Shown piece by piece: positions 1-41,137 of a stretch of DNA of 41,137 nt. Position numbers and translations under genes: made by a program. Position 1 is the first letter of the stretch, and every line of letters begins with the position of its first letter. Origin of the DNA: Candidatus Bipolaricaulota bacterium (GTDB lineage Bacteria > Bipolaricaulota > Bipolaricaulia > Bipolaricaulales > Bipolaricaulaceae). The notes beneath the pieces are model-generated. The model was not told where the DNA came from. It did no database searches and was given only the letters and a program-made list of their open reading frames with translations. The stretch lies in the NCBI GenBank assembly GCA_030550535.1, contig JAUQPF010000010.1, forward strand, positions 23,877 through 65,013, read 5' to 3'.

Positions 1-104
1 TCCACCACCTGGGCCGCCACCGCGCCCTCCGGCACCACAAGCTCAATGGGATCCTCCCCAACCTCCTCGCGGAACGGAAAATAAAGGCGCACCCGAACCC
101 TCAT
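1..104 (-). CDS. MoaD/ThiS-like sulfur carrier, N-terminal fragment
   Basis: The first 34 codons are visible; the gene runs off the left edge. The start MRVRVRLYFPFREEVG followed by IELVVPEGA has the beta-grasp pattern of MoaD/ThiS small subunits: a short basic first strand, a 'lFpfREe' segment, then a strand ending in a Pro-Glu-Gly turn. Family members carry sulfur on a C-terminal Gly-Gly tail for molybdopterin or thiamin synthesis; that tail is outside the window. The ATG overlaps the TGA of the upstream deaminase gene (ATGA), and GGAGGG lies about four bases before it, so the two are translationally coupled. A link between a purine deaminase and molybdopterin supply would make sense, but it is inference. 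Confidence 0.6.
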   Translation of the reverse strand, partial: MRVRVRLYFPFREEVGEDPIELVVPEGAVAAQVV

Positions 105-1462
105 CGTCCCTCCAGGAGCTTTTGGGCGATCTCCCGCTGGCGGGGAACGTAGCGGTACAGCCGGGAATCCACGAGCTCCCCGCCCCGTACGCGGATCTCC
201 CCGTTCACCATCACGAGGTCGGCGTACTGGGCGGCGCAATGGAGGAGGGCAGCCACGGGATCGGCCGCGCCCGCGAACTCCAGGGTGGAGATGTCCCAAA
301 GGGAGAGGTCCGCGCACTTCCCCGGCTCCAGGGAGCCGATCTCCTTTTCCCAGCCGAGGACCTGGGCCCCACCGTAGGTGGCCATCCTCAAGGCCTTCCG
401 GGCGGGCATGGCCTCCGCCCCATACCGCACGCGCGCAAGGAGCATGGCCTGGCGAGCCTCGCGGATCATGTTGGAAGTGTCGTTGGAGGCCGAGCCGTCC
501 ACGGCCAAGCCCACCTTCATCCCCGCCGCCAGCATCTCGGGAACTCGGGCAATCCCCGAGCCCAAAAGCATGTTGGAGGAGGGGCAGTGGGCCACCCCGA
601 CCCCCGCTTCCGCCAATTTGCGGATGTCCTCGTCTTTCAGGTGCACGGCGTGGGCGATCCACACGTCGGAGGCCAGCCAGCCCAGCTCCTCCAGGTACTC
701 CACCGGCCTTTTCCCAAACCGGGTCCGGCAGTACTCCTCCTCGTCCAGGGTCTCCGCCAGGTGCGTGTGGAGGAGGACCCCGTGCTTCCGCGCGAGCTCC
801 GCGGTCTGGCGCATGAGCCTTGGGGTCACGGAGAAGGGGGAACAAGGGGCGAGGGCGATGCGCACCATGGCCCCCAAACCCCGGTCGTGGTAGCGGAGGA
901 TGAGCCGCTCGCTGTCCTCAAGGATCTCCTCTTCGGTTTGCACCACGTCCTCGGGGGGAAGGCCGCCCTCCCTCCGGGAGAGGGACATGGAGCCCCGCGT
1001 GGGATGGAAGCGGATCCCCACCTCTTTGGCTGCCTCGATCTCCACGTCGATGAGGTGTTTTTTGCCCCGCGGGAAGAGATAGAGGTGGTCGGTGGAGGTG
1101 GTGCAGCCCGAAAGGAGGAGCTCCATGAGCCCGACCGCCGCGGAGACGTGCACCGCTTCCTCGTCGATCCCCCGCCACCGCTCGTAGAGGAAGATGAGCC
1201 AGTCGAAGAGTTTCTTGTCCTGGGCGCCGGGCACGGCCCGAAAGAGCGTCTGGTACAGGTGGTGGTGGGTGTTGACCATGCCCGGGATCATCACGCGCTC
1301 GCGTCCGTCGATGACCTCGTCGTAGGGTCCCGCAGGGGGCTCGCCCTCCCCCAAGGCCGCGATGCGGTTCCCCTCCACCACGAGCCACCCCTTGCGGAGC
1401 TCCCGGCCCTGTGCGTCGAAGGTGGCGATCACCTCCACGTCCCGGAACAGGATGCGCCTCAT
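101..1462 (-). CDS. 8-oxoguanine deaminase-type amidohydrolase
   Basis: A 453-residue amidohydrolase-superfamily deaminase. Metal ligands and catalytic residues are recognisable: the HHH cluster at 66-68, HTHLAE at 232-237 (metal His234, catalytic Glu237), His271 and Asp322 in VDGSASND. The stretches around QTLFRAVPGAQD, LLLSGCTTSTDHLY and CPSSNMLLGSGIA resemble the 8-oxoguanine deaminase group (EC 3.5.4.32) more than plain cytosine or atrazine deaminases, so the likely reaction is hydrolytic deamination of an oxidised purine. I chose ATG at 1462 over longer in-frame starts because AGGAGGAAGG lies directly before it and the homologous N-terminus begins there. It follows the M42 peptidase gene by 40 bases and overlaps the MoaD-like start. 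Related S-triazine or cytosine deaminases are the alternative. Confidence 0.85.
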   Translation of the reverse strand: MRRILFRDVEVIATFDAQGRELRKGWLVVEGNRIAALGEGEPPAGPYDEVIDGRERVMIPGMVNTHHHLYQTLFRAVPGAQDKKLFDWLIFLYERWRGIDEEAVHVSAAVGLMELLLSGCTTSTDHLYLFPRGKKHLIDVEIEAAKEVGIRFHPTRGSMSLSRREGGLPPEDVVQTEEEILEDSERLILRYHDRGLGAMVRIALAPCSPFSVTPRLMRQTAELARKHGVLLHTHLAETLDEEEYCRTRFGKRPVEYLEELGWLASDVWIAHAVHLKDEDIRKLAEAGVGVAHCPSSNMLLGSGIARVPEMLAAGMKVGLAVDGSASNDTSNMIREARQAMLLARVRYGAEAMPARKALRMATYGGAQVLGWEKEIGSLEPGKCADLSLWDISTLEFAGAADPVAALLHCAAQYADLVMVNGEIRVRGGELVDSRLYRYVPRQREIAQKLLEGR

Positions 1463-1502
1463 CCTTCCTCCTTTCCACCCCGCAAAAGGGAGGAAACCCC
1501 GC

Positions 1503-2534
1503 TCAAAGGCGCAGGTCGGCCTCGTGGCAGCGCGCCAAAAAGGCCACAAGGAGCTGGATGGCGGCCTCGATGTCCTTTTTATGGGCGGCCTCGACCACGG
1601 TGTGCACGTAGCGGGTGGGCACCGAGAGGGTGACCACGGCCGCGCCCTCCCGCGCCAGCTGGATGGCGCCGGCATCGGTGCCCCCTCGCGGCAGGATCTC
1701 CATCTGGTAGGGGATGCCCTTCTCCTCAGCGAGCCTTGTCAAAAAACGCACCAAACCGGGATGAGAGATGGAGGCGGAGTCCTTGAGCTTTATGGCCACG
1801 CCCTTCCCTGGTTTGGTGACCTGCTCGTGGGGCTGGACCCCGGGCATGTCGCAGGCCAGGGTCACGTCCAGGGCCACCCCGATCTCCGGGGCGATCTGGA
1901 AGGCGCTGGTGCGGGCGCCGCGCAGCCCCACCTCCTCCTGGACGGTGCCCACAAAGTAGATATCGGCGGTGTGCGACCTCAGCCGGCGCAGGGCCTCGAT
2001 CCCCACATAGACCCCCACCCGGTCATCCAGGGCCTTCCCGGACACAAGCTCCCCCACCTCCGCAAAGGTCTGGTGCAGGGTCACGGGGTCGCCCACCCGC
2101 ACCTTCGCCTTCACCTCCTTGCCCGGCAGACCCAGATCCACGAAGAGGTCCTGAATGCGGATCTCCTTCTTGCGCTCCTCCTCAGTGAGGATGTGCACCG
2201 GTTTTATTCCGATCAAGCCCAAAAGGGGGCCGCTTTCGGTGTGCACCACCACCCGCGAGGCGATGAGGGTGCGGGCGTCGAAGCCCCCAACAGGCTCGAT
2301 GCGCAAATACCCGGTTTCCTCATCGATGTGGGAGACGAAAAACCCGATCTCGTCCATATGGGCAGCCACCACGACCTTCGGGCCTGATCCGCGCTTGCGG
2401 GCGATGATGTTCCCCAGCCGGTCCACCTCGATCTCGTCCACGTGGCCCTGCAGGGCCTCCCGCACGATGGCCCGAATGGCCTCCTCTCGTCCAGGAACGC
2501 CGGGCGCCTCCGAGAGCCGCTTGAGAAGTTCCAC
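1503..2534 (-). CDS. M42 family aminopeptidase (FrvX/glutamyl aminopeptidase-like)
   Basis: A 343-residue co-catalytic di-zinc aminopeptidase of family M42. Visible motifs are AAHMDEIGF (His59, Asp61), KALDDRVG (bridging Asp near 171), QEEVGLRGA (catalytic Glu200, ligand Glu201), a late Asp in ALDVT and the C-terminal RYVHTVVEA with its His ligand. The PDZ-like dimerisation insert between about residues 70 and 160 is present. M42 enzymes form dodecameric tetrahedral particles that trim cytoplasmic peptides. The start is GTG with GGAGGG just upstream. It is the first gene of a minus-strand operon with the deaminase and MoaD-like genes, driven by the promoter at 2556-2584. Specificity cannot be read from the sequence; some relatives were historically labelled endoglucanases. 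Confidence 0.92.
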   Translation of the reverse strand: MELLKRLSEAPGVPGREEAIRAIVREALQGHVDEIEVDRLGNIIARKRGSGPKVVVAAHMDEIGFFVSHIDEETGYLRIEPVGGFDARTLIASRVVVHTESGPLLGLIGIKPVHILTEEERKKEIRIQDLFVDLGLPGKEVKAKVRVGDPVTLHQTFAEVGELVSGKALDDRVGVYVGIEALRRLRSHTADIYFVGTVQEEVGLRGARTSAFQIAPEIGVALDVTLACDMPGVQPHEQVTKPGKGVAIKLKDSASISHPGLVRFLTRLAEEKGIPYQMEILPRGGTDAGAIQLAREGAAVVTLSVPTRYVHTVVEAAHKKDIEAAIQLLVAFLARCHEADLRL

Positions 2535-2555
2535 CCTTCCCTCCTTCCGTTGGGA

Positions 2556-2584
2556 AGCCTAACCGCTGGCACGGCGCTCAACAA
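2556..2584 (-). promoter_or_regulatory. Sigma70-type promoter of the M42 operon
   Basis: On the minus strand, TTGTTG (2579-2584), a 17-base spacer, then TAGGCT (2556-2561), about 21 bases before the GTG start. The leader carries a normal ribosome binding site. It lies in the divergent region shared with the rhomboid gene. Confidence 0.5.
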
Positions 2585-2607
2585 CTTCCCTCGGCCTTCC
2601 CGCGCGC

Positions 2608-2613
2608 TATAAT
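2608..2613 (+). promoter_or_regulatory. -10 box, predicted leaderless promoter of rhomboid gene
   Basis: A perfect TATAAT with only seven bases (GCTTTGG) before the ATG at 2621. Transcription should therefore begin at or next to the start codon. No Shine-Dalgarno is present and the -35 region is weak. Confidence 0.6.
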
Positions 2614-2620
2614 GCTTTGG

Positions 2621-3457
2621 ATGATTCCCCTTCGGGATTATCGGGTGAGCGGCCGGCGACCGTGGGCCACCTATGTCCTCATCGGCCTCAACGTCCTGGT
2701 CTTCCTTTACACCCTGACCATTCCCGACCGAGGCTACGTTCTCGTGGACGGTTGCGCCTGGCAGGACGCGTTCCGCCAAAGCCCGCCCGGGTTCAACTGG
2801 CGCACCTATCGGCTGTACGGCCGGCCGCCTTGTTACTACCCGGTGACGCCCCGCGACCGCTTTTACATCCAGTACGGCTTGATCCCCGCTGAGTTCCTGT
2901 CCGGAAAAGATCTCGACCCCACCGTGCCCTTCCCCATCTGGCTCACCCTCCTCACCTCCATGTTCCTCCACGCCGGTTGGCTCCATCTCATCGGCAACAT
3001 GTGGTACCTCTGGATCTTTGGGGACAACGTGGAGGCCAGCATGGGTTCCCTGCGCTACCTCCTGTTCTACCTCCTTTCGGGCGCGGGGGCTGCGGGCCTC
3101 CAGATGGCCGTAACCGGACGGAGCACGGTCCCCATGGTGGGCGCCTCCGGGGCCATCTCCGGCGTCATGGGCGCCTACTTCGTCCTCTTCCCCTGGTCCC
3201 GCATCCTCACCCTCGTCCCCATCTGGTTCTTCCTCCAGCTCGTGGAGGTCCCGGCCTTCGTCTTCCTGGGGCTTTGGTTCCTTCTGCAGTTCTTCTCGGG
3301 CTTGGTGGATCTGCAGAGCCTGGGCGGGACCGCGTGGTGGGCGCACATCGGCGGCTTTCTCGCCGGGGGGCTTTTGGTGTTTCTGTTCAAGCGGCGGGAA
3401 GTGATCCCCGGCGCGCAAGGTTGGTGGCAGCGCCGCTTTTCCCGCGGCCCCTGGTGA
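2621..3457 (+). CDS. Rhomboid-family intramembrane serine protease
   Basis: A 278-residue polytopic membrane protein. The GASGAISG motif at 174-181 supplies the catalytic Ser176, and AHIGG supplies His242, together the rhomboid Ser-His dyad. The HAGWLHLIGNMWYLWIFG block (His117, His122, Asn126) is the conserved second helix that forms the oxyanion site. An unusually long first loop (about residues 36-105) contains two cysteines and could be structured outside the membrane. Rhomboids cleave single-span membrane proteins; the substrate is unknown. The ATG at 2621 is preferred over the one at 2612 because the latter lies inside the TATAAT box. Its end almost touches the TTG start of rnhB, so the two are probably co-transcribed. 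Confidence 0.9.
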   Translation: MIPLRDYRVSGRRPWATYVLIGLNVLVFLYTLTIPDRGYVLVDGCAWQDAFRQSPPGFNWRTYRLYGRPPCYYPVTPRDRFYIQYGLIPAEFLSGKDLDPTVPFPIWLTLLTSMFLHAGWLHLIGNMWYLWIFGDNVEASMGSLRYLLFYLLSGAGAAGLQMAVTGRSTVPMVGASGAISGVMGAYFVLFPWSRILTLVPIWFFLQLVEVPAFVFLGLWFLLQFFSGLVDLQSLGGTAWWAHIGGFLAGGLLVFLFKRREVIPGAQGWWQRRFSRGPW

Positions 3458-3460
3458 GCC

Positions 3461-4102
3461 TTGCCCCGCGTTTTGGGCCTGGACGAAGCCGGCCGGGGTG
3501 CCCTCCTTGGTCCCCTGATCGTGGCCGGGGCTATCTTGCCTGCGGAGGACCTGCCCAGGCTCGTGAAACTTGGGGTTAAGGAGTCAAAGGCGCTTTCCCG
3601 GGCCCAGCGCCCTCGTCTCCTGCGGGAGCTTTGGGATTGGGGCGTGCGGGGAAGGGTGATGGTGATCCCGCCCGGGCGCATCGATCAAGGGAACCTCACC
3701 CAGCTCGAGCTTGAGGCCATGCTCGCCCTCGTTCAGCGCCTTCGCCCGGACCAGGTCATCGCCGATCCCCCTGTGGCTCCCCGGGCCATCCCCCGCTTCC
3801 GCCGCCGTTTGGCCCAAACCACGGGGCTTGCGGAGGGGCACATCCTTCTTTTTCCCAAAGCCGACGCCCAGGATCCTCTGGTGGCCGCGGCCTCCCTCCT
3901 GGCCAAGGTGGTGCGCGACGGCTACGTGCGTGCCCTGCGCTCCCGCTACGGGGATTTCGGTTGGGGCTATCCCGGCGAGCCCAAGGTGCGGGCGTTTTTG
4001 GTGCGCTACGTGCGCGCCCACGGGGAGCTTCCGCCCATTTGTCGGAGGCGGTGGCGCACGGTTCAGGAGGTTTTGGGCGCGAAGTTGCAAGAAATGGCCT
4101 GA
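3461..4102 (+). CDS. rnhB: Ribonuclease HII, archaeal-type
   Basis: A 213-residue RNase HII that nicks 5' of ribonucleotides in DNA-RNA hybrids. The DEDD active site is Asp8 and Glu9 (GLDEAGRG), Asp102 (VIADPP) and Asp135 (KADAQDP). The segments VAAASLLAKVVRD, YGDFGWGYP and the Trp before 'RTV' near the end follow the archaeal/eukaryotic pattern (SAASILAKV.RD, GDFGSGYPSDP, W.T), not the usual bacterial one with KGDA and RD..M. The start is TTG at 3461, three bases after the rhomboid stop; no in-frame ATG or GTG fits the conserved N-terminus. Confidence 0.93.
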   Translation: MPRVLGLDEAGRGALLGPLIVAGAILPAEDLPRLVKLGVKESKALSRAQRPRLLRELWDWGVRGRVMVIPPGRIDQGNLTQLELEAMLALVQRLRPDQVIADPPVAPRAIPRFRRRLAQTTGLAEGHILLFPKADAQDPLVAAASLLAKVVRDGYVRALRSRYGDFGWGYPGEPKVRAFLVRYVRAHGELPPICRRRWRTVQEVLGAKLQEMA

Positions 4103-4113
4103 ACTTGCAAAAT
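4085..4113 (+). promoter_or_regulatory. Candidate promoter for rpmH-infB
   Basis: TTGCAA (4085-4090), a 17-base spacer and CAAAAT (4108-4113). Transcription would start near 4120, leaving a short leader with a strong AAGGAGG before the L34 ATG. Each hexamer matches consensus at about four of six positions. Confidence 0.35.
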
Positions 4114-4138
4114 TGGTTTCCGGCTCAAGGAGGAACGC

Positions 4139-4279
4139 ATGCCCAAACGCACGTATCAGCCGCATGTGCGCCGAAGGCGTCGCGTTCATGGTTTTCTGGC
4201 GAGGATGAGCACGCCCGGGGGGCGGGCGGTGCTGGCCCGGCGCCGGCGCAAAGGGCGCAAACGCCTCACCCCGGCTTGA
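4139..4279 (+). CDS. rpmH: 50S ribosomal protein L34
   Basis: A 46-residue, very basic protein starting [15 protein letters not shown] and containing [20 protein letters not shown], the L34 signature (kRTyQP..r.r...HGF..RM.t..Gr.vl..RR.kGR..L). L34 is an integral component of the large subunit. A strong AAGGAGG precedes the ATG. In most bacteria rpmH sits next to rnpA and dnaA; here it lies between rnhB and infB, and no rnpA reading frame is present nearby. The small size makes it easy to miss. Confidence 0.95.
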
Positions 4280-4301
4280 CTTTTGTGATCGAGGAGAACC
4301 T

Positions 4302-6044
4302 GTGGGGAAAAAGCGCATCTACGAACTGGCTCGCGAGCTAGGGATGCCCACCCGGGACCTCATTGCGGCCCTGGAGAGGCTGGGCATGCCCGGCATGACC
4401 ACGTTCCACATGGTCTCGGACGAGGAGGCCGAGGTCATACGGGGCTTGATCGCCGAGCACAAAGGGACCCTTCCCTCGGAGGCCGGTGTGGCCGTGGCGG
4501 AGGCGAAACCCGTGGAGAAAAAGGCGGCTCCCGCAGCGCCTCCTCGTCCGCCCGTAGTGGCCGTGCTCGGCCACATCGACCACGGGAAAACCACCCTCTT
4601 GGACCGCATCCGCAAGACGCGGGTGGCCGCGGAGGAGCCCGGCGGCATCACCCAGTCCATCGGCGCCTACCAGGCCCAGGTGGACGGAAAGCTCATCACC
4701 TTCATCGACACCCCGGGGCATCGGGCGTTCACGGCCATGCGCGCCCGCGGCGCCCAGGTCACGGACATCGCCATCCTCGTGGTGGCCGCGGACGACGGGG
4801 TCATGGCCCAGACCCTGGAGGCCCTGGACCACATCAAGGCCGCCGGCGTCCCCATGATCGTGGCCATCAACAAGATCGATAAACCCGAGGCCAACCCTGA
4901 GCGGGTGAAGCAGGAGCTGGCGAACCTTGGGTACATCCCGGAGGAGTGGGGTGGGGACACCATCATGGTCCCCATCTCCGCCCTCACCGGCCAAGGGGTG
5001 GACGAGCTTTTGGAGATGATCCTCCTTGTGGCCGAGCTTCACGGGGTCTCCGGCGATCCCCAGGGTCCCCTGGAGGCCGTGATCATCGAGAGCCACCTGG
5101 ATCCCACGAAGGGCCCAGTGGCCACGGCCATTGTGAAGAACGGGACTTTGCGGGAGCGGGATGTGGTGGTGGTGGGCACGGCCTGGGGCAGGATCCGTGC
5201 CCTTTTGGACCACCAAGGGAAGCGCATCCCCGCGGCCGGTCCGGGCACCCCCGTGCAGATCCTGGGGCTCTCCGGCGTGCCCCAGGCCGGGGAAAGGGTG
5301 GAAGTGGTGGCGAGCCCCAAGGAGGCCGAAGAGCTCGTGGAGAAGCGGCTGGAGGCGGAGCGCGCCCAGCGCATGGCCCGCCCCAAGCTCTCCTTTGAGG
5401 AGCTCCTCCGCGCCGCCCAGGAACAGACGAAAAAGCTCAGCCTTGTCGTCAAGGCCCAGACCGTTGGGGCCCTGGAGGCGGTGAAGCTGGAGCTGGGCAC
5501 GATCCAAGCGGAGGGCGTGGAGCTGGAGGTCCTGCACGCGGGGGTGGGGCAGATCAGCGAATCCGATGTGCTTCTGGCCGCGGCGGAGACCCAAGGCCAG
5601 CCCCTCATCGTGGGCTTTGGGGTCAAGGTGGATCCCAAGGCCCAAAGGCTCGCGGAGCAAAAGGGCATCCCCATTCGCACCTACGAGATCATCTACGACC
5701 TCACCCTGGACGTGGAGCGGGCCCTGAAGCGCCTGGCCGGGCCGGAGTACCGCGAGGTGAAGGTGGGCGAGGCCCTCGTCCTCAAGACCTTCGACCTTAG
5801 GGGCGTGGGGCGCGTGGCCGGCTGCTCCGTGCGCGCCGGGAAGGTCGTGCGCGGCGGCAAGGTGCGAGTCCTGCGGCAGGGGCGCGAGGTCTTCGTGGGC
5901 GAGATCTTCTCCCTCAAGCGCTTCGCCGAGGACGTGAAAGAGGTGCCCCAGGGTTACGAATGCGGCATCCGCATTCGTGACTTCGACGACGTCCGCGAGG
6001 GCGACGTCCTGGAAGTCTACGTGCTTGAGGAAGTTCCTGTCTAA
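4302..6044 (+). CDS. infB: Translation initiation factor IF-2
   Basis: A compact 580-residue IF-2. One short IF2_N domain (about residues 1-50) is joined by an Ala/Pro/Lys linker to the G domain: GHIDHGKT (90-97, with Ile where Val is usual), [10 protein letters not shown] (114-123, switch I), DTPGH (136-140) and NKID (190-193). Domains II to IV follow and end in the C-terminal beta barrel that binds fMet-tRNA. IF-2 recruits initiator tRNA and promotes subunit joining. The start is GTG with GAGGAG about six bases upstream; the downstream in-frame ATG would cut the IF2_N domain. It heads the infB-DUF503-rbfA run. Confidence 0.97.
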
Positions 6045-6052
6045 TCGAGATC

Positions 6053-6334
6053 ATGCCGGTGGCCTTGCTTCGGGTGGAGTTGCGTTTGTATGGCACGCGC
6101 ACGCTGAAGGAGAAGCGTGCGGTTTTGGAGGGCCTTTTGGTGCGGCTGCGCCGGGAGTTCAACGTTTCCGCCGCGGAATTGGACTTTCTGGATGATCCTG
6201 GCCGCGCCGTCCTCGGGTTCGCCCATCTTTCCAACAACGGGGCCTATTCGGATGGCGTGCTCCAGAAAATCTTGGAGAGGTTCGAGGGGAGCCGCGAATT
6301 TTTCGTGGAGGCCCATGAGGTGGAGGTGTACTGA
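6053..6334 (+). CDS. DUF503 (YlxP-like) protein
   Basis: A 93-residue DUF503 protein: MPVALLRVELRLYGTRTLKEKR opens with the diagnostic beta strand and 'sLKeKR' motif, and the rest follows the ferredoxin-like alternation of the family. The YlxP family regularly sits between infB and rbfA in Gram-positive and thermophilic bacteria and is thought to act near ribosome assembly or translation, without a settled function. It starts nine bases after infB and its TGA overlaps the rbfA ATG. Confidence 0.88.
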   Translation: MPVALLRVELRLYGTRTLKEKRAVLEGLLVRLRREFNVSAAELDFLDDPGRAVLGFAHLSNNGAYSDGVLQKILERFEGSREFFVEAHEVEVY

Positions 6335-6660
6335 TGCGCGAGCGGGCACGGGCGCGCCTGGCAGAGGCCATCGCCCGGGAGATCGCGGAAATCCTGGAGT
6401 TTGAAGCCAAGGATCCGGTGCTGCGGAAGGCCCTGCCCACGGTTCTGCGCGCGGAGCTCTCTCCCGACGGTCAGGAGGCGAGGATCCTCATCTACGTCTC
6501 CGGGACGGAGGAGGAGCGGGCGCGGGTGATGGCGGCCTTCGCCAGGGACACCGGTTTCCTGCGTTCCGCTCTAGCCAAGCGGCTTTCGGTGCGCCGTGTT
6601 CCTCGCCTCTCCTTCGCCTTGGACACCTCACCGGATCGCTGGGCCGAGCCTCCGCTCTGA
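6334..6660 (+). CDS. rbfA: Ribosome-binding factor A
   Basis: A 108-residue RbfA with a KH-like fold. The N-terminal helix (RLAEAIAREIAEIL), the 'sdDlr.AkVyvS' counterpart LSPDGQEARILIYVSG, the LRSALAKRLSVRRVP helix-turn and the closing LSFALDTS are present. RbfA assists late 30S maturation near helix 1 of 16S rRNA. TGATG overlap with the DUF503 gene indicates translational coupling. It is slightly short at the C-terminus, which is variable in the family. Confidence 0.93.
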   Translation: MRERARARLAEAIAREIAEILEFEAKDPVLRKALPTVLRAELSPDGQEARILIYVSGTEEERARVMAAFARDTGFLRSALAKRLSVRRVPRLSFALDTSPDRWAEPPL

Positions 6661-6663
6661 TCC

Positions 6664-7854
6664 ATGGCGGTTCTTCCCGTCCTCCCCTTGGCTTCCCCTC
6701 TGCGGGGCCATCAGGCCTCCTTTTTTGAGGAGGTTCAGGCGGGTTTCCTGCGGGCTTCGGGCGTAGAGCTCCTTTCGAAAACCCCCGAGGAGGTGGGACG
6801 CGAGCCCTTGCCCGCCCTTCTTTTCCTCACCGGGGGGACGGAGCACATGGCCCTCTCCTTTGCCGCCTCCGTGCCCCGTAAACCCCTCCTTCTTCTGGCC
6901 CACAGCGCCCACAACTCCTTGGCTGCGGCCTTGGAGGCTCTGGCGGCCCTCCAAGAGGAGGGACGCAAGGCCTGGCTCCTCCCCCAAAGCCTTGCCGCGG
7001 AGCTTCCCCTTTACGCCCAAGTTGCGGATTTAGCCCGAAAGCTTTTGGGGAAACGCCTGGGTCTTGTGGGGAATCCCTCGCCCTGGTTGGTGGCGAGTTC
7101 CCCGGATCCTGCGGCCCTGCGCGAAAAACTCGGACTTGAGCTCATCTTGATCCCCGTCGACCGCGTGCTGGAGAGGAGGGCGTGGGTCCAGGCGAAGACC
7201 GCGGTGGAGGGAAGGGCTCAAGGGGTGGGCGAGGCCGAGCGCGTCATGGCTGCTTCGGTTTACGAGGCCCTACGCGCGATCGTCGCCGAGGAGGAGCTTT
7301 TTGCCTTTACCATCGCCTGTTTTGAGCTTCTCCCCTATGGATGCACAGCGTGCTGGGCCCTGGCCCGGCTCTCCGATGAGGGAATCCCCGCGGGCTGCGA
7401 AGGCGACGTTCCTGCCCTCGTTGCCCTCGTCCTTGGCCAGCTCCTTGGGGGAAGGCCCGGTTTTCTGGCCAATCCCGTGGAGGTGGACCTCAAGCGCGAG
7501 CGGCTCCTTTTGGCGCACTGCACCGTGCCCTTTTCCCTCACCGAGGATTTCCTTTTGCGGACGCATTTCGAGTCGGGGATGGGGCTGGCCGTGGGGGGGC
7601 AGGTGCGGCCTGGCCCCTACACCTTGGTGCGCTTCGGCGGCAAACGCCTGGAAAAGGGGTTCTTCGTGGAGGGCACCGTGCTTGGGGAAAGCCCCGGTCG
7701 AGAGGACCTTTGCCGGACCCAGGCCTGGTTCAAGATGCCCAAAGGGGCCCTTGCCAGGCTCCTGCGGGAGCCTTTGGGCAACCATCACGTCCTCATCCCC
7801 GGCCACCACCGCCGGGTGCTTTCCCTCTTCCACGCCGCCTTTCTGGCCGACTAG
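6664..7854 (+). CDS. L-fucose/arabinose isomerase-like protein
   Basis: A 396-residue protein of the fucose-isomerase-like group (COG2407). The C-terminal half carries the block GCEGDVPALVALVLGQLL, then LANPVEVDLKRERLLLAHC and a GGQVRPGPYTLVRFGG strand pair seen in FucI/AraA-type C-terminal domains. Characterised relatives are metal-dependent aldose-ketose isomerases, but this subgroup is largely uncharacterised and I cannot name a substrate. It starts three bases after rbfA, so it is the last gene of the translation operon, an odd neighbour for sugar metabolism. Its stop shares the palindrome CTAG with the stop of the convergent remnant on the other strand. Confidence 0.65.
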   Translation: MAVLPVLPLASPLRGHQASFFEEVQAGFLRASGVELLSKTPEEVGREPLPALLFLTGGTEHMALSFAASVPRKPLLLLAHSAHNSLAAALEALAALQEEGRKAWLLPQSLAAELPLYAQVADLARKLLGKRLGLVGNPSPWLVASSPDPAALREKLGLELILIPVDRVLERRAWVQAKTAVEGRAQGVGEAERVMAASVYEALRAIVAEEELFAFTIACFELLPYGCTACWALARLSDEGIPAGCEGDVPALVALVLGQLLGGRPGFLANPVEVDLKRERLLLAHCTVPFSLTEDFLLRTHFESGMGLAVGGQVRPGPYTLVRFGGKRLEKGFFVEGTVLGESPGREDLCRTQAWFKMPKGALARLLREPLGNHHVLIPGHHRRVLSLFHAAFLAD

Positions 7855-8347
7855 AACCGCCAGTTCCAACCTACGCTCAGGATCGTGCTTCCCCCGAACG
7901 GGAGCTCGAGCTTGGGTCCCATGGCCAATCCAGGGGCCAAGGGTACGCTTCCCTGGGCGAGGATGCGGGAGATGCCGAAAAGGCCTCCCTCATGCCGGAA
8001 AAAGACGGCGAGATCCAGCCGGTAGGTCCCGCCGCAGCAGGTCAGTTCGCAAAAGCCCAGCTTTAGATACTCGTACTCCCCTTCTTGGGAGCCTCCGGGG
8101 ACGCGGGAGGGCTCAAAAGCGGTGAGGAACTCCACATACCCGCACGAACTTGAAAACCGGGTCCGACGCGATCTCCTCGTCGTTTTCAAACCAGCCCACG
8201 TACTCGAAGCCCCGGTTGGGCAAAGCGGATACCTGAACTCGTTCGCCCGCCCCATAGGTTCCTGAGCCAAGGAGGGTGCCCGCCCGCGGCGGATCGCTCA
8301 CAAGCTCCACCGTGTAGCGCAGGGTGAGGATGTCACCGGCGGGATGG
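7851..8347 (-). pseudogene. Remnant: InlB-type repeat plus beta-barrel C-terminus
   Basis: Two overlapping minus-strand frames together read as one protein end. The upstream part (from about 8347) has no start codon and encodes LVSDPPRAGTLLGSGTYG followed by GFEYVGWFENDEEIASDP, a Divergent InlB/bacterial repeat (G-Y-x-F-x-G-W). Near 8139 the frame must change by one base to continue as CGYVEFLTAFEPSRVPGG and so on to the end, GGSTILSVGWNWRF. That alternating strand with a terminal Phe is the recognition pattern of outer-membrane barrels. The N-terminus is missing; the frame is closed by TAA just after the GDT1 gene end. It is probably a decayed or truncated surface protein. An assembly indel explains the shift but not the missing front. 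Confidence 0.55.
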
Positions 8348-8357
8348 GCAGCTTACA

Positions 8358-8636
8358 TCAGGGCAGAAGGGTACGGATGACCATGAGGGCCCCTACCCCA
8401 ATGAAAAGAAGGCCAGCCCCGATTTGGACGTACTTGGTGGGGAGGTAGCATCCCAGAAGTCCGCCCAGGAAGGCTCCAAGTAAGCTCACAAGGGAGAGGG
8501 CCAAGGCAGCCCCTAGAAACACGGGCCAGGGAGTGCGGTGCCGCGCGGCCAGTGCGAACACCGCAAGCTGGGTTTTGTCTCCAAGCTCGGCCAGGAACAG
8601 AAGGCCAAAGGTCGTGAACACCAAGCGCCAATCCAT
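8358..8636 (-). CDS. GDT1/TMEM165 (UPF0016) cation transporter, single-domain
   Basis: A 92-residue membrane protein with three hydrophobic segments. The motif AELGDKTQLAVFALA (E-x-G-D-K-T/S) is the ion-binding signature of UPF0016 proteins, which move Mn2+ or Ca2+ out of the cytoplasm. Full-size members have two inverted copies of this unit; here there is one, so a homodimer or a missing partner is implied. The start at 8636 is chosen over a longer frame because GGAGG lies before it and the preceding sequence is polar and non-conserved. It is divergent from the MATE gene. Confidence 0.8.
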   Translation of the reverse strand: MDWRLVFTTFGLLFLAELGDKTQLAVFALAARHRTPWPVFLGAALALSLVSLLGAFLGGLLGCYLPTKYVQIGAGLLFIGVGALMVIRTLLP

Positions 8637-8691
8637 TGCGCCCTCCTCACCCCTTATGCTACCCGGCTTTTTCCTGCCCAAAACAGCGGTT

Positions 8692-8697
8692 TATACT
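8692..8697 (+). promoter_or_regulatory. -10 box of MATE gene, near-leaderless
   Basis: TATACT with nine bases (TGACCCTCT) before the ATG at 8707. The predicted leader is at most about three bases and there is no Shine-Dalgarno. The -35 is a T-rich TTTTTC at suboptimal spacing. Confidence 0.5.
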
Positions 8698-8706
8698 TGA
8701 CCCTCT

Positions 8707-10107
8707 ATGGATCCGATACAAACCCGCGAGCGCATCCTCAACGGTCCCATCCTCAAGACCATGGTTCTTCTGGCTTGGCCGGTGATGGTTACAAGCGCCC
8801 TTCAGGCCCTTTATAACCTCGTGGACGCCTTCTGGCTTGGGCGGCTGGGCACGGCGGCCGTGGCCGCGCCCGGGATGGCCTGGCCCATCCTCTTCTTCTT
8901 CATGTCCTTCGCCGGCGGATTCCAGGCCGCCGGCTCCACCTTCGTGGCCCAATATTTTGGGGCCGGCGACCGCCGCGGCGCCGAGGAATCCGCAAGCCAG
9001 CTCCTGGGCTTTTTGGGCCTCCTCTCCGTGGTTCTGGGAGCTTTGGGGTACAGCCTCGCCCCCACCGTGCTTCGCCTCATCCGCGCCCCCGCTGAGGTGT
9101 TCCCCTTCGCCCTTACCTACCTGCGCATCGAGTGCATGGGGCTTCCCATCATGTTCATGGCCCAGGCGTTCGGCGGGTTCATGGTGGGGCTGGGACAGAC
9201 CCGCTTCCTCATGTACATCAACGCCTCATCCCTCCTTTTGAACGCTGTGCTTGACCCGCTTTTCATCTTTGGCGTGGGCCCATTCCCGGCCCTCGGCGTG
9301 GCCGGCGCGGCCTGGGCCACGGTGCTCTCCCGGGCTGTTGTGGCGGCCATCGGCCTTTTCATCCTTTTTTCCGGCCGAAGGGGGTTGCGCCTCTCTCCGC
9401 GGTATTTGCGACCCAAACTTTTCAAGGTCTTGCCCATCCTGCGGGTGGGTTTGCCCAACGTGCTGGACCAGGCCAGCACTTCGTTTGGCTTTGTGGTCAT
9501 GATGGGGCTCGTGGCCGGTTTCGGCACCACGGTCGTGGCCGCCTACACCGTGGGGAACCGCATCATCAACCTCATCAACGTGGTGAGCTGGGGCGCGGGG
9601 AGCGCCCTTGTGGCCATGATCGGCCAGAATTTGGGGGCCGAGAGGTACGAGCGGGCGGGCCAGGTGGCGCGTCGGGGCATCCTGGCCACGTTCTTGGCCC
9701 TGATCGGCCTCTACGGGCTCACCCTCCTTCTGCGCCGCCCCATGTTTGCCCTGTTCGTGCGCGATCCCGCGGTGATTCAAGAGGGCGTTTGGTACATCAT
9801 GATCTTCGGCATTTCCATCCCGTTCTTTGGCCTTTTTGACGCCGCGGCCGCGGTGTTCCGGGGCGCGGGCCACACCGTGCCCCCTATGCTCATGGCCATC
9901 GTGCGCTTGTGGGGCCTGCGCGTGTTCCTTTCCTGGCTCTTTGGATACCAGCTGGGCTTCGGCACCACGGGGATGTGGGTGGGCATGACCCTGAGCAACG
10001 TCTTGGCCGGGGTGGCCCTGGTGCTTTGGCTGCGACGAGGGACATGGAAGCGGCGGGTGGTGCGCGCCGCTCCGGCCTTGGGCTCCTCCACCCTTACCTC
10101 CAAATAG
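8707..10107 (+). CDS. MATE family efflux transporter
   Basis: A 466-residue protein with about twelve membrane segments in two related halves. The first half starts PILKTMVLLAWPVMVTSALQ and YNLVDAFWLGRLG, the MatE signature; the second begins near KVLPILRVGLPNVLDQ. MATE transporters export cationic drugs and metabolites using H+ or Na+ gradients. The C-terminal about 25 residues are polar and non-conserved. No regulator is adjacent. The substrate cannot be predicted. Confidence 0.93.
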   Translation: MDPIQTRERILNGPILKTMVLLAWPVMVTSALQALYNLVDAFWLGRLGTAAVAAPGMAWPILFFFMSFAGGFQAAGSTFVAQYFGAGDRRGAEESASQLLGFLGLLSVVLGALGYSLAPTVLRLIRAPAEVFPFALTYLRIECMGLPIMFMAQAFGGFMVGLGQTRFLMYINASSLLLNAVLDPLFIFGVGPFPALGVAGAAWATVLSRAVVAAIGLFILFSGRRGLRLSPRYLRPKLFKVLPILRVGLPNVLDQASTSFGFVVMMGLVAGFGTTVVAAYTVGNRIINLINVVSWGAGSALVAMIGQNLGAERYERAGQVARRGILATFLALIGLYGLTLLLRRPMFALFVRDPAVIQEGVWYIMIFGISIPFFGLFDAAAAVFRGAGHTVPPMLMAIVRLWGLRVFLSWLFGYQLGFGTTGMWVGMTLSNVLAGVALVLWLRRGTWKRRVVRAAPALGSSTLTSK

Positions 10108-10125
10108 TCCGGCCTTCCTGCCCCC

Positions 10126-10153
10126 TTGACAGAGGCCCACCCCGCGTTGTACT
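10126..10153 (+). promoter_or_regulatory. Promoter of the ABC importer leader
   Basis: A perfect TTGACA (10126-10131), 16-base spacer, and TGTACT (10148-10153). It is the best -35 in the window. Transcription would start near 10160, just before the first paired element of the structured leader. Confidence 0.7.
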
Positions 10154-10159
10154 TAAGAG

Positions 10160-10304
10160 GCGTGATGGCCGGAAAGCTTTGCGGAAGGGGGGTGATCGCC
10201 GGGGCGAAGGCCTACGTGTGGTACTGGTTCGCATGAGGGCGTGACTCTCTGATTCGGAGAGTCATGCCCATCACCGCAAGCCAAAGCTTGCGGTTTTTTG
10301 TTTT
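10160..10304 (+). ncRNA. Structured 5' leader with terminator (riboswitch-like)
   Basis: About 145 bases between the promoter and the ABC importer genes. A closing stem GTGATGG (10162-10168) with CCATCAC (10268-10274) encloses a weaker GCGAA/TTCGC helix (10204-10232 region) and a long hairpin, 13 pairs including one G-U (10237-10249 with 10257-10269). The 3' strand of the closing stem abuts and shares a base with an intrinsic terminator. GCTTTGCGG (10176-10184) can pair with the terminator's 5' arm, and GGTGAT (10191-10196) can compete for ATCACC. This is the arrangement of a transcriptional riboswitch or attenuator. I could not match it to T-box, SAM, TPP, purine, lysine, fluoride, guanidine or preQ1 consensus. 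The ligand is unknown. Confidence 0.6.
10274..10304 (+). terminator. Intrinsic terminator in the ABC importer leader
   Basis: CCGCAAGC, loop CAAA, GCTTGCGG: a perfect eight-pair stem followed by TTTTTTGTTTT. It lies 15 bases before the ATG of the substrate-binding protein, so it must be bypassed for expression and is very probably regulatory. Confidence 0.88.
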
Positions 10305-10318
10305 ATAAGGGGGTGTGG

Positions 10319-11284
10319 ATGAGGCGAGTTCTTGCGGTGAGCGCGCTTTTGGTGTTCGGGCTTTTGGGGGCCGCGCGGCCCATCCTTATTGGGATCACCC
10401 AGATCGTGGACCATCCCGCCTTGAACGCCGTGCGGGACGGTGTGATCGAGGCCCTGCGTCGGGCCGGCTACGTGGAGGGCCAGAACGTCCAGTACCTCTT
10501 TGCCAACGCCCAAGGTGACTTCTCCGTGGCCATCGCCATCGCCCAGGAGTTCCGAGCCCGCGGCGTGGACCTCGTGGTCTCCATCACCACTCCTTCCTCC
10601 CAGGCCGTGGTCCAAGTGTTCAAGGACACCCACGTTCCCGTGATCTTCTCCGCGGTCACCGATCCTGTAGGCGCGGGGATCACCGCATACCCCAACGTCA
10701 CGGGCGCCTCGGACATGATCGATGTGCGCGCCGATGTGGAGCTCCTCTTGAAGCTTGTTCCTGGCCTGAAGAGACTGGGCCAGGTCTACAACCCAGGGGA
10801 GGCCAACTCCGCCATCCTCACAGAGATGACGAAGAAGGTGTGCGCCGAGCTCGGGATCGAGCTCATCGTGGCGGCGGCGAACGGCACCGCGGAGGTCCCC
10901 TTGGCCGTGCAGTCCCTGGTGGGCCGCGTGGACGCTATCTACTGTACCACCGACAACACCGTGGCCGCTGCTCTGGACGCGGTGGTGGCCGTGTCCAAGG
11001 CCCATAAGATCCCCTTCCTCTTTGCCGACCCCACGAGCCTTGAGCGGGGAGTCCTCATCTGCACGGGGTTTGATTACTTCGACCACGGCCTTCTCACCGG
11101 GGAGATCGTGCTCAAGGTCCTGGGAGGAACCCCGCCCTCCGCCATTCCCTTCGTGCGCCAGGCCGGAACCCAAGTCTGGCTGAACCTCGACGTGGCTCAG
11201 GAGATGGGCCTCGTCTTCCCCGAGGAGGTCAAGAAGCTCGCCACAGGGCTCCTCTTCGGAGGGCAGAGGTTCGTGAAGGAGTGA
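10319..11284 (+). CDS. ABC transporter substrate-binding protein (PF04392 family)
   Basis: A 321-residue periplasmic-binding protein of the ABC_sub_bind family (COG2984). The N-terminus MRRVLAVSALLVFGLLGAARP is a signal peptide without a lipobox. The mature part starts ILIGITQIVDHPALN and runs through GVDLVVSITTPSSQAV, IFSAVTDPVGAGI and NGTAEVPLAVQSL, a type I periplasmic-binding fold. Relatives in some Firmicutes (TrpX) bind aromatic amino acids, but many are uncharacterised. It is the first gene of a three-gene importer under the structured leader. ATG at 10319 is chosen over an upstream in-frame TTG that lies in the terminator T-tract. Confidence 0.9.
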   Translation: MRRVLAVSALLVFGLLGAARPILIGITQIVDHPALNAVRDGVIEALRRAGYVEGQNVQYLFANAQGDFSVAIAIAQEFRARGVDLVVSITTPSSQAVVQVFKDTHVPVIFSAVTDPVGAGITAYPNVTGASDMIDVRADVELLLKLVPGLKRLGQVYNPGEANSAILTEMTKKVCAELGIELIVAAANGTAEVPLAVQSLVGRVDAIYCTTDNTVAAALDAVVAVSKAHKIPFLFADPTSLERGVLICTGFDYFDHGLLTGEIVLKVLGGTPPSAIPFVRQAGTQVWLNLDVAQEMGLVFPEEVKKLATGLLFGGQRFVKE

Positions 11285-11288
11285 GGCC

Positions 11289-12173
11289 GTGCTCTTTTTG
11301 CACGCGGCCGAGCAGGGGCTGATCTATGGGCTCATGGCCCTCGGGGTCTACCTCTCGTTCCGAGTGCTCGCGTTCCCCGATCTCTCCGTGGACGGGACGT
11401 TCCCGCTCGGTGCGGCCGTGGCGGGGATGCTCGTCCTTAGAGGATTCAGCCCCTACCTCGCCCTGCTCGGCGCCCTGGGTGCGGGCCTGGTGGCCGGTGC
11501 CTTCACCGGGGTCCTGGCCACCAGGCTCCGCATCCCCGGACTCCTCGCGGGAGTCCTCACCATGATCATGCTCTATTCCCTGAACCTGCGCATCATGGGC
11601 CGCCCCAACCTCTCCCTTTTGGGAAGGCCTTCAGCCCTGCTGAGCCTGGCCCGCGCCCTCGCCGTTCCCCGCGGCTACGAAATCCTCGTGGCCGCCGGGC
11701 TCTTCGCCGCTTTCGTGCTCGTCCTTCTCCTTTTGTTCCTGCACACCGAGCTCGGAGGAACCCTGCGCGCCGTGGGCCAGAACCCGGAGATGGTGCGGGC
11801 CCTGGGCACGAACCCCGAGAACCTCGTGGTCCTGGGGGTTGCCCTCTCCAACGGGTTTGTGGCCCTCTCCGGCGCCCTGGCCTCCCAGTACTCGGGTTTT
11901 GCTGACGTGGGCATGGGCATCGGCACGATCGTGGCCGGCCTGGCTTCGGTGATGGTGGGCGAGATCCTGCTGCGCCCGCGCGCGATCTTTTCCCACCTTG
12001 TGGCGGTGCTTCTGGGTTCCGTCGTTTACCGGCTCGCCATTTCTTTGGCCCTGCGGTACGGGGCAGCTTTGGGGTTCACCGCCTCCGACTTGCGGTTGCT
12101 CACGGCGCTGGTGGTGCTTGGGGCGCTTGCGGCACCCGCGCTGCGCACGGCCTTGCGAGGAGGTGAGGCCTGA
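11289..12173 (+). CDS. ABC transporter permease (COG4120)
   Basis: A 294-residue inner-membrane permease of the BPD_transp_2/branched-chain-type fold with about eight to nine helices. LGVYLSFRVLAFPDLSVDG near the N-terminus and AVGQNPEMVRALGTN in the cytoplasmic coupling loop are typical of COG4120, the partner of COG2984 binding proteins. It starts at GTG four bases after the previous stop, and its own TGA overlaps the ATG of the ATPase gene. Confidence 0.92.
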   Translation: MLFLHAAEQGLIYGLMALGVYLSFRVLAFPDLSVDGTFPLGAAVAGMLVLRGFSPYLALLGALGAGLVAGAFTGVLATRLRIPGLLAGVLTMIMLYSLNLRIMGRPNLSLLGRPSALLSLARALAVPRGYEILVAAGLFAAFVLVLLLLFLHTELGGTLRAVGQNPEMVRALGTNPENLVVLGVALSNGFVALSGALASQYSGFADVGMGIGTIVAGLASVMVGEILLRPRAIFSHLVAVLLGSVVYRLAISLALRYGAALGFTASDLRLLTALVVLGALAAPALRTALRGGEA

Positions 12174-12970
12174 TGCTCGAGCTCCTCGGGATCACCAAGA
12201 CCTTTGTCCTGGGGGCGGAGCGGGTGGTGGCCCTGGAGGACGTGACTTTGACCCTGGGCGAGGGCGAGGTGGCCACGGTGATCGGCTCCAACGGGGCGGG
12301 AAAGACCACGCTCCTCAACGTGATCGCCGGGACGTGCCGTCCCGACCGGGGGCGGGTGAGGCTGGCCGGCCGGGACATCACCCGCTGGCCCGTGCACAGG
12401 CGGGCCCCCCTTATCGGTCGGGTCTACCAGGATCCCTTGCGGGGAACGGCCGCGCAGATGACGGTTCTGGAGAACCTGGCCTTGGCCAGCCGCAAGGGCG
12501 GCCGAGGCCTTGGCCCCTTGGTGGGCCGACGGAAGCGCCAAATTCTCGGCGCGGCCGTGGCCCAGCTCGGCATGGGCCTGGAAAAGCGCTTGCACGAGCG
12601 GGTGGCCCACCTCTCCGGCGGGGAGCGGCAGGCCCTCACCGTGCTCATGGCCACCCTCACCCGGCCCAAGCTCCTCCTTTTGGACGAGCACACCGCGGCC
12701 CTGGATCCCGCCAACGCCGAGCGCGTCCTCAAGATCACGGAGGATTTGGTGCGGGAATACCGGATCACCACCCTCATGGTCACCCACCGCATGGACCAGG
12801 CCCTGGCCGTGGGCGAGCGGCTGGTGATGATGCACAAAGGGCGGGTGATCCTGGACCTTGGGGCCACGGAAAAGGGGAGGTTGCGGGTGGAGGACTTGGT
12901 GGCCCTTTTCCGGCGCGCAGGGGTGAGCGACGACGCTCTACTTTTGGTGCAAAACGGGGCCTGTGCTTAG
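12173..12970 (+). CDS. ABC transporter ATP-binding protein (COG1101)
   Basis: A 265-residue nucleotide-binding domain. Walker A GSNGAGKT is at 38-45, the Q-loop at VYQDP, the signature LSGGERQALT, Walker B LLLLDEHTAALDP with the catalytic Glu, and the H-loop at MVTHRMDQA. The His after DE (DEHTAALDP) is characteristic of COG1101, the ATPase of this importer type. With the two preceding genes it forms a complete importer. The gene converges with the DUF763 gene across a 60-base gap; GGGCCTG and CAGGCCC near its end could form a weak long hairpin. Confidence 0.93.
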   Translation: MLELLGITKTFVLGAERVVALEDVTLTLGEGEVATVIGSNGAGKTTLLNVIAGTCRPDRGRVRLAGRDITRWPVHRRAPLIGRVYQDPLRGTAAQMTVLENLALASRKGGRGLGPLVGRRKRQILGAAVAQLGMGLEKRLHERVAHLSGGERQALTVLMATLTRPKLLLLDEHTAALDPANAERVLKITEDLVREYRITTLMVTHRMDQALAVGERLVMMHKGRVILDLGATEKGRLRVEDLVALFRRAGVSDDALLLVQNGACA

Positions 12971-13030
12971 GGGCGATAGGAAGCTGGCCCACCTCCTGGT
13001 CGGCCGCCAACCCACCAGCACCGCCAGGCC

Positions 13031-14113
13031 CTAAGGGGAGCGGAAGAGGAGCGGGATGCGCCGCAGCGCCGCAAGCTCCTCCCGCTCCCCGAGCCGGGCC
13101 TGGCGCACCGCCCGCTCCAGGGCCGCGACCGTCCGGTCGTAGGTGGCCCGATCCACGGGGTAGGGTGTGCCGTCCTTTCCGCCGTGGGCGAAGGCGAAGC
13201 GCGCGGGATCCCGGAAGGACGCGGGGGCCCCATGGAGGAGCTCCGCGAGCAGGGCCAAGGCCCGCAGGCCCTTGGCGCCCAACCCTTGCACGCCCAGCAG
13301 CTTCTCAAAGTCCGGGGCTGCGGCCTCGTAGGTGCGCAGGAAAACGCTCTCCAGCCGTTTGGGGTCGAGGTCCGAAAGGAGGAGGGCGTGCCGCTCCGGA
13401 AGCTTCAGCCGTTTCAGGTGACGGAGCTCGGCCGCGAGCTGATCCGGGGGTTTGCGCGCAAGCTCGGGAATGGCCGTCCGCGCGGGCTCGGCTTCCTGGG
13501 CCACGAGGTTCAGGACGAGGTCGGCGCGGGCCCCCACCACCCCTGCGTGGGGCTCCACCACGAAACTTTCTAACCCCTCGGAGAGCCAGTGGTAGCGGCG
13601 GGCCAGGCGCGCGGATTCCCGCATCCCCTGCTGCACCACACACCACCGTCCCTCCCGGTCGAAGAAGAACACGTGGTGGTAGATCTGGAAGCCATCTTGA
13701 AGGGCAGCGGAGTCCACTTTCGCGCTCATGCGCGAGGCGTAGAGGAGAGGCCCGGGTTCAAGGCCCACGCGCTCGGCCTGAAGTTCGATCTCCTTTGGGG
13801 TTTCCCGGGAGGCCGCGCCCTTTCCGCCCGCCGCGCATAGCCCAAGCTCCGGACCGATCTCAGCGAGCGCGAGCTTGAGGGCGCCGCAGGTGGTCGTGGT
13901 GAGGCCGCTGGAGTGCCAGTCAAAGCCCAAAAGGCACCCCAGGGCTTGGAACCAGTGGGGATCGGAGAGACGGCGCAGGATCTCCGCGGTGCCGAACTCC
14001 TCGGCGAGGGCAAGGAGGATGGCCCGGCTCAGGCGGACCATGCGGAGGAAAAGCCAGCGCGGGACGTGACCGCCATGCAGCGGCAGATCGGCGTAACCCG
14101 TGCGCGTGGCCAT
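13031..14113 (-). CDS. DUF763 protein with helix-hairpin-helix
   Basis: A 360-residue DUF763 (PF05559) protein. The N-terminus MATRTGYADLPLHGGHVPRW with TAEILRRLSDPHWFQALGCL and FDWHSSGLTT is diagnostic. The centre has MSAKVDSAALQDGFQIYHH and an FFFDREGRWCVVQQGM strand pair. The segment KLLGVQGLGAKGLRALALL looks like a helix-hairpin-helix, so DNA binding is plausible. The family is mainly archaeal and thermophilic-bacterial and has no proven function. ATG at 14113 overlaps the TGA of the hydrolase gene upstream; an in-frame GTG three bases earlier is equally possible. Confidence 0.88.
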   Translation of the reverse strand: MATRTGYADLPLHGGHVPRWLFLRMVRLSRAILLALAEEFGTAEILRRLSDPHWFQALGCLLGFDWHSSGLTTTTCGALKLALAEIGPELGLCAAGGKGAASRETPKEIELQAERVGLEPGPLLYASRMSAKVDSAALQDGFQIYHHVFFFDREGRWCVVQQGMRESARLARRYHWLSEGLESFVVEPHAGVVGARADLVLNLVAQEAEPARTAIPELARKPPDQLAAELRHLKRLKLPERHALLLSDLDPKRLESVFLRTYEAAAPDFEKLLGVQGLGAKGLRALALLAELLHGAPASFRDPARFAFAHGGKDGTPYPVDRATYDRTVAALERAVRQARLGEREELAALRRIPLLFRSP

Positions 14114-14991
14114 CACTTCCCCCGCCAGAGGAGAACCCCGTTCTCCAAAAAGGCCTCCGCGCGCCCCTCCCGTACCAGGAAGGAAAGCAAAGCGTACACC
14201 GTGGTGCGGGCGAGCAGGAAACCCACGAGGTTTAGGTTCTGCGCGCCAAAGCGTTGAGCTAGGAACCCCACGAGCTCTTCGCCGGAGCGCGGGGTGGACA
14301 CGGCTTTTTCTGTTTCCTCCAAGAGGTCAAGGAGGCGGGTTCGGAACGCCCGGACGGCGGCGCGCACGGCCGCACCCTCCAAGGGAGCGCCGTGCCCCGG
14401 CACCACGACCTCGTGCTCCCCAAGGCCATCCAGGCTCTTTAGGGCTTGCGCCACGTCGTGGCAAAAGGGGATGGGATGCTTGGCGAGGATCTCGGGGGTG
14501 AAGAGGGCGTCAGCACAGAAAAGGATGCCGTTCACCGCCACCCCCACCTGTTCGGGCGCATGTCCCGGGAGAGGCACGATCTTCAAGGGGAGGAGCTCCT
14601 CCGCCTTCTCCTCAAGGGGCCTCACCGTGGGGATGGGCCGGGCCAGGGTGAACTTGGCGAGGAGCTCGGGATGAGGGGAGGCTCCGGCGAAGAGGAAGAG
14701 GGGCTCGAGAAGGGGGTGGCGCATCATGGCCGCCTCCAGGGGAGGGGCCCAGAGGGGGAGCCCTTGGGCCTCCCAAAAGTGGGCACCGCCGAAGTGATCG
14801 GCGTGGGCGTGGGTGAGGACGGCTGCGCGCGGCCGGAGTCCCCGCTCCTCCGCCCAACGCCAAAGCCGCCGGGCCGGGCCCTCGTCCAGTCCGGCATCCA
14901 CGAAAAAGACCTCGCCTTCGGCCACGAGGGCCCCGAGGTTCACCCCGCCCCGCAGGACCCAAACGTTTGGACGCAGGGAAACGATCTCCAT
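14113..14991 (-). CDS. Metallo-beta-lactamase-fold hydrolase
   Basis: A 292-residue MBL-superfamily protein. THAHADHFGG at 60-69 gives His61, His63, Asp65 and His66; later ligands are in PLPGHAPEQVG, LFCADALFT and VVPGHGAPLEG, so the full binuclear site is present. The C-terminal helical part (about residues 215-290) ends in a winged-helix-like LLARTTVYALLSFLVREG, seen in thioesterase-like MBL proteins. The reaction is not predictable; a thioester or lactone substrate is likely. It is upstream of and overlaps the DUF763 gene, and appears to have a leaderless promoter. Confidence 0.88.
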   Translation of the reverse strand: MEIVSLRPNVWVLRGGVNLGALVAEGEVFFVDAGLDEGPARRLWRWAEERGLRPRAAVLTHAHADHFGGAHFWEAQGLPLWAPPLEAAMMRHPLLEPLFLFAGASPHPELLAKFTLARPIPTVRPLEEKAEELLPLKIVPLPGHAPEQVGVAVNGILFCADALFTPEILAKHPIPFCHDVAQALKSLDGLGEHEVVVPGHGAPLEGAAVRAAVRAFRTRLLDLLEETEKAVSTPRSGEELVGFLAQRFGAQNLNLVGFLLARTTVYALLSFLVREGRAEAFLENGVLLWRGK

Positions 14992-15000
14992 TTTCCTTCG

Positions 15001-15006
15001 AGTATA
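15001..15006 (-). promoter_or_regulatory. -10 box of MBL-DUF763 operon, near-leaderless
   Basis: TATACT on the minus strand, nine bases before the ATG at 14991. The purine-rich CGAAGGAAA in between would lie partly upstream of the predicted transcript start. The -35 is poor. Confidence 0.5.
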
Positions 15007-15015
15007 GCGCCCGGA

Positions 15016-15043
15016 TTGCGCGGAGGCCGCGAACCGCTAAACT
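15016..15043 (+). promoter_or_regulatory. Promoter of Nif3-like gene, near-leaderless
   Basis: TTGCGC (15016-15021), 16-base spacer, TAAACT (15038-15043), then nine bases (GCAAGGGAT) to the ATG at 15053. It is back to back with the MBL promoter in a 61-base divergent region. Confidence 0.5.
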
Positions 15044-15052
15044 GCAAGGGAT

Positions 15053-16114
15053 ATGCAACGCCTCGAGGTGGTGGGTTTTCTTGAAGGGCGGTTCCCCCGG
15101 TCCTTGGCGGAGGAGTGGGATCGCACCGGCCTTCAGGTGGGGAGGCTAGAGGCGCCCTGCCGCCGCGTCCTCGTGGTCCTGGATCTGGAGCTTCGCCACC
15201 TCCCCCTCCTTCCGGAGGTGGACCTCGTGGTGGCCCACCATCCCCTCCTCTTCCACCCTCTGGAGGCGGTGCGGCCGGATACGCCCCTGGGGGCGAAGCT
15301 TCGGGCCCTTTTGGCGGCGGATGTGGCCTTCTATGCCCTGCACACGCCCTACGACGCCGCTCAGGGTGGCCTCAACGACCTTTTGGCCCATCGCCTTGGC
15401 CTCCGGGAGGCCCGGCCCCTGCGGACCCGCGGCCGGCTCTTGAAGCTCGCGGTGTTTGTGCCCACAACCCACGAGGAGGCCGTGGCCCAGGCCCTGTTTT
15501 CGGCCGGCGCGGGAAAGATCGGGAAGTACGGGCATTGCTCGTTCCGCGTGCGGGGCACCGGCACCTTTCTCCCCGAGGAGGGCGCGAAACCCTTCTTGGG
15601 CACGGTGGGACGCGAGGAACACGTGGAGGAGGTACGCCTGGAGACCATCGTTCCCGAGGAGAAGTTGGAGAAGGTCCTGGAGGCCATGCTTTCCGCCCAT
15701 CCCTACGAGGAGGTGGCCTACGACCTTTACCCTTTGGCCAACCGCGATGTGCGGCACGGGCTCGGCCGCGTGGGGCAGCTTTCGGAACCTACCCGGGTCA
15801 CGGCCGTGCTGGAGAGGTTCGCGATGGCCTTGGGGGTAGCCGGGCCCAAAGTCGTGGCTGGGCCAACCGCTAAGGAGGTGTCGCGCGTGGCCGTGTGCGG
15901 GGGAAGCGGCGGCGACCTTGTGCCCGCCGCCCTCCACGCCGGAGCCGAGCTTTTCCTCACCGGGGAGATGGGGTATCACCGGGTGCAGGAGGCGGTGGAG
16001 GCCGGGCTCACCGTGGCCCTCTTTGGGCACGCGGAGACGGAGCGGCCGTTCGTCCCCCACATCGCCGGCCTCCTCAGGCAACGCTTCCCTGAACTCGAGG
16101 TGATCGAGGGGTGA
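15053..16114 (+). CDS. Nif3-like (DUF34) di-metal protein with inserted domain
   Basis: A 353-residue Nif3/DUF34 protein ('GTP cyclohydrolase I type 2 homolog'). Metal ligands are visible: His62-His63 (VAHHPLLFH), His97 and Asp101 (HTPYDAAQGGLND), His326 and Glu330 (FGHAETE). The middle third (about residues 130-230, containing AGAGKIGKYGHCSFRV and HPYEEVAYDLYPL) is the PII/CutA-like insert found in the longer bacterial members. The family is near-universal and linked to metal handling or metabolite repair, with no agreed reaction. It is the first gene of a plus-strand run and overlaps the next gene by GTGA. Confidence 0.93.
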   Translation: MQRLEVVGFLEGRFPRSLAEEWDRTGLQVGRLEAPCRRVLVVLDLELRHLPLLPEVDLVVAHHPLLFHPLEAVRPDTPLGAKLRALLAADVAFYALHTPYDAAQGGLNDLLAHRLGLREARPLRTRGRLLKLAVFVPTTHEEAVAQALFSAGAGKIGKYGHCSFRVRGTGTFLPEEGAKPFLGTVGREEHVEEVRLETIVPEEKLEKVLEAMLSAHPYEEVAYDLYPLANRDVRHGLGRVGQLSEPTRVTAVLERFAMALGVAGPKVVAGPTAKEVSRVAVCGGSGGDLVPAALHAGAELFLTGEMGYHRVQEAVEAGLTVALFGHAETERPFVPHIAGLLRQRFPELEVIEG

Positions 16115-16815
16115 GCGAGGTCCTCGCGGCGTTGCGGGTCTTGGCGGAGCTGGATCACGCCCTGCACCATCTTTCTGGTCGCTTGGCTGACCTGGATCAG
16201 GACGAGCTTGTGCTTCAGGACCGGCTCAGGGCGGAGGACCAGGCCATGGCTCGCCGGCGGGAGGAGCACCGAAAACTTCGGCAATCCGCCCTTGACCGCA
16301 CCGCCGAGGCCGATGCCACGGACGCTAAAATCCGGGAGTACCAGCACAAGCTCGACCACGAGATCATCTCCTACAAGGAGATGGAGTTTTTGCGCGAGCA
16401 GGTGAAGCTCCTGCGGGCGCGACTGGACCAGCTGAGCGAGGAGGCCCTGCGCCTCATGGACGCCGTGGAGGAAGACGCCAAGAAACTCGCGGAGGAGGAG
16501 CAGCGTCACCAAGAGCGGCGGGCCAAGCTAACGGAGGAGCTCCAGGCGCTTGGGAAAAAGCGGGAGGCCCTGCAGCAGGAGAAGGCCGCGCTCGAGGCTC
16601 GCAGGGAAGAGGCGTTGGGGCGCCTTCCTCCGTTGGTGCGGCAGAGGTACGAGCAACTCCGGGCCCGCTACCCCGATCCCGTGGTGTACGTGGATGGGCA
16701 GGCCTGCAGCGGGTGCCATCTTAGGCTTTCCGAGGCCACGATGCTCAAGCTTCGGGAGGGTCGGGAGGTGGTGACCTGCGAAAACTGCTCGCGGTTCTTG
16801 CTCTTGCGCTGGTAG
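16111..16815 (+). CDS. Coiled-coil protein with C4-type zinc ribbon (COG1579)
   Basis: A 234-residue protein. Residues about 1-165 form a long coiled coil rich in Glu, Arg and Leu heptads (HKLDHEIISYKEMEFLREQV). The C-terminus has a zinc ribbon with CSGC (199-202) and CENC (223-226), flanked by HLRLSEATMLKLR, matching COG1579 / zf-RING_7. These proteins commonly follow Nif3-like genes, and nucleic-acid binding has been suggested. The start is GTG, overlapping the Nif3-like stop. The last 40 bases also encode the signal peptide of the next protein in another frame. Confidence 0.9.
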   Translation: MSEVLAALRVLAELDHALHHLSGRLADLDQDELVLQDRLRAEDQAMARRREEHRKLRQSALDRTAEADATDAKIREYQHKLDHEIISYKEMEFLREQVKLLRARLDQLSEEALRLMDAVEEDAKKLAEEEQRHQERRAKLTEELQALGKKREALQQEKAALEARREEALGRLPPLVRQRYEQLRARYPDPVVYVDGQACSGCHLRLSEATMLKLREGREVVTCENCSRFLLLRW

Positions 16816-17447
16816 GCTGGGCTCAGCCCTATTCCCTGCCCCTTCAGACCGGCCCCATCAACGACTATGGCCAGACCCTGGAGGCCACGGATCGCGGAAA
16901 GGTTTGGGCTCTCCTCCAGGCTCTCGCCGAGAGGGGCCTGGACATCGTGTACCTCGCGAGCTGGCACGACCCCTTTGGGGACCCTCTGCGCTACGCGGCC
17001 GAGGTCTTTCGGGCCTGGGGCCTTGGGGAGAACCAGACCCTTTTGGTTTTTCTGCGGGGCGCGGATCGGCGCTGGCGGGTGGTGGTGCGGGCAGGGCCAG
17101 CGGTGCGCCTTCCGGCGCGGACCGAGGAGCTTCGCCAGCGCGCGGAGCTCGAGGCCAACCGCACGCGCCCGGGGTACGCCGCCGTGCGCTTCTTGAGCGG
17201 GCTCCTCTCCGCTTTGGAGGAGCCCCCTTCCCGCGGGGGCCTCGTGGTGCCGTGGAAGGCCATCCTCCTTGGGCTGGCCGCCGGGGCCGGCCTTCTTGGG
17301 GTCCTGCGGCTTTTTTGCCCCCGGTGTTTTCGGCCCCTGCGCCGGGTGGAGTCCGTGGGCGGTATACTTTGGGTGTGCCCGCGGTGTCGGTACACCCGGG
17401 CCGGGTGGGGGAGACGGCCAGGGGGCCGCAGGGGCTTTCACCCCTGA
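16776..17447 (+). CDS. TPM-domain membrane protein with zinc ribbon, CTG start
   Basis: About 223 residues. The TPM fold shows as INDYGQTLEATDRGKVW, GLDIVYLASWHDPFGDP and WGLGENQTLLVFLRG; a membrane helix follows (PWKAILLGLAAGAGLLGV), then a cytoplasmic zinc ribbon CPRC...CPRC. No in-frame ATG, GTG or TTG exists between the stop at 16722 and codon 16947, which lies inside the TPM domain. Reading from CTG at 16776 gives a clean signal peptide (RKLLAVLALALVGWAQ) with GGAGG seven bases upstream, so I choose CTG. The front overlaps the zinc-ribbon gene by 40 bases and the end lies inside rnpB. TPM proteins are periplasmic/extracytoplasmic; roles include photosystem repair in plants and poorly known envelope functions in bacteria. 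Confidence 0.7.
   Translation: MRKLLAVLALALVGWAQPYSLPLQTGPINDYGQTLEATDRGKVWALLQALAERGLDIVYLASWHDPFGDPLRYAAEVFRAWGLGENQTLLVFLRGADRRWRVVVRAGPAVRLPARTEELRQRAELEANRTRPGYAAVRFLSGLLSALEEPPSRGGLVVPWKAILLGLAAGAGLLGVLRLFCPRCFRPLRRVESVGGILWVCPRCRYTRAGWGRRPGGRRGFHP
17363..17368 (+). promoter_or_regulatory. Likely -10 box of rnpB inside the TPM gene
   Basis: TATACT within codons of the TPM protein's zinc ribbon. Transcription would begin near 17375, and a small hairpin (GGGTGT 17371-17376 with ACACCC 17392-17397) precedes the mature RNA. The -35 is weak, so rnpB may also be processed from the upstream transcript. Confidence 0.45.
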
Positions 17448-17749
17448 GGAAGGTCCGGACTCCGCAGGGCAGGCCGCTCGGGGCAACCCGAGAGGGAGCG
17501 ATCCCTGGAAAGTGCCACAGAGAACAGACCGCCAGCGGCCCCTCCTCGGGAGGGGTGCGGGCAAGGGTGAAACGGTGGGGTAAGAGCCCACCGCCGGGGC
17601 CGCGAGGTTCCCGGGCACGGCAAACCCCGGCCGGAGCAAGGCCAAATAGGGAGGCGCTTGAGGGTGGCCCGCCCGATGCCTCCGGGTAGGCCGCACAAGA
17701 GGAATGGCCCCCCACGACAGAATCCGGCCTATGGCCCTCTCCCCCGCCC
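17403..17749 (+). ncRNA. rnpB: RNase P RNA, class A
   Basis: The conserved blocks are in order: GAGGAAGGTCCGGACTCC (P4 5' side; most homologs have GAAAG), GCCACAGAGAACAGACCGCC, GGGTGAAACGGTGGGGTAAG and ACAGAATCCGGCCTAT (P4 3' side). The ends pair as P1: GGGGGAGA at 17407-17414 with TCTCCCCC at 17738-17745, extended by GGCC/GGCC inside and GGG/CCC outside. Length about 347 bases is normal for class A. RNase P RNA matures the 5' ends of tRNAs. The first about 45 bases are also coding sequence of the TPM protein. Confidence 0.96.
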
Positions 17750-17754
17750 CTTTT

Positions 17755-17782
17755 TATAATGCCGCCGTGCGAAAAAAGGAGG
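17755..17782 (+). promoter_or_regulatory. -10 box and Shine-Dalgarno of YugP-like gene
   Basis: TATAAT at 17755-17760 directly after the rnpB 3' strand of P1, in a short T-run that may also serve termination. AAGGAGG at 17776-17782 is seven bases before ATG 17790, which decides that start over GTG 17784. Confidence 0.6.
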
Positions 17783-17789
17783 TGTGCGC

Positions 17790-18479
17790 ATGATCTGGCT
17801 TTTCTACCCGGAAACGCTGATCCTTCTCATCCCCGCGGTGCTTCTCGCGTTTTACGCCCAGTACAAGGTGCGCGCGGCCTACGCGAAATACCTGCGCGTG
17901 CCCACCCAGCGCCGGGTGAGCGCGGCCGAAGCCGCCCGCATCCTTTTGGAGTACGCGGGCGTCACGAACGTGCGCATCGAGCCCATCCGCCAGCCCTTGG
18001 GCGATCACTACGACCCGCGCCGGCGGGTTCTCCGGCTTTCCGCGCCCGACTCGGTTTCCGTGGCCGCCGTGGGCGTGGCGGCCCATGAGGCCGGCCATGC
18101 CCTCCAGCACGCCCAGGGCTATGCTCCCTTGGCCCTGCGCTCGGCCATCGTCCCCGTGGCCATGTTCGGCTCGCAGTTGGCCTTCCCCCTCTTCTTCCTC
18201 GGCCTCATCTTCCAGGCCACATCCCTGGTGAACGTGGGGATCATCCTGTTTTCCGCGGCGGTGCTGTTCACCTTGGTGACGCTCCCTGTGGAGTTCAACG
18301 CTTCCCGGCGGGCGGTTCAAGCCCTGCGCGCCGCCGGCCTCGTCACGGAAGGGGAGCTGGGCGCGGTGAAGGAGGTCCTCACCGCGGCGGCCCTCACCTA
18401 CGTGGCCTCCGCGGCCATGGCCGTGGCCCAGCTTCTGGGCATGCTCCTCATCGCGGGAAGCAGCCGCCGCCGCTCCTGA
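17790..18479 (+). CDS. YugP-like membrane zinc metallopeptidase (PF04298)
   Basis: A 229-residue membrane protease. The zincin motif HEAGH (99-103) follows a cytoplasmic or membrane-proximal stretch LGDHYDPRRRVLRLS; helices lie at about 5-23, 120-140, 145-170 and 200-220. The family (Zn_peptidase_2) is widespread but poorly characterised, presumably acting in membrane protein quality control. The third Zn ligand is expected after LPVEFNASRRA, where the conserved E-x-x-A-S is present. Its stop abuts the rpe ATG. Confidence 0.93.
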   Translation: MIWLFYPETLILLIPAVLLAFYAQYKVRAAYAKYLRVPTQRRVSAAEAARILLEYAGVTNVRIEPIRQPLGDHYDPRRRVLRLSAPDSVSVAAVGVAAHEAGHALQHAQGYAPLALRSAIVPVAMFGSQLAFPLFFLGLIFQATSLVNVGIILFSAAVLFTLVTLPVEFNASRRAVQALRAAGLVTEGELGAVKEVLTAAALTYVASAAMAVAQLLGMLLIAGSSRRRS

Positions 18480-19133
18480 ATGAAGCTTTCCCTCTCCATC
18501 CTCAACGCCGACCTTTCCTGCTTGCGCTCCGTTATTGAGGGGCTTTCCGACCTCGTGGACTACGTGCATTTCGACGTGATGGACGGGCACTTCGTGCCCA
18601 ACCTCACGTTTGGCCCCGTTCTCCCCAACTCCCTGCGGGACAAGCTCGCGCTTCCCTTCGACATCCACCTCATGGTGGACCGGCCGGCCCTCTACGCCCC
18701 GCGGTTCTCCGTGCGCCCGGAGGACGTGGTCATCTTCCACATCGAGGCCGCGGATCCGCCGGATGAGGCCCTGGCCGCCATCCGGGGCCTGGGTTGCCGG
18801 GTGGGCGTTTCCCTCCGGCCGCGCACCCCGCTTTCCGTGCTCGAGCCCCTTTTGGATGAGCTCGATTGGGTTTTGGTGATGAGCGTGGAGCCGGGTTTTG
18901 GAGGGCAAGCGTTCCTTCCCGAGTCCCTGGAGCGGATCCGCGCGCTCCGAAGGATGGTGGGAACGCGTCCCATCACGATCGCTGTGGACGGGGGGATCGG
19001 TCCGGAAAACGTGGGTGCGGTGGTGGAGGCCGGTGCGGACGTGGTCGTGGTGGGCGCGGCCATCTTCCGCGCCCCCAAGCCCCGCGAAGCCGCCCTCAAC
19101 TTGTGGAAGGCCGCTGGACGCCCGAGGAATTGA
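18480..19133 (+). CDS. rpe: Ribulose-phosphate 3-epimerase
   Basis: A 217-residue TIM barrel: LSLSILNADLSCL, VHFDVMDGHFVPN (His and Asp metal ligands), FDIHLMVDRP, VLVMSVEPGFGGQ and ITIAVDGGIGPEN are the family blocks, with the GAAIF phosphate loop at the end. It interconverts ribulose-5-phosphate and xylulose-5-phosphate in the pentose phosphate pathway. TGA overlaps the ribD ATG, giving a YugP-rpe-ribD operon; ribulose-5-phosphate is also a riboflavin precursor (via RibB), a sensible pairing with ribD. Confidence 0.96.
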   Translation: MKLSLSILNADLSCLRSVIEGLSDLVDYVHFDVMDGHFVPNLTFGPVLPNSLRDKLALPFDIHLMVDRPALYAPRFSVRPEDVVIFHIEAADPPDEALAAIRGLGCRVGVSLRPRTPLSVLEPLLDELDWVLVMSVEPGFGGQAFLPESLERIRALRRMVGTRPITIAVDGGIGPENVGAVVEAGADVVVVGAAIFRAPKPREAALNLWKAAGRPRN

Positions 19134-20251
19134 TGCGCCGCGTCCTCGCCCTGGCCCGGCGGGGCGAGGGCCAAACCCGTCCCAATCCCCTTGTGGGGGC
19201 CCTCGTGGTGCGGGAGGGGGGGATCGTGGCCGAGGCTTACCATGAGCGCTTTGGGGGGCCGCACGCGGAGATCCTTGCTTTGGAGCGCGCGGGGGAGAGG
19301 GCTCGCGGCGCCGAACTCTACGTGAACCTTGAGCCCTGCGTGGCTTTCCCGGGAAAGAAGACGCCGCCCTGCACGGAGGCCATCATCCGGGCGGGGATCC
19401 AACGCGTTGTGATCGCCACGCGGGATCCCAATCCGCAGGTATCCGGTCGGGGCGTGGCTCAACTCCGGGAAGCGGGGATCGAGGTGGTGGAGGGCGTCCT
19501 CGCCGAGGAGGCTCGAAAACTCAACGAGGTCTTCTTCCACTGGATCACCACGGGGACCCCTTTTGTGGCCCTGAAACTCGCCCTCACCCTGGACGGGAAG
19601 ATCGCCAGCGTCACGGGGAGGTCCCGGTGGATCACGGGGCCGGAGGCGCGAAGGAGGGTGCACGAGCTGCGCCGGCGGTACGCGGCGGTGCTCGTGGGCG
19701 CCAACACCGTGCTCGCCGACGACCCTGAACTCACCGTGCGCGAGGTGGAGGGGCCACAGCCCTTGCGCATCGTCCTCGATGGGGAGGGCCGGGTCCCCCT
19801 CACCGCCCGCGTGTTCAACGCCCAGGCCCAGACCCTGGTGGCCACGGTCCGAATGCCCCCTGAGAAGGAGGAGGCCCTGCGGGCCCAGGGCGTGGAAGTC
19901 CTGCGCCTTCCCGGAGAAAAAGGCGTGGATCTACCGAGACTTCTGGCCCTGTTGGGTGCACGAGGCATTGATTCCGTGCTCGTGGAGGGCGGTGGCGAGG
20001 TGGCCTGGTCCTTCCTTTCCCAAGGCCTCGTGCACAAGGTCTATTTTTTCTACGCGCCCCTCATCCTCGGCGGGAGGAAGGCCGTTCCCGCCGTGGGCGG
20101 GGAGGGCTTCCCCGAGCCCGCTCAGGGCATCCGCCTTCGGGATCTTGAGTTCGAGCGCGTGGGCGAGGACTTCCTTCTTACGGGTTATCCGGAGTACACG
20201 GGGGCGCGTTTGGCCACCTTGGGGACCAAGGACTCCGGCACGCGCTCGTAG
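19133..20251 (+). CDS. ribD: Riboflavin biosynthesis deaminase/reductase RibD
   Basis: A 372-residue bifunctional enzyme. The deaminase domain (1-145) has PNPLVGA, HAE (44-46) and two zinc cysteines in LEPCVAFPGKKTPPC (Cys69, Cys80). The usual PCSHxGxTPPC has eight residues between cysteines; here there are ten, and the Ser-His is absent. The reductase domain has LKLALTLDGKIAS, SRWITG, RRRYAAVLVGANTVLADDP and LVEGGGEVAWSFL. Together they convert the pyrimidine intermediate of riboflavin synthesis in two steps. No other rib genes are nearby. The 3' end overlaps the convergent EF-G gene by 67 bases, adding about 20 non-conserved residues. Confidence 0.94.
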   Translation: MRRVLALARRGEGQTRPNPLVGALVVREGGIVAEAYHERFGGPHAEILALERAGERARGAELYVNLEPCVAFPGKKTPPCTEAIIRAGIQRVVIATRDPNPQVSGRGVAQLREAGIEVVEGVLAEEARKLNEVFFHWITTGTPFVALKLALTLDGKIASVTGRSRWITGPEARRRVHELRRRYAAVLVGANTVLADDPELTVREVEGPQPLRIVLDGEGRVPLTARVFNAQAQTLVATVRMPPEKEEALRAQGVEVLRLPGEKGVDLPRLLALLGARGIDSVLVEGGGEVAWSFLSQGLVHKVYFFYAPLILGGRKAVPAVGGEGFPEPAQGIRLRDLEFERVGEDFLLTGYPEYTGARLATLGTKDSGTRS

Positions 20252-22257
20252 TGTTCAAACCGCATGGTGAAGGAGCCGCGGCCGCTGGTGAGGCTGCGCA
20301 GGGCCGTGGCGTAGCCGAAAAGCTCGGCGAGCGGGGCCCGCCCCACCACCACCGCGAGGGACCCCTTGCTCTCGAGGCCCAAAAGCTTCCCGCGCCGCGC
20401 GGAAAGATCGCCCACCACGGCGCCGACATGCTCCTCGGGCACGGTGACCTCAAGGTGCATCACCGGCTCGAGGAGGAGCGTTCCCAGCCTTCTTAGGGCC
20501 TCCCGCAGGGCCTGGGCCGCGCAGGTGCGGAAGGCCTGCTCCGAGGAGTCCACCTCGTGGTAGGAGCCGTCGAGGAGGAGGAACTTCAGGTCCACCACGG
20601 GGAAGCCCAAGGGGCCCTCCGCCATGGCCTCCACCAGGCCCTTGCGCACAGCGGGGATGTACTCCTTGGGGATGCGGCCCCCCACCACCCGGCTTTCGAA
20701 CTCCAAGCCTGTGCCGGGCGCGGCCGGCTCGACCCGAAAGAGGATGTGGGCATATTGACCCCGGCCTCCCGTCTGCTTCACGAGCTTGTGTTCAAAATTC
20801 CCGGCGCGCAGGGGCGTCTCCCGGTAGGCCACCTGGGGCGCACCGCTCGTCACCTCCACCCCGAATTCCCGCCGCAGCCGATCCACCACGATCTCCAGAT
20901 GCAGCTCCCCCATCCCGGAGACGACGAGCTCTCCGGTTTCAGGGTCCGCGCGCAAGGAGAGCGTGGGATCCTCGGCCACGAGGGCGGCGAGGGCCCGGGA
21001 AAGGCGGTCCGCATCGGTCTTGCGCACAGGAGAAATCGCCAGATCCAAAACGGGAGAGGGAAAATCCATGGCCTCAAGAAGGATGGGCGCATCGGGAGCG
21101 CAGAGGGTGTCGCCGGTATGGGCCTCGTCCAGGCCCACGAGGGCTCCGACCTCGCCTGCCCTAAGCTCCTCCACGGGGAGGCGTTCGTTGGCGTGCACCT
21201 GAAAGAGGCGGCCCACGCGCTGCACCGTGCCCCTCCCCGCGTTGAGGACCGGGTTTCCTGCGCGCAAAACGCCGGAGTAAACCCGCACAAAATAGACCTT
21301 TCCCACGTGGCGATCGGCCTGGATCTTGAAGATCAGGGCAGAAAGGGGCGCCTCAGGACTGGGGAGGCGTTCGAGCGGCTGGCCCTCCCAGGAGCCGCGC
21401 ACCGCGGGAAGGTCCACGGGGGAGGGCAAAAAGTCCACCACGGCGTCAAGAAGCCTTCGCACGCCCTTGAGCTTGGCGGCTGATCCCGCCAGGACGGGCA
21501 CGATTTTCCCCGCCAGGGTGGCCCGCCGCAGCGCTCGCCGCAGCTCCGCTTCGCTCACCTCCCCGGAAAGGTAACGCTCCAAGAACAGGTCGTCGGCCTC
21601 GGCCACGGCCTCCACGAGTCTTTCGCGCGCCGCTTGCGCTTCCCTTTGGAACTCTTGGGGGATGGGGAGGCGCGGGGGTTCCCCCCCGTTCTCGCCCTCC
21701 CCAAGGAGGATGGCCTCCAGGGTGAGGAGGTCGATGAGGCCGCAGAACTCGTCCTCAGCTCCCATGGGAAGAACGATGGGCACGGGGTTGGCGCCCAAAT
21801 CGCGGCGCATCTCCTCCACCACGCCGACGAAATCGGCGCCCACCCGGTCCATCTTGTTCACGAAGGCGATGCGCGGGACCCCGTAGCGCTCGGCCTGGCG
21901 CCACACGGTCTCCGACTGGGCCTCCACCCCGCCCACGGCGCAAAAGAGGGCGATCATCCCGTCCACCACGCGCAGGGCCCGCTCCACCTCCGCCGTGAAG
22001 TCCACGTGGCCGGGGGTGTCGATGAGGTTCACGGTGTGCCCCTTCCAGGGGAGGGTGGTGGCCGCAGCGGTGATGGTGATGCCGCGCTCGCGCTCCTGGG
22101 GCATCCAGTCCAGCGTGGCCTGGCCTTCGTCCACCTCACCGAAGCGGTGCTTCTTCCCGGAGAGGAAGAGCATGGCTTCCGAAAGGGTGGTCTTGCCGGC
22201 ATCGATGTGCGCGGCGATCCCAATGTTGCGAATCCTGTGCATATCCGCCGTTTCCAT
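20185..22257 (-). CDS. fusA: Elongation factor G (or EF-G paralog)
   Basis: A 690-residue translocation GTPase. AHIDAGKTT (16-24), ERERGITITAAATT (switch I end), DTPGH (80-84) and NKMD (134-137) form the G domain; domains II-V follow with VSGMGELHLEI, KQTGGRGQYAHI, VDSSEQAF and VMHLEVTVPEEHVG. It moves tRNAs and mRNA during elongation or acts in recycling. It stands alone, without rpsL/rpsG/tuf, so a second EF-G type is possible. ATG at 22257 has GGAGG upstream. A structured region with an intrinsic terminator sits in front of it. Confidence 0.93.
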   Translation of the reverse strand: METADMHRIRNIGIAAHIDAGKTTLSEAMLFLSGKKHRFGEVDEGQATLDWMPQERERGITITAAATTLPWKGHTVNLIDTPGHVDFTAEVERALRVVDGMIALFCAVGGVEAQSETVWRQAERYGVPRIAFVNKMDRVGADFVGVVEEMRRDLGANPVPIVLPMGAEDEFCGLIDLLTLEAILLGEGENGGEPPRLPIPQEFQREAQAARERLVEAVAEADDLFLERYLSGEVSEAELRRALRRATLAGKIVPVLAGSAAKLKGVRRLLDAVVDFLPSPVDLPAVRGSWEGQPLERLPSPEAPLSALIFKIQADRHVGKVYFVRVYSGVLRAGNPVLNAGRGTVQRVGRLFQVHANERLPVEELRAGEVGALVGLDEAHTGDTLCAPDAPILLEAMDFPSPVLDLAISPVRKTDADRLSRALAALVAEDPTLSLRADPETGELVVSGMGELHLEIVVDRLRREFGVEVTSGAPQVAYRETPLRAGNFEHKLVKQTGGRGQYAHILFRVEPAAPGTGLEFESRVVGGRIPKEYIPAVRKGLVEAMAEGPLGFPVVDLKFLLLDGSYHEVDSSEQAFRTCAAQALREALRRLGTLLLEPVMHLEVTVPEEHVGAVVGDLSARRGKLLGLESKGSLAVVVGRAPLAELFGYATALRSLTSGRGSFTMRFEHYERVPESLVPKVAKRAPVYSG

Positions 22258-22290
22258 CTCGCTCCTCCGTGGGTTTCGCGCGGGAAGGTA

Positions 22291-22314
22291 AAAATAAAAA
22301 ACCCGCCGGGCGGG
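22291..22314 (-). terminator. Intrinsic terminator upstream of fusA
   Basis: On the minus strand CCCGC, loop CCG, GCGGG, then TTTTTTATTTTT. It ends about 34 bases before the fusA ATG. No minus-strand gene lies immediately upstream for it to terminate, so it is either an attenuator or protects fusA from antisense transcription. The following TATTTT could double as a -10 box. Confidence 0.55.
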
Positions 22315-22417
22315 CGAACCCAGTACGAGGGGGCAAGCTTACCGCCTCCGCGGGCCTGTGCAAGGCATGAGCCTTGCGGGCGGGCAGCGAACCCGCTTGC
22401 CTGTTTTGCTGGCCCCC
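22315..22417 (-). other. Structured intergenic element before fusA
   Basis: Dense inverted repeats: GGGGGC/GCCCCC (22329-22334 with 22412-22417) or GGCAAGC/GCTTGCC (22332-22338 with 22395-22401) enclose two hairpins, GCAAGGC-tcat-GCCTTGC (22360-22377) and GCGGG/CCCGC (22380-22396). Read toward fusA, this is an aptamer-like multistem followed by the terminator and then the gene. I recognise no known RNA family. The stems are equally possible on the plus strand, where the right arm overlaps the tRNA promoter. Confidence 0.4.
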
Positions 22418-22425
22418 ACTACGAT
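22397..22425 (+). promoter_or_regulatory. tRNA gene promoter
   Basis: TTGCCT (22397-22402), 17-base spacer, TACGAT (22420-22425), ten bases before the first tRNA base. It should drive the tRNA and the downstream genes. Confidence 0.6.
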
Positions 22426-22435
22426 CAGCCTTGGT

Positions 22436-22507
22436 GGGCCCGTAGCTCAGGGGTAGAGCAGCCGGCTCATAACCGGTTGGTCGCAGGTTCAATCCCTGCC
22501 GGGCCCA
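22436..22507 (+). tRNA. tRNA with CAT anticodon (elongator Met, or Ile2)
   Basis: A 72-base cloverleaf: acceptor GGGCCCG with CGGGCCC, D arm with GCTC...GAGC, anticodon loop CTCATAA (anticodon CAT), T arm with GCAGG/CCTGC and loop TTCAATC, discriminator A. The G1-C72 pair rules out initiator tRNA. Whether it is elongator Met or the lysidine-modified Ile2 form cannot be settled by eye. CCA is not encoded. The next ATG is only four bases after the discriminator. Confidence 0.95.
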
Positions 22508-22511
22508 AAGC

Positions 22512-23063
22512 ATGCGCAAACTTTTTCTCTCCGCAGGGGGTGCGGCCCGGGGGGACCCTGCCGTGGCCGCCATCGGGGTGGTGCTCAGCGACCCCCAGGG
22601 CCGGGTCCTCGAGCGCCTGGGGAAATGCATTGGCCGCGCCACCCCGGAGGTCGCCGAGTACCGGGCCATCCTCGAAGGCCTCCGGCTCGCCCTCCAGCGG
22701 CAGCCCGAGGAGCTCGTGCTCTTCACGGATAACCACCAGGTGGTGAACCAGCTCAACGGCACCCTTTCCCCGCGGGACCCGGCGGTGCAGCACCTCAACA
22801 GGCTCGCCCAGGAGCTCTTGCGCCGCTTCCCCAGGGCGCGGGTGAACTACGTGGACCACGAGGTGAGCCGGGCGGCGCGGCGCTTGGCCGAACAGGCCCT
22901 GCACGAGGAGCGCCGAACCGAACGGGAGCGACAAATCCTGCGCCAAGAGATCCTCGCCCTCCTCGATGCGCTCTCCCTCGAGGATCTCAGGCGCGTGCAC
23001 GCCTTCCTTTTGAGTTTCCAAAGCGAGAAAGCGGATGCGCATCGTTCTTCAGCGGGTGCGTGA
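22512..23063 (+). CDS. RNase H-fold protein, probably catalytically inactive
   Basis: A 183-residue protein with an RNase HI-like (RVT_3) domain: GGAARGDPAVAAIGVVLSD, TPEVAEYRAILEGLRLAL and LFTDNHQVVNQLNG. Of the four acidic catalytic residues, Glu (AEY) and the third Asp (FTDN) are kept, but the first Asp of DGAxRGNP is Gly and the last Asp of 'NxxAD' is Arg (SRAARRLAEQ). It probably binds rather than cuts hybrids. A charged helical tail (about residues 130-183) follows. ATG lies four bases after the tRNA end with no Shine-Dalgarno. The 3' end overlaps dtd by 29 bases. Confidence 0.75.
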   Translation: MRKLFLSAGGAARGDPAVAAIGVVLSDPQGRVLERLGKCIGRATPEVAEYRAILEGLRLALQRQPEELVLFTDNHQVVNQLNGTLSPRDPAVQHLNRLAQELLRRFPRARVNYVDHEVSRAARRLAEQALHEERRTERERQILRQEILALLDALSLEDLRRVHAFLLSFQSEKADAHRSSAGA

Positions 23064-23484
23064 GGCCTGGGTGCGCGTGGAGGGGAGGGAGGTGGCGCGC
23101 ATCGGCCCAGGTCTCCTTCTCCTTGTGGGCATCGGCCGGGAGGACGATGAGGAGGAGGTGCGGTTCTGGGCCAAACGCGTCCCGGAGATCCGCATCTTTT
23201 CCGACGAAAACGGGAAACTGAATCGCTCGCTTCGGGAGGTAGGCGGCGAGATCCTCTGCGTTTCCCAGTTCACCCTCTATGGGGATGCGTTGGCGGGGCG
23301 GCGGCCCAGTTTCGACGGCGCGGCACCTGCGGAAAAGGCCCGGGCCCTCTACGACCTTTTCCTTGGGGCCTTGGCTGGGGAAGGGGTGCCCGTGCGCTCC
23401 GGGATATTCGGGGCCCACATGGAGGTGGGGCTCGTGAACGACGGGCCGGTCACCTTGATTCTGGAGCGGCCGCGGGCAAAATAG
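23035..23484 (+). CDS. dtd: D-aminoacyl-tRNA deacylase
   Basis: A 149-residue DTD. The chiral proofreading motifs are SQFTLYGD (77-84) and NDGPVT (135-140), the latter containing the Gly-Pro that excludes L-amino acids; Asp replaces the common Ser before GP. It hydrolyses D-aminoacyl-tRNA and glycyl-tRNA(Ala). It sits in a tRNA - RNase H-fold - dtd - rpmF run, consistent with a translation-related operon. Confidence 0.95.
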   Translation: MRIVLQRVREAWVRVEGREVARIGPGLLLLVGIGREDDEEEVRFWAKRVPEIRIFSDENGKLNRSLREVGGEILCVSQFTLYGDALAGRRPSFDGAAPAEKARALYDLFLGALAGEGVPVRSGIFGAHMEVGLVNDGPVTLILERPRAK

Positions 23485-23503
23485 CTCCGCCAAAGGAGGG
23501 AAA

Positions 23504-23692
23504 ATGGCAGCGGTTCCGAAATCCCGTAGATCCCATCGCGAAGTGCGCCTGCGCCGCACCCATTGGCGGGCCAAGCTTCAGGCGGCTACCGAGTGCCCGC
23601 AGTGCCACAACTTCCGCCTGCCCCATCGGGTCTGCCCGCACTGCGGCTACTACAACGGGATGCAGGTCCTCGAGGTGAAGGAGAAGGAGTGA
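23504..23692 (+). CDS. rpmF: 50S ribosomal protein L32
   Basis: A 62-residue L32: MAAVPKSRRSHREVRLRRTH matches the basic N-terminus (vPKrrtSksr...rrsh), followed by a zinc ribbon CPQC...CPHC with HR between. The zinc-binding (C+) form is kept. AAGGAGG precedes the ATG. It ends one base from the convergent MFS gene, leaving no room for a terminator. The usual plsX/fab neighbours are absent. Confidence 0.95.
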   Translation: MAAVPKSRRSHREVRLRRTHWRAKLQAATECPQCHNFRLPHRVCPHCGYYNGMQVLEVKEKE

Positions 23693-23693
23693 G

Positions 23694-24962
23694 TTAGGGG
23701 GCGGGGCGGCTCTCCACAAGGAAGATGGGAAGGGTCAGAAAGAGGAGGGCCGCGCCCGAAAGAAACGGCGCCGCGTAGCCGAAGGCATCGGCCAAGTACC
23801 CGCCCAAAGCGGCGCCAATCACGTTCCCTAGCCCGGCCACAGCGTTATAGAGGCCCAAACCCCGCCCGCGCAGCTCCGCCGGCGCCAGCCGCGAAACCAA
23901 GGCCGTGGTGGAAAGCTGAAAGAACGACCAGGTGATCCCGGCCAGGGCGAAGAGGAGGGGCAGGATCCAAGGGGAGGCGCCGCGGCCCACCGCCGCAAAG
24001 CCCGCGAAGATCCCGACCCGCACGAGGAGGGCAAAGGCCAGGGCCGGGCGGTGGCCCCAGCTCGCGATGGCCCGGCGGGCCCATTCGTAGGCGAAAATGC
24101 CGATGGCATGATGCGCCACGTACAGGGCGAACACCCCCTCGTTCGGCCACCCCAATCTCTGCCGCAGGAACACGGGAAACGGCGCGAACACGAGGGCGAA
24201 GCCCACGAAGGAAAGGAGCTCCCCGTAGTAGCAGAGGACGAGCTCCGGCCCGAAGGCCGTGCGTCCCTGCAAAAACCGGAGGATCTGGCGGGGGCTCAGG
24301 GCCTCCAAGAGGTACGTGGGGCCGTAGCGCAGCCGCTCCACCACGAACGTGCCGATCCCCGAGGTCCAGTCCAGGAAGCTTGTGCGCCGCACCGCGCGGG
24401 GCTCGGGCAGGCTACGGAAGGCCAGGAATCCCGCGAAGCCCGCGACGAGGGCGAGCATCAACGCCAAGGAGCGCAATCCCCATCCTTCTCCCACGAGGCG
24501 GGCCAGGGCGGTGGTCCAAAGGGCCCCTAAGATGAGGCCGGCGGTCCAGCCCACGCCGCCGAAGGCGTTGAACCGGCCGATCTCCCGCTCCCAGCGCTCG
24601 TGGGGAAAAGCGTGGAGGACCAGGAGGGTGGCAGCGGTCCCCGCGGCCATCCAGAGGAAGGTGGCCGCGGCGTTGAGGGGAAAGAGGGCGCTCCGGCGGC
24701 TCAGGAAGGCCAAAAGCGCGTAGCAGGCGGCGGTCCCCCAGAAGCCCAAGAGCACAAGGGGCCGGCGCCGAAGGGTCCGATCCGCGAGCTTTCCCCAAAA
24801 CAGGCTGGCCACGATGTTCGTGGCGCTGCCCACCGCGGCCAGAAGCCCCACCTCGCCCGCGCTTGCCCCCAAAAAGTAGGCGTAGAGGGGCAGAAGCTGG
24901 GAAAAGGCCCCCAGCGCCACGTTCACCACCAAAAACGCCCAGTACCAGCGGGGCGCGCTCAT
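23694..24962 (-). CDS. MFS transporter
   Basis: A 422-residue protein with twelve hydrophobic segments. Between segments 2 and 3 is LFWGKLADRTLRRRP, the MFS loop motif; the middle loop has PEPRAVRRTSFLDW; the second half contains LRGRGLGLYNAVAGLGNVIG. The ATG at 24962 overlaps the stop of the TIM-barrel isomerase gene (ATGA), which indicates a shared transcript from the upp promoter. The substrate is unknown; the neighbours suggest a sugar, polyol or nucleoside-related solute. Confidence 0.88.
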   Translation of the reverse strand: MSAPRWYWAFLVVNVALGAFSQLLPLYAYFLGASAGEVGLLAAVGSATNIVASLFWGKLADRTLRRRPLVLLGFWGTAACYALLAFLSRRSALFPLNAAATFLWMAAGTAATLLVLHAFPHERWEREIGRFNAFGGVGWTAGLILGALWTTALARLVGEGWGLRSLALMLALVAGFAGFLAFRSLPEPRAVRRTSFLDWTSGIGTFVVERLRYGPTYLLEALSPRQILRFLQGRTAFGPELVLCYYGELLSFVGFALVFAPFPVFLRQRLGWPNEGVFALYVAHHAIGIFAYEWARRAIASWGHRPALAFALLVRVGIFAGFAAVGRGASPWILPLLFALAGITWSFFQLSTTALVSRLAPAELRGRGLGLYNAVAGLGNVIGAALGGYLADAFGYAAPFLSGAALLFLTLPIFLVESRPAP

Positions 24963-25762
24963 GAGCCCAGCAAAAGTCGCACGCTTCTTTTGAGCCCCTC
25001 CGGATCGGGAAGCTCGAGGATGATGCGGCCGTGGAAACCCTGCTCCGCCAGGGCCGCGAGGGCCTCCCGCCAGGGCGCGGTGCCCTCGCCCAGCGGAAGA
25101 TGGGCATCCCAATCGCCGCGGTTGTCGTGGAGGTGCACGTGAAGCAAGCGCGCCGCGAGGGCGCGGATGTAGGCGCGGGGCGAGCCGCCCAGGGTGTGGA
25201 GGTGGCCCAGGTCAAAGCAGGCCCCAAGCTCCGGGAATTCCCGGAGGATGGCCAAGTGTTCCTCGACGGTCTGCACAAGCCCCCGGTCCCGCCCGTTGCC
25301 CAAGTTCTCCAGGACGAGCTTCACCCCGCCGCGGGCGGCGCGGGGAAGGAGCACTCCCAGGGCGAACCGCAGGCGGTCAAGGCTTCGCTCGTGCCACTCC
25401 GGAAAGGGCACGTACTCCGCGGGCAGGCGCCCAGGGTGGATCACCACGACATCGGCCCCGATCGCGGCCGCGAGGTCCACGGTGCGCACGAGCTCCCCCA
25501 GGGAGGCCGCGGCCACCGCCCGCACCGGCCAGGTCAGGTTCACTCCATGAATGGGCATGTGCAAAGAGAGCCAAAGTCCGTTTCGGGCAAGGGCGCGAAG
25601 CCGCCGAAGGTCCTGGGAGGAAAGCTCGTCGGGGTGGGCGAGCCCTGGGTCAGCCCGCAGCTCCACCCCGCCCAAGCCCAGTTCCTGGGCCAGCTCCACC
25701 CAGGACCAAAGGTTCAGGCCTGGGCGATGGAAAGTGGCGAGGCCGAGGTGAGCGCGGTCCAT
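24959..25762 (-). CDS. Sugar phosphate isomerase/epimerase-type TIM barrel
   Basis: A 267-residue AP endonuclease-2-like TIM barrel. Candidate metal ligands fall in the expected strands: VVIHPGR, LVLENLGN, CFDLGHLHTLGG and LLHVHLHDNRGD, with ILELPD at the end. Family members include xylose isomerase-like, hydroxypyruvate isomerase-like and inosose dehydratase-like enzymes and endonuclease IV; the DNA-binding loops of endonuclease IV are not evident, so a sugar or polyol substrate is more likely. ATG at 25762 lies just after the SDR stop. Confidence 0.83.
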   Translation of the reverse strand: MDRAHLGLATFHRPGLNLWSWVELAQELGLGGVELRADPGLAHPDELSSQDLRRLRALARNGLWLSLHMPIHGVNLTWPVRAVAAASLGELVRTVDLAAAIGADVVVIHPGRLPAEYVPFPEWHERSLDRLRFALGVLLPRAARGGVKLVLENLGNGRDRGLVQTVEEHLAILREFPELGACFDLGHLHTLGGSPRAYIRALAARLLHVHLHDNRGDWDAHLPLGEGTAPWREALAALAEQGFHGRIILELPDPEGLKRSVRLLLGS

Positions 25763-25763
25763 C

Positions 25764-26501
25764 TCAGTCCATGCGCAGCCCGCCGTTGATGGAGAGGGTG
25801 GCGCCCGTGATGTAGCCGGCCTCCTCCGTGCAGAGGAAGGCGATGAGGGCAGCCACCTCCTCCGGTTGGGCCACCCGCCCAAGCGGGATCTGGCTTAGGA
25901 TCTGCTGGCCCCGCGTGCGCAACTGCTCCCGGTTGATGTCCGTATTCACGAAGCCTGGGCAGACCGCGTTCACCGTGATCCCGTAGGGGGCGAGGGCCAG
26001 GGCGAAGGACTTGGTGAGGCCCAAAAGGCCGGCCTTGGCCGCGGCGTAGTGCGCCCCGTGGGGGGAACCCGTGAGGGCCCGAAGGGAGGAGACGTTCACG
26101 ATGCGCCCCCATCCCGCCTTTTTCATGTGGGGCACCGCGGCCTGGATGAAGAGGAAGGGCGCGGTGAGCCCCACGCGGATCATGCGCTCCCAGTCCTCTA
26201 AAGAAAGGCTCTCCGGGGGCACGCGCTGCACATAGCCGGCGTTGTTCACCAGAACATGGAGGCCCCCGAGCGCCTCGGCCACGGCGTCCACCGTGGGCTT
26301 GATGCGGGAAAGGTCCTCAAGGTCGAGGGGAAGGGGCAAGGCCCGGCGGCCCAGGGCCTCCGCCTCGCGGGCCACCGCCTCCGCCTCCGTTTTGGCCGTC
26401 CTGTAGGTGAAGGCCACGTCGAAGCCCAGCTGGGCCAGGCGGCGCACGGTGGCCGCGCCGATCCCCCGCGATCCTCCGGTGACCAGGACCACGCGCCTCA
26501 T
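25764..26501 (-). CDS. Short-chain dehydrogenase (FabG-like)
   Basis: A 245-residue SDR. TGGSRGIG (8-15) binds the cofactor, NNAG (86-89) and the Ser138/139-Tyr152-Lys156 catalytic set are intact, and PGFVNTDI and GYITGATLSINGG complete the family pattern. No fatty-acid genes are near, so it is more likely a sugar or polyol dehydrogenase acting with the TIM-barrel isomerase and MFS transporter next to it than the FabG of lipid synthesis. The ATG overlaps the upp stop. Confidence 0.88.
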   Translation of the reverse strand: MRRVVLVTGGSRGIGAATVRRLAQLGFDVAFTYRTAKTEAEAVAREAEALGRRALPLPLDLEDLSRIKPTVDAVAEALGGLHVLVNNAGYVQRVPPESLSLEDWERMIRVGLTAPFLFIQAAVPHMKKAGWGRIVNVSSLRALTGSPHGAHYAAAKAGLLGLTKSFALALAPYGITVNAVCPGFVNTDINREQLRTRGQQILSQIPLGRVAQPEEVAALIAFLCTEEAGYITGATLSINGGLRMD

Positions 26502-27121
26502 GTGCCGAACAGGCGATCCCCGGCGTCGCCCAGGCCCGGCCGGATGTACCCGTGGCTATCGAGCTCCCGATCCAGGGCGGCCGCGTACACCGGGACGTCG
26601 GGATGGGCCTGGGCCATGGCCCGCACGCCCTCCGGTGCCGCCACAAGGCAGAGGAAGCGGATGTCCCGCCCCCCGCGCTCCTTCACCAGGCTCACGGCGT
26701 GCACGGCCGAGCCCCCCGTGGCCAGCATGGGGTCCACCACGATCACCAGGGCCTCCCCTAGGTTGGGAGGGAGCTTCACGAAGTACTGGACGGGTTTGAG
26801 GGTCGCGGGATCGCGATAAAGCCCGATGTGGCCGACATAGGCGCTGGGGATGAGGGAGAGGACGCCATCGAGCATGACGATCCCGGCGCGCAGGATGGGA
26901 ACAAGCACCACCGGCCGGGCCAGCTCCACGCCTTGGGTGCGCTCAAACGGGGTCTCCACCTCCACCGGCCGCACCGGGAAGTCCCGCGTGATCTCGTAGA
27001 CCATGAGGGCGGTGAGCTCCTCCAGGATCTGCCGGAACTGCAACCGATCCGTGCGCTTATCCCGGAGCTTGGTGAGCTTGGCCTGGATCAAGGGATGCCG
27101 CACCAAAACCAGGTTCTCCAT
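26498..27121 (-). CDS. upp: Uracil phosphoribosyltransferase
   Basis: A 207-residue type I phosphoribosyltransferase. LVRHPLIQAKLTKLRDK, VPILRAGIVMLDG and the PRPP loop VIVVDPMLATGGSA are present, and the end GDAGDRLFGT is the uracil-binding signature. It salvages uracil to UMP. The gene has its own promoter in the short gap after the unknown upstream gene and leads upp-SDR-isomerase-MFS. Confidence 0.97.
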   Translation of the reverse strand: MENLVLVRHPLIQAKLTKLRDKRTDRLQFRQILEELTALMVYEITRDFPVRPVEVETPFERTQGVELARPVVLVPILRAGIVMLDGVLSLIPSAYVGHIGLYRDPATLKPVQYFVKLPPNLGEALVIVVDPMLATGGSAVHAVSLVKERGGRDIRFLCLVAAPEGVRAMAQAHPDVPVYAAALDRELDSHGYIRPGLGDAGDRLFGT

Positions 27122-27130
27122 GGCCGCCGA

Positions 27131-27159
27131 AGGTTATCCCTGCCCCGCCCCTTTGCCAA
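27131..27159 (-). promoter_or_regulatory. Promoter of upp operon, near-leaderless
   Basis: TTGGCA (27154-27159), 17-base spacer, TAACCT (27131-27136), then nine bases to the upp ATG. No Shine-Dalgarno is visible. Confidence 0.6.
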
Positions 27160-27162
27160 CCG

Positions 27163-28044
27163 CTAGATGAGCGAGAAGAGTCGGTGCCGTTGGCCCAAAA
27201 GCCGGTCGATGTGCACTTGCCAGAGCTTCAGGGATTTGTAGAGGGAGGCCACAAGCCATTCCCGCACGGGGTCGCGCCCGCCGAGCATGGAAAAAAGGTG
27301 GGCTTGCACGGCATCCTGGGGCGGTTCCTTTTTGAGCCAGCGAGCCAGGGCCTGAAGCACGACCCAAAGCTGTTCCAACCGCTCGGGAGCCGCGTGAGGA
27401 AGCTCCCTTAAGGCCTCTTGGCACACGCGGACCTCCGGGAGCTGCTCCTCGCCGATGGCCTGGGCCAAGCGACGCACGTTCGCCAGGACGTTGTAGGCGC
27501 AAGCGTGGCGGAGGAGCTTGGGAAGGGGGGCGTCCTCCCCGTCCACGAGGTTTCGGGTGAGGGGGTGCGTGGCCCGTTCCGCCCAGGACTCGAGGACCTC
27601 GTCGGTGGCCACCCAGCCGTGGGCGAAGGCGCTGAGGGCCTGGCCCACGGCGCGCGCGGCCTCCATCCGGGCGGGCGTGCGCGCCCCCAAAAGGGGCCCC
27701 AGCTCCCGCGCCTCCTTTCCCGCAGCCCAGGCCAAGAACTCCTGGCCCAGGGCCTGCAGACGCAGGTGGACGGCCAAGGGGACGTCGCCGCAGCTTCCCA
27801 GGCGCCTCCCCGGTTTTCCCGCGCCGATCATGCCCATCACCTGCTCAAGTCCATCGAAAAAGCGGTGGGCACAGGGCTCGAAGCCCCAGCGGGGCATGAG
27901 GTCCCGCACGAGCACGGCCCAGCGCGGAAGGCTCAAGGACTCAGCCTGGTTGTTGAGGTACACGATCTCCTCATCGAAGGCCTCGCGGCCCTCGATGCCC
28001 GGGGCTTCCCACCACTCCAGGATGCGCTTCTCTGAGATGCGCAC
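27163..28044 (-). CDS. Uncharacterised helical protein
   Basis: A 293-residue protein I do not recognise. It is predicted to be soluble and mostly helical, rich in Leu, Ala, Arg and Glu. Distinct segments include RILEWWEAPGIEGREAFDEE, PRWGFEPCAHRFFDGLEQ, LRHACAYNVLANVRRLAQ and the C-terminal YKSLKLWQVHIDRLLGQRH. No signal peptide, membrane helix or metal-binding cluster is seen. The start is GTG with AGGAGG five bases before it. It is divergent from an MFS exporter and upstream of upp, but upp has its own promoter, so a functional link is not shown. Confidence 0.7.
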   Translation of the reverse strand: MRISEKRILEWWEAPGIEGREAFDEEIVYLNNQAESLSLPRWAVLVRDLMPRWGFEPCAHRFFDGLEQVMGMIGAGKPGRRLGSCGDVPLAVHLRLQALGQEFLAWAAGKEARELGPLLGARTPARMEAARAVGQALSAFAHGWVATDEVLESWAERATHPLTRNLVDGEDAPLPKLLRHACAYNVLANVRRLAQAIGEEQLPEVRVCQEALRELPHAAPERLEQLWVVLQALARWLKKEPPQDAVQAHLFSMLGGRDPVREWLVASLYKSLKLWQVHIDRLLGQRHRLFSLI

Positions 28045-28142
28045 AAGGCCTCCTGCGGGAGGTGTTATGCAAATTACGTTGGAAACCGGCTCCCTTCTCC
28101 GCGGCCATTCTACTTTCCACCCCCCGGGCCGGACAAAACGGG

Positions 28143-28148
28143 TAGACT
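28143..28148 (+). promoter_or_regulatory. -10 box of MFS gene, predicted leaderless
   Basis: TAGACT with seven bases (TGCGACC) before the GTG at 28156. The start codon would be at or next to the first transcribed base. The -35 is weak. Confidence 0.45.
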
Positions 28149-28155
28149 TGCGACC

Positions 28156-29328
28156 GTGCCCGGGTTCTGGCCGCTGTTCTTGGCCGTGGCCGTCGCCCTC
28201 CTGGGGCTGGGCGTGATCTCCCCTGTCCTTCCCCTCTACATGCGCGCGTTCGGCGCGGGCGGCCTGGAGCTGGGCCTTGTGTTCGCCGCCTTCGCCGTGG
28301 CCCGGTTTTGGGGCGGCCCCCTCTTCGGCCGGCTCTCCGACCGGGTGGCCCGAAAACCCCTCATCCTCACAGGCCTCGGCCTTTACGCCCTCGTCTCCGT
28401 GGCCTATGCCCTGGCCCAGTCCCTTTGGCAGATCGGGCTTCTGCGCCTGGTGCAAGGGCTGGCCTCGACCCTGGTCACGCCCCAGGCTCAGGCCTACGTG
28501 GCCGAGCGCACCCCGCCCGGTCGGGAGGGCCGCACCCTCAACCTCTTTTACACCGCGCAGTTCGTGGGCATGGGGCTTGGGCCGATCCTCGGGGGAGGCC
28601 TGGCCGAGCACTTTGGGCTCACCGCCCCGTTTTACGCCATGGGCCTCCTCACCGTGGCGGCCCTTTGGGCCGTGGCGTTCCTCGTGCCCATGGAGGGCCG
28701 GGCTCCGGGGGAGCGCCGCCGGCCCCGGCCGCCTTGGCGCGCCGTTTTGGCCCAGCGGGAGCTCTGGGCCATCGTGGCCTACATGGGCACCCGGGGCTTT
28801 TGGCGCCAGGCCTTCAACGCCTTCTTCCCCCTCCTCGCCGCCGAAAAAGGCCTGGGCGAGACGATGATCGGCACCGTCCTCACCTTGTACTTCGTAGGGG
28901 AAAGCGTGTTCCAGATCCCTGCGGGGTACCTTGCGGATCTCCTGCCCCCACGGCCCCAGGTGCTCCTTGGGGGGATGCTCGCCACCGTGCCCCTCTTCTT
29001 CGTGCCCGTGGTGGCGGCGCCGTGGGCGGTGGCCTTGCTTTCCCTCCTCATGGGGGTGGCCAGCGCCTTCGGCCGGGGCTCCATCATCGTGGTGCGCACC
29101 CAGCTTGGCCGAAGGTTCGGCATGGGCACGGTGACAGGCGTTCAGGACGCAGCCTTTGCCTCCGGACAGTCCCTGGGGCCCACCCTGGCCGGAGCCGCGT
29201 ACTCCTTGGCCGGAGCGGAGGCCCCTCTTTTCCTGAGCGGCTCCCTCGGGCTTCTGGGCGCCCTCCTCTCCGCCCTCCTCGTCGCTCCCCTCCCCGCCAA
29301 ACCCAAGACCTGCCCACGGTGTAACTAA
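28156..29328 (+). CDS. MFS multidrug-type transporter
   Basis: A 390-residue MFS protein with twelve segments. FGRLSDRVARKPLILTGLGL is the loop 2-3 motif and VQGLASTLVTPQAQAYVAE resembles motif C of drug/H+ antiporters, so export is likely. It starts at GTG immediately with the first membrane helix. The protein ends CPRCN, a short Cys pair of unknown meaning. The DUF4384 gene follows after 18 bases. Confidence 0.88.
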   Translation: MPGFWPLFLAVAVALLGLGVISPVLPLYMRAFGAGGLELGLVFAAFAVARFWGGPLFGRLSDRVARKPLILTGLGLYALVSVAYALAQSLWQIGLLRLVQGLASTLVTPQAQAYVAERTPPGREGRTLNLFYTAQFVGMGLGPILGGGLAEHFGLTAPFYAMGLLTVAALWAVAFLVPMEGRAPGERRRPRPPWRAVLAQRELWAIVAYMGTRGFWRQAFNAFFPLLAAEKGLGETMIGTVLTLYFVGESVFQIPAGYLADLLPPRPQVLLGGMLATVPLFFVPVVAAPWAVALLSLLMGVASAFGRGSIIVVRTQLGRRFGMGTVTGVQDAAFASGQSLGPTLAGAAYSLAGAEAPLFLSGSLGLLGALLSALLVAPLPAKPKTCPRCN

Positions 29329-29346
29329 AGGCGGAGGTGACCGAAG

Positions 29347-30075
29347 ATGCGTCGCATCCTTCCTGCGCTGGTTGTGCTTGGTGCGGCCTTGGCCTGGGCC
29401 CAGGCGCCCTCGCCCTTGGGCCTCGTTCCCCAGCCCATTCCTGGCCTCACCGTGGCCATCTGGACGGAGAAGCCCCAGTACTACGTGGGGGAGACGGCCC
29501 GCTTCTTCGTCTACCTCTCCCAGCCCGCCTACCTTTACGTGTTCGACATCGACCCCAGTGGGTTTGTGCGCCTGATCTTTCCCAACCCCTACTCGCCCAA
29601 CCCCTGGAAGCCCGCGGGCACCCATGTTTTCCCTGACGGGAACTACGTGTTCCGGGTCACCCCGCCTGCGGGCACGGAATCCCTTCAGGCGGTCGCCTGC
29701 CTCCAGCCCATTCCCGTCCCCTTGGGCACCCCGGAGGACCCCTACCCCCTCCTTGGGCCGGACCCCCAGTCCGGAAAGGCCAAGGTGCTTGGGCTCGTTC
29801 CCGGCCCTTCCTGCGGGTGCTGCGCCACGGCCTGGACGACCTTCCAGATCCTGCCGGGGCCGGTGGGGTATCCCTGCCCGCCCTGCTGGATCGGGCCCTG
29901 CCCGCCCTGTTGGGGCGCGGTCTACCCCGGGATGTGCTGGTACTACAACCCGGCAACGGGGGGCTGGCAGGTGGTGATCGGTGGAGCCTGCCCGGGTCCG
30001 GGGTGGTGCTGGTGCCTGGGCCCGGACGGCCGGTGGCACTTCCAGATCCGCATCTGTTTTGGGGACTGTCCGTAG
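29347..30075 (+). CDS. Secreted DUF4384 protein with Cys/Pro/Trp-rich tail
   Basis: A 242-residue exported protein. Signal peptide MRRILPALVVLGAALAWA; then a DUF4384-like beta domain (about 35-115) with YYVGETARFFVYLSQPAYLY and FDIDPSGFVRLIFPN. After a Pro-rich linker the last about 85 residues are highly unusual: CGCC, CPPCWIGPCPPCW, PGMCWYY, WCWCLGPDGRW and a final CFGDCP, with about 16 cysteines. This could be a disulfide-tied or metal-binding extracytoplasmic module; I recognise no family. A GGAGG lies before the ATG. Confidence 0.75.
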   Translation: MRRILPALVVLGAALAWAQAPSPLGLVPQPIPGLTVAIWTEKPQYYVGETARFFVYLSQPAYLYVFDIDPSGFVRLIFPNPYSPNPWKPAGTHVFPDGNYVFRVTPPAGTESLQAVACLQPIPVPLGTPEDPYPLLGPDPQSGKAKVLGLVPGPSCGCCATAWTTFQILPGPVGYPCPPCWIGPCPPCWGAVYPGMCWYYNPATGGWQVVIGGACPGPGWCWCLGPDGRWHFQIRICFGDCP

Positions 30076-30105
30076 GGCCGCAAGGGCTCGCGGGGTGGGC
30101 CTCCC

Positions 30106-30570
30106 TCAGCCCCTTCCGCCCTCACAGGCCCGCTTGAGGGCCACGAGGGAGGCCCACCACCCTCCCACCAAGTAGCGATCCACTTCGGGCACCAAAACCT
30201 TTCCCTTGGCCCGGGCCAGGTGCAGGAGGAGGAGCCAGCGCGCCGGCTGCACGTGGACCCGCTGCAGGAGGAGCCCGGGCTGGCGCACGGCCTGGGGCGA
30301 GAAGGGCGGGATCTCCTCCACCGGCTCCAAGTGCTCGCCCACCACCCGCTTCAGCTCCGGCGGGCTGGGAAGCGCGGTGGTGGCGCGGAGAAGCGCCTCC
30401 AGAAGCTCGGGCAGCGCATCCGCCCCGAAATCCGGCCCCACCGTCCAGGAGAGCCACCAGGCCGGCCCCTCCCGGGAGGGCGCGATGCGCAGGAAGCTTG
30501 GGGGACTGTAGGGGGGCAAGGCCCGCACGGCCTCCCAGCGCCGCCGTCCCTCCCTAGCCCACAGGGCCAT
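30106..30570 (-). CDS. Small uncharacterised protein of the MrfAB cluster
   Basis: A 154-residue protein with no recognised domain. It begins MALWAREGRRRWEAVRALPP, has a Trp-rich strand (GPAWWLSWTVG), a helix ALPELLEALLRATTAL, and a basic C-terminal part QPARWLLLLHLARAKGK. The ATG overlaps the 3' end of the helicase gene by 17 bases and has GGAGGG before it, so it is translated with it. This tight coupling suggests an accessory role in the same repair pathway, which is inference. Confidence 0.65.
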   Translation of the reverse strand: MALWAREGRRRWEAVRALPPYSPPSFLRIAPSREGPAWWLSWTVGPDFGADALPELLEALLRATTALPSPPELKRVVGEHLEPVEEIPPFSPQAVRQPGLLLQRVHVQPARWLLLLHLARAKGKVLVPEVDRYLVGGWWASLVALKRACEGGRG

Positions 30571-32752
30571 ACCGCTCCCTCCAACGCTCCAGGATAGCGC
30601 GGGCGCCGGCCTTATCCATGGGCTGGTTGCCGCTTCCGCAGCGCGCGGAAAGGACGCAACGGGGGCAACCCGCCTCGCACGGACAACGGGCCAGGTGCTC
30701 GGCGGTGCGGCGCACCCACTCCCCAACCCGGGAAAGCAGGGCTCGGCTGATCCCAATCCCCCCGGGGAACCCCTCGTAAATGAGGATCGTGGGTTTTTGG
30801 GTGTCGGGATGGTGGGGGGTGGAAATACCCCCCACGTCCTTGGCGCTCGCGCCCACAAGGAGGGGGACGAGGGCCACGAGGGCGTGCTCCGCGCCGTGCA
30901 GGGCCCCTGGTTCCTCCCAAGGGGTGGGCCAAAGGAGCCAAATCCCCTCCGTTTGGAACTCCACGGGAGGGAGGGAAAGGGGGCGCACCTCCACGAGGCG
31001 CCCGCGGGAAAGGACCTTATAGGCCCGCACCTCCTCCCGCACCTCCACCCAACCGAAACCCAGGCCCTCCTGCTGCACCTCGGGTTTGAGGATCCGTACA
31101 GTCTCCGTGGTCACGGCCTTTGTGGTGTAGTCCTCGGGGAACTCCTCGAGCTCGGCCACGCCCGCCTCCAGGTCCAGGGCCCTCACGCGGAAGGGCTGGC
31201 CCTGGTGGAGGAGGACGGCGCCGGGAAAGGCCTCGCGCCGGGCCCGCACCTCGTCCCACACCTCCAGGGTCTCCCCCCGCCAAAGGAGCCGGACCTGACG
31301 GCTGGAGAGGGCGTCCAAGGGCGCGTTCTCCACGGCACGGGTTCGGCCGGCGTACACGAGCCCCGCGGGCGTGCGCGCCAGGGGTCCGGCCTTCAGAAGC
31401 GGCGCGAGCTCCTCCTCCTGGACCCCGAGCTCCCCGAGCTCCTCGGGGCGCAGGGGGAGTTCCGCGGCGGCACAGAGGGCGTGGCGGAAAAGGAGGCCCC
31501 GGTGGCGAGGGTTGAGCACGGGGAGCTCCACCGGGCCGAACACGAGTTCCTGGGGATGGTGGAGGAAGTAGGCGTCGAGGGGGTCCTCCTCGGGGACGTA
31601 GACCACGAGGGCGGGGCGGCCGGCCCTTCCGGCGCGACCGGCCTGCTGGCGCGCCGAGGCCAGGGAGCCGGGATAGCCCATGAGGATCACCGCATCCAAG
31701 CCGCCGATGTCCACCCCAAGCTCCAGGGCGCAGGTGGAGACCACAAGGCGCAGGGAGCCCTCGCGGAGGCCGGCCTCCAGGGCCCGGCGCTCCTCGGGGA
31801 GATACCCGGCACGATAGGCCGCGATCTTTTCCCCAAGGTGGGGAGCCGCCGCCCGCACCGCCGCGCTCAGGGCCTCCGCCATGCGCCGAGAGGGCACGAA
31901 CACGAGGGTCTGGAGCCCCGCCTCCAGGAGGAACCGCGCGAGTTGCACGACCTGGGCGAACGCACTCGCTTTTGGGTCCCGGTCGGGGTCCCAGAACCAC
32001 CAGGTGCGGGCGCCTTGAGGCGAGCCGTCCTCCGTTATGGGCCGGGCCTCCCGGCCCAAAAGGGCCCGGGCCAGGCCCGCGGGATCCCCGGAGGTGGCGG
32101 AGGCCAGAACGAACGTGGGTTTCGCCCCGTAGCGGCGGAGCAGGCGCCCAAGGCGCCAAAGGAGGAGGGCCACGCCTGACCCGAACGCCCCCTGGTACCA
32201 GTGGGCCTCGTCCAGGACCACGTACCGAAGGCGCGCGAGGAACGGCGCCCAAAGGTGGTGCCACTCCAGATATTGGTGCAGGGCGTAGGGGTTGGTGAGG
32301 AGCAGGCGGGCCTTTCCCCGGAGCTTCGGGCGGAGGTGCGCCGGGGTATCCCCGTCGTAGATGCCCCCTACGTCCACCCCCAGGAATCCCCCGAGCTTCT
32401 GCCATTTTCCGAGCTGGTCCTGGGCCAGGGCCTTCAGGGGGTAAAGGAGAAGGGCCGTGCCCTCCGGATCCTCGGCGAGGCCGGCGAGGATGGGCAGGGC
32501 CATGGCCAAGGTCTTCCCGGAGGAGGGCCCGGTGGCGAGGATCACGTCCTCCCCCGCGAGGATGGCGGCCATGGCCTCCGCTTGATGCCGAAAGAGCCGA
32601 AGGCCCTGAACGGCGAGCCAGGCCTGCGCGGCCTCCGGAAGCTCCGGGGGAGGCGGGGCGTAGACCGCCGGCCGCGGCGGCACCTCCACCGCCCGCACCA
32701 CCTGCCCCCGGTACCACCCCTCCCGCTCAAGTTGAGAAAGGAGCGCGCGCAT
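30554..32752 (-). CDS. mrfA: MrfA/YprA-type DEAH helicase
   Basis: A 732-residue superfamily 2 helicase. Walker A TGPSSGKT (74-81), DEAH (181-184), SATSGDP, VFVPSRRMAE, STCALELGVDIG and QQAGRAGRAG (motif VI) are all present, followed by a DUF1998 C-terminus with the zinc motif CPCEAGCPRC (690-699) and Cys705. This is the Hrq1/MrfA layout; B. subtilis MrfA works with the MrfB exonuclease to excise mitomycin C adducts. Its ATG overlaps the MrfB-like stop by 26 bases, with GGAGGAAC upstream. It is shorter at the N-terminus than some family members. Confidence 0.92.
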   Translation of the reverse strand: MRALLSQLEREGWYRGQVVRAVEVPPRPAVYAPPPPELPEAAQAWLAVQGLRLFRHQAEAMAAILAGEDVILATGPSSGKTLAMALPILAGLAEDPEGTALLLYPLKALAQDQLGKWQKLGGFLGVDVGGIYDGDTPAHLRPKLRGKARLLLTNPYALHQYLEWHHLWAPFLARLRYVVLDEAHWYQGAFGSGVALLLWRLGRLLRRYGAKPTFVLASATSGDPAGLARALLGREARPITEDGSPQGARTWWFWDPDRDPKASAFAQVVQLARFLLEAGLQTLVFVPSRRMAEALSAAVRAAAPHLGEKIAAYRAGYLPEERRALEAGLREGSLRLVVSTCALELGVDIGGLDAVILMGYPGSLASARQQAGRAGRAGRPALVVYVPEEDPLDAYFLHHPQELVFGPVELPVLNPRHRGLLFRHALCAAAELPLRPEELGELGVQEEELAPLLKAGPLARTPAGLVYAGRTRAVENAPLDALSSRQVRLLWRGETLEVWDEVRARREAFPGAVLLHQGQPFRVRALDLEAGVAELEEFPEDYTTKAVTTETVRILKPEVQQEGLGFGWVEVREEVRAYKVLSRGRLVEVRPLSLPPVEFQTEGIWLLWPTPWEEPGALHGAEHALVALVPLLVGASAKDVGGISTPHHPDTQKPTILIYEGFPGGIGISRALLSRVGEWVRRTAEHLARCPCEAGCPRCVLSARCGSGNQPMDKAGARAILERWRERYGPVG

Positions 32753-33656
32753 GTTCCTCCAGGATCCGGCCCAAAAGGAGGGCCACGCTCAGCACATCCT
32801 CCCGGTTGTGGGCGAGGATGGGAAGGGCGAAACGGGGTTGCCCCGTGCGCAGGAAGGCCTCGTAGTAGAGGGGGACAAGCTCGCTTGGGATGTCCAGGGG
32901 GCGGGTGCGGCCGAGGACTTCCTTCTCCACGTGGCTCAGGGAGCAATCGCCCAGCTTTTGGGACCAAAGCCTCCGGGCGAAGAAGAGAAGATCCAGGTGG
33001 GCCGGCTCGGGAAGCTCGCCCAAGCCGTAGTAGGCCAAGCGTGCTTGAAGCTGTCGCCAGTCGTGGGCCTTGCTGTTGTACCCCACCACCAGGGGCCGTT
33101 CGGGGAGCTCCTCCAGGGTTTGGCTCAACACCGCCATCTCCTCGGCGAGGTCGCGCGCGAAGAACTGGCGGATCGTGAGTTTCCCCTCCCGCAGGTTGAC
33201 CCGCCCGATCCCCACCAGAAACACCGGCAGGGTGGAAAGGCCCAGGGATTCCAGATCCAAAAAGACGAGCATTGTGTCCTCAGCCAAGCCCAGAAGGCAA
33301 AGGAGGAGGGGGTGGGAGGCGGAGTACCAGCGGCAGATCCCCTGCGCTAAACGGGCGAGGTCGCGCTGGGTCAGGGCCTGAGTCCAATGCGCGGCGTCCT
33401 GGCCGAAGAGGGGATGGCGCAGGAGGTCGAACAGGGTGTAACCCCGGGCCCGAAGGAGGGTCTCCCGCACGGGGCCGATCCCGTAGATGAGCCCGAGGGC
33501 CTGGGCCAGATGGGCGTGGGCCTCCGCGGGGTCGGGGGGAGAAAGGCGCAGCGAAAACGCGCTTTCCAAACGCAGGCACGTTCCGTAGGGGGTGACGATC
33601 TGCTCCCCAGGGAGGTCGCTCTCCACCCGGGCTTGAGCGGAAAAATCCGGGGACAT
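32727..33656 (-). CDS. mrfB: MrfB/YprB-type RNase H-like exonuclease
   Basis: A 309-residue protein with a DEDDh exonuclease domain in its second half: Asp134 and Glu136 (VFLDLESLGL), Asp199 (YNSKAHDW), and His283/Asp287 (HNRED). The N-terminal 120 residues are helical, with LGLIYGIGPVRETLLRARGY forming a helix-hairpin-helix-like segment. B. subtilis MrfB degrades DNA after MrfA remodels the lesion. The ATG at 33656 is supported by a TATAAT ending six bases upstream. Confidence 0.88.
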   Translation of the reverse strand: MSPDFSAQARVESDLPGEQIVTPYGTCLRLESAFSLRLSPPDPAEAHAHLAQALGLIYGIGPVRETLLRARGYTLFDLLRHPLFGQDAAHWTQALTQRDLARLAQGICRWYSASHPLLLCLLGLAEDTMLVFLDLESLGLSTLPVFLVGIGRVNLREGKLTIRQFFARDLAEEMAVLSQTLEELPERPLVVGYNSKAHDWRQLQARLAYYGLGELPEPAHLDLLFFARRLWSQKLGDCSLSHVEKEVLGRTRPLDIPSELVPLYYEAFLRTGQPRFALPILAHNREDVLSVALLLGRILEEHARAPFST

Positions 33657-33662
33657 CCCGAA

Positions 33663-33691
33663 ATTATAGGCTTGAGAAGCGCGGCTGTGAT
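33663..33691 (-). promoter_or_regulatory. Leaderless promoter of mrfBA operon
   Basis: ATCACA (33686-33691), 17-base spacer, perfect TATAAT (33663-33668), then six bases (TTCGGG) to the ATG, which puts the predicted first base on the start codon itself. Confidence 0.65.
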
Positions 33692-33700
33692 CCTCATAAT
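33672..33700 (+). promoter_or_regulatory. Promoter of NEW3-ABC exporter operon
   Basis: TTGAGA (33672-33677), 17-base spacer, CATAAT (33695-33700). AAGGAGG follows before ATG 33726. Its -35 lies between the -10 and -35 of the opposite mrfBA promoter, so the two cannot easily be occupied at once. Confidence 0.65.
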
Positions 33701-33725
33701 TGCCGGCCTCTAAGGAGGTGGGCAT

Positions 33726-34955
33726 ATGGGAACGCGCTTCAACGCAAAGGCCTGGGGGGTTTTGCTCCTCCTTTTGGGAAGCCCGGTCTTGGCCGTGGCG
33801 GAACGCTCGTTCCTCTTCTACACGGAGTACCCCACGGTGGTCCTCTCCCCCGATCGGGAGCTCTCCCTGGACGTGATCCTCCGCAACACCGGGGTTTCCT
33901 CGGAGACAATCGCGTTGGAGATCACGGGGCCCACGGGCTGGAACGCGCGGTTTGAGACGACCTCCTTTCCCATCCTCCAGATCAGCGCCGTCCACCTTCG
34001 GGCGGACGCGGAGAAGCCCACCACCGTGAGGTTCAAGGCCAAACCGCCCAGTGGGGCCAAATCCGGCACCTACACCTTCACCCTCACGGCCCGCACGGAG
34101 GATGGAAAGCTCAGCCAGTCCCTGAACGTGCGCGTGGTGCTCCAGCCCACCACCGCCACCGCGGAGACGGAAAAGGAGACGAGGCTGGTCCTCTCCGTGA
34201 ACTATCCCTCCTTGGAGAACCCGGCGGGGAGGGACTTCACCTACGACATCACCATCCGCAACCAGGCGGACACGGAGCGGGTGGTGAACCTGCGGGCCCA
34301 GGTGCCCTTCCTCTGGCGGGCCTACTTCACCCCCCGCTGGCAGACGGACACCCGCATCACCTCCATCAGGATCTCGGCCAACGCCACGGAGACGGTGCGG
34401 TTCGTGGTCACCCCGCCCGTGGGGGTGGCGGAGGGCGAATACCCCCTCGTGTTCGTGGCTCAGGCCGACAGCGATGTGGCCTCCTTAGAGCTCAAAGCGG
34501 TGGTGACCGGGACCTACGATCTGCGCTTGGGCACGGAGGCCGAGGTCACCGGCCAGGGCGACACCCGCAACATCCGGGCCCAGGAGGGCCGGGAGCGCAC
34601 CTTCACCCTGTACCTCTGGAACGCGGGCACCGCGCCCATCACGAACATCTCGTTCTACGCCACCAAGCCCTCCGGGTGGGAGGTGACCTTCGTGCCCGAG
34701 AAGATCGAGGAGCTCCCGCCCCTTTCCTTGACCCTCAAGCCGGAGAAGGTGACGGTGAAGATCAAGCCCGCGGCCCGGGCCATCCCCGGCGACTACCAGG
34801 TGAGCCTCGCGGCCTTTTCCATGCAGGACCGCAAAACCATGGATTTGCGCGTCACCGTGGCCGCGGGCATGGGCTGGGGTTGGGTGGGCGTGGGTGTCGT
34901 GGTCGTGGTGGTGGCCGGCCTCACCGGGATCTTCGTGCGCCTGGGCCGGCGCTAG
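33726..34955 (+). CDS. NEW3-domain extracytoplasmic protein, C-terminal anchor
   Basis: A 409-residue protein: signal peptide (about 1-25), then three Ig-like NEW3-type domains (about 35-130, 150-260, 270-380), each with 'xxvtpP.ga..G.Y.l..a' endings such as VTPPVGVAEGEYPLVFVAQA. A C-terminal helix (VGVGVVVVVVAGLTGIFV) followed by RLGRR anchors it. It is the first gene of an operon with an ABC-2 exporter; the domains probably sit outside the membrane and bind the exported substrate or cell-surface polymer. Confidence 0.82.
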   Translation: MGTRFNAKAWGVLLLLLGSPVLAVAERSFLFYTEYPTVVLSPDRELSLDVILRNTGVSSETIALEITGPTGWNARFETTSFPILQISAVHLRADAEKPTTVRFKAKPPSGAKSGTYTFTLTARTEDGKLSQSLNVRVVLQPTTATAETEKETRLVLSVNYPSLENPAGRDFTYDITIRNQADTERVVNLRAQVPFLWRAYFTPRWQTDTRITSIRISANATETVRFVVTPPVGVAEGEYPLVFVAQADSDVASLELKAVVTGTYDLRLGTEAEVTGQGDTRNIRAQEGRERTFTLYLWNAGTAPITNISFYATKPSGWEVTFVPEKIEELPPLSLTLKPEKVTVKIKPAARAIPGDYQVSLAAFSMQDRKTMDLRVTVAAGMGWGWVGVGVVVVVVAGLTGIFVRLGRR

Positions 34956-34957
34956 CC

Positions 34958-35866
34958 ATGATCGTCGAGGCCAAAGGCCTACGGAAGCAGTACAACGGCG
35001 TTTGGGCTCTGGACGGGCTGGACCTGGCCATCGAGGAGCGCGAGATCTACGGGCTTTTGGGCCCCAACGGCTCGGGGAAGACCACGACCATCCTCATCCT
35101 TTTGGGCCTCACCGAGCCCTCGGCCGGGGAGGTCCGCGTGTGCGGGCACGATCCGGTGCGCGAGCCCCTGGCCGTGAAGCGCCTCGTGGGGTACATGCCC
35201 GAGAAGGTCGGGTTCTACGAGGAGCTTTCGGCGTTCGAGAACCTGCGGTTCATCACCCGCCTGAACGGCATCCCCGAGGGAGAGGCCCGCCAGCGCATCC
35301 TCGAGGCCCTGGAGCAGGTGGGACTCAAAGACGTGGCCCATCGCCCGGTGGCCACCTTCTCCCACGGGATGCGCCAGCGTTTGGGCCTGGCCGACGTCCT
35401 CGTGAAGAAGCCGAGGCTCGCCATCTTGGATGAGCCCACCTCGGGCATCGACCCGGAGGGCGCCGCCCAGATCCTCGACCTCATCCGCCTTTTGCGGGAT
35501 GAGGCGGGCATGACCGTCCTCCTCTCCTCCCACCTCCTGCACCAGGTGCAGCGGGTGTGCGACCGCGTGGGCATCCTGCACCGGGGGCGCATGGTGGCCG
35601 AGGGGCGGGTGGCCGAGCTCACCGCCCCTGGAGGGTTCGTGGCGGTCCTTGCGCAGGCGAGCCCCATCCTGCGGGCGCGGCTGGAGGCCGCGGAGTGGGC
35701 CCTCGCCGTGGAGGAGCCTCGGCCGGGCGAGCTCCAGGTGACCCTCGCCGAGGAGGGGCGGCCCGAGCTCCTCCGCTTCGCGGCCGAGGAGGGCGCTTTG
35801 CTTTTGGAGCTCCGCCCCAAGGAGCCCACCTTGGAGGAGATCTACCTCCGCTACTTCCGGGAGTGA
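34958..35866 (+). CDS. ABC-2 type transporter ATP-binding protein
   Basis: A 302-residue ATPase. Walker A GPNGSGKT, Q-loop VGYMPEKVGFYEEL, signature FSHGMRQRLGLADV, Walker B LAILDEPTSGIDP and H-loop LSSHLLH are intact. The C-terminal extension (about 220-302) is typical of drug/polysaccharide/NosF-like ATPases; NosDFY-type proteins are the nearest in pattern. ATG 34958 follows the NEW3 gene stop by two bases. Confidence 0.93.
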   Translation: MIVEAKGLRKQYNGVWALDGLDLAIEEREIYGLLGPNGSGKTTTILILLGLTEPSAGEVRVCGHDPVREPLAVKRLVGYMPEKVGFYEELSAFENLRFITRLNGIPEGEARQRILEALEQVGLKDVAHRPVATFSHGMRQRLGLADVLVKKPRLAILDEPTSGIDPEGAAQILDLIRLLRDEAGMTVLLSSHLLHQVQRVCDRVGILHRGRMVAEGRVAELTAPGGFVAVLAQASPILRARLEAAEWALAVEEPRPGELQVTLAEEGRPELLRFAAEEGALLLELRPKEPTLEEIYLRYFRE

Positions 35867-35870
35867 GCCT

Positions 35871-36800
35871 ATGCGCGCCATCTTCTGGAAGGAGCTTGCG
35901 GACCACTTGGGTAGCCGCCGGTTTTTCATCCTGAGCCTCATCATCCTCGTGGTGGCCGGGACCTCTGTGTATTTGGGCATCCAGGGCTTTCAGGAGAACC
36001 CCGCCGCGGCCCGGGATTTTCCGTACCTGCGCCTTTTCACCACCGCCCCGGGTGCCCTCCCCTCCTTCCTCTCCTTTTTGGCCTTCTTCGGACCCCTTTT
36101 GGCCGTGCTCTTGGGTTTTGATGCCGTGAACTCGGAGTTCACGAGGGGCACGGTGAGCCGGGTCCTGGCCCAGCCGATCTTCCGCGACGCCTGGATCAAC
36201 GGGAAATTCTTGGCGGGCCTGGGGACGCTCGCCATCGTGGTGGTGAGCATCGTCCTCCTCATCTTTGGTCTAGGCCTTTATGCCCTGGGCTTTCCCCCGG
36301 ACGGTCCCGAGCTCGCCCGCCTTGGGGTGTTCCTCGTCCTGGCCCTCCTCTATTTGGGCTTCTGGCTGGCCCTGGGGATCCTCTACTCCGTCCTTTTCCG
36401 GAGCACCGCGAGCTCGGCCCTGGCCGCCGTGGCCACCTGGCTCTTCTTCACCCTCTTTCTCTACATGATCGCGGGGGTGGTGGCGGACCAGGTGGTGCCG
36501 GTGCGCGCCGACTCCCCCGCCGAGGCCTGGCTCAAGCACGAGAACCTGCGGGACTTCATCCTGCGCTTCTCGCCCGTGGCCCTGTTCGAGGAGGCCACCC
36601 TCCCCATCCTTGTCCCCTCCTACCGGGGGCTGAGCCTTCTGGCGCTCCTCATGCAGCCGGGGGTGCCCACAAACCCCCTGCCCTTGGGGCAAAGCCTCCT
36701 TGTGGGCTGGCCCCAGCTCGTGGGCCTTTTGGCCCTGACCTCCGTGTGCTTCGCCGCCGCCTATTTGGTGTTCATGCGCCGCGAGATCCGCACGAGCTAG
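35871..36800 (+). CDS. ABC-2 type permease (NosY-like)
   Basis: A 309-residue membrane protein of the ABC-2 family with six or so helices. MRAIFWKELADHLGSRRFF is the amphipathic connecting helix; GFDAVNSEFTRGTVSRVLAQP with IFRDAWINGKFLAG is the conserved coupling region. The large loop between about 200 and 270 lies outside. It completes a NEW3-ATPase-permease exporter. Its stop is four bases from the convergent hyuB remnant. Confidence 0.92.
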   Translation: MRAIFWKELADHLGSRRFFILSLIILVVAGTSVYLGIQGFQENPAAARDFPYLRLFTTAPGALPSFLSFLAFFGPLLAVLLGFDAVNSEFTRGTVSRVLAQPIFRDAWINGKFLAGLGTLAIVVVSIVLLIFGLGLYALGFPPDGPELARLGVFLVLALLYLGFWLALGILYSVLFRSTASSALAAVATWLFFTLFLYMIAGVVADQVVPVRADSPAEAWLKHENLRDFILRFSPVALFEEATLPILVPSYRGLSLLALLMQPGVPTNPLPLGQSLLVGWPQLVGLLALTSVCFAAAYLVFMRREIRTS

Positions 36801-36804
36801 GGGC

Positions 36805-38290
36805 CTAGGGTGGGCCGTAGCCGCCGCCTCCCGGGGTGCGGAGGGAGATCACGCCCTCCGCGGGAACCTCCACCGTGCCCTTGCGGGGGAGCCGGGTCTC
36901 TCGGTCATCCAGGATGAGAAGGTCCTCGCCGGGTTTCCCCGGCCAGGCCCCAGGGGGCGCGGGCCCGCCGGTCCCCAAGGAGGCCCACCACCGCCCGATG
37001 CCCCAGGACCCGGATGTCCCGGCGAATGCCCATCCCCCGGGGAAACGGCCAGCCCCACCCGAACCCTCCCACAGTTCGTACCGCTCCACCCGCAGGGGAT
37101 AGGCCGTCTCCAGGACCTCCACCGGCGCGTTCAGGGTGTTCGTCGTGTGGGTGTGGACGCCGTTGAGGCCGGGCTTTCCCGGCCGGCCGCCCATTCCGCC
37201 CCCGATCGTCTCGTAGAACGTGTGGGGACGGCCCGTGCGCGGATCGATCCCTCCGATCACGAGGTTGTTCATCGTCCCTTGGGAGGCGGCGGGGACGCGG
37301 TCGGGAAGGGCCTGGGCTAGAGCGCCAAAGATTGCGTCCACGTTGCGCTGAGAGAGCTCGAGGTTTCCCCGCCCACAGGCGCCGGCGGCCGGGCGTGCAC
37401 CACCGTCCCCTCCGGGGCCACGATGCGAATGGGGCGCCAGGCTCCCGCGTTGGGCGGGATCTCCGGGTCCAGCAGGGCCTTCAGGGCGTAGTACACGGCG
37501 GAGGCCGTCACGGCAAGGGGCGCGTTCACCGGAAGCTCCACCTGAGGCGAGCTCCCCGTGAAATCCACCTCGACCTCCTCCTCCCTCACCCGCACGCTCA
37601 CGCGCACGCCCACGCCCTCGTCCAGGAAGTCCGCAGACGCGTAGGTGCCGGGAGGGATGGCACGGATGGCCGCGCGCAACGTCCCCGCGACGAACCGGCC
37701 CGCCAGCTCCTTCAGGCGGGCATCCCCCGCTCGACCGCGGCCTTCTGGGCCCGAAGATCCCCGGCGCGCTCCCAGGGCGTGCGCACGTTCCTGAGAATCA
37801 GTTCCCAAAGATCGCGCACGAGCTCCCCCTCTTTCCAAAGCTTCACGGGCGGGATGCGCAACCCCTCCTGGAAGACCTCGCGGGCGTGGGGAGGAAGGCT
37901 TCCGGGGGCCATGCCCCCGAGGTCCGCGTGGTGGGCGCGGTTGGCCACGAACCCCAAAAGCTCGTCCCTCCAGAACACGGGGGCCACGAAGGTCCCGTCG
38001 GGGATGTGCGCTCCTCCCAGGAACGGGTCGTTCAGGACCACCACATCCCCGGGGCACCACTCCCCCACGGCAGCAAGGGCCGCGCGCACGGAGAAGGGCA
38101 TGGCCCCAAGGTGCACGGGGATGTTCTCCGCCTGGGCCACAAGTTCCCCCTTTTCATCGAACACCGCGGAGGAGCAATCCCGCCGCTCCTTGATGTTCGG
38201 GGAATAGGCTGTGCGGATGAGGGCTACGGACATCTCCTCGGCCGCGCCGCACCGGGCATGCTCCAGCACCGCGAGCGTGATGGGGTTCAC
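36805..38290 (-). pseudogene. hyuB: N-methylhydantoinase B (hyuB), frameshifted
   Basis: The full length of a HyuB-type 5-oxoprolinase/hydantoinase subunit is recognisable but split over frames. Frame 1 (from GTG 38290) has DPFLGGAHIPDGTFV and RAHHADLGGMAPGS. One-base losses in G/C runs at 37724-37728 and 37367-37370 shift the reading; the continuation reads ELPVNAPLAVTASAVYYALK, then GNLELSQRNVDAIFGALAQA. A further loss at 37034-37038 is compensated near 36937-36940; between them the family reading is RRDIRVLGHRAVVGLLGDRR. No other damage is obvious and motifs are intact. Either recent decay or local homopolymer errors. Confidence 0.85.
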
Positions 38291-40314
38291 TTAGGCCTCC
38301 ACGAGCAAATGCCCCTGGGGATGGACGAGGGCCCGCGCGCCCCGGGGGATGAAGGCCGTGGAATCCGCGCCCTCCATCAATGCGGCCCCGAGAACTCCGC
38401 GCCCGCAAAGAGCTTCTCGCGGCGGTACACGGAGCAGCGCTGGCAACCTCCGGGAGAGAAGGCGGGGCGCACCTCTAATAGGGCGGCCTGCAAATCCCCG
38501 CCCCTGGGGAGCTCCGGGAGCTCCGGTTTTTCCGTGTGGCCCCAGGCGGTGAGACGCAGGGCCACGAGCTCCCCGGGCTCCTCAGGGACCGCGAAGCCGT
38601 AGCGCTCACGGTGGGCCGCGTGGAAGGCCCGCGCGAGGGCCTCCCGGTCCTCCTCCCCAAGGGGCCAGCGGGGGAGAGGCACGGTGAGCTCGTAGCCTTG
38701 ACCGTGGTAGCGCAGGTCTGCAGCCATTTGGAACGCCCAGCGCTGCGGCGGAACCTCCTCGCGGGCCAAAGCCTCCTCCGCTTGCCCCTTCATCTCCGCC
38801 AGGATGGCGTTGAGGCGCGCGAGGTCCACTTCCCCAAGGGATGCGCAAAAGGAACGCACATGGGCGTGGTTGAGGTCGGCCACAAGGAGGCCCAGGGCGG
38901 AGAGGACGCCGGCATAGGCGGGGATGACCACCAAGGCGGATGCCCAGGCTTTGGGCCAGGGCCACGGCGTGGAGGGGGCCGGCGCCGCCGAAGGCCAGGA
39001 GCGCGAAGTCCCGGGGATCGTGGCCGCGCTCTACGGTCATCACGCGGATGGCCCGCTCCATAGCGGCCTCCGCCACCCGGAGGATCCCTGCCGCGGCCGC
39101 CTCCCAGGAAAGCCCTAAAGCCTCGGCCAAGGGGGCCACGGCCTCCTTGGCCAAATCCGATGGAGCTGAAGGCCTGCGGGGAGGGGCCTATCCCCGGGGA
39201 GGTAGCCCAAAAGGAGGTGGGCATCGGTCACGGTGGGTCTTTTCCCGCCCCGGCCGTAGCAGGCCGGCCCGGGCCAGGCGCCCGCGCTCTCCGGGCCCAC
39301 GCGCAGAAGGCCGCTTCGGTCCAGCCAAGCGAGGCTTCCGCCGCCCGCGCCCACGCTGTGCACGTCCACCGTGGGCAGGCACACCGGCCAGCCCGCCACC
39401 TCCCGCTCCGCCGCCAGCGCCACTTCTCCCCCGCGGATCACGGAAACGTCCGTGCTCGTCCCGCCCATGTCCAAGGTGATGAGCTCCGATAGCCCCAGGG
39501 ATTGCCCGACGAAGTGCGCGCCCACCACGCCTCCCGCGGGTCCAGAGAAGGCGAGGCAAGCCGCGCGTTTCAGGGCCTCCTCGGGATCCGCGGCCCCACC
39601 GCTTGATTGCATGAGAAGGAGAGGGGCGTCCAAGCCGCGCTCGCGCAGGCCTTTCGCCAAGCCCCGCACGTAGCGGTCCAAGAGGGGCTGAAGGCCGGCG
39701 CTCAGCACCGTGGTGCAGGCCCGCTCGTACTCGCGCATCTCCGGGAGGACCTCAGAGGAAATGGCGATGGGCACGCGAAGGCCCTCCTCGCGCAGGACCT
39801 CGCGGGCCCGGCCCTCATGCCCCTCGTTGAGGAGGGAGAAAAGGAGGACGATGGCCACGGCCTCCACAGCGCCGCGCAGGTTTCGGGCGATGGTTTGTAG
39901 GGATTCCTCGTCCAAGGGCCGAAGCAGCTGGCCCTGGGCATCCAGGCGCTCGGGCACAGGGAAGACAAGCTCCCGCGGAACTGAGGGTTTGGGCCGCTCA
40001 CAAAAGAGGTCGTAAAGGGCGGGCCGGTTTTGCCGACCGATCTCCAGATGGTCCCGGAAGCCCTGGGTGACGAGGAGCGCGGTGCGCGCCCACTTCCCCT
40101 CCAGGAGGGCGTTCGTGGCCAGGGTCGTTCCGTGCACGATGCGCTTGGGCCTCTCCCCGATGCGCGCGATCCTTTCAAGGACAGCGTTCTCCTGGGGGAT
40201 CGTGGTGCTGAGCTTCAGGGCCTGGAGCACCCCGTTCTTGAGCCCCACGAAATCGGTGAACGTTCCCCCAACGTCGATGGCCACCGAGACCCTAAGGTGT
40301 TCGAGCTTGCCCAA
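38291..40314 (-). pseudogene. hyuA: N-methylhydantoinase A (hyuA), frameshifted
   Basis: HyuA-type ATP-dependent subunit. Frame 1 has AIDVGGTFTDFV, HGTTLATNALLE, LMQSSGGAADPEEAL, TLDMGGTSTDVS and VGAGGGSLAWLD. Near 39158-39160 one base is lost (before DLAKEAVAPLAEALGL); near 38932-38938 one base is gained (before VVIPAYAGVLSALGLL); at 38384-38389 one base is lost (before ALMEGADSTAFI). The restored end HPQGHLLVEA stops at TAA immediately before the hyuB GTG. The start is uncertain: a TTG at 40314 is plausible, but has no clear ribosome site. The pair would hydrolyse hydantoins or 5-oxoproline with ATP if functional. Confidence 0.85.
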
Positions 40315-40352
40315 ACTCCGCGGGGGAAGCGCCTCCGTCGGGGCTGTCCGAG

Positions 40353-40373
40353 TAAAATGGCACGACAAGGAGG
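40353..40373 (+). promoter_or_regulatory. -10 box and Shine-Dalgarno of the coiled-coil gene
   Basis: TAAAAT (40353-40358) and AAGGAGG (40367-40373), four bases before the ATG at 40378. The -35 is weak. The region is divergent from hyuA. Confidence 0.5.
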
Positions 40374-40377
40374 TTGG

Positions 40378-41137
40378 ATGCGCCGGTATCTTCGCACCCT
40401 CGGGTACATTGCGGGCTTCATTGGCGTCCTTTTGGCCATTGTGGCCCTTGTCCGGGTGAGCAGCACGAATCAGCGCTTAACCGATGTGCGCGAGGAGCTG
40501 CTCATGGTCACCCAAGGCATTCGCCAAAACGACATCCGTAGTCTTTCCACCCGCATGGAGAACCTGAGCACCGACCTCTCCAAGGTTTCGGGAGACCTCC
40601 GTGCCCTCACCACGGATGTTCAAGGTATGCGGACCAAGGTGGACCAGCTCGGCAAGGAGCTTGCGGGGCTGAGCGCCAAGGTGACGGCCATGGACTCCGC
40701 GCGCTTGGAGGACCTGACCGCGCGGTTGAACGCGTTGGCGAAGGAGCTCGAGGGGCTTGCGGGGCGGCTGGCCCGCGTTGAAGAGACGGCGGCGCGGGTG
40801 GCCGCCCTTTCCGCGGACTTGAGCCGATTGAGCCAAGAGTTCGCGGGGCTTTGGGCCCAGGTGAGCGCCATGGATTCTGGAAGGATCGAGGAGGTGGCTC
40901 AGCGGGTGGGCAGTGTGGCCGGCGAGCTCGAGGGGCTTGCGGGGCGGCTCGCGGCCCTTGAGGCCGAGCAGGCCAAAGCCCTGGCGGAGCTTGCCGGTTT
41001 AGGGGTGCGCATCGGGGTGGTGGACGCGGAAAACCTCTTCACCACCGTGTTCTTGCCCCAGGTGGCCGCGGAGCGCAGCGCCCTTCTGGCCAAGGCCCAG
41101 GCCATCCGGGACCTTCAGACCAAGTACGCGCAGGGCC
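40378..41137 (+). CDS. Membrane-anchored coiled coil with OmpH/Skp-like end, partial
   Basis: At least 253 residues, open at the right edge. A single helix (GYIAGFIGVLLAIVALV, about 9-26) anchors the N-terminus, followed by a long coiled coil with heptads of Leu, Val and Ala. Residues about 92-151 and 152-211 are two copies of a 60-residue unit. From about 216, VRIGVVDAENLFTTVF and AERSALLAKAQAIRDLQ resemble the start of OmpH/Skp periplasmic chaperones. This suggests an envelope protein projecting from the inner membrane; its full domain structure is not visible. Confidence 0.75.
   Translation, partial: MRRYLRTLGYIAGFIGVLLAIVALVRVSSTNQRLTDVREELLMVTQGIRQNDIRSLSTRMENLSTDLSKVSGDLRALTTDVQGMRTKVDQLGKELAGLSAKVTAMDSARLEDLTARLNALAKELEGLAGRLARVEETAARVAALSADLSRLSQEFAGLWAQVSAMDSGRIEEVAQRVGSVAGELEGLAGRLAALEAEQAKALAELAGLGVRIGVVDAENLFTTVFLPQVAAERSALLAKAQAIRDLQTKYAQG
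40651..41010 (+). repeat. Two 180-base tandem repeats in the coiled-coil gene
   Basis: Unit 1 (40651-40830) and unit 2 (40831-41010) align without gaps. Near-identical blocks are GAGCTCGAGGGGCTTGCGG (about 40744 and 40924), a GCGGGGCT block (40663 and 40843) and GCCATGGA (40687 and 40867). They encode a 60-residue coiled-coil module. Confidence 0.8.

Follow-up and report, generated by a model that had tools for sequence, protein, structure and literature searches.

Leaders of TrpX-like importer operons in Bipolaricaulota are probable leader-peptide attenuators with aromatic control codons

Which signal controls an ABC importer operon that is preceded by a terminator-bearing leader RNA without a known consensus? 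This question is raised by a stretch of 41,137 nucleotides (the window) from a 1.41 Mb genome of Bipolaricaulota, a bacterial phylum whose members are mostly uncultivated. The leader lies between a MATE gene and a PF04392 ABC importer operon (10319-12970); the positions of all features are listed in Table 1. The original prediction interpreted it as an RNA-based switch that responds to the solute being imported, consisting of a strong promoter, a closing stem, a 13-pair hairpin, a terminator stem and a segment sequestering the 5' arm of the terminator. The leader folds better than 200 of 200 dinucleotide shuffles (z -5.0). An Rfam search of the plus strand at the gathering score and at E-values up to 10 gave nothing relevant, neither a T-box nor a known riboswitch class, in agreement with the claim that no known consensus applies.

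Comparison with relatives retained three of the five proposed elements, namely promoter, hairpin (P1) and terminator. For the promoter, TACTTA, the best reading of the -10 hexamer, is of only fair quality; the generic consensus promoter scan does not list this promoter because of its poor -10. Nearly all relatives have a TTGACA-like -35 and a -10 with this same spacing to the leader ORF, and transcription is expected to start at about 10162. P1 is real and conserved, but comprises 15 pairs instead of 13. The perfect terminator stem with its T-run was found as predicted and is kept in relatives. The arrangement of promoter, terminator and COG2984-type importer probably represents a regulated premature terminator, as had been proposed. 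The two other elements did not withstand the comparison: The closing stem of 10162-10168 (GTGATGG) with 10268-10274 (CCATCAC) is present in the window but not conserved in seven close relatives of the genus, and the presumed sequestering segment GCTTTGCGG (10176-10184) pairs strongly in the window only and not in these seven relatives. An in-frame ORF had been missed.

Table 1. Positions of the leader elements and of further features of the window.
Feature	Position	Strand	Details
MATE gene	8707-10107		5' neighbour of the leader
Promoter	10126-10155	+	-35 TTGACA 10126-10131; -10 TACTTA 10150-10155; spacer 18 nt
Leader ORF	10162-10236	+	start GTG 10162 or ATG 10165; stop TGA 10234-10236; 23-24 codons
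SD-like stretch inside leader ORF	10187-10197	+	GGGGGGTGATC
Control codons	10213-10230	+	TAC GTG TGG TAC TGG TTC; Tyr, Trp, Tyr, Trp, Phe; last Trp codon 10225-10227
Hairpin P1	10237-10269	+	GGGCGTGACTCTCTG 10237-10251 with CGGAGAGTCATGCCC 10255-10269; directly 3' of the stop codon
Intrinsic terminator	10273-10304	+	ACCGCAAGC 10273-10281 with GCTTGCGGT 10286-10294, then T-run; 9 pairs
Importer substrate-binding protein	10319-11284	+	PF04392, 255 bits; TrpX-like (COG2984); ATG 10319
Importer permease	11289-12173	+	PF02653, 104 bits
Importer ATPase	12173-12970	+	PF00005, 101 bits
DUF763 protein	13031-14116	-	PF05559, 424 bits; convergent with the importer operon
Bacterial class A RNase P RNA	17410-17746	+	223.9 bits
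tRNA	22436-22507	+	

Read from the ATG, the ORF of the window encodes the peptide (M)MAGKLCGRGVIAGAKAYVWYWFA; the GTG start adds one codon. The peptide terminates with AYVWYWFA. A short in-frame ORF that ends directly 5' of the hairpin is present in all leaders compared of the same genus and family (f1), with peptide ends such as FYGYWFA, YYWWFA, SYFVYYWFV, YFGWFYFA and FYSWYWFI. Every leader contains a cluster of aromatic codons; within the last nine codons of 21 leaders, 109 of 189 residues (58%) are Trp, Tyr or Phe. Single-base codon differences within the genus are synonymous in 46 and non-synonymous in 27 cases in the leader frame, versus 29:60 and 16:91 in the two other frames; in the small g4/g7 group taken alone, this bias is not seen. 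Alignment gaps 5' of the leader stop codon are multiples of three. The supposed aptamer region is thus a reading frame, and a metabolite riboswitch is highly improbable. Promoter, structured leader, terminator and importer are all in place for such an element, but the conserved stretch is the reading frame, Rfam offers no match, and between families it is the aromatic codons that are conserved and not the RNA sequence and structure 5' of P1.

No Shine-Dalgarno (SD) sequence was seen 5' of the ORF start in most leaders, and the first in-frame start follows the -10 hexamer by 4-11 nt in nearly all leaders of families f1 and f9. Therefore, the ORFs of most leaders, including that of the window, are probably leaderless. 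Two importer leaders of family f2 are exceptions, and the promoter scan is unreliable for L016 and L085. Inside the ORF, an SD-like stretch that reads GGAGGTGATC in most relatives is nearly invariant in alignment A1. It also occurs in leaders of f2 importers, of trpE and of LivG, with L100, L111, L179, L184, L185 and L190 among the leaders that carry it. A near-perfect SD-like sequence 5' of the aromatic codons is thus shared by unrelated leaders, where it might serve to pause or retain a ribosome.

A custom covariance model built from 23 leaders was used to search 100 genomes of the phylum, a check that the original prediction had called for. The 26 strong matches (E < 1e-10) all belong to the window's family, and 25 of them precede PF04392 genes. 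The remaining one (genome G016) precedes a TrpB-like gene (TIGR01415, 647.9 bits), which is followed by an importer with a leader of its own. The order at this locus (L114, 1-5519) is MATE, leader, TrpB-like gene, leader, importer; the window has no TrpB-like gene, and MATE is followed by leader and importer. Families f2 and f9 added 16 importer leaders of unrelated sequence, which keep the order of ORF, strong hairpin and terminator and whose ORFs end, among others, with SSRWYWFSIGISAFA, CWYWFTSGFSPAN, FYWYWFEHGFSAAR, GFFWYWKSA and YSYYYWFLRF. In total, a leader is found at 41 of 48 PF04392 places in three families, mostly without sequence similarity between families; every one of the 41 substantial PF04392 genes of the phylum is thereby covered. 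The other seven places, which were inspected in part, comprise gene fragments, one gene at a contig edge and weak paralogues. That the RNA differs completely between families while the order of aromatic ORF, hairpin and terminator stays fits sensing by a ribosome and not a ligand-binding aptamer. Note that a contig titled Thermotoga sp. (L052) carries a leader and importer of the Bipolaricaulota type and matches Bipolaricaulota genome G011; its title looks wrong.

The genes downstream of the leaders are related to Trp. TrpX (NF041285) is the only NCBIfam match of the substrate-binding protein from the window, with 214.7 bits below the cut-off of 390, and its PDB relatives are 3lkv, 6hni and 3lft. 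The protein appears to be a relative of TrpX tryptophan-binding proteins, with tryptophan as putative ligand. In three f2 genomes, four trpE genes (L179, L184, L185, L190) are preceded by Trp-specific leaders of the same layout, whose ORFs contain WPWLN, WLWIV and WIFWPWFN. In four f9 genomes (L021, L022, L024, L025), LivG/LivF-like ATPase genes likewise follow a leader in which an aromatic ORF with an SD is combined with a hairpin and a terminator; here, the spacing between codons and hairpin is less regular. trpE co-occurs with PF04392 in only four of the 41 PF04392 genomes and was found neither in the window genome nor in its genus, at a genome completeness of 81-92%. This rarity suggests that PF04392 genomes without trpE, among them the window genome and its genus, belong to Trp auxotrophs. 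Given its coding signature and aromatic codons, its P1 and terminator, its conservation and the Trp genes linked to it, the leader is very probably a leader-peptide attenuator that senses aromatic amino acids.

P1 of the window has a folding energy of -28.1 kcal/mol (z -8.4), and the median z across leaders is -5.5 in comparison to shuffles. In 22 leaders, changes of paired positions occur at most positions of P1; these were counted on individually folded sequences, which leans towards structure, and leaders within the genus are not independent. Seven terminator pairs (CCGCAAG..CTTGCGG) are invariant in the 23 leaders of the window's family, and the terminator sequence is found in the phylum at one place per genome where present. 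An attenuator leaves this invariance unexplained, which counts against it. Control of termination by an RNA- or DNA-binding protein that recognizes the terminator stem, with the leader peptide in a secondary role, would account for invariant terminator pairs next to a P1 that varies with its pairing kept; moreover, the conserved terminator stem of the rimP leader, which lacks a visible antiterminator, was read in this way (PMC2965389). However, the terminator sequences of f2 and f9 are unrelated to those of the window's family while the layout is the same, and control by such a protein is quite unlikely. In the LivG leaders of f9, the terminator retains its 3' arm even in those cases in which the 5' arm does not match it. 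Matches of the terminator pattern beyond Bipolaricaulota (Streptomyces, Inhella, Halobacterium and others) have no aromatic ORF and were discarded, and the DNA matches L017, L026, L027, L029 and L031 look like chance.

The elements are arranged at conserved distances. The last Trp codon, replaced by a Tyr codon in two leaders, invariably starts 9-13 nt before P1 (38 of 38 leaders), which is the reach of a ribosome with this codon in the A site. P1 ends 2-12 nt before the terminator (median 5, n = 38), usually 2-7 nt and up to 12 nt in some trpE leaders. A strict spacing rule with a gap of at most 7 nt between P1 and terminator holds for 29 of 38 leaders and for 9.8% of shuffles, almost none of which is equally stable. 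With a stalled ribosome and P1 folded, a median of 13 unpaired nt (8-21) is left up to the terminator, compared to 37.5 nt (32-49, n = 38) with a ribosome at the stop codon. It has been argued that full folding of a hairpin needs 10-15 nt of free mRNA past the ribosomal A site, and that the E. coli terminator tR2 escapes repression by a ribosome more than 27 nt away (PMC4824070). These thresholds separate the stalled state from the stop-codon state, although they come from another terminator in E. coli, and P1 counted as folded RNA next to the ribosome differs from linear RNA.

On this basis, a mechanism can be proposed. RNA polymerase would start at about 10162, and a ribosome would initiate the leader ORF at or beside the 5' end of the transcript. 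With an ample supply of charged Trp, Tyr and Phe tRNAs, the ribosome would reach the stop codon, open P1 and sit more than 27 nt from the terminator, which would then fold and end transcription 5' of the importer genes. When aromatic aminoacyl-tRNA, chiefly Trp-tRNA, runs short, the ribosome would stall in the codon cluster and P1 would fold at its leading edge. Because P1 ends so near the terminator, ribosome and P1 together would be too close to it for the terminator hairpin to close, and the polymerase would read into the importer operon. In contrast to E. coli trpL, this model predicts read-through for a leader that is not translated, which counts against it. Ribosome-mediated attenuation by aromatic aminoacyl-tRNA, chiefly Trp-tRNA, is likely as the explanation of the leader apart from the proximity step. 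The polarity of the response is suggested by the same layout before trpE and the TrpB-like gene. The proximity step itself, i.e. that stalled ribosome and P1 block terminator folding, we infer from the geometry and give slightly less than an even chance.

Among the leaders compared, no conserved helix overlapping the terminator and no conserved partner of its 5' arm were found; the link from P1 to the terminator is for this reason based on geometry and E. coli data. The cost of freeing the terminator 5' arm was calculated with a ribosome placed at each codon, using an energy model that ignores pseudoknots and folding kinetics. For E. coli trpL, this cost is 8-9 kcal/mol at the Trp codons (9.3 at the last of them) and 0 at the stop codon, i.e. 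the known antiterminator was recovered. With the ribosome at the last Trp codon of the Bipolaricaulota leaders, it is 0-5.6 kcal/mol and usually near or below that of shuffles. In these leaders, a ribosome on the Trp codons leaves the arm mostly free, and one at the stop codon leaves it no more paired than random; trpE leaders are flat in this test. Three individual helices were rejected. GGUUCGC:GCGUGACC, proposed by RNAalifold, breaks in several leaders without compensation (alignments A1 and A2, by eye). In most leaders, the P1 extension UGGUUCGC:GCAAGCC does not outperform shuffled codons. The SD-like GGAGGT pairs well with ACCTCC of P1 in some leaders, for example with 11 pairs in L010, but poorly in the genus, and this pairing is thus not general.

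A classical attenuator whose antiterminator was overlooked, for example a pseudoknot or a kinetically formed helix, would be in line with the classical general logic and gene set and with the limits of the energy model; in a few leaders (L002, L004, L008), UGGUUCGC is able to pair with the terminator arm. Since this pairing does not exceed shuffled codons in most leaders, the same test easily recovered the E. coli antiterminator, and trpE leaders are flat, we consider this reading somewhat unlikely. The calculation finds the terminator 5' arm most accessible with the ribosome on the Trp codons, which is the reverse of E. coli trpL and would suit an inverted attenuator. In that case, stalling at Trp codons would fold P1 and the insulated terminator arm would terminate, whereas fast translation would open P1, whose 3' strand would interfere, and read-through would occur when aromatics are plentiful. 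However, with the ribosome at the stop codon, pairing of the arm does not exceed that of shuffles, and induction by plentiful Trp makes little sense before trpE and the TrpB-like gene; this reversal is unlikely.

Leader-peptide attenuators are known in Proteobacteria, Actinobacteria and some Firmicutes (PMC1262725, PMC2965389). The leaders share with this broad class an ORF with a cluster of control codons, a terminator between ORF and structural genes, and downstream genes for the same amino acid (trpE, TrpB-like, and the importer, TrpX-like below the family cut-off). An antiterminator that sequesters the terminator 5' arm on stalling, as in the trp type (1:2 / 2:3 / 3:4), was not found, and in 38 leaders the ORF stops 32-49 nt before the terminator, which does not correspond to the pyrBI type. 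Judged from sequence, the leader would therefore be a ribosome-mediated attenuator in the broad sense, and a variant apart from these two types. Like the trp attenuators of E. coli (trpL), Corynebacterium and Streptomyces (PMC1262725), it combines a Trp-rich short ORF, a hairpin after the control codons, a terminator and Trp-related genes. In contrast, no antiterminator shares the terminator 5' arm, hairpin and terminator are arranged in tandem, and the codons before the importer are a mixture of Trp, Tyr and Phe. A leaderless attenuator ORF, with the transcript beginning at the start codon and termination yielding a short RNA, is also found in trpL of Sinorhizobium meliloti (PMC7298713), which has mutually exclusive structures, however, and belongs to another phylum and gene. 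With pyrBI-type control (described in PMC4824070), the leaders share the proposed principle that a ribosome near the terminator causes read-through. The pyrBI ORF enters the terminator and its full translation prevents termination, whereas the Bipolaricaulota hairpin would shorten the path on stalling only. The trpXYZ T-box of Streptococcus suis (PMC9382623) precedes an importer of the same family and combines a tRNA-charging signal with a terminator, but its RNA reads the tRNA directly, while in Bipolaricaulota a ribosome would do so.

In the open-licence literature, no description of leader-peptide attenuation in Bipolaricaulota was found. A hairpin that forms directly in front of the stalled ribosome may loop out the RNA up to the terminator, such that ribosome and hairpin together prevent terminator folding in place of a competing antiterminator, and this wiring may be used throughout the phylum for aromatic import and Trp synthesis, with unrelated RNA and the same distances; we give this generalization somewhat less than an even chance. 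It suggests that an attenuator can be wired without an overlapping antiterminator. Terminator-bearing leaders without an Rfam match should be translated before they are named riboswitches. For the locus studied here, an orphan riboswitch-like element becomes a readable regulator, which opens a route to predicting the amino-acid specificity of Bipolaricaulota importers.
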